A DNA stretch of 34,300 nt from Bacteroidales bacterium (GTDB lineage: Bacteria > Bacteroidota > Bacteroidia > Bacteroidales > Dysgonomonadaceae). The translations under genes were made by a program, and so were the position numbers. Positions 1 through 34,300 of the stretch are shown piece by piece (the stretch's first letter is position 1; the number at the start of each line of letters is the position of its first letter). The stretch is from assembly GCA_012518155.1 (NCBI GenBank), contig JAAYTC010000077.1:1-34300 (forward strand), read 5' to 3'. Under the pieces are notes generated by a model, which was not told where the DNA came from, did not search any database, and saw only the letters and a program-made list of their open reading frames with translations.

Positions 1-1819
1 ATGCTTCGTGCCCCGGCGTGTCTAAGAACGTGATCTTTCGCCCGTCGGAGAGTTGCACGTTGTACGCGCCAATATGTTGCGTGATACCACCGGCCTCTCC
101 GGCGATCACGTTGGTACTGCGGATGCTGTCAAGCAGGGAGGTCTTCCCGTGATCCACGTGTCCCATTACCGTGACGATGGGGGGGCGGGGGATCAGATCT
201 TCCGGCTGATCCTTCTCTTCGGCGATCGCCTCGATCACGTCGGCGCTCACGAACTGGGTTTTAAAACCGTACTCTTCTGCCACGAGATTGATGGTTTCCG
301 CGTCAAGGCGTTGGTTGATAGCTACCATCACACCCAGGCTCATACACGTGGAAATCACGTTGGTAACCGGTACATCCATCATGTTGGCCAAGTCATTGGC
401 TGTCACAAATTCGGTAAGCTGCAGTACGCGGCTCTCTCTCTCCTGTTGCTTCAGCTCCTCGCGTTGCCTGTGGGCACTGGCCTCTCTCTTCTCGCGGCGA
501 TACCTCGCACCCCCTTTCTTGCCTCTCTTTTCGGTGAGGCGAGCGAGGGTCTCTTTTACCTGCTTTTGAACATCTTCGTCGCTTACTTCGGTTTTAATTG
601 GTTTACGGAGAGAGGATCGCCTGTCGCCCCTTGGCCCTTGGTTATAACTGCCCGGCTTATCGATATTTACCTTTCCGGAACGGATACGCCTACGTTTTTT
701 CTTCTTACTGTCGTCGTCCGGTGTGCCGCCCTGTTTTTTCTTATCGTCAATGGCTTCCTTCTTCAACAGTTTAACCTTTTCCTCCTTCACCTTCTTGTTG
801 TCGAGTGCTTTCTGCTCTCGCTCGAGGCGCTCCTTTTTTCGTTGTGCTCGTGACTTTCGAGGTGGACGGGTACGGTCGTTGATCGAGCTGAGGTCGATGG
901 ATCCCTTTACCACGATGTTCGATTCCAGCTTGTTTTTATTTAGCCGGAACACTTTATCCGAACGTGTTTTCTGTGAAGCCTTCTCGTCCGTTGCATCTTC
1001 TTGCTTTTCGGGTGTCTCCTCTTTACTTTTTTCTCCCGAGGGGGTTACATCAGCGACTTGTTCTTTGACACTTTCCGCGGATGTCTCCTTCATTTCTTCT
1101 TCGCCCGGTAGAGATGTTACATTTTCCGGTTTTGCTGATTCCAACTTTTTTGTTTTTATTTTTTCAGAAGCTTTTGGAAGCTCATTCTCTTTGGGCTTTT
1201 CAGCAATCGGCTCCTCGACAGTTGGTTTCTCGGCAGTTGGCTTCTCAATGATTTTTTTCGTTTTCTGATCTTCTGCTTCAACCGGGGCCTGCTTTTGCTC
1301 CTCTTTTATTTTGGGAGGCGTAGCCTCTTTTTTCGTTTCTTTCTGCTCCACTTCCGCTACCGGCTGCGTTTTCTTGACCTCTTCGATCTTTTCGGTTTTA
1401 TCCTCTTTTTTTGTCGCGGGCTCAACCGGTGCAGGCTCGCTTTTCTTTTTGTTCAAGTTGTCCAGATCGATGCTGCCCACTACGTTAAATTGAGGCCTCA
1501 TCTCTTTCGGAACCTTGGTCTCGATCGTCTCTCGCTCTGCTCTTTTCTTGGGGGCCTGGTCTTCAGGCAGCTCGTATCCCTCTATGGCAACGGTTTCTCG
1601 TTTTTCGTCGCGACGATGCATTTTTTCACGGGTCTCGGTGGCCTCTTTGCGAATGCTTTTGTCTTTACCGAATTCTTCGACAAGTATTTCGTACTGTTCA
1701 TCCTCAATTTTAGCATTAGGATTTGCTTCTACTTCAATACCTTTCTTGTGCAGGAATTCAACAAGGCTGTTGATTCCCACGTTCAAATTTTTCGATACTT
1801 TTATTAGTCTAATGGGCAT
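1..1819 (-). CDS. infB: Translation initiation factor IF-2 (N-terminal part; truncated by window edge)
   Basis: Reverse-strand translation starts at the CAT at 1817-1819 ([46 protein letters not shown]...), has a long charged linker, and reaches the G-domain motif ...[19 protein letters not shown] at the window edge. No minus-strand ORF is listed here because there is no stop in the window. Confidence 0.95.
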
Positions 1820-1876
1820 ATATTTTTTCTATCCTTTACTCCTTTTTATGTTGTGAACAGTATTTGGCTACGATCC

Positions 1877-3325
1877 CTATTGCTTACTGCTGTCGTCGCT
1901 ATCAGCTTCATTTACAGGGGTGTTTTCTGTTTCCTCTGTCGCGTCAAGCGTCTCTTCTTTTTCTTCAGTTTCATTGCCTTCATCACTATCTGATTCGGGC
2001 ACAGCAACCACTTCCATCTCTTCGGTTTCGCTGACATCTTCAATGTCGATATCGTCGACATCATGAACCTCCTCGTCTTCAAACTCGAATCGAAGGATCG
2101 CCATCACCTCATCTACCGTAGATTCTTCAAGATCAGCTTCACGAATAATCCGTTCACGGCTGGTTTGAAGTACATTTTTGGCGGTGGAGCAGCCGATCTT
2201 TTTGAGCTGATCGATCACCCAACCATCGATTTCGTCGCGAAACTCGTCCAAGTAGATATCCTCCTCGTCAACGTCGTCGATATCACGAAATACCTCAATG
2301 TTGTATCCCGTAAGCATAGAAGCCAGTTTGATATTAGCTCCTCCTTTCCCGATAGCTAGTGATACCTCTTCGGGGTTCAGAAATACTTCAGTCCGTTGCT
2401 CCTCCTCCTTCACGGTGATGGAGTTGATACGGGCGGGACTTAACGCACGCTGAATAAAAAGCGTGGTATTATTCGTGTAGTTGATTACATCAATATTCTC
2501 GTTGCGAAGCTCACGGACGATGCCATGGATACGAAACCCTTTCATCCCCACGCAAGCACCTACCGGGTCGATGCGGTCGTCGTACGCCTCTACCGCTACC
2601 TTTGCACGCTCACCGGGAATACGAGCAATTCCCTTGATGGTAATTAGCCCGTCGGCAATCTCCGGAATCTCCTGCTCAAAGAGCCGCTCCAAAAAGACCG
2701 GTGATGTACGCGAAAGAATAATCCTCGGGTTATTGTTTTTATTTTCTACCCGTGCTACTACCGCGCGAACATGCTCTCCTTTGCGGAAAAAATCGCTCGG
2801 TATTTGTTCTGTCTTGGGCAATATAAGCTCGTTATGCTCATCGTCGAGCAGCAGCATCTCTTTTTTCCATACCTGGTACACTTCACCCGATACGATCTCT
2901 CCAACCTTCTCTTTGTAAGTGTTGAAAAGGTTGTCTTTCTCCAGTTCCAGAATCTTCGACGCGAGAGTTTGGCGAAGGTTGAGAATGGTGCGGCGCCCGA
3001 AATGCTCGAGCGAAACCTCATCGGTCACCTCTTCACCTACTTCGAAATCGTCGTCGATCTTTAGTGCTTCAGAGAGAGTAATCTCCAAGTTGGGATCTTC
3101 CAGTTCATCGTCTTCCACGATCACCCGGTTACGCCATATCTCCAAATCGCCCTTGTCGGGGTTGATGATGATGTCGTAATTTTCGTCGGTTCCGTTGGTT
3201 TTCGAAATCACGTTACGGAATGCTTCCTCAAGAACACTGATAAGGGTAGCTTTATCAATATTCTTCAGCTCGTTGAATTCCGAAAATGTATCTATGAGAC
3301 TTATGGTTTCTTTCTTCTTGCCCAT
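1877..3325 (-). CDS. nusA: Transcription termination/antitermination factor NusA
   Basis: 482-aa ORF with S1/KH signatures (DPVGACVGMKGFRIHGIVRELRNENIDVI; LAIGKGGANIKLASMLTGYNIEV) and an acidic C-terminal tail; located between rimP and infB. Confidence 0.97.
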   Translation of the reverse strand: MGKKKETISLIDTFSEFNELKNIDKATLISVLEEAFRNVISKTNGTDENYDIIINPDKGDLEIWRNRVIVEDDELEDPNLEITLSEALKIDDDFEVGEEVTDEVSLEHFGRRTILNLRQTLASKILELEKDNLFNTYKEKVGEIVSGEVYQVWKKEMLLLDDEHNELILPKTEQIPSDFFRKGEHVRAVVARVENKNNNPRIILSRTSPVFLERLFEQEIPEIADGLITIKGIARIPGERAKVAVEAYDDRIDPVGACVGMKGFRIHGIVRELRNENIDVINYTNNTTLFIQRALSPARINSITVKEEEQRTEVFLNPEEVSLAIGKGGANIKLASMLTGYNIEVFRDIDDVDEEDIYLDEFRDEIDGWVIDQLKKIGCSTAKNVLQTSRERIIREADLEESTVDEVMAILRFEFEDEEVHDVDDIDIEDVSETEEMEVVAVPESDSDEGNETEEKEETLDATEETENTPVNEADSDDSSKQ

Positions 3326-3328
3326 ATG

Positions 3329-3796
3329 TTATTTGAATCTTATAAGATATTTTGTATACTTTACTTCATCGAACATGTAACGGACGCGATCCGTTACTTC
3401 CACTTTTCGTTTGGCACCTTCCGGTTTCACTTTTTTCGTGATGGAGAGGGTGAATCCTTCATTGTCCGACGATTCAAGGATGCCCGTGAGCTTTACACCC
3501 TTCTTGTTGAGCACCTCTACCTCTTCCCCTTCATGTTTCCTATACTGACGCGGTGTTTTGAAGGGCGACGTGAGCCCTACCGAGGTGACGGTCAATTCAA
3601 AATCTTCCGTATCCCGATCGAGGATCGATTCCAAGTGTCGGCTCAAGGCTGCACAGTCGTTAATGTCCACTCCCTCGTCGTTGTCGATCTCAATGGTGAT
3701 CACGTTACCGCTGCCCACCAGAACATCCACCAAGTAGTTTGGCGAATCTTGCAAGTACGCCTCCGCGAGGTCGATGAGCGTTTTTTTATCGATCAT
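3329..3796 (-). CDS. rimP: Ribosome maturation factor RimP
   Basis: ORF 3329-3862; the likely start is the internal ATG at 3796 (MIDKKTLIDLAEAYLQDSPNYLVDVLVGSGNVITIEIDNDEGVDINDCAALSRHLES). rimP-nusA-infB order is conserved. Confidence 0.92.
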   Translation of the reverse strand: MIDKKTLIDLAEAYLQDSPNYLVDVLVGSGNVITIEIDNDEGVDINDCAALSRHLESILDRDTEDFELTVTSVGLTSPFKTPRQYRKHEGEEVEVLNKKGVKLTGILESSDNEGFTLSITKKVKPEGAKRKVEVTDRVRYMFDEVKYTKYLIRFK

Positions 3797-3830
3797 TGGA
3801 ATGAGAAAATGAATAAAATCTACCATGAAT

Positions 3831-3858
3831 AAAAAAGGAAGCGGTGTTTCCTGCTTCC
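3831..3858 (-). terminator. Intrinsic terminator-like hairpin (GGAAGC...GCTTCC + T6) on the minus strand
   Basis: Minus strand reads GGAAGC-AGGAAACACC-GCTTCC-TTTTTT; it lies downstream of the 3960-6293 cassette and about 35 nt upstream of the rimP start. Confidence 0.6.
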
Positions 3859-3959
3859 CCATTCATTTCGAGTACAAAGATATTGTTTTCAAACGGATTC
3901 ACAAAATGTTTGCTCCTTTTTTTGCATCCCCCCGCGATGCGACTTAACACTCTTCTCCT

Positions 3960-4205
3960 TCAAATATCGTTGTTCGATTGAATATCTGCGTCGGGGGGGA
4001 GGATGGTTGTCTGTTTCTCTTCGGTGAGGGCAGCGATTTCTTTGTGCTCGCGAATGCGGGTAATGGCCTCTTCCGCGGCTTCTCCAATAATCACTCCAAA
4101 TTCGTATAATTGGGTTATAATCAACCCTTCCGATCGTAGGTCGTCAGCAACCACGTACAGTTGATCGAGATAATATTCTTCTATTGTAATTACAACTCGT
4201 TTCAT
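3960..4205 (-). CDS. Small 81-aa protein, probable I9-type (subtilisin propeptide-like) domain protein
   Basis: MKRVVITIEEYYLDQLYVVADDLRSEGLIITQLYEFGVIIGEAAEEAITRIREHKEIAALTEEKQTTILPPD: predicted beta-alpha-beta-beta-alpha-beta order, with an I9-like ending (..AAEEAITRIREHKEIAALTEEKQTTILPP); directly downstream of an S8 protease on the same strand. Confidence 0.6.
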   Translation of the reverse strand: MKRVVITIEEYYLDQLYVVADDLRSEGLIITQLYEFGVIIGEAAEEAITRIREHKEIAALTEEKQTTILPPDADIQSNNDI

Positions 4206-4240
4206 CTATTATCGATTGTACAATTAATTGAACCATTGGC

Positions 4241-5413
4241 TTATAAGGGTGCTTTGCAGAGGCCGGCTCCTACATCTTTACCGTTCAGGGGAAGAGGTTT
4301 GGCACCGGCCGTCAGCAGCTGTTCTATTTCGGCAGGGTCTGCGCCGGGATGTTTTTCGCGTAAAAGCGCGAGGATACCCGCCACGTGTGGTGTGGCCATG
4401 CTGGTTCCCGATAAGAGGCGGTACCTTGTCGGCATGGGGTAGGAGGAATAGATTTCGACCCCGGGCCCCGCGATGTCTACCTTCCCCGAAGGGTTAATTT
4501 CCCGGTTTGAGAAGTTGGCCACCTTCATCTCTTCATCGAGGGCCGCCACCGCCAGAATGGAAGGGCAGTCGGCGGGGCTTCCCACCGGGCTGAGTCGGTC
4601 CTCGGCGCGGTTGCTTTCGTTGCCGGCAGCGGCCACAAGAACGGCACCCCTTGAACGGGCAAACCGTGCCGCCCTTTCGTACGCGATATCATAGACTTGG
4701 CCGGGAAGCACGGGGGTGCCGAGTGATAAGGAGATTACCTTACATTCGTTTTTGGCAGCCCAGGTTATACCGTTGAGGACCCAAGATTGCGCGCCGCTAC
4801 CGGAGTCACTCAATACTTTTCCCGCGAAGATATGGGCATGGGTGGCTACCCCATAGCGCAGCCTATTCTCGTTGCTGCTTCCACACGCTACACCAATGCA
4901 ATGCGTGCCGTGCCCGTGTTGGTCCCGAACTGTTTCGTCGGGCACGAACGAAGAGGTGGTGATCATCCGCCCCTTGTAGTCGGGGTGATTAGTATCGAAT
5001 CCGGTATCCAGTATAGCAACACGGACTCCCAGTCCGGTATATTTTGAATGGATAGCACCGCTCGCGCGAATGCCCCAAGTGGAAGGCTCTTCCAGTTCAA
5101 CCGGGATATCGTCGGGCACATAAACCACTTTTTCGGGAGCGATAAAATAGTCGGTATCGAGCGTTTGCAGTATATACACCCGTTCATCTTCTACCCCCAG
5201 GAGGGTAATCCCCAACTCGTTGTATAAAAGGGCATCTGCTCCATGAATATTGTTCTCGTTAATTCCTTCTGTCGTGAAATCAGACGTCTCCGCCACCGTC
5301 AGTCCCCATTTCGACTCCAATATTTTTTTGGTCTCGCTTGGGCGGGTTTGGCCCTCCCGATGGATAAGAAAGTGCCGGCCGGTATAGCCGCATCCAATTA
5401 TTGGAGGTTTCAT
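4241..5413 (-). CDS. S8 (subtilisin-like) serine peptidase, apparently without a signal peptide
   Basis: Catalytic motifs Asp (VAILDTGFDTNHPDYKG), His (HGHGTHCIGVA), Asn (AAAGNESN) and Ser (SGTSMATPHVAGILALL); N-terminus MKPPIIGCGYTGRHFLIHREG is not a secretion signal. Confidence 0.95.
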   Translation of the reverse strand: MKPPIIGCGYTGRHFLIHREGQTRPSETKKILESKWGLTVAETSDFTTEGINENNIHGADALLYNELGITLLGVEDERVYILQTLDTDYFIAPEKVVYVPDDIPVELEEPSTWGIRASGAIHSKYTGLGVRVAILDTGFDTNHPDYKGRMITTSSFVPDETVRDQHGHGTHCIGVACGSSNENRLRYGVATHAHIFAGKVLSDSGSGAQSWVLNGITWAAKNECKVISLSLGTPVLPGQVYDIAYERAARFARSRGAVLVAAAGNESNRAEDRLSPVGSPADCPSILAVAALDEEMKVANFSNREINPSGKVDIAGPGVEIYSSYPMPTRYRLLSGTSMATPHVAGILALLREKHPGADPAEIEQLLTAGAKPLPLNGKDVGAGLCKAPL

Positions 5414-5462
5414 TTTGTTGTAAATTTAGCCGTGATTCGATGAGCCCTGGGGCACGACCGAC

Positions 5463-6293
5463 TCACTGTTGAATCAATTTGTCAAGAAACTTTTCGCCTA
5501 TTGCTGGTATAACGTATTTTGATCCGGTATCATCGTCCCGGACTGTTTTTAATATTCCTTTATGCGCGAGCACGTTAAGCGAAGCGCGCGCTTCCGGCTG
5601 CAACACGCTTGTCACGGGCAGGTGGTAGCCGTGGCGTTTGACTGTTTCGAGGAACTCCTTCTCCTCGCGCGATAATCGGGAGTGGCTCAACTCCATTTTC
5701 AAACTGTTATCGGTAACCATCTCCCGCTCCTCGTCCCGATTGTCCACTCCCGATCGCCAGATCGCTATCTCGGCATCTTTTACACGGCTCTCTTCCATCA
5801 TGGCGAAGAGGTTAGGGAGATAGAGGCGAGTGTAAAAATAGCCGATGATGAAGCCGGCAATAAAAAAGTAAAGGATAAGCGATATCAGTACCGGTTGGGC
5901 AAAATCGCAGTTCATCCGGGTACAATCGACTCGTAAGAGGATGCTATCGGCAATGCTTTGCAAGTGCGTGGGAATGCGCGTGATTTGCGTGAGAGTGATG
6001 CCGATGATGATCTTTGTAAGCCAGTCCGACACATCTTCCAGGTTAGTGTTGGGATGATATTTGATGCTTCGGTTGTAATTTTCACGCGGGTCGTATGCCC
6101 TGTTTAGCTTGGGAATTCCAAACAAAAAGCCGAGCACACCCCCGATCAATAACGACGCGAGAGAAATCAACACCAAAAGTGCCGTGAAATCACGGCCGAA
6201 ACCGGCAAAGGCAACACAAACGATACAAGCGACAATACCGAGAAGTACCACCGTCACCGGAAAAACATGAATATATGCCGATACGCGTTTCAT
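5463..6293 (-). CDS. Multi-pass membrane protein with GFLFGIP motif and winged-helix-like C-terminal region; unknown function
   Basis: Hydrophobic segments VFPVTVVLLGIVACIVCVAFAGF, LVLISLASLLIGGVLGFLFGIP and VLISLILYFFIAGFIIGYFYT; conserved-looking NTNLEDVSDWLTKIIIGITLTQ; cytosolic tail LSREEKEFLETVKRHGYHLPVTSVLQPEARASLNVLAHKGILKTVRDDDTGSKYVI resembles a wHTH. Confidence 0.75.
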   Translation of the reverse strand: MKRVSAYIHVFPVTVVLLGIVACIVCVAFAGFGRDFTALLVLISLASLLIGGVLGFLFGIPKLNRAYDPRENYNRSIKYHPNTNLEDVSDWLTKIIIGITLTQITRIPTHLQSIADSILLRVDCTRMNCDFAQPVLISLILYFFIAGFIIGYFYTRLYLPNLFAMMEESRVKDAEIAIWRSGVDNRDEEREMVTDNSLKMELSHSRLSREEKEFLETVKRHGYHLPVTSVLQPEARASLNVLAHKGILKTVRDDDTGSKYVIPAIGEKFLDKLIQQ

Positions 6294-6315
6294 TCATGTG
6301 CAAGGTAATGCAAAT

Positions 6316-6330
6316 TTGTGAATCTCACAA
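6316..6330. promoter_or_regulatory. Operator-like dyad TTGTGA-ATC-TCACAA
   Basis: Perfect inverted repeat with 6-nt arms and 3-nt spacer, 23-37 bp upstream of the 6293 start codon, in the divergent intergenic region. Confidence 0.4.
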
Positions 6331-6438
6331 GATTGTGCTATTTTTTTTGAACCGGTACCTGTTTTGAAAAAGCAGTTTGAAAAATATTGTGTACTTTTGC
6401 TTTGTAAAACGGCTTTGCCGGATGGAATTCAAAAGAAC

Positions 6439-7011
6439 ATGATGGATATTTCAGAAAATCATACGATTATATACGATAAAAACGTGATCGACTTCGTGAC
6501 TGTAGGAGTGGAGTTTTGCGCGTTCTTGGAAGAGGAGACGCAACTTACGCGCCGAGAGTGGATTGATAAGATGTTGAAGATCCTTCCCCTGTTATACGTG
6601 AAAGCCTCCTTATTACCGGAGACGGTTGCCATGCATCAAGAGGAGATAGCCACGTTCGTGAAGGAGGAGGACTATGCCCGTGTGGCACTTCGTGTGGAAG
6701 AGATGATGGGGGAGGAAAACACCTTTCTCGAGGTTTTCATGGAAGAGATGAAATACAGCGATACCCCTGTTTCGGCATTTGTTTCGGAATGCATTGCCGA
6801 TATTTACCAAGATATCCGTGATCTTGTATCGATCTACCAGTTTGAATTAACCGAACAGATGAACGATGCCTTATACCGTTGCATGGAGCATTTTCATACC
6901 TACTGGGGACAGCGACTGGTGAACGTGCTGCGCCCCCTTCATGCTATAAATAGCAGGCAGTGGCAGGTATCTGATGAGGATGTTTTTAACGAGGAGGAGC
7001 CGTGGATCTAA
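6439..7011 (+). CDS. DUF5063 domain-containing protein
   Basis: ORF 6364-7011 begins with TTG; a better start is ATG at 6439 or 6442 (MMDISENHTIIYDKNVIDFVTVGVEFCAFLEEETQLTRREWIDKMLKILPLLYVKA). Adjacent to the exonuclease-domain gene as in other Bacteroidales. Confidence 0.75.
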   Translation: MMDISENHTIIYDKNVIDFVTVGVEFCAFLEEETQLTRREWIDKMLKILPLLYVKASLLPETVAMHQEEIATFVKEEDYARVALRVEEMMGEENTFLEVFMEEMKYSDTPVSAFVSECIADIYQDIRDLVSIYQFELTEQMNDALYRCMEHFHTYWGQRLVNVLRPLHAINSRQWQVSDEDVFNEEEPWI

Positions 7012-7601
7012 CAATAACGAAAGAGCAGATCGCGGAAATGACGATCGAGGCGTTCGAGGGCGATATCCACGTGATTGATCAACGAGAGCAAGTGGCAAAA
7101 GCAGTCTCTTACTTGTCAACATACCACACGCTCGGCTTCGATACAGAGACGAAGCCGGCCTTCAAACGGGGACAGGTGAACAAGGTCGCGCTGATGCAAT
7201 TGGCCACCGAAAAGGAGTGCTATCTTTTCCGTTTAAACCGGATCGGATATCCTAAGGAATTGGAAGCGCTCGTGGCCGATCCCAAAATACGGAAAATTGG
7301 TTTGTCGTTGCGGGACGACTTTGCCGCTCTTCGTAAACGTTCCGGACAGACGCCTGTAAACTTTATCGACCTGCAGCCGTACGTTGATAAGTTTGGTATA
7401 GAGGTAAACAGCTTGCAGAAAATATACGCGTTGCTTTTTGGAAAAAAAATAGCCAAGAATCAACGCATCTCAAATTGGGAAGCTGCCGACTTGACTCCCG
7501 CTCAGCTCTCTTACGCGGCAATCGACGCATGGGCATGTCTGCGCATTTATAACCACTTGTCTCGCACCAACCCGCGGGAGTGGTTGAATAAAGAAGAGTG
7601 A
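7002..7601 (+). CDS. 3'-5' exonuclease domain protein (DEDD/RNase D-like)
   Basis: GTG start; LGFDTETKPAF (DxE), LRDDFAALRK and LSYAAIDAWACLRIYNHL (YxxxD) motifs; overlaps the upstream gene by 10 nt. Confidence 0.9.
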   Translation: MDLTITKEQIAEMTIEAFEGDIHVIDQREQVAKAVSYLSTYHTLGFDTETKPAFKRGQVNKVALMQLATEKECYLFRLNRIGYPKELEALVADPKIRKIGLSLRDDFAALRKRSGQTPVNFIDLQPYVDKFGIEVNSLQKIYALLFGKKIAKNQRISNWEAADLTPAQLSYAAIDAWACLRIYNHLSRTNPREWLNKEE

Positions 7602-7630
7602 ACTAACTAGATTTTTTCAATAAAAAATGT

Positions 7631-8824
7631 ATGCATTTATATAAAGAAATAGTGTTACGCCCCGGGAAAGAGGAATCGATAAAACGATTCCATCCTTGGA
7701 TATTTTCCGGTGCCATCGCCTCGTTGCCCGAGGGGCTGAAGGAGGGCGATACTGTTCGCTTACTCTCTTCCGACAGAACGTTTCTGGGAGTAGGCCATTA
7801 CCAGCCGAGCAGCATCGCTGTACGCATTATGTCGTTTCAAGACCAACGTGTTGATGCAAGCTATTACAAGCAGCAAATTTCCACGGCTTACGCGTTGCGC
7901 CTCCGCCTCCGCCTTATTCGAGACGATAACACGATTTATAGGTTAGTGCACGGAGAAGGGGATGGGTTACCCGGATTGATTATAGATATGTATGGAGTTA
8001 CTGCCGTGGTGCAAGCTCACTCCGCGGGAATTCACTTCGATCGGGAACTGATCGTACAGGCTCTTCAAGAGGTGTATCCCCCCGAAAAATTAAAACATAT
8101 CTACTATAAATCGGAAGGTACGTTGCCTTTCAAAGCGAATATAGAGGATACCGACGGCTACTTGTTCGGGGGAAAAGAGAGGGAAGAAACAGCCTTAGAG
8201 AATGGATTTCGCTTCCGAATTGACTGGGAGAAGGGACAGAAAACCGGTTTTTTTATTGACCAACGAGAGAATCGTTTACTCCTGGAGCAGTATGCTTCCG
8301 GCTGTACTGTACTAAATATGTTTAGTTATACCGGAGGATTTTCGGCCTACGCGCTCCGGGGAGGTGCGATTGCCGTTGATTCGGTGGATAGCTCGTCGAA
8401 AGCCTTATCGATCGGGGAAGAGAATGTGGCACTTAATTTTGGGAAAGACACGCGACACGCGTCTCATGCTGAAGATGCTTTTAAATTTCTTCGAGAGGTT
8501 CCGGATGGAAAATACGATTTGATGGTGCTTGACCCACCCGCGTTCGCTAAAAGAAGGGGGGCGACACGCAACGCGCTGCAAGGATATAAAAAACTAAACC
8601 TCGCGGCCATGAACAAGATCGCGAGTGGGGGAGTCCTTTTTACCTTTTCCTGCTCGCAGGCACTTACGAGAGATCAATTTCGTATGGCGGTATTTAGTGC
8701 CGCGGCTATTTCGGGGAGAAACGTTCGGCTGCTTCATCAACTAACACAGCCAGCAGATCACCCGATTAGTATGTATCATCCCGAAGGGGAATATTTGAAA
8801 GGATTGGTACTCTATATCGATTAG
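7631..8824 (+). CDS. rlmI: Class I SAM-dependent rRNA (cytosine-C5) methyltransferase, RlmI-like
   Basis: PUA-like N-terminus (KRFHPWIFSGAIASLPEGLKEGDTV); VLNMFSYTGGFSAYALRGGA; VLDPPAFAK; FTFSCSQALT. Confidence 0.9.
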   Translation: MHLYKEIVLRPGKEESIKRFHPWIFSGAIASLPEGLKEGDTVRLLSSDRTFLGVGHYQPSSIAVRIMSFQDQRVDASYYKQQISTAYALRLRLRLIRDDNTIYRLVHGEGDGLPGLIIDMYGVTAVVQAHSAGIHFDRELIVQALQEVYPPEKLKHIYYKSEGTLPFKANIEDTDGYLFGGKEREETALENGFRFRIDWEKGQKTGFFIDQRENRLLLEQYASGCTVLNMFSYTGGFSAYALRGGAIAVDSVDSSSKALSIGEENVALNFGKDTRHASHAEDAFKFLREVPDGKYDLMVLDPPAFAKRRGATRNALQGYKKLNLAAMNKIASGGVLFTFSCSQALTRDQFRMAVFSAAAISGRNVRLLHQLTQPADHPISMYHPEGEYLKGLVLYID

Positions 8825-8933
8825 TGACACGAGAAATGACGTTTAAAATAGTTAAAGACGGTGTTTTTGGTTAAACTGTGCAAAATATGGCGATTTTTCT
8901 TCGAGAATGTATGGCGGGTATTGGAAAAACCGC

Positions 8934-8941
8934 TATATTTG
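8934..8941 (+). promoter_or_regulatory. Bacteroidota -7 box TATATTTG
   Basis: Matches the TAnnTTTG -7 consensus; -33 match is weak. Confidence 0.55.
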
Positions 8942-8947
8942 CATCGT

Positions 8948-9016
8948 GTTTTTCATGGTATTAGATTTAAGGTTAACAATGAAGATTGGTTGTCGTGAGA
9001 CAACCTTTCCTTTTTT
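8948..9016 (+). ncRNA. Putative small RNA or attenuated leader ending in an intrinsic terminator
   Basis: Promoter-like box at 8934-8941, terminator hairpin GGTTGTC-GTGA-GACAACC (8988-9005) followed by TTTCCTTTTTT; no convincing ORF. The 5' end is approximate. Confidence 0.6.
8988..9016 (+). terminator. Intrinsic terminator, 7-bp perfect stem with GTGA tetraloop and T-rich tail
   Basis: GGTTGTCGTGAGACAACCTTTCCTTTTTT read directly. Confidence 0.8.
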
Positions 9017-9105
9017 ATATACCTTCCATTCATAATATTCTTCGCGGCTTCCACTTCCAAATAACTATAATCGCGATTCCATTTTAGTCTCCGCCCCTTT
9101 ATTGT

Positions 9106-9113
9106 TATTTTTG
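9106..9113 (+). promoter_or_regulatory. Bacteroidota -7 box TATTTTTG upstream of the GSCFA gene
   Basis: TAnnTTTG match 30 bp upstream of the ATG at 9143. Confidence 0.45.
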
Positions 9114-9142
9114 TAATTCCTACTTGAATAAAAACTATTTCG

Positions 9143-10141
9143 ATGGAATTTATAACGTATATAGATATACCCACTACTGATCTGAATATTGATCATTCAA
9201 CAGCTACGATGCTTCTCGGTTCCTGTTTCGCGAGTCGTGTAGGAAATAGGCTTCAGCAGCACAAATTCAATGTGGACGTAAATCCTTTCGGCATCTTATA
9301 CAATCCCTTTTCTATTTCAGGAGCAATTAGAAGAGTTTTGCAACGGCGAGGTTTCACGGAAGCCGACCTTGTTAAACATCAGGGTATGTACCATAGTTTC
9401 ATGCATCACGGTGACTTCTCTTCACCCGACAAGGAGGCGGCTTTGAAAAAAATTTCATCGCGTTTCGAACATGCCGCACGGGCTATCCGGGAGACGGATC
9501 TTTTTTTGATTACTTTCGGAACATCTCATGTGTACTGGAGAATGGAGAGCGGGGAGGTGGTAGCTAATTGCCATAAATTCCCGGAGGGCGAATTTCATAG
9601 AGCACGCTTAACTGTCGACGATATCGTGGAGGAATGGAATGAGCTGATCGGGATGTTGTTGGAGATTCGCCCTCACGCCAAACTCCTGTTTACAGTTAGT
9701 CCCATTAGGCACTGGAAAGATGGAGCACACGAGAACCAGTTGAGCAAATCGATTCTTCATTTGTCCATCGATAAGTTGCAGAGAAATTTTGCAGATCATG
9801 TCCAATACTTTCCTGCTTACGAATTGATGATCGATGAGTTGCGTGATTATCGCTTTTATGATGAGGATATGCTGCACCCGTCACCCGTTGCCGAAGAGTA
9901 TATCTGGCAACGTTTCTCAGGCACCTTTTTCTCGGATCAAACCCGAGTTATAAATACCGAATGGGCTCGTATTCGCAAGTCGCTCGAACATCGCCCACTT
10001 CACCCGGATGGTGAAATGTACTCCCAATTTTTAAAAGACACACTGCTAAAGTTGGATACCTTTTCTAAAAAGTATCCCGCGATTTCATGCCAAGAGGAGA
10101 GAAATGAGCTTATCGCCAAGATAAACCGTCACACTAGTTGA
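9143..10141 (+). CDS. GSCFA domain-containing protein
   Basis: 332 aa; signature MLLGSCFASRVGNRLQQHKFNVDVNPFGILYNP; GTSHVYW; SPIRHWKDGAHENQLSKSIL. Confidence 0.92.
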   Translation: MEFITYIDIPTTDLNIDHSTATMLLGSCFASRVGNRLQQHKFNVDVNPFGILYNPFSISGAIRRVLQRRGFTEADLVKHQGMYHSFMHHGDFSSPDKEAALKKISSRFEHAARAIRETDLFLITFGTSHVYWRMESGEVVANCHKFPEGEFHRARLTVDDIVEEWNELIGMLLEIRPHAKLLFTVSPIRHWKDGAHENQLSKSILHLSIDKLQRNFADHVQYFPAYELMIDELRDYRFYDEDMLHPSPVAEEYIWQRFSGTFFSDQTRVINTEWARIRKSLEHRPLHPDGEMYSQFLKDTLLKLDTFSKKYPAISCQEERNELIAKINRHTS

Positions 10142-10218
10142 TCCGATATTGGTTGACCCCGATATTGGTACTGCAGTAATTTTGATATCTAGGGAAAATG
10201 ATTTATTTTTAACGTAAA

Positions 10219-12696
10219 ATGATCGAGATGAGCTATTCTATCCAAGATATATCTTCATTGTTGGGCATTTCACCTGCTCCTGTCCAGCCTGCGCGTATTT
10301 CAAGATTACTGACCGATAGCCGTAAGCTCACGAGTCCTTCCGAAACTCTTTTCGTCGCGCTGACCACGAAAAATAATGATGCCCATCTCTACGTTTCTGA
10401 ACTCTATCACGCCGGGGTCCGTAATTTTTTGGTCTCAAAGATAATGCCAGAATGGCAGAACTTTCGAGACGCTAATTTTTTACATGTAAAGAACCCACTA
10501 GCTTCCCTACAGAAGATTGCCGCTCATCACCGTTCCCGGTTCGATATTCCCGTGATAGGTATCACGGGAAGTAATGGGAAGACCGTGGTAAAAGAGTGGC
10601 TCTACCAGCTGCTGGAGCAGGATTTCAATATCGTACGTTCGCCCAGAAGCTACAATTCGCAAATTGGTGTTCCACTTTCCGTGTGGCAACTCGACCCCAC
10701 GAATGAACTTGCTGTTTTTGAGGCGGGCATATCACAGCCGGATGAAATGGAGTACTTAGAGCCGATTATCCGGCCCACGATTGGGGTATTGACCAAAATT
10801 GGAGAAGCTCACCAAGAAAACTTCAATTCGTTGCAGCAAAAATGCATGGAAAAACTGGAGCTGTTTGTTAACAGTAAAGTGTTGATTTTCGATGAGGACA
10901 ACGATTTGGTCACAAGCTGTGTGGATAGGATGGTTCTTTCGCAAAAGGCGTTTTCGTGGTCCCGTAAAAACAGAGATGCCCACCTCTATATATCCAACAT
11001 TGAAAAGAAGAGTGAATCTACACGAATCGAATACTCTTTCCTGAAGTTTGACTACGATTTTGAAATTCCTTTCACCGACGAAGCTTCGATCGAGAACGCG
11101 ATTCATTGTTTAGCGGTGGCACTTTATTTACACGTGATACCAAAGGGTATCGCGGCACGAATGATGTCGCTCGAACCCGTGGCCATGCGTCTTGACGTGC
11201 GTCAAGGTAAAAGAGGTTGCCTCCTCATCAATGATAGTTACAATTCCGATTTTAATTCTATAAAAATTGCACTTGATTTTCAACAACAACGAAAAATGAA
11301 CCGTCCTCTTAAGAAGACGGTAATTCTTTCCGATATCTTACAATCCGGGATAGCACCTCGCCCGCTTTACAAGAAAGTGGCCGGGTTGATGGAACAGAGT
11401 GAAATCCAACGACTGGTAGGAATTGGGCCCGATCTTACGAAGAATGCAGATCTTTTCACGACGCCGGAAAAGAACTTCTTCGAATCCACGGAAAAATTCA
11501 TTGAATCGGAGATATGGAAAGATTTTAAAAACGAGTTGATTCTCTTGAAGGGTGCACGTAAGTATCACTTTGAACAAATCGGAACCTTGCTTGAGGATAG
11601 AATTCATGAAACCGTGTTAGAGGTGGATCTCGACGCGCTGGTTCATAACTTCAATTTTTATAAGTCACGCTTGGAGCCCGATGTTAAGATTACCTGCATG
11701 GTTAAGGCAAATGGATATGGCGCGGGCGCGGCCGAAATAGCCAAAACGCTCCAATATCATAGGTGCGATTACTTAGCGGTTGCCGTTACGGAGGAAGGGA
11801 TCGCGTTAAGAAACGAAGGAATTTCCCTCCCTATCATCGTGCTAAACCCGGAGGTAGGGGGATTTGAAGAACTTTATAATTACAGCCTCGAGCCCGAGGT
11901 GTATAATTTTCGGATTCTGAAAGCCTTTATAAAGGATTCTGAAAGGCGTGCGATAACCAATTATCCCATGCATATAAAAGTAGATACAGGCATGCACCGC
12001 CTGGGTTTCCTGTCGGATGAGATAGCCGAAATGCTACAGTTGATTCGCTCTCAGAAGGGGCTCACGGCTCGATCGGTTTTTTCTCATTTGTCCGCGAGCG
12101 AGAGTTGGGTTTTTGATGAATTTACCCATCAGCAGATGGATACTTTCAAGAAAGTGTGCGACCAGATTGAAGAGGGGTTGGGATTCAAAGTTAATCGGCA
12201 TATTCTCAATTCTGCCGGTATTGAGCGCTTCGCGAATAACCAGCACGATTTGGTTCGTTTGGGAATTGGCCTGTATGGAGTAAGTTCCAGTGGTTTGGAA
12301 GGGTTGAGGAACGTGTGCACGTTAAGAACGACCATCTTACAAATAAAACAGATCCGCTCAAACGAAACCGTGGGTTATGGAAGAAAGGAAAAACTAGAGA
12401 ATGACGCGCGGATTGCTACCATTCGTTTTGGATACGCGGATGGATTAAATCGGCAGTTTGGGAATCGGAAAGGCAAAGTGCTTATTAACGGCCATTATGC
12501 TCCCATCGTGGGGAATGTTTGCATGGATCTTTGCATGGTCGACGTAACGGGTATCCCGGCCAACGAGGGGGATACAGCCGTGATATTCGGAGAAGGCCTT
12601 ACGGTTATCGATCTCGCGGAAAGCATTGGAACAATACCGTATGAAATACTCACCTCGGTTTCTCCTCGAGTGAAAAGAATTTATATTAAAGAGTAA
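10219..12696 (+). CDS. Bifunctional MurF (UDP-MurNAc-tripeptide:D-Ala-D-Ala ligase) / alanine racemase fusion
   Basis: 825 aa; Mur ligase P-loop GITGSNGKTVVKEWL; alanine racemase half with PLP lysine motif CMVKANGYGAGA and C-terminal VGNVCMDLCMVDVT. Confidence 0.95.
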   Translation: MIEMSYSIQDISSLLGISPAPVQPARISRLLTDSRKLTSPSETLFVALTTKNNDAHLYVSELYHAGVRNFLVSKIMPEWQNFRDANFLHVKNPLASLQKIAAHHRSRFDIPVIGITGSNGKTVVKEWLYQLLEQDFNIVRSPRSYNSQIGVPLSVWQLDPTNELAVFEAGISQPDEMEYLEPIIRPTIGVLTKIGEAHQENFNSLQQKCMEKLELFVNSKVLIFDEDNDLVTSCVDRMVLSQKAFSWSRKNRDAHLYISNIEKKSESTRIEYSFLKFDYDFEIPFTDEASIENAIHCLAVALYLHVIPKGIAARMMSLEPVAMRLDVRQGKRGCLLINDSYNSDFNSIKIALDFQQQRKMNRPLKKTVILSDILQSGIAPRPLYKKVAGLMEQSEIQRLVGIGPDLTKNADLFTTPEKNFFESTEKFIESEIWKDFKNELILLKGARKYHFEQIGTLLEDRIHETVLEVDLDALVHNFNFYKSRLEPDVKITCMVKANGYGAGAAEIAKTLQYHRCDYLAVAVTEEGIALRNEGISLPIIVLNPEVGGFEELYNYSLEPEVYNFRILKAFIKDSERRAITNYPMHIKVDTGMHRLGFLSDEIAEMLQLIRSQKGLTARSVFSHLSASESWVFDEFTHQQMDTFKKVCDQIEEGLGFKVNRHILNSAGIERFANNQHDLVRLGIGLYGVSSSGLEGLRNVCTLRTTILQIKQIRSNETVGYGRKEKLENDARIATIRFGYADGLNRQFGNRKGKVLINGHYAPIVGNVCMDLCMVDVTGIPANEGDTAVIFGEGLTVIDLAESIGTIPYEILTSVSPRVKRIYIKE

Positions 12697-12711
12697 GGTC
12701 ATTTGGTAGAC

Positions 12712-12761
12712 ATAGATAAAAAAATCCCGGCAACGATCGTTGCCGGGATTTTTTTATCTAT
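12712..12761. terminator. Bidirectional terminator: 50-nt perfect palindrome between convergent genes
   Basis: ATAGATAAAAAAATCCCGGCAACGATCGTTGCCGGGATTTTTTTATCTAT; GC-rich core flanked by A7/T7 on each side; lies between murF-alr (+) and the OmpA-family gene (-). Confidence 0.93.
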
Positions 12762-12775
12762 TGGATTGGTTCCTA

Positions 12776-13933
12776 TTACTCAACGAAGAATATAGCAACA
12801 CGGTTCCAGTCGTTTTCTGCATATGGCTGTTCGGTATCACCCTTCCAGTCAATAGAGATACGATCGCTGCTGATTCCGTACTCGTTGATCAGAGCATCGG
12901 CAACCGCTCTTGCACGTCTTTCAGAAAGTGCGAAGTTGTATTCGGGCGTACCGGTTTGTCTGTCAGCGTAAGCTACGATATTAACTTTCGTGTCAGCGTT
13001 AGCGTTCAAGTATTCAGCCGTGTTGTGTACACTGATCTGTTGTCTTCTGTCGATTGTGGACGAATTGATGCGGAAGAATACTACGTTTGGTACGTATACA
13101 CCTTCAGATACTACGGTCGGCTGTACTTCCGGGCACTCGGGGCAAGACTCCGGTCTTTGTCTGAGTTGCTCGTTTTCTGCACGCAGCCTGTTGATCTGGC
13201 TGTTAAGATCGTTGATCAGGTTATAGTCCATCAACTCGGCGGGAGTAAAGTCTTGTTTTCCACCCAAGCCAAATTTGATCCCTGCAGTACCGGTGAACAT
13301 GCTGTCGTAGTCATAGTCGCCAGTAGTTCCAGTACCGTCAAACGACTCTTGCATTACCCTCCATCCCAGTTCAAGGAAGAGAGAAATGCTCTGGGAGAGC
13401 TTGAAATTGTTGATTAACCCCACGTTGTAGGTAAGGGTTTGGTTTTGGTGTTTAAACAGGTCGCCATCGGGATTGGGTTTCTTCCAGTCCTCGTCCAACC
13501 CGTACATGTAACCGATACCCAGGTAGGGTACAAGGCTATACACCCTGTCGGGGTTATAGCTGCCCCACGCGTTGATGATGTCGTACATTACATCGACATG
13601 GCCGCCTAACCAGTTCTGCTCGGGGCCGAAAGGTACATTGGCAACGTGTTTGATATGACCGCCGTCAATAACCAAACGAGTACCCCAGTTGGGAGAGTTC
13701 CAGCGTCCGATCTCCAGTTGGCCCATCCAGCCCAAACGATCCCCGAAGTTTGCATCGGCATCATTCTCGGCTTTAGTCATATAAAGGTTGGTTCCACCTC
13801 CAAGACCGATGTACCAGTTGTCACTTCCCTTGTTTTTCAGATACACTGTACCGTGAGAAACGTTTTGTACTTCTTGTGCACTTATGCTAAATGCAACAAG
13901 AGCAGAGAATAAAAGTAAACTAAACTTTTTCAT
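12776..13933 (-). CDS. OmpA-family outer membrane protein
   Basis: Signal peptide MKKFSLLLFSALVAFSISAQE; beta-barrel-like N-terminal half; coiled linker NDLNSQINRLRAENEQLRQ; OmpA C-terminal domain INSSTIDRRQQISVHNTAEYLNAN..VNIVAYADRQTG..LSERRARAVADAL. Confidence 0.94.
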   Translation of the reverse strand: MKKFSLLLFSALVAFSISAQEVQNVSHGTVYLKNKGSDNWYIGLGGGTNLYMTKAENDADANFGDRLGWMGQLEIGRWNSPNWGTRLVIDGGHIKHVANVPFGPEQNWLGGHVDVMYDIINAWGSYNPDRVYSLVPYLGIGYMYGLDEDWKKPNPDGDLFKHQNQTLTYNVGLINNFKLSQSISLFLELGWRVMQESFDGTGTTGDYDYDSMFTGTAGIKFGLGGKQDFTPAELMDYNLINDLNSQINRLRAENEQLRQRPESCPECPEVQPTVVSEGVYVPNVVFFRINSSTIDRRQQISVHNTAEYLNANADTKVNIVAYADRQTGTPEYNFALSERRARAVADALINEYGISSDRISIDWKGDTEQPYAENDWNRVAIFFVE

Positions 13934-14134
13934 AAATTTAAATTCTAATTAAACATTTTTTATTACAATAACTCGATATTTTGTCATGTCATCAGTGTAC
14001 CCTGTGCTAGTACGCTTTTTAATAGTTTATGTATAACGTTTCCGTTTTAAAAATGTTCGGAAAAATTATCATAAATCCTTGACCGTATTCCCGAGTGTGA
14101 ATCTACGTTTCTTGAATAAATACACTCTGGAGTG

Positions 14135-14142
14135 CAAATATA
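14135..14142 (-). promoter_or_regulatory. -7 box TATATTTG (minus strand), candidate ompA promoter
   Basis: CAAATATA on the plus strand is TATATTTG on the minus strand; it would leave a ~195-nt 5' UTR for the OmpA-family gene. Confidence 0.45.
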
Positions 14143-14254
14143 AAACTTAATTTTCACATAAACTCTTTTTTATGTAAAAAATCACCAAAAAAAGCGTCTT
14201 CGTTGCTATTTTCCACGATCTTTTGATCATTCACCGGTTTTGGGAAGGGAAAGC

Positions 14255-15115
14255 CTAGCCCAAATAGCTTTTCAATAGCTTGCTCCGGGAATCTTGCCTC
14301 AGCCTCCGAATGGCTTTTTCCTTTATTTGGCGTACCCGCTCTCGGGTTAATTGGAATTTATCACCAATCTCTTCCAGGGTCATCTCCTGGCATCCGATAC
14401 CAAAGAACATTTTTATTATTTCACTCTCTCTCTCGGTAAGAGTAGATAATGCCCTGTCAATCTCTTTCTGGAGAGATTCATTGATCAGTGTTCGATCGGC
14501 TACAGGTGCATCATCATTCACCAGCACATCGAGGAGGCTGTTATCTTCCCCCTCCACGAAAGGAGCATCCATGGAAATATGGCGGCCGGAGACCTTAAGG
14601 GAATCGGTTACTTTTTCCACGGAGATATCCAGCTCTTTTGCCAATTCTTCGGCCGAAGGGCGGCGTTCGTTCTCCTGTTCAAATTTTTGGAATGCTTTGC
14701 TTATCTTGTTCAGCGAGCCCACCTGGTTGAGCGGAAGTCTTACGATTCGGGATTGCTCAGCGAGTGCCTGCAAGATGGATTGACGAATCCACCATACGGC
14801 ATAGCTGATAAATTTAAATCCCCGGGTTTCGTCGAACTTTTCCGCGGCTTTTATCAATCCCAAGTTCCCCTCGTTGATCAGGTCGGGTAGGCTCAATCCT
14901 TGGTTTTGATACTGTTTGGCTACCGATACAACGAACCGGAGATTAGCCCTCGTGAGTTTTTCAAGGGCTTGACGATCGCCTTTTTTAATGGCTTGGGCCA
15001 GCTCTACTTCTTCCTCCACGGTGATCAGGTCTTCACGCCCGATCTCCTGGAGGTACTTGTCTAAAGAAGCGCTCTCCCTGTTCGTGATCGATTTTGTAAT
15101 TTTTAATTGTCTCAT
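14255..15115 (-). CDS. rpoD: Primary-type RNA polymerase sigma factor (sigma-70, RpoD/SigA)
   Basis: 286 aa; region 1.2 [29 protein letters not shown], region 2 [39 protein letters not shown], region 4 [19 protein letters not shown]. Confidence 0.96.
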
Positions 15116-15230
15116 TTATATATATCTAATACTACTATTTACTAATTATGGTTACTGTTCTCGGGAGCAAAATCGGGCATTATCTGTTACCCGCTCATGA
15201 ATATTTTCGCTCCCCCTAAAAAACATATAA

Positions 15231-15262
15231 CAAAGGAATTTGGCGTTTACCTAATTCCTTTG
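15231..15262 (-). terminator. Hairpin CAAAGGAATT-N12-AATTCCTTTG, terminator-like for the HtrA gene
   Basis: Perfect 10-bp stem, 12-nt loop; minus strand continues TTATATGTTTTTTT; sits between the HtrA stop and the rpoD start. Confidence 0.6.
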
Positions 15263-15332
15263 CTATAGAAACACTTATTAGGGTGCTTTTGTTACTTAAA
15301 AGTCGTAAATTAACCGTTATTAACGGCCAGTT

Positions 15333-16856
15333 TTACTGTTGCGACAGATCAATCGCGATGTACTGTGTTCTGCCGTTAGGATAAAAGCCCGCGACCAACA
15401 ACACTTTGTCTTGCCGATTCCGTGTAGCAGCCACGATTTTGGTAAAATCATCCTCGCTATTTACGGGGCTATTATTCACTCGCATAATGATGAATCCTTT
15501 GTTAATCCCCTCTTTTCGGAAGAGCCCGTCGCTATCCACGCTGGCTACTTCAATACCGCTTGAAATACCCAGCTGCTTTTTTCGCTGGTCGGTAATGGTA
15601 TTGAAGGTGACTCCCAGTGTATTTACCACGTCGGTACTACGCAGCACGTCGGTGCTTCCCTCTTCGTTTTTCAATTCCACGTTGAAGGTGCGTTCACTTC
15701 CGTCTCGTTCAATACTAACAGCCACCCTGTCACCCGGACGGTACCTGTTCAGTTGATTCTGTAACTCGGCAAATGTGCGGATAGGGATATTATTGATCGC
15801 GGTGATGAGGTCCCCGGTCTGTATTCCGGCTGCTTTAGCCGAACTTCTGTCAGAAAAGTCTTCCACCAGTACACCGTTTAAACGAGATAACTCATTGGCT
15901 CTTTCCGGATCTTCGCGTCGTATTCCCTCGATGTTTGCAACTTGTATGCCCAAGTAGGCGCGTTGTACGGCTCCATACTCTTTGAGGTCGGCCGCGATTT
16001 TGCCCGCGATAGAAATTGGAATAGCGAAGGCGTAACCGGTGAAATTGCCGGTTTGTGAATATATCGCGGTATTAATACCTACCAACTCACCCCGGGTGTT
16101 CACGAGGGCTCCCCCGCTATTACCAGGGTTTACAGCGGCATCAATCTGTATAAAAGATTGAATCCCGAGTCCTCCTCCCATCACATTTCCCCTGTTCTTA
16201 GCACTCACGATCCCCGCCGTAACAGTGGAAGTGAGATTGAACGGGTTTCCAACGGCCAGTACCCACTCACCTACTTGCAACGCGTCGGAATTTCCGAACG
16301 TGAGATAGGGGAAGTCATCCCCCTCGATCTTGAGCAAGGCCAAGTCGCTTTGAGAGTCGGTGCCCACTACTTTAGCAGTATATTCCCGATTGTCGTTGAG
16401 GGAGACCGAAACTTCGGTGGCTCGATCTACCACGTGATTGTTGGTTATGATATACCCGTCTTTAGAGATAATGACTCCCGAGCCGAATCCTACCTGCTCT
16501 CGGGGCTATGCAGGAGAGCGGTCGCCGAATCCAAAGAAGAAGTCGAACGGGTTAATATACTGTTGTTGCGTGATTGATTTTGTTTTCACGTGTACCACGC
16601 CATCAACTGAGCGGGCGGCAGCTTCCGTGAAATCAGGGTACCCTTCGGAGGTAGTAAGATTTGCCAAGACAACGTTCCTATCTTGATCGAATGAATTGGC
16701 GTATGCACGAATCTCTTGGGAGGAATCGTTTTCAGATACTCCGCTCAGGAAACGGTCGCTCTTGTTTATTGTGTTGTATCCCACCAGTGTAACCAGTGAA
16801 CTGATTATAGCAACCAATACGATAAGAAGTACGTTTTTTGTTTTAGTTGTATTCAT
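15333..16856 (-). pseudogene. Do/HtrA (DegP/DegQ) family periplasmic serine protease interrupted by an in-frame TAG at 16506-16508
   Basis: ORF 16506-16856 (MNTTKTKNVLLIVLVAIISSLVTLVGY...NPFDFFFGFGDRSPA*) continues in the same frame as PREQVGFGSGVIISKDGYIITNNHVVDRATEVSV...NPGNSGGAL...PDZ. Triad His/Asp/Ser all lie after the stop. Confidence 0.88.
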
Positions 16857-16927
16857 GCTTATTCTATTCTATTTTATGTTCATATGTAGCGAAGTGCTCG
16901 ACATGCATCGGCATTCGCTGATTCGCA

Positions 16928-16935
16928 ACAAATAT
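16928..16935 (-). promoter_or_regulatory. -7 box TATATTTG upstream of the HtrA gene
   Basis: Minus strand TTTGCGTTATATTTGTTGCG, ~72 bp upstream of the start codon. Confidence 0.5.
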
Positions 16936-17081
16936 AACGCAAATAGCGTACAAATATTTCCCGTGAAGATCTGCTTTTAACACTTTTAACGCAACTGTTT
17001 CGGTGATTAACCCGATTTAACCCCTTGAGCGGCTTGATCCGGCTATATAGTGACAAATTGGCGTGTTGCGGGTTGGAGGTG

Positions 17082-18260
17082 TCAAAAAACTCCTCGGTTC
17101 CTGCGATTCGCGTATAGCCTGAAACGTTGGTTGATGATGGGTTGAACGACATCGAACCAGATGAGGTTCAAGTGATATCTTTTCCCATCGAATAACTGCC
17201 CGCTTTTGTTTATCGTGGCGAGCTGCACGAGAAACCTAGCAAGAAAAAGCAACAGAGAGACTCCGATGGCGATCGGGTTCGAACGAGTTACTCCATAGAG
17301 TAATAAAGCGACGAAAACCATGTAAAAGGCGTATCTAGACGCGGTTTCCCAGCCAAATAGATGCGCGGAAAAACCCTCGTACAGTTGTTTGGTATAGTTA
17401 TATTTCGACTTGAGTGCTTTCCATGTCGAGAAGCTATCCACTATACCGGACTCCGTCATGCCGGCGGGCGATAGTACTACACCGGTTTTCTTTTTTCTGC
17501 CCACCCGGTTAATAAAGAGGTCATCTTCTCCGCCTTCGATATTCAGGACGGACGAGAATCCTTTCTGTTCAAAGAAAAGTGCTTTTTTGTAGGCCATGTT
17601 CCTACCTAATCCCATGAAAGGCTTTCCCGCGATCGCCATCGATAAAAACTTCAGATGATGCAGAAGGTTATCGTACCGGATAAATCGTCGTCCGGCTACT
17701 TTCTTTTCAACATGCAGGCGATTATAACCCAATACCACCTCATTTCCCTTTTGCGCGAACTCCTTGCCAAACTCTCTAAGCCATCGCGAAGAGCAAGGCC
17801 TGCAGTAGGCTTCCGTGAAAAGGAGTACATCGTAACGGGCTGCCTTAATGCCCAAAGTGAGGGCCAGTTTTTTTTCATTCACGGCATCGGCTCCATCCGG
17901 AACGTACGTGTGGTAAAGCCCGGTATACTTCTGTTCAGCCGCTTTCAACACCATGTCCGTTTCATCAGTAGAGCCACTATTTACCACTACCACTTCAAAG
18001 TTTGGGTAGTCCTGTTCTAAGATAAAGGGCAGGTTTTTCTCCAACTCTTCAGCGTCGTTTTTTGAGGTAATAATTACGGATACACCCGGAAGTTCCTCTT
18101 CCGCTATCAACTTATCCACTCTTTTTTTTTCGTACCTGTAGGGACGTTTATAAAAGGAGAGATAGAAAAAAAGTTGTAGAATGAATAACAGTAGCAAACT
18201 ACCGTATAAAACCCATTCCACCGGAGTGAGATGGGGTATGAATGAAAAAAAGTGTGCCAT
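17082..18260 (-). CDS. Family 2 glycosyltransferase, membrane-associated
   Basis: VSVIITSKNDAEELEKNLPFILEQDYPNFEVVVVNSGSTDET; GGEDDLFINRVGRKKKTGVV; N-terminal and C-terminal hydrophobic segments. Confidence 0.92.
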   Translation of the reverse strand: MAHFFSFIPHLTPVEWVLYGSLLLLFILQLFFYLSFYKRPYRYEKKRVDKLIAEEELPGVSVIITSKNDAEELEKNLPFILEQDYPNFEVVVVNSGSTDETDMVLKAAEQKYTGLYHTYVPDGADAVNEKKLALTLGIKAARYDVLLFTEAYCRPCSSRWLREFGKEFAQKGNEVVLGYNRLHVEKKVAGRRFIRYDNLLHHLKFLSMAIAGKPFMGLGRNMAYKKALFFEQKGFSSVLNIEGGEDDLFINRVGRKKKTGVVLSPAGMTESGIVDSFSTWKALKSKYNYTKQLYEGFSAHLFGWETASRYAFYMVFVALLLYGVTRSNPIAIGVSLLLFLARFLVQLATINKSGQLFDGKRYHLNLIWFDVVQPIINQRFRLYANRRNRGVF

Positions 18261-18272
18261 TTCGTTGTCGTG

Positions 18273-19430
18273 TTACAGTAAGTCGGAATAATAAGCGGCC
18301 GGGATATCCCTGCAATTGTATCTTGAGGCCATGCTCTCCCCGTAAGCACCGGCAGAACGGATAGCTATCAAGTCGCCTCTCTTAGCCCGATTTATCGAAC
18401 GCTGCTCGGCGAATACGTCACTCGACTCGCAGATGGGCCCTACCACGTCGTACGGCTCGTTTTGCTCAATTGAACTGAGGTTCTCGATATGGTGATACGC
18501 TTGGTAGAGTGCAGGCCGTATCAAGTCGGTCATCCCCCCGTCCACGATCAAGAAGTTTTTTTGAATTCCCTCTTTAACGAATAATACACGCGAAATAAGG
18601 GAGCCACAAGGAGCCACGATAGAGCGGCCTAGTTCGAAATAGATCTTTTGGCCGGGTTCGGGCATGAGGTGCTTTTTAAACAAACGGAAGTAGGCCTCAA
18701 AATCGGCCAAGGGGAAGTGGTTTGGGTGTTGATAATTGATTCCCAATCCTCCTCCCACGTTAAGGATAGGTAGGGCAATACCTTGTTCCAAAAACCATTG
18801 TTGGATTTTTCGTGCTTTCACACAAAGATCTTCGAAAGAGGAAAGATCGGTAATTTGCGAACCAATATGAAAGTGAAGGCCAACCATTTTCAGGTTTGAG
18901 AGTCCGCTCATTTTCTCAAGCGTTGCCGGAAGGTCTTCTTCGTTAATTCCAAATTTGTTTTCACCGAGGCCGGTAGTTATGTATTTATGTGTACGGGCAT
19001 CCACGTTAGGGTTTACCCGTAAAGCTATTCTCGCTTTCTTGTTCTTTTCTCCCGCTAGGTGGTTGATTACTTCCAGTTCGGGGATCGATTCGGCGTTAAA
19101 GCAAAAAATGTCGTTATCCAGCCCGATATGTATCTCCTTATCGGATTTACCCACACCGGCAAACACGATTTTTTCGGGTGGGAAGCCACACTCCAAGGCT
19201 TGGAGTATCTCGTTGCCACTCACACAGTCGGCGCCAAACCCGTAGGAGGCGATTTCCCGCAAGAGTCGTGAATTAGCATTTGCTTTCACGGCATAATGCA
19301 CGTGAAAAGGCCTGTTTTCTGTTTCTGTTTTTATCGCCTGTAACGTGGCTCGCAACAACTCCATATCATAATAGTAAAACGGAGTGTCGAGTTGTTCAAA
19401 TTTTTCAATGGGAAATATTCCTTTGATCAT
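18273..19430 (-). CDS. lysA: Diaminopimelate decarboxylase
   Basis: FHVHYAVKANANSRLLREIASYGFGADCVSGNEI; VGLHFHIGSQITDL; LNVGGGLGINYQ; GPICESSDVFA; RSAGAYGESMASRYNCR. Confidence 0.96.
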   Translation of the reverse strand: MIKGIFPIEKFEQLDTPFYYYDMELLRATLQAIKTETENRPFHVHYAVKANANSRLLREIASYGFGADCVSGNEILQALECGFPPEKIVFAGVGKSDKEIHIGLDNDIFCFNAESIPELEVINHLAGEKNKKARIALRVNPNVDARTHKYITTGLGENKFGINEEDLPATLEKMSGLSNLKMVGLHFHIGSQITDLSSFEDLCVKARKIQQWFLEQGIALPILNVGGGLGINYQHPNHFPLADFEAYFRLFKKHLMPEPGQKIYFELGRSIVAPCGSLISRVLFVKEGIQKNFLIVDGGMTDLIRPALYQAYHHIENLSSIEQNEPYDVVGPICESSDVFAEQRSINRAKRGDLIAIRSAGAYGESMASRYNCRDIPAAYYSDLL

Positions 19431-19502
19431 TGGTGTGAATCGCTAAAAATGTAAGTAGTACCACAGCATATGACGCGAAATTACGATTTTTTCGCCGATA
19501 TT

Positions 19503-20420
19503 TCACCTCCCGAGGAAAGAATATGCCTGTTCCACCTTTTGTTCCAAGGAATTTGAGGCGTCTATCCAATGGATAATAAAACCTCTGCGTTCCATTCCCC
19601 TGAACCATGTCATTTGTCGTTTTGCAAACTGATGAATAGCAATTTCGAGCCGGCGAAACATCTCATCGTGGCTCATCTTTCCGATTACATGAAGCGTAAC
19701 AAACTTATATTCCAGCCCGTAATAGAGCAGGTCGTCTGCCTTTACGCCCGAGTCGAGGATGCTTTGCACCTCTTCAATCATTCCTTCCTGTAGGCGCGTG
19801 CGCAATCGGTCGGTGATTTTTTTTCGACGCAGTTCCCTTGTAATATTAAGGCCAAGGATAATGCTCTCCACGGGGGCAAAGGTTGTTGCATCGCTCTTTT
19901 GTTTCGATTTATACGCTTCTATCTCGATGGCCCGAATGGCTCTTTTTTTATTTTCAGTGTCCGTGATATTGTGTAATGGCCGGTAATCGCTCAGGATTGA
20001 AGTGAGCTCTGACAATGATTTTTGTTCCAAGTCATCCCTTAGTCCAGGGTTAGGGGGCACATCGGGTAGGTGGTATCCTTTCAGTATCGATTCGATGTAG
20101 AGCCCCGTTCCCCCGCAGAGGATCGGTGTTTTTTCCCGTGCTAGAATTTCGTTATAAGCTTCATGAAAATCGTGTTGATAATCAAACAGCGTGTATTTAT
20201 CCCCCGGCATTCGAATATCGATCAAATGATAGGGGACTTGGGTTCCGCCCACGGCGTACTCGGAAAGATCTTTACCCGTTCCGATATCCATCTTCTTGTA
20301 GACTTGACGGGAGTCGGCACTTATAATTTCGCCGTTCAGGTTGTACGCGAGTTGTACGGCGAGTTCGGTTTTCCCGCTCGCGGTAGGTCCTAAAACAGTA
20401 ATTAAATTCCTTTTCCCCAT
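19503..20420 (-). CDS. miaA: tRNA dimethylallyltransferase MiaA
   Basis: Start at ATG 20420 (MGKRNLITVLGPTASGKTELAVQLAYNLNGEIISADSRQVYKKMDIGTGK); GGTGLYIESILKG. The longer ORF to 20609 is an upstream in-frame extension overlapping the TPM gene. Confidence 0.95.
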   Translation of the reverse strand: MGKRNLITVLGPTASGKTELAVQLAYNLNGEIISADSRQVYKKMDIGTGKDLSEYAVGGTQVPYHLIDIRMPGDKYTLFDYQHDFHEAYNEILAREKTPILCGGTGLYIESILKGYHLPDVPPNPGLRDDLEQKSLSELTSILSDYRPLHNITDTENKKRAIRAIEIEAYKSKQKSDATTFAPVESIILGLNITRELRRKKITDRLRTRLQEGMIEEVQSILDSGVKADDLLYYGLEYKFVTLHVIGKMSHDEMFRRLEIAIHQFAKRQMTWFRGMERRGFIIHWIDASNSLEQKVEQAYSFLGR

Positions 20421-20424
20421 GATT

Positions 20425-21228
20425 TTACCAACTTCCACCGGCACCTCCGCCCCCGAAACGGCCCCCTCCACCGCCACCAAATCCTCCTCCGAATCCGCCA
20501 CCACTGCCGAATCCCCCGCCGAATCCACCCGACCTTCTGCCGGATGGTGGAAAGAAAAGAGGAGGGATGGTGCCCCGGTGATGGCCATCGCCATCGATAT
20601 GCTGATCACCTCCGCCCCGGGAGATAAGCACGAAGAAGAGTACCACTACTGCCAAAATAATGATAAGAGCAAGAATGGGAATGCCTTCTCTCTCTTCTTC
20701 TTCTGCTGCAAATTCACCCGAGAGACGTGAAATCAAGGCGTCTATTGCCGCGTTAGCACCGCTAAAATAATCGTTTTCAATAAAATGGGGAATCATTCGA
20801 TCGCGCACGATCCTGCCGGCATAAGCATCGTTAACGCGTGCTTCCAGGCCGTATCCCGTGGCAATGAACGCTTGTCCCCGGCTATTCCCTATCTTCGGTT
20901 TTATTAAAATTACTGCCCCGTTGTCCTTACTCTTCTGGCCGATTTCCCATTTTTCTCCCAAACGGAACGCGAAGTCCGACACGGCATAACCTCCTAATTC
21001 GTTTACCGTAACCACGTAGATCTGTGTAGACGTTGAGTCGTTGTAGGCACGCAGTTTTTGCTCAAGTGCCTGTTCTTCGGCAGATGAAAAAAGGCCGGCA
21101 AAGTCGTTTACCAGCCGATAAGGAATCATCGGGCCGGGAATATCTTGCGACGACACGTTCCGCGAAAAAAGTGTCAACAAGAAAACGAGGAGTAACCCAT
21201 GAATTCTACTCTTTAATAATAACCTCAT
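20425..21228 (-). CDS. TPM domain-containing (YgcG-like) membrane protein with Gly-rich C-terminus
   Basis: Signal peptide; LVNDFAGLFSSAEEQALEQKLRAYNDSTSTQIYVVTVNELGGYAVSDFAFRLGEKWEIGQKSKDNGAVILI; C-terminal GGGFGGGFGGGGGGRFGGGGAGGSW. Confidence 0.92.
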   Translation of the reverse strand: MRLLLKSRIHGLLLVFLLTLFSRNVSSQDIPGPMIPYRLVNDFAGLFSSAEEQALEQKLRAYNDSTSTQIYVVTVNELGGYAVSDFAFRLGEKWEIGQKSKDNGAVILIKPKIGNSRGQAFIATGYGLEARVNDAYAGRIVRDRMIPHFIENDYFSGANAAIDALISRLSGEFAAEEEEREGIPILALIIILAVVVLFFVLISRGGGDQHIDGDGHHRGTIPPLFFPPSGRRSGGFGGGFGSGGGFGGGFGGGGGGRFGGGGAGGSW

Positions 21229-21631
21229 CGCCTAATTCATTTTCATTGTCTTCGGACGCCGGGTAACGAGCTTTGAGCAACTCACCCACTTTCGCTACTG
21301 CCCTGCATATCCCTTCCATGATCTCATCTCTTCTGAAACAGGAGAGCATCTCATCGAGTGCCTCGTCCCAAAAGTTGTTATCAATTGTTTCATCTACGAT
21401 TTTCCGGTCGCCGTAGATGGCCGCTTTGTGATAGGAGGGAGCCACGTAAATAAGCACACCATTCTGATGGCGGGTTTCGTGCATCTTTAGTTTTTGAAAT
21501 TTCCGGGAAGCAGCTTCCAGCGGATCGCCCTTACAGTGCTTTGCTACACATACCCGGATTTCACCGGACGTGTGGTTTTCAGCGTGCCGGATAGCGGAAG
21601 TTATAATATCCAGTTCTTCTTTTTGTAGCAT
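21206..21631 (-). CDS. TPM domain-containing protein (short)
   Basis: 141 aa; ITSAIRHAENHTSGEIRVCVAKHCKGDPLEAASRKFQKLKMHETRHQNGVLIYVAPSYHKAAIYGDRKI. Confidence 0.9.
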   Translation of the reverse strand: MLQKEELDIITSAIRHAENHTSGEIRVCVAKHCKGDPLEAASRKFQKLKMHETRHQNGVLIYVAPSYHKAAIYGDRKIVDETIDNNFWDEALDEMLSCFRRDEIMEGICRAVAKVGELLKARYPASEDNENELGDEVIIKE

Positions 21632-21637
21632 GATGGA

Positions 21638-22219
21638 TTAAAATACCACTTGCGGGGCAGTCTGCGCTTCAGGTACCGCTTCGAAGTATGCTTTCGGTTC
21701 GAATTTAAACCAGCCCGCGTAAATTACTTGTGGAAACTTTCGAATATAGGAATTGTAGTCGCGCGCCATCTCGTTGAATCGGTTACGCTCCACCGATATC
21801 CTGTTTTCGCTTCCAGCCAACTCATCCTGCAGTGCTAGAAAATTTTGATTGGCTTTGAGCTCGGGGTAATTTTCCTGTATCAATAGGAGTCTCCCAAGTG
21901 CTTGGCTTACTTGGTTTTGAGCTTGTTGATACTCTTGCAATGCCTCTTCCGTTAGGTTTTCGGGATCAATGACTGTTTGGGTAGCACGGGCACGTGCCTC
22001 TGTAACCTGGGTGAATGTTTCCTGCTCGTGTTGAGCGTAACCCTTTACCGTGTTTACCAGATTGGGAATCAAATCAGCTCGCCGCTGGTACGCGTTCTGC
22101 ACGTTACCCCACTGCGAGGTTACCGCCTCCTGCTTTTCTACCATACGGTTATATCCCTGGCAACTCGAGAGCACCATCGCTCCTGCCACGATCACTAAAA
22201 TATAAAATAAGTTTCTCAT
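21638..22219 (-). CDS. LemA family protein
   Basis: Lipoprotein-like N-terminus (VLSSCQGYNRMVEKQEAVTSQWGNVQNAYQRRADLIPNLVNTVKGYAQHEQETF), ENRISVERNRFNEMARDYNSYIRKFP. Confidence 0.96.
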   Translation of the reverse strand: MRNLFYILVIVAGAMVLSSCQGYNRMVEKQEAVTSQWGNVQNAYQRRADLIPNLVNTVKGYAQHEQETFTQVTEARARATQTVIDPENLTEEALQEYQQAQNQVSQALGRLLLIQENYPELKANQNFLALQDELAGSENRISVERNRFNEMARDYNSYIRKFPQVIYAGWFKFEPKAYFEAVPEAQTAPQVVF

Positions 22220-22388
22220 ACTGATATGAATAATTTATTGTATTGTTGACTAATATCCAGCTGTTCATCCGGTCTCCCTCACCTAATTGAGAGACAATTC
22301 TCCAACAAAAGTAAAACAATTTTTGCTTGATGGTGTTCGATATGGGAAATATTAAACGTGATTTTTTTCATAATTTTACGAACACGTA

Positions 22389-22396
22389 CAAAGATA
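22389..22396 (-). promoter_or_regulatory. -7 box TATCTTTG (minus), candidate promoter of lemA-TPM-TPM-miaA
   Basis: CAAAGATA on the plus strand; fits the TAnnTTTG consensus. Confidence 0.45.
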
Positions 22397-22407
22397 GTTT
22401 TTTTTTA

Positions 22408-22415
22408 TATCTTTG
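22408..22415 (+). promoter_or_regulatory. -7 box TATCTTTG (distal) upstream of DUF3078 gene
   Basis: TAnnTTTG match read directly. Confidence 0.45.
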
Positions 22416-22478
22416 CAATAAGACAGGGTGAGCCTCGGAAAACTGTGGACAAGCTCCTGTTTTTCTCACGGCTTTCAC

Positions 22479-22486
22479 TATCTTTG
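22479..22486 (+). promoter_or_regulatory. -7 box TATCTTTG (proximal) upstream of DUF3078 gene
   Basis: Second identical -7 box 39 bp upstream of the ATG at 22525. Confidence 0.45.
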
Positions 22487-22524
22487 TGTTACGGAAGAAT
22501 ATAAAAGATTAATGGAATGACGAT

Positions 22525-24123
22525 ATGAAGCGATTATTCTTTTCTTTAATAGTATCATTTTTTTCAATAGGTGCCATGGTCGCCTTCAACGCGAGGGTGA
22601 TGCCTGAGCCGGTGAGTGTATTAGACAGTACCGACATCTTTCACGATATTACGGATATAAGTAAACAGATCAAGCAACGCGCCGCACGATCCGAATTAAA
22701 TCAATCCCCTGATACATCGCTACAGGTTCCCATCACGATACCTGAACAGACAACAGAAGCACCCGAGATGCCTGATGGGTTGATATTTCCCTCGGTAGAT
22801 TCAATCGTATCGGTAGATTCGATCGTGCCAATCGCTGACCTTATTATTAAAAAAAACCCGCTCGATTCACTCTACAGCAGAAAAGAGAACGGCACGCTGC
22901 AGTTACCTCTCTACACCTATAATACTGAAGCGATGCGGGGACTTACGTTCCGGGATACGCTTTTTTACAGTCCTCTTTTTCTACCCATGATTTTCACGGG
23001 ACAAATGTTGCCGCGTAATTTAACAATATATCCCCAAGATGATTTAACGGGCAGTGGGATGTTGATTCCATGGGAAAAGACGTTCAGGCCCCAATTAAGA
23101 CACGCTGATTTCGTGCGAGATGTGCGGCGTGACTACTATATGACATACCCCGATAGGATTCGATACTCGGTGCTGAGCTTCGACTCGATCCCGAGTGCCG
23201 TGGGAGGTGACGAGATGGTGCGGGAGACGTTTAATCCATTTCGTGAACTTATCGGTGCCGAAACCACCTATTCGTTAGATGCCCCCGGTGTGGAGGGTGT
23301 TACAATTAGGCGCAGGTATTGGGTGCGCTCGGGAGAGCATTCGTTTCAGTTCGCGCAGAACCATTTTTCAGATAATTGGCACAAGGGGGGGACCAACAAC
23401 TTGAATTTTAATAGTTATAATGTGTTCAGAGCCAATTATAAGAAAGAAAAAGTCAAATTTAACAATACATTAGAGTGGCGTCTCCAGGTTTTCAATGCAC
23501 CTGACGATACCATCAGGAGTTATCGCATTGGTAATGATCTTATTCGATATTACGGCGACTTCGGGGTGGATGCTTTTCTGAAGGGCTGGTCTTACTCTAT
23601 GAACCTTGAGGCCAAATCTCAGTTGTTTAATGGGTATCCGGTCAATTCGAATGACTTGAGGTCTGCCTTTCTCTCTCCCTTGTATACAAACGTGGGGGTG
23701 GGGTTGAAATACAATCTTGATAAGAGATCAGAAAAGGTGCGCCATCGTAGATTACGTTGGGACTTGTCTATTTCTCCGATATCTATTAGTCATCGCTACG
23801 TTTGGAACGACTCGGTGAATGTAACCCGATACGGTATTCCCGAAGGGGAAAAATCACTTTTGGACTTTGGTACTACCATTACATCGAACATTACTTACGA
23901 CATCACGAGATACATCACATGGAGGTCAAGGTTGTACTATTTTACCCCGTACGATAAAGTGGTCTCTGAGTTTGAGAACACCCTTAACATGGCGTTGAGC
24001 AATGCTTTCTCCACTACTATTTATCTACACGTTCGGTTCGATGATAGCGTTCCGGCTGACCCCGATTTCAAGTACTGGCAAATTAATCAAACGCTCAGCT
24101 TCGGGTTAAACTACAAGTGGTAG
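22525..24123 (+). CDS. DUF3078-like outer-membrane-associated protein
   Basis: 532 aa with signal peptide; FAQNHFSDNWHKGGTNNLNFNSYNVFRANYKKEKVKFNNTLEWRLQVF and beta-rich C-terminus ending in an aromatic-rich strand (QTLSFGLNYKW). Confidence 0.8.
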   Translation: MKRLFFSLIVSFFSIGAMVAFNARVMPEPVSVLDSTDIFHDITDISKQIKQRAARSELNQSPDTSLQVPITIPEQTTEAPEMPDGLIFPSVDSIVSVDSIVPIADLIIKKNPLDSLYSRKENGTLQLPLYTYNTEAMRGLTFRDTLFYSPLFLPMIFTGQMLPRNLTIYPQDDLTGSGMLIPWEKTFRPQLRHADFVRDVRRDYYMTYPDRIRYSVLSFDSIPSAVGGDEMVRETFNPFRELIGAETTYSLDAPGVEGVTIRRRYWVRSGEHSFQFAQNHFSDNWHKGGTNNLNFNSYNVFRANYKKEKVKFNNTLEWRLQVFNAPDDTIRSYRIGNDLIRYYGDFGVDAFLKGWSYSMNLEAKSQLFNGYPVNSNDLRSAFLSPLYTNVGVGLKYNLDKRSEKVRHRRLRWDLSISPISISHRYVWNDSVNVTRYGIPEGEKSLLDFGTTITSNITYDITRYITWRSRLYYFTPYDKVVSEFENTLNMALSNAFSTTIYLHVRFDDSVPADPDFKYWQINQTLSFGLNYKW

Positions 24124-24147
24124 GTTCGTTTTATTTTGAATGCGAAT

Positions 24148-25173
24148 TTAGCTGAAGCGAGCTCCTTTCTCTATCGTGTACCCGTTGAGAAGCTCCTTGA
24201 TTGATAGGCGCTTTTTTCCCGCGAGCTGGATATCCGTTATCCCAATGATTCCATCTTTGACCGTTACATGAAGGTAACTTTTGTTATCCGTAACAAGGGT
24301 GCCCGGTTGCACATCACGGGGCATGGCAACTGTTTCTTGCCCAACTATCTTGCTCCCGTACACCTTTACACGCGAGGGTTCCATTAAATTATCCGAATGA
24401 AGTTCGGTCCACGCGGCCGGATAGGGCGACAGCCCGCGGATAAAATTAAATACCACGTTCGCCTCCTTTTCCCAGTCCACGCGGCAATCGTCGCTGAAAA
24501 TCTTGGGTGCGGGCTTTAAAGAAGCTTCATCGCTCACGAGTTCTCGCTGAGGCGTGGGGCGTGCGGTGCCCTCCATGATTGCATCCACTGTTTTTAACAC
24601 CAGTCCCGCTCCCATCTTCATCAACCTGTCGTGCAGGCTGCCCGCGGTATCGTCCGTGGTGATTGCCGTCTTTTCTCGGAAGAGAATGGCTCCGGTGTCG
24701 ATATCGTGGGAAAGAAAAAAGGTGGTGACGCCGGTCTCCTTTTCGCCGTTTATGATGGCCCAGTTAATGGGGGCAGCTCCCCGGTATTGCGGCAGGAGTG
24801 ACGAATGGAGGTTAAACGTGCCTTGGGGGGGCATATTCCAAACTACTTCGGGTAACATGCGAAAGGCAACTACCACCTGTAGGTCGGCTTTCAACTCTTT
24901 TAAATCTTTCAGGAATCCTTCCTCTTTCAACTTTTCAGGCTGCAGCACCGTAAGTCCTTTTTCCAACGCGTACTGCTTCACCGGCGACGATTGAAGCTTG
25001 TAGCCCCTTCCGGCGGGTTTATCAGGCATCGTGATCACCCCAACCACGTTGTACCCGTTTTCGACCAGTGCCTTGAGAGACTCCACCGCGAAGTGGGGTG
25101 TTCCCATGAAAACAATCCTGACCCGGTCCTTCCCTTTATGTTTATCTCCTATGTTCATTGATATAGTATTCAT
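24148..25173 (-). CDS. fmt: Methionyl-tRNA formyltransferase
   Basis: RIVFMGTPHFAVESLKALVENGYNVVGVITMPDKPAGRG; FNLHSSLLPQYRGAAPINWAIINGEKETGVTTFFLSHDIDTG. The start codon may lie slightly downstream of 25173. Confidence 0.96.
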   Translation of the reverse strand: MNTISMNIGDKHKGKDRVRIVFMGTPHFAVESLKALVENGYNVVGVITMPDKPAGRGYKLQSSPVKQYALEKGLTVLQPEKLKEEGFLKDLKELKADLQVVVAFRMLPEVVWNMPPQGTFNLHSSLLPQYRGAAPINWAIINGEKETGVTTFFLSHDIDTGAILFREKTAITTDDTAGSLHDRLMKMGAGLVLKTVDAIMEGTARPTPQRELVSDEASLKPAPKIFSDDCRVDWEKEANVVFNFIRGLSPYPAAWTELHSDNLMEPSRVKVYGSKIVGQETVAMPRDVQPGTLVTDNKSYLHVTVKDGIIGITDIQLAGKKRLSIKELLNGYTIEKGARFS

Positions 25174-25202
25174 AACAACATTCGTTCCAATTATTCGAAT
25201 TT

Positions 25203-26993
25203 CTACTCATCCAAATCAGAGTAATGTTCCACCAACACCTCACGATAAGAGTTGAAAACCGAAGACTGAGATAGAATTCCCTTGTATACCCCCTCTTTAT
25301 CCACTACAGGGAGGTTCCACGCTTTGGTATTCTCGAAGGTGTCCATCACCTCTTCCATGGTGGAGTTGATGTCTATTTGAGCGGGGGCTCCAACCATGAA
25401 TTTTTCTACCGTGAACCGGTCATACAGTTCCGGGCGGAACATGATGTTACGGATGTCGTTCATCATCACCAATCCCACTAACACGTTATTATTATCCACC
25501 ACGGGGAATATATTTCTATTGGAGGTGGAGATCACCCTTACCATCTCTCCCAGCGTCATATCCGGCTTTACGGTGGGAATATCTTTTTCCAGCAATTCAT
25601 CTATTTTTAGGAAGGTAAGCACGGCTTTATCCTTATGGTGGGTAATTAACTCTCCTCTTTTCGCGAGGCGCTTCGCGTAGATACTGTGTTTTTCAAATAC
25701 CAAGATGGTCGCGTAGGAAGTCAACGACACGATCATAAGCGGCAAGAAAAGCTCGTATCCTCCCGTGAGCTCCGCGATGAGGAACGTACCGGTCAACGGG
25801 GCATGCATCACCCCGGCCATCACGCCCGCCATTCCCATCAACGCGAAATTTTCTTCCGGCAAAAGCATGATATACCCCGATTGGTTGAGGGAGTAAGAAA
25901 AAACAAAACCCACGATACATCCTAAAAATAGGGTAGGAGCGAACACTCCCCCCGTACCTCCCCCACCGTTTGTAGCACTGGTGGCGAACACTTTAAACAG
26001 CACCACGAAAATTAAAAAGATTACTACAACCCACCGGCTTTCCATGTTGTAAAAGAGACTTTCGTTCGTGAGTGTAAGAAAGCCGTCTCCTCCCGCGAGC
26101 AAGGTGTTGATGGTGTTGTATCCCTCCCCGTATAGCGGGGGGAAAAAGAAGATCAGTACGCTCAACATCGCACCTCCCAGCATAAAACGCTTCCAGTGTG
26201 AGAGTCGGTGAAAGATCCCCTCGCACCAACTCATGGAGCGAACCACGTAGAGCGATAAGAGGCCGCAAACGATACCGAGCAAGATAACATAGGGAATGCG
26301 ATCCAAAAGGAAGGGTTCCATTTGAGAGAACGCGAACATGGCTCCCATACCCGTGAGCAGGTAAGAGACCGTGGTCGCGGTAACGGCAGTAACCAGAAGT
26401 GGCATGATAGACGACATGGTGAGATCGAGGAGTAGCACTTCGATCACGAAGAGTATGCCCGCGATTGGCGCTTTGAAAATACCCGCGATAGCCCCGGCTG
26501 CACCGCAGCCTACCAGGATCATCAAGCTCTGCTGCTCCAGCCGGAAGAAGCTGCCCAAGTTGGAACCGATGGCTGAACCGGTGAGTACGATGGGGGCCTC
26601 AGCTCCTACCGATCCTCCAAAACCGATGGTTACGGAGCTTGCGACCAGCGACGAGTAGGTATTGTGTGGTTTAATCCTGCTCTTGCGTTGTGAGATGGCA
26701 AAAAGGATCTTGGTTACACCGTGGCTGATATCGTCCTTTACAATATACCGAACATACAGCCCCGCGATAAGGATGCCCGCGATGGGGAAAAGAAGATAGG
26801 AGAAGTTCACGGTTTCTTGGCTGAATATCTCTGTGAGGAATGTCTGAAAAAAATGGATAGCCGTTTTTAGCACGTACGCGGCCAGCGCGGTCAAGATTCC
26901 CACCAAAAAGCAAATTATGAGCAGGAAGTGACGCTCTTTGATGTGGGAGTCTCTCCAGGCAAAAAATCGATTGAGTAATTCTTTTAACTGCAT
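25203..26993 (-). CDS. ClC-family chloride channel/antiporter with C-terminal CBS domain pair
   Basis: GFGGSVGAEAPIVLTGSAIGSNLG, GCGAAGAIAGIFKAPIAGILFVIEVL, GGGGTGGVFAPTLFLGC, MAGVMAGVMHAPLTGTFLIAELTGGYELFLPLM; two CBS repeats. Confidence 0.95.
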   Translation of the reverse strand: MQLKELLNRFFAWRDSHIKERHFLLIICFLVGILTALAAYVLKTAIHFFQTFLTEIFSQETVNFSYLLFPIAGILIAGLYVRYIVKDDISHGVTKILFAISQRKSRIKPHNTYSSLVASSVTIGFGGSVGAEAPIVLTGSAIGSNLGSFFRLEQQSLMILVGCGAAGAIAGIFKAPIAGILFVIEVLLLDLTMSSIMPLLVTAVTATTVSYLLTGMGAMFAFSQMEPFLLDRIPYVILLGIVCGLLSLYVVRSMSWCEGIFHRLSHWKRFMLGGAMLSVLIFFFPPLYGEGYNTINTLLAGGDGFLTLTNESLFYNMESRWVVVIFLIFVVLFKVFATSATNGGGGTGGVFAPTLFLGCIVGFVFSYSLNQSGYIMLLPEENFALMGMAGVMAGVMHAPLTGTFLIAELTGGYELFLPLMIVSLTSYATILVFEKHSIYAKRLAKRGELITHHKDKAVLTFLKIDELLEKDIPTVKPDMTLGEMVRVISTSNRNIFPVVDNNNVLVGLVMMNDIRNIMFRPELYDRFTVEKFMVGAPAQIDINSTMEEVMDTFENTKAWNLPVVDKEGVYKGILSQSSVFNSYREVLVEHYSDLDE

Positions 26994-27107
26994 TCAAAAA
27001 ACGTGAACAAATGATCCTTATACGCGAATATACAGGTAAATTTTTTTAATGCCAGACCTGGGGCCGAAAAAAGCACTGCACTGGCTACACCGGGTGAGAA
27101 GAGATTA

Positions 27108-27671
27108 CTATTTGCGAATAACCTGGATGGTGCCATTCCTCTCGAGCTTTACGATTCCGGAGGGTTTCGCATCCATCCGCTCGTTTTGTAGGTAAGAGAC
27201 CACGAAGTCGACTCCGTTCTTAATCAAGGGTTGAATTCGGGAGAAACGCGAGGGTGGAGGTGCTCCCGTGATATTGGCAGAGGTGGAGACAATCGGTTTG
27301 CGAAATTGCCGACAGAGTGCCATGGAAAAAGGTTCGTCGGTCACCCGGATGCCGATGGATCCGTCTGTAGCAATAAGGTTGGGAGCAAGATTCTTTGCAC
27401 CGTCGTAAATGATGGTCAGTGGCTTGTCGGTAAGCTCAATCAGGTCCCACGCGATATCGGGAACCTCCTGCACGTATGCTTGCAGCAGCGATGGATTGTC
27501 GATCAGTACGAGCATCGACTTACTGTCGCTTCGTTGTTTCAGCTCGTACACCTTCGCCACCGCTTCCGCGTTAGTAGCATCACACCCGATACCCCATATA
27601 GTATCGGTAGGATAGAGGATTAATCCCCCACCTTTCAACACCTCAATCGCTTTTCGTATATCGTCTTGCAT
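27108..27671 (-). CDS. L-threonylcarbamoyladenylate synthase (Sua5/YciO/YrdC family)
   Basis: GGLILYPTDTIWGIGCDATNAEAVAKVYELKQRSDSKSMLVLID; PIVSTSANITGAPPPS. Confidence 0.95.
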   Translation of the reverse strand: MQDDIRKAIEVLKGGGLILYPTDTIWGIGCDATNAEAVAKVYELKQRSDSKSMLVLIDNPSLLQAYVQEVPDIAWDLIELTDKPLTIIYDGAKNLAPNLIATDGSIGIRVTDEPFSMALCRQFRKPIVSTSANITGAPPPSRFSRIQPLIKNGVDFVVSYLQNERMDAKPSGIVKLERNGTIQVIRK

Positions 27672-27733
27672 AATCGGTCATTAAATAGTTTGTAGTATAT
27701 ACAAATTACAGTGGCAGATAAACTAGGCAGTTT

Positions 27734-28279
27734 CTACGAATCCGGCAATTTTAAGCCACGAATTTTCTGAAATAACAGCGCATCCACGTATGTTTCTCCC
27801 GCGGAAAGCCAATCGGACAACAATCCCGCCGATACATATTCCGCTTTTTGGAATAGCCGGATACTCGGGCTGTTTTTTTCTGGAATCACCGCGTAGAGTT
27901 GATGCAAATTTAAGAAAGAGAACGCGTACGATTCGAGTACCAGTAGTGCTTGAAGTCCGAGTCCCTGGTTTCGGTACCCCGGATCGATCAAGATGCCCAC
28001 GCCCGCGCGGAGGTGGAAAGGATCGAAATCGTACAGATCCACCGTGCCAATGCCCTTTCCTGTTTGTTTAAACTCTACCATCAATCGTAGCTGCTTATCA
28101 GTATAGATGTCCTGCGTATTGTTGGCGAGGTACTGGCGGAGAGTGTGACGCGAAAAGGGTGCGATGGTGGCACCCAGTTCCCATAACTCGGTACTGTTCT
28201 CCCACGTGTAGAGGAGTTCCAAGTCCTCCGGTTCAGGAGCACGCAGTTTGATTACGCTATTTTCCAGTAGTTTTTGCAC
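27734..28279 (-). CDS. GNAT family N-acetyltransferase
   Basis: IKLRAPEPEDLELLYTWENSTELWELGATIAPFSRHTLRQYL; LIDPGYRNQGLGLQALLVLESYAFSFLNLHQLYAVIPEKN. The ORF extends to 28330; GTG at about 28279 reduces overlap with the upstream gene, so the start is uncertain. Confidence 0.88.
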   Translation of the reverse strand: MQKLLENSVIKLRAPEPEDLELLYTWENSTELWELGATIAPFSRHTLRQYLANNTQDIYTDKQLRLMVEFKQTGKGIGTVDLYDFDPFHLRAGVGILIDPGYRNQGLGLQALLVLESYAFSFLNLHQLYAVIPEKNSPSIRLFQKAEYVSAGLLSDWLSAGETYVDALLFQKIRGLKLPDS

Positions 28280-28826
28280 TTTCAGTATGATTAGTTCTGT
28301 CCCCGGTTTGTACATCTTCCTCTGGAGCAATTATATTCTCTTCGTGCGCTACGGCATTCTCCCCGGTGGTACGTGCTTCCTCCGTAGATTTTTCGGTGAG
28401 AGATTCCAGCTCCTCCCAAGATGGCTTACAAAACAAGAAAACGATAAGCATCACCACCGTGAACCAGAAAAAGTTCATGTTTCGAGAATAGCCAAAAAGC
28501 ACTTCCAAAGAGAGCGTGACCACGCTTAAGATATATAGTCGTAAGTAGGAGTTTTTTTTGTAAAAACCGACGGCTTCTGCCGGACCCATTGGCCTTGGGG
28601 CTCTTTTTACTTGATTAGCAAAATATTTCAGTGAAAGCGGTATAATGATAATCGGTATCATTATGGCGTATCTTTCCAGTGTTACGCTTACCGGTTTCCC
28701 TTCTCCGAAGAGAGGGATTACGTGGAAAAGAATCGCGAGAAAAAGGAGTATCAGGAATAGGATGTTTCCCCAGTAATGTCTTTTTATCGAACGAATGCCT
28801 CCGGATATCGTTTTTTCAGATTTCAT
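28257..28826 (-). CDS. Conserved membrane protein of unknown function
   Basis: 189 aa with about four hydrophobic segments and an acidic/Thr-rich cytosolic-looking tail; between recR and the GNAT gene. Confidence 0.75.
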   Translation of the reverse strand: MKSEKTISGGIRSIKRHYWGNILFLILLFLAILFHVIPLFGEGKPVSVTLERYAIMIPIIIIPLSLKYFANQVKRAPRPMGPAEAVGFYKKNSYLRLYILSVVTLSLEVLFGYSRNMNFFWFTVVMLIVFLFCKPSWEELESLTEKSTEEARTTGENAVAHEENIIAPEEDVQTGDRTNHTESAKTTGK

Positions 28827-28834
28827 CCCGATGT

Positions 28835-29467
28835 TTATTTTGTAACAAGCTTGTAGGACTCATTAAAGGGAGTACGGTTCTGGATAGAACGTCCGAGCGT
28901 TACTTCGTCGGCATATTCAATTTCATCCCCAATCGAAACTCCGCGCGCGATGATACTCACCTTCACCTGGTAGGGCGTTAGTTTGCGATAAATATAAAAG
29001 TTAGTGGTGTCTCCCTCCATGGTCGCGCTCAGTGCCAGAATCACCTCTTTTATATCACCTGCTTTAACCCTCTCCTCGAGGCTGGCAATTTCCAAGTCCG
29101 AGGGGCCTATACCGTCGATGGGCGAGATGATGCCGCCTAACACGTGATAAAGCCCGCCGAATTGAACGGTCCGTTCAATGGCCATCACCTCCTTCACGTT
29201 TTCCACCACACAGATAACCGACGGATCGCGCGATTTGTCCGCGCAGATGGCACATATTTCTGTATCGGAGATATTATGACAACAGGTGCAGTAGTTCACC
29301 TCCTTTTTCAATTTGAGAAGGGTTTCGGTAAAGTGGTTTACATTTTTTTCGTCTTGGCGAAGCAAGTGAAGCACCAACCGAAGAGCAGACTTCCTACCTA
29401 TACCGGGAAGTTTCGCGAATTCATTGACTGCATTTTCAAGTAATGTGGAAGGGTAGGGGTTGTTCAT
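28835..29467 (-). CDS. recR: Recombination mediator protein RecR
   Basis: [20 protein letters not shown]; zinc finger [16 protein letters not shown]; Toprim [36 protein letters not shown]. Confidence 0.97.
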
Positions 29468-29493
29468 CGCGTTGCATCATTCATTGACTGCAA

Positions 29494-29501
29494 CAAAGAT
29501 A
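29494..29501 (-). promoter_or_regulatory. -7 box TATCTTTG upstream of recR
   Basis: Minus-strand TAnnTTTG match ~27 bp upstream of the recR start. Confidence 0.45.
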
Positions 29502-29750
29502 CGATGAATCCGTTTATCAGACAAATCTCTTTTAAAATGCGCTGTTTTCTTCCTTTTGTCTATTTTTTACACCGATTTCGTTTTTTGTTACGTATAAGTT
29601 TGTAAATTTGTAACTTTATTTATTTAGCGATAACATTGCAAGAAGCAAAATCTATCCGTAATATTTTCAGGAACAAGCGAAAAAAATAAGTGTACACTAG
29701 CACAGTAGATTTAAAGCGAAAAGGTGTAGCTTCTTGAGCTTATGAACGAA

Positions 29751-29766
29751 AATTTCACGTGAAATT
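29751..29766. repeat. 16-nt perfect palindrome AATTTCACGTGAAATT in the serA leader
   Basis: Read directly; 26 nt upstream of the serA ATG. Confidence 0.85.
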
Positions 29767-29792
29767 ACTATATTAACAAAAGAGAACAGGAT

Positions 29793-30719
29793 ATGAAAGT
29801 ACTTTTGGCGACAAGCAAGCCATTTGCCGTGGAAGCCGTGGAGGGGATCCAACATATTATCGAGTCGGCAGGGCACGAGCTCGTAAAATTAGAGAACTAC
29901 GATACCCGATCCCAATTGCTTGAAGCCGTGAAGGACGCGGACGCTCTGATTGTACGGAGTGATGTTGTAGACAGTAGTGTAATCACAGCGGCTCCCCGTT
30001 TGAAATTGATTATACGCGCGGGTGCAGGTTACGATAACGTGGATCTGGCAGCTGCCTCGTTGGGAAATATTTGTGTTATGAACACCCCGGGACAAAACGC
30101 GAATGCCGTTGCCGAACTTGTATTTGGTATGATGATCTACATGCAACGAAATCATTTCGATGGCTCCATCGGTCGAGAATTGAGGAATCGCTCTCTCGGA
30201 CTGTATGCTTTCGGACATGTTGCCAAGGGTGTGGCTCGTATCGCTCGCGGGTTCGATATGCCGGTACATGCATATTCACCCACGCTTACCCATGATGACC
30301 TTCGTAAAGAGGGAGAATATGGCGTGATCACTGCCTACAGTAACGATGAATTATTCCGGAACAGTGATTTTCTATCGTTGCATATGCCCCTATTGAAAGA
30401 GACCTGGCATTGTGTGAACTACTCGCTTCTTTCGTTGATGCCGGAGGATGGCTTACTAATTAACACGGCCCGTAAGGAGTTGGTATTGGAAGAGGACTTG
30501 ATCCGAATCATGGAAGAACGCCCCCGCTTTCAATACGTTACAGATATCCGCCCGGATCATCACGAAGAGTTCGTGAAAAAGTTCGGCACTCGCTATTTCG
30601 CTACACCCCGCAAATCGGGAGCTCAAACGACCGATGCCAATAAGAACGCGGGTATAGCGGCAGCGAACCAAGTGGTTGCTTTTTTCGAAAGCGGCGACGA
30701 TCGCTTCCGGGTGAATTAA
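29793..30719 (+). CDS. serA: D-3-phosphoglycerate dehydrogenase-like 2-hydroxyacid dehydrogenase
   Basis: ADALIVRSDVVDSSVITAAPRLKLIIRAGAGYDNVDLAAAS; NTPGQNANAVAELVFGMM; LINTARKELVLEEDL; located immediately upstream of serC. Confidence 0.9.
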   Translation: MKVLLATSKPFAVEAVEGIQHIIESAGHELVKLENYDTRSQLLEAVKDADALIVRSDVVDSSVITAAPRLKLIIRAGAGYDNVDLAAASLGNICVMNTPGQNANAVAELVFGMMIYMQRNHFDGSIGRELRNRSLGLYAFGHVAKGVARIARGFDMPVHAYSPTLTHDDLRKEGEYGVITAYSNDELFRNSDFLSLHMPLLKETWHCVNYSLLSLMPEDGLLINTARKELVLEEDLIRIMEERPRFQYVTDIRPDHHEEFVKKFGTRYFATPRKSGAQTTDANKNAGIAAANQVVAFFESGDDRFRVN

Positions 30720-30769
30720 TGTGATTGTTCGGTGTTTTGCTAACAGCTAATTGATATAAATATAATCGT

Positions 30770-31849
30770 ATGAAAAAGTACAATTTTAACGCCGGTCCCT
30801 GTGTACTCCCAAAACCGGCCATTGAATCGGCCATCGAGGCCATCCGTGATTTCGACAATACAGGTATCGGTATCCTGGAAATTTCGCATCGTACCCCTGG
30901 CTGGGAACGAATCATGAAAGAAACTGCCGACCTTTGGAGGGAACTCCTCCATATCCCTGACAACTACAAGGTACTTTTTCTGGGAGGGGGGGCCAGCACC
31001 CAGTTTTTTGCCGTGCCGGCTAACTTGATGAAGAAGAAAGCAGCCTATTTGAAAACGGGGACTTGGGCCAACAAAGCGATCAAAGAGGCCAAATTTTATG
31101 GCGACGTGGAGATCGTGGCTTCGTCGGAAGATAAAAACTACTCTTATATCCCCAAGGGATACACCATCCCCGAAGACGCGGATTATTTTCATATTACCAG
31201 CAACAATACGATTTTCGGAACCGAGATGCACGAGGATATCGATAGCCCGGTACCGCTGGTGGCTGATATGTCGTCGGATATCATGAGCCGGCCGGTGGAT
31301 ATTTCCAAATATGGAATTATATACGGGGGTGCTCAAAAGAACGTGGGCCCCGCGGGTGTGGCCTTCGTGATTGTCCGGGAAGACTTATTGGGCCAACTCG
31401 ACCGCCCGCTGCAGAGTATGGTCGATTATCGCTCGCACATCAGCGATACTGAGAAAAATCGTTCGATGTTTAATACTCCCCCGGTTTTTTCTATTTTCGT
31501 GATGCACGAAACCCTCAAATGGCTTAAAGAGCTAGGCGGTGTGGAAGTTATGCATCGGATGAACAAAGAGAAAGCAGCGTTACTTTACGATGAAATCGAC
31601 CGTAATACACTGTTCGTTGGAACTGCTGCTAAAGAAGATCGTTCCATCATGAACGTCTGCTTCGTGATGAGCGACGAGCATAAAGATAAGGAGAGTGCCT
31701 TTTTGAAGTTCGCGACGGAGAGAGGCATGATAGGTATTAAGGGACATCGCTCGGTGGGAGGCTTTCGTGCATCTATCTATAACGCGTGCCCCAGGGAAGC
31801 AGTAGAGGCACTGGTGAAGTGTATGCAAGATTTTGAAAAACAGGTGTAA
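30770..31849 (+). CDS. serC: Phosphoserine aminotransferase
   Basis: [104 protein letters not shown]. Confidence 0.97.
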
Positions 31850-31860
31850 AGTTCGAATTT

Positions 31861-32637
31861 ATGAAACAATTGATAATTTCATTTTTACTGGGGCTCGTGG
31901 TTTCATTCGCGTCGATGGCGCAGGAAAAAAAGTATCCGGAACCGGCCCCGATGAAACCGGAGATGACAGAATATTGGGTTCCACAACCGCCGGTGGTTGC
32001 GCCGGGAAAGATCTCGAGTGATCCTGTTGCTGCACCCTCCGACGCGATCGTGCTGTTTGACGGCACCGACCTATCACGATGGGAAAATAGAAAGGGGGAG
32101 GCGGCAGAATGGATAGTGCACGATGGCGTTTTTACCGTGAAAAAGGGAACTGGAAATATTCGCACGAAACAAACATTCAGTGACTTCCAGCTACACTTGG
32201 AATGGCGAGTTCCCGAAGGGATAGAGGGTAAAAGCCAGGCGAGGGGCAATAGCGGGGTTTTTCTGCAAGGTATCTATGAAATTCAAATTTTAGATAACTA
32301 CGAGAATGAGACCTACGTGAATGGCCAGGCGGGCAGCGTGTACAAGCAGACTGCCCCGCTTGTGAATGCGATGCGGCCACCCGGCGAATGGAATACATAC
32401 GACATAATTTATACAGCACCTACTTTTAAAAGTGACGGTACTTACCGAACACCTCCAAGGGTAACCCTGCTACAAAATGGGGTGCTCCTTCAAAATAACA
32501 CTATTATCCGAGGTACCACCCAGTATACCGGGCTGCCAAAAGTGAGGGAACATGCCGAAGGGCCAATCATGCTTCAAGATCATGGCGACCCGAGTGCTCC
32601 TCTCAGTTTTAGGAACATCTGGATACGCGAACTATAA
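31861..32637 (+). CDS. DUF1080 / 3-keto-disaccharide hydrolase domain secreted protein
   Basis: Signal peptide (MKQLIISFLLGLVVSFASMAQ); ALFDGTDLSRW-like motif (IVLFDGTDLSRWENRKGEAAEWIVHDGVFTVKKGTGNIRTKQTFSDFQLHLEWRVP); GNSGVFLQGIYEIQILDNYEN. Confidence 0.93.
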   Translation: MKQLIISFLLGLVVSFASMAQEKKYPEPAPMKPEMTEYWVPQPPVVAPGKISSDPVAAPSDAIVLFDGTDLSRWENRKGEAAEWIVHDGVFTVKKGTGNIRTKQTFSDFQLHLEWRVPEGIEGKSQARGNSGVFLQGIYEIQILDNYENETYVNGQAGSVYKQTAPLVNAMRPPGEWNTYDIIYTAPTFKSDGTYRTPPRVTLLQNGVLLQNNTIIRGTTQYTGLPKVREHAEGPIMLQDHGDPSAPLSFRNIWIREL

Positions 32638-32691
32638 AAAATATATCCTTTACAAAATGAAAACCCGTTTTGATTAAGACGTGGAATTCTG

Positions 32692-32727
32692 AAGGCGGGG
32701 AATCAAACACGTGATTCCCCGCCTTTT
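32692..32727 (+). terminator. Intrinsic terminator AAGGCGGGGAATCA-AACACG-TGATTCCCCGCCTTTT
   Basis: Perfect 14-bp stem, 6-nt loop; downstream of the DUF1080 gene. Confidence 0.85.
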
Positions 32728-32885
32728 CGAATATTCTGATCATTGCCGTCCGAGAAAAACTGTATCAAACATGTTTTTTCAAGAATGATCACTGAAAAAT
32801 GAATCGATTACCGCGATAAAAGCCTTATTATATATTTTTAACCTCCATTTATCTACGAAGTATGTTGTGTGTTACGAAAAAAACG

Positions 32886-32893
32886 TAAGTTTG
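32886..32893 (+). promoter_or_regulatory. -7 box TAAGTTTG with upstream TTG (32865-32867), candidate blaI promoter
   Basis: TAnnTTTG with a -33-like TTG at ~18-bp spacing. Confidence 0.5.
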
Positions 32894-32966
32894 CATTATT
32901 GTAATAGCGATGCTTCGTCTATTATCATCTATCGTTGATGTCTAATTACAAAAACTATATTGAATT

Positions 32967-33329
32967 ATGGATCGATTAACTCCACAGGAAGAGAATATAA
33001 TGCAGTACGTTTGGCAAATAGGAGAATGTGCCATAAAGGATGTGGTAGATCGTATGGAGAAACCCAAACCTCCCTATACCACCGTGGCGTCGATTTTCCA
33101 GAATCTTGAAAACAAAGAGTATTTAACCAAGCGGAGATTTGGAAACGTGAAAGTGTACAAGCCCAAAATATCGGAGGCGGCCTATAAACGCCATTTTTTG
33201 TCGGGTGTTGTACAAGATTATTTTGATAACTCCTACAAGGAGCTGGTCTCTTTTTTCGCCAAAGAACAAAAGATTACCACGGAAGAGCTTAACGAAATTA
33301 TTCAACTTATTGAGAAAAACCAGAAGTAA
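32967..33329 (+). CDS. BlaI/MecI/CopY-family transcriptional repressor
   Basis: LTPQEENIMQYVWQIGECAIKDVVDRMEKPKPPYTTVASIFQNLENKEYLTKRRFGNVKVYKPKISEAAYKRHFL. Confidence 0.95.
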   Translation: MDRLTPQEENIMQYVWQIGECAIKDVVDRMEKPKPPYTTVASIFQNLENKEYLTKRRFGNVKVYKPKISEAAYKRHFLSGVVQDYFDNSYKELVSFFAKEQKITTEELNEIIQLIEKNQK

Positions 33330-33385
33330 AGCTTGCCGTGATTATGGTGAGCGCGGAAACAGTCTAACGTAAATGAAAATAAATT

Positions 33386-34300
33386 ATGCATCCATTCTTT
33401 ATATACTTGATACAAGTAAACATTGCCCTGGCATTGTTTTACCTGTTATACACGTTCGTGCTGAAGAAGGATACGTTTTTACGTCTAAAGCGTCTTTTTT
33501 TCCTTTCGGCTATTGGTTTTTCACTCCTCTATCCTCTATTCGCCATTCCGGGATTGAGCACTACGTGGCAAAATCTCTTTTTTGGAAGTCCCGATCTCAA
33601 TGGAGAAGTTCTGGTGACTTTTGGCGAGCCGGGTACTGGCTCGGTAATTGAAACGGGCGAACGTGCAATTGAATCTATCCCTTGGACAAAGTTGTTATCC
33701 ATTTTCTACATGGGGATTACCTTCGCGTTCGCGCTGCGATTCCTGTTCCAGTTAGGGTCGATTTATCGCGTTCGGACGAAATGCAGCCGACAGACGATCG
33801 CGGGAATACCTGTATATCGATTGAAAGACAATATCACACCTTTTTCGTTTTTCCGGTTGATTTTTATTCATTCCGATAAACATTCCGGGTCGGAATTGGA
33901 ACAGATCCTGCTTCACGAGTTGACGCACGCGAAGCAGTGGCACTCCGTAGACATCGTGTTGATTGAATTGGTTTGCCTCTTTTCTTGGTGGAATCCTTTC
34001 GTGTGGCTTTTGAAAAGAGAAATGACCATGAACCTAGAATATTTGGCCGACAAGGGTGTGCTTCGAGAAGGGGTAGATACAAAAGAGTATCAATACCACC
34101 TCTTGAGGTTAACCTATCATGAGTCTGCCGTACCTATAGTTAATAACTTTAATGTATCACGTTTAAAACAACGAATTATGATGATGAACAAATCCAAATC
34201 ACCCGCGTTACGCCTCGTGAAATATCTTTTTATTTTACCGGTCTGCTTATTGCTTGTAACGTCGAACAGTGTTTACGCGAACCAGAAACCCTCCTCTCAC
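33386..34300 (+). CDS. M56-family (BlaR1-like) membrane metallopeptidase, truncated by window edge
   Basis: ATG at 33386: MHPFFIYLIQVNIALALFYLLYTFVLKKDTFLRLKRLFFLSAIGFSLLYPLF...IFIHSDKHSGSELEQILLHELTHAKQWHSVDIVLIELVCLFSWWNPFVWLLKREM; HExxH motif. Missing from the ORF track because it has no stop in the window. Confidence 0.93.
   Translation, partial: MHPFFIYLIQVNIALALFYLLYTFVLKKDTFLRLKRLFFLSAIGFSLLYPLFAIPGLSTTWQNLFFGSPDLNGEVLVTFGEPGTGSVIETGERAIESIPWTKLLSIFYMGITFAFALRFLFQLGSIYRVRTKCSRQTIAGIPVYRLKDNITPFSFFRLIFIHSDKHSGSELEQILLHELTHAKQWHSVDIVLIELVCLFSWWNPFVWLLKREMTMNLEYLADKGVLREGVDTKEYQYHLLRLTYHESAVPIVNNFNVSRLKQRIMMMNKSKSPALRLVKYLFILPVCLLLVTSNSVYANQKPSSH

Follow-up and report, generated by a model that had tools for sequence, protein, structure and literature searches.

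A cytosolic subtilase paired with a stand-alone propeptide-like protein in Proteiniphilum, Petrimonas and other Bacteroidota: a candidate guarded protease

The three-gene block beside rimP

The window (the whole stretch of 34,300 nucleotides that was analysed) corresponds to contig C315 in a metagenome-assembled genome of 2.57 Mb; among its relatives, those with named records belong to Proteiniphilum and Petrimonas. Three closely spaced ORFs lie on its reverse strand. MB (5463..6293), the first gene of the block, encodes a membrane protein with a GFLFGIP / PNTNLEDVSDWLTKIIIG signature; S8 (4241..5413) specifies a cytosolic subtilase of 390 amino acids, and SM (3960..4205) a stand-alone protein of 81 amino acids. 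The intergenic gaps measure 49 nt (MB–S8) and 35 nt (S8–SM), and the block is flanked by rimP-nusA on one side and by DUF5063-exonuclease-RlmI on the other, an arrangement that, like the coordinates, the gaps and the length of 81 amino acids, agrees with the preliminary description of this DNA. No NTPase or known defence gene was found adjoining the block. Between SM and rimP (3875..3905, minus strand), there is a promoter-like element that matches the Bacteroidetes-type consensus perfectly (TTTG-N19-TATCTTTG; a consensus match only). Two such perfect matches occur in the window, where 1.1 are expected by chance, and this one is the sole perfect match in that part of the window. It suggests that rimP-nusA is probably transcribed separately, and that it does not by design share a transcript with the MB-S8-SM block.

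The subtilase is a member of peptidase family S8: it matches PF00082 (E = 3.8e-54) and carries the intact Asp-His-Ser triad, D136 (5006-5008), H168 (4910-4912) and S338 (4400-4402), as well as the oxyanion residue N265 (4619-4621). These four residues are invariant across 27 aligned S8 orthologues. By N-terminal hydropathy, there is neither a signal peptide nor a transmembrane segment, the N-terminus not being hydrophobic; the intact triad and the missing signal peptide had both been read correctly from the sequence beforehand. About 100 residues precede the catalytic domain. To judge from layout and position, this N-terminal domain (amino acids 10-105; 5099..5386, minus strand) is a putative cis-acting I9-like prodomain. 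It is homologous to the N-domains of other Bacteroidota S8 proteins (hhalign, E 3e-18 and 1.7e-5); the window copy has no Pfam match, weak PF05922 (Inhibitor_I9) matches occurring solely in two distant relatives (L234 and L235). The absence of a signal peptide is a feature shared with the Isp subfamily of intracellular subtilisins, but Isp-type enzymes have an N-terminus of 16-25 residues with a LIPY/F motif (PMC9995970), whereas the 27 S8 orthologues start with an M(K/Q)PPxLG-like sequence (MKPP in the window copy), about 100 amino acids or more before the catalytic domain. The IetAS anti-phage system also contains an S8 peptidase; it was rejected as a counterpart, since the IetA AAA+ ATPase is not present in the block or its flanks and S8 falls far short of the IetS models (14.7 of 900 bits in NCBIfam; PADLOC E 1.8e-13, covering the S8 core only).

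SM is, by structure prediction, a stand-alone protein of the I9 fold. Its AlphaFold2 model is confident (core pLDDT about 95): the elements run E-H-E-E-H-E, and the C-terminal tail is disordered. Of the 13 best PDB matches found with Foldseek, 10 are propeptides of subtilases or POIA1, a stand-alone inhibitor (e.g., 2z56_B, TM 0.63/0.76; 3cnq_P, TM 0.65/0.73). Since many proteins share the ferredoxin-like fold, the Foldseek E-values reach a modest 0.005 at best; for a modelled protein encoded beside a subtilase gene, the enrichment of propeptides among the matches is specific. The layout of a subtilisin propeptide or inhibitor that had been proposed for SM is thus borne out by the predicted fold. 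Direct searches of Pfam, NCBIfam, PADLOC and PDB sequences returned no significant match to SM or MB. Inhibitor_I9 is the Pfam family most often matched by the SM orthologues, below threshold in 5 out of 27 (best E 0.022); SM does not rise above the curated cut-off of this family, and the window copy has no match at all. The C-terminal tail (amino acids 63-81; 3963..4019, minus strand) has a conserved PP(D)xDIQ end, and its invariant Q76 is the exact last residue in 13 of the 27 aligned orthologues. An end of this kind would be fitting for a plug that mimics a product in the S8 cleft. A close paralogy between SM and the S8 N-domain was rejected, the two being weakly related by profile (P 0.005-0.05, a range that also covers the comparison of SM with the second small family, see below), consistent with a shared fold.

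In the AlphaFold2 model of MB (pLDDT 77.5), long helices span residues 7-30, 34-59 and 129-190, in addition to 84-104/107-120. The C-terminal cytosolic tail (amino acids 196-275; 5469..5708, minus strand) is predicted to be winged-helix-like (H209-220, H233-244, E248-252, E259-263, H267-275), and its best PDB matches are winged helices of the MarR/MepR type (Foldseek top matches 3lfk, MepR and MarR), as the preliminary description had anticipated. The window copy has this tail, which is absent from one sublineage of MB orthologues (the short-tail forms L014, L027, L030, L031 and L033). The GFLFGIP / PNTNLEDVSDWLTKIIIG signature itself is invariant in the MB orthologues.

Recurrence and descent in Proteiniphilum and Petrimonas

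We searched 101 genomes of the family, taking about 60% identity or more to define an S8 orthologue. In all, 30 genomes, the window's own included, carry one: 25 of the 39 in the genus and five of Petrimonas type. SM is located directly downstream of S8 in 30 out of 30 loci (spacing between -4 and +91 nt, one fused). MB was found in 26 of these 30 genomes, upstream of S8 in 24 loci and at a separate contig end in two (G057 and G076); in the four others (G065, G070, G077 and G079), MB is absent, S8-SM is kept and DUF5063 adjoins S8. A lack of recurrent co-occurrence in other genomes had been named beforehand as grounds for refuting the module; the genes do recur together. The module as first proposed had three genes: the S8-SM core is always paired, but MB is not obligatory. 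The lineage in which MB is tail-less and the lineage that lacks it altogether identify S8-SM as the inseparable core.

S8 and SM overlap in an ATGA in four loci (L009, L015, L021 and L023), and the MB frame overlaps the start of S8 by 37 nt in the five short-tail loci; with these overlaps, both junctions look translationally coupled. In some loci, S8 and SM are in frame through the stop. In one Petrimonas-type MAG (G046; L029:1387-2838), they form a single ORF owing to a deletion of 32 bases compared with G041, either a genuine fusion or an artefact of assembly.

In genomes without the block (e.g., G059, G078, G052 and G074), DUF5063 and rimP are directly adjacent, with a clean junction. In G067, a truncated SM remnant (L211:4569-4760) is left alone between these two genes, a decaying copy of the block. 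Together with the clean empty sites, it indicates that the block behaves as a unit. The block is situated beside rimP in most Proteiniphilum and elsewhere in some lineages, including P. acetatigenes and Petrimonas, so that it occupies more than one genomic location; its inheritance is otherwise largely vertical, and no mobile elements were found at its site. In informative pairs, dN/dS is about 0.1 for S8, SM and MB alike. The protein distance matrices are strongly correlated (S8-MB, r = 0.91; S8-SM, 0.79), and the three also agree with NusA (r 0.59-0.70), below their mutual agreement, which is coherent with mostly vertical descent. Given the adjacency of S8 and SM in every locus, the low dN/dS and the correlated matrices, the association of the three genes is far beyond chance. 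A phage or plasmid origin was considered and rejected: a phage search with S8 gave no match above 60% identity, generic, mostly Bacillus-phage subtilases of less than 40% identity being among the best rows, and a plasmid search with MB gave one weak partial match.

Similar pairs and MB relatives in other Bacteroidota and beyond

A phylum-wide S8 profile search (E<=1e-45) yielded 11 other Bacteroidota genomes, eight of which encode an I9-like protein of 66-79 amino acids directly behind S8, with differing partner genes. By profile, three of these eight small proteins are members of the SM family; three others fall into a second small family found in DUF2589-type operons, and the remaining two have an I9-like layout, in one case with a sub-threshold Inhibitor_I9 match (L235) and in the other by resemblance to it (L234). 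The three SM-family proteins occur in distant genera (L228, L231 and L233; E = 2e-6 to 6e-8) and are the sole non-orthologous matches to the SM profile above background among 3,189 ORFs. A match in G292 (L175) was discarded as a chance match within an unrelated 175-aa ORF. The SM family proper is rare: among 361 Bacteroidota genomes sampled, strong scores came from 4, one of them the window's own.

In the window's own family, a second S8 type is paired with its own I9-like protein of 66-70 amino acids in 8 of 8 genomes. Operons of this second type (L216:5410-9053, L217, L218:4623-8299, L219, L229, L230 and L232) comprise a DUF2589 protein (291 aa), two unknown proteins of about 250 and 194 aa, S8 (about 419 aa) and the I9-like protein. 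SM and the second small family are linked by position, layout and a common EEK-rich end, their profile similarity being weak. In L219, the S8 gene is split by an insertion sequence. A literature search for DUF2589 gave nothing informative.

The GFLFGIP/NTNLExxSDWLTKII domain is widespread yet sporadic: in a pattern scan with one genome per species, 184 stretches encode relatives of MB, some of which bear other C-terminal domains (receiver, pYEATS, TPR). We scanned 20 neighbour genes of such relatives, the first ten picked partly for an effector-like look and the second ten mainly for closeness to MB. The former included genes for a caspase, a NucA-trypsin, a Tle1-like lipase (L161), an alpha/beta hydrolase DUF900 (L153) and a metallo-beta-lactamase; the latter an AbiEii toxin and an M43 peptidase, as well as MFS, LpxR, CBS and LysM genes. 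A link of MB relatives with effector enzymes is suggestive, as it comes from partly hand-picked neighbours rather than from a measured enrichment.

Several individual loci can be described. In Nocardioides (L139:3943-6507), the GFLFGIP membrane protein is encoded 4 nt from a caspase with peptidoglycan-binding repeats; a NucA-trypsin fusion adjoins it in L121:1-3323 and an AbiEii-type gene in L122:1636-3665. In another Bacteroidota genome (L237:643-2700), a related S8 is followed directly by a caspase-family gene. An Ignavibacteria locus (L125:3439-10167) has, in a row, a patatin-like gene, a GFLFGIP membrane protein, an S8, an 85-aa ORF and a second S8; the 85-aa ORF is propeptide-like (Tk-SP_N-pro, E 4.7e-5) and on the opposite strand. 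MB also occurs without S8: in Hymenobacter (L115:5899-6846), an MB with a similar winged-helix-like tail sequence has no S8 or SM nearby, and its upstream gene is weakly ORC/CDC6-like.

A proposed restrained protease and its possible roles

Intramolecular propeptides are the textbook way of keeping subtilases off. The constant pairing of SM with S8, the coupled junction, the predicted fold and the independent recurrence elsewhere in the phylum make a trans-acting inhibitor of the propeptide type the best account of SM, although, with the same fold, it might instead act as an intermolecular chaperone or as a regulator that binds a ligand. We consider it fairly probable that the block encodes a cytosolic subtilase restrained in trans by an I9-type inhibitor whose translation is coupled to that of the protease, and that MB serves as anchor or sensor in the membrane. 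S8 would be made in the cytoplasm with its N-terminal I9-like domain in cis, and SM would be translated right after it, sometimes from the overlapping ATGA. SM could then dock on the catalytic domain in the manner of a subtilisin propeptide, its ...PPPDxDIQ tail entering the substrate cleft and plugging it like a product. MB may act as an anchor or sensor at the inner membrane and relay a signal via its cytosolic part. Once SM is removed or displaced, the protease would be freed. The lineage that retains S8-SM without MB suggests that MB would modulate rather than constitute the core.

In eukaryotes, free-standing mimics of propeptides have been proven to inhibit subtilases, and SUB1-ProM has its gene next to those of subtilisins (PMC6993865). 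Pleurotus POIA1, yeast proteinase B inhibitor 2, Arabidopsis SPI-1, TgMIC5 and Plasmodium SUB1-ProM are, like SM by prediction, small single-domain proteins with the subtilisin propeptide fold. The stand-alone I9 inhibitors known so far are mainly eukaryotic, those just listed all being so, whereas SM is bacterial, cytosolic and encoded in an operon right behind its presumed target; moreover, it has a longer Pro-rich C-tail ending in DIQ, and its inhibitory action is inferred. The cytosolic Bacillus subtilisin Isp1 has a dedicated protein inhibitor, IPI/BsuPI (PMC3901451), as S8 would have in SM, but IPI/BsuPI has an all-beta Ig-like fold, unlike the alpha/beta model of SM. Tk-subtilisin, Tk-SP and Bacillus subtilisin, with their I9 propeptides in cis, match the fold of SM and the position of the S8 N-domain; unlike these, the S8 system has a second, trans-encoded I9-like protein.

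What the protease would be restrained for can be read in more than one way. The Isp1 precedent accords with a housekeeping role, in which a membrane-linked stress or nutrient switch would process specific cytosolic proteins; slow evolution, a stable locus and the lack of mobile elements at the site speak for this tentative but quite possible reading, while the occurrence of the block in just 25 of the 39 genus genomes, with clean empty sites, marks it as dispensable. NucA-trypsin/S8 and caspase/EACC1 systems, on the other hand, have been predicted to be protease-based conflict systems (Kaur et al. 2020, PMC7159879). Since relatives of MB adjoin NucA-trypsin and caspase genes, and also Tle1-like lipase, DUF900 and AbiEii genes, in other phyla, S8 might instead be a suicide protease with SM as its antitoxin, and MB the sensor that frees it upon infection or membrane damage. 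The swappable C-terminal domains of MB relatives, the caspase gene next to a related S8 and the Ignavibacteria locus that joins MB, two S8s and a propeptide-like protein would fit such a cell-death or anti-invader module. We hold it to be rather unlikely: in most Proteiniphilum the block keeps one site beside rimP, its genes are co-inherited in a largely vertical manner and purifying selection on them is strong, all of which speaks against mobile defence; the phage search gave no S8 match above 60% identity and the plasmid search one weak partial MB match; and the block has no NTPase, effector-associated domain or nuclease, other immediate neighbours of MB relatives being ordinary (MFS, LpxR, CBS). 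As the locus is stable and evolves slowly, we lean slightly towards regulated proteolysis over cell death, the conflict-system neighbours of MB relatives being the main evidence to the contrary.

A third, improbable possibility is that SM helps S8 to fold, as an intermolecular chaperone, and does not inhibit it lastingly. Propeptides serve as both, and SM is tightly paired and translated with S8; yet S8's own N-terminal domain could do this job in cis, and the strongly conserved C-terminal tail of SM is what one would expect of a cleft-binding plug.

Restraint of S8 by SM, our preferred account, might extend to a class of guarded executioner proteases found throughout the Bacteroidota and perhaps more widely, cytosolic subtilases with stand-alone I9-type "antitoxins", in which interchangeable sensors (GFLFGIP membrane proteins, DUF2589 operons) decide on the removal of the guard; we put this forward as a speculative and rather doubtful generalisation. 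In the literature searched, we found no bacterial case of a stand-alone propeptide-type inhibitor encoded beside a cytosolic protease, which does not prove its absence; such an arrangement has rarely been described in bacteria. If it holds here, it would also tie the as yet uncharacterised family of GFLFGIP membrane proteins to genes for peptidases, lipases and nucleases across several phyla. If the proposed inhibition is true, an S8 gene followed by an I9-like gene for 65-80 amino acids would be a recognisable signature for annotating many unnamed small ORFs and a source of small trans inhibitors for subtilases, and the block would provide a simple, testable model of how bacteria carry a potentially lethal protease in their cytoplasm.
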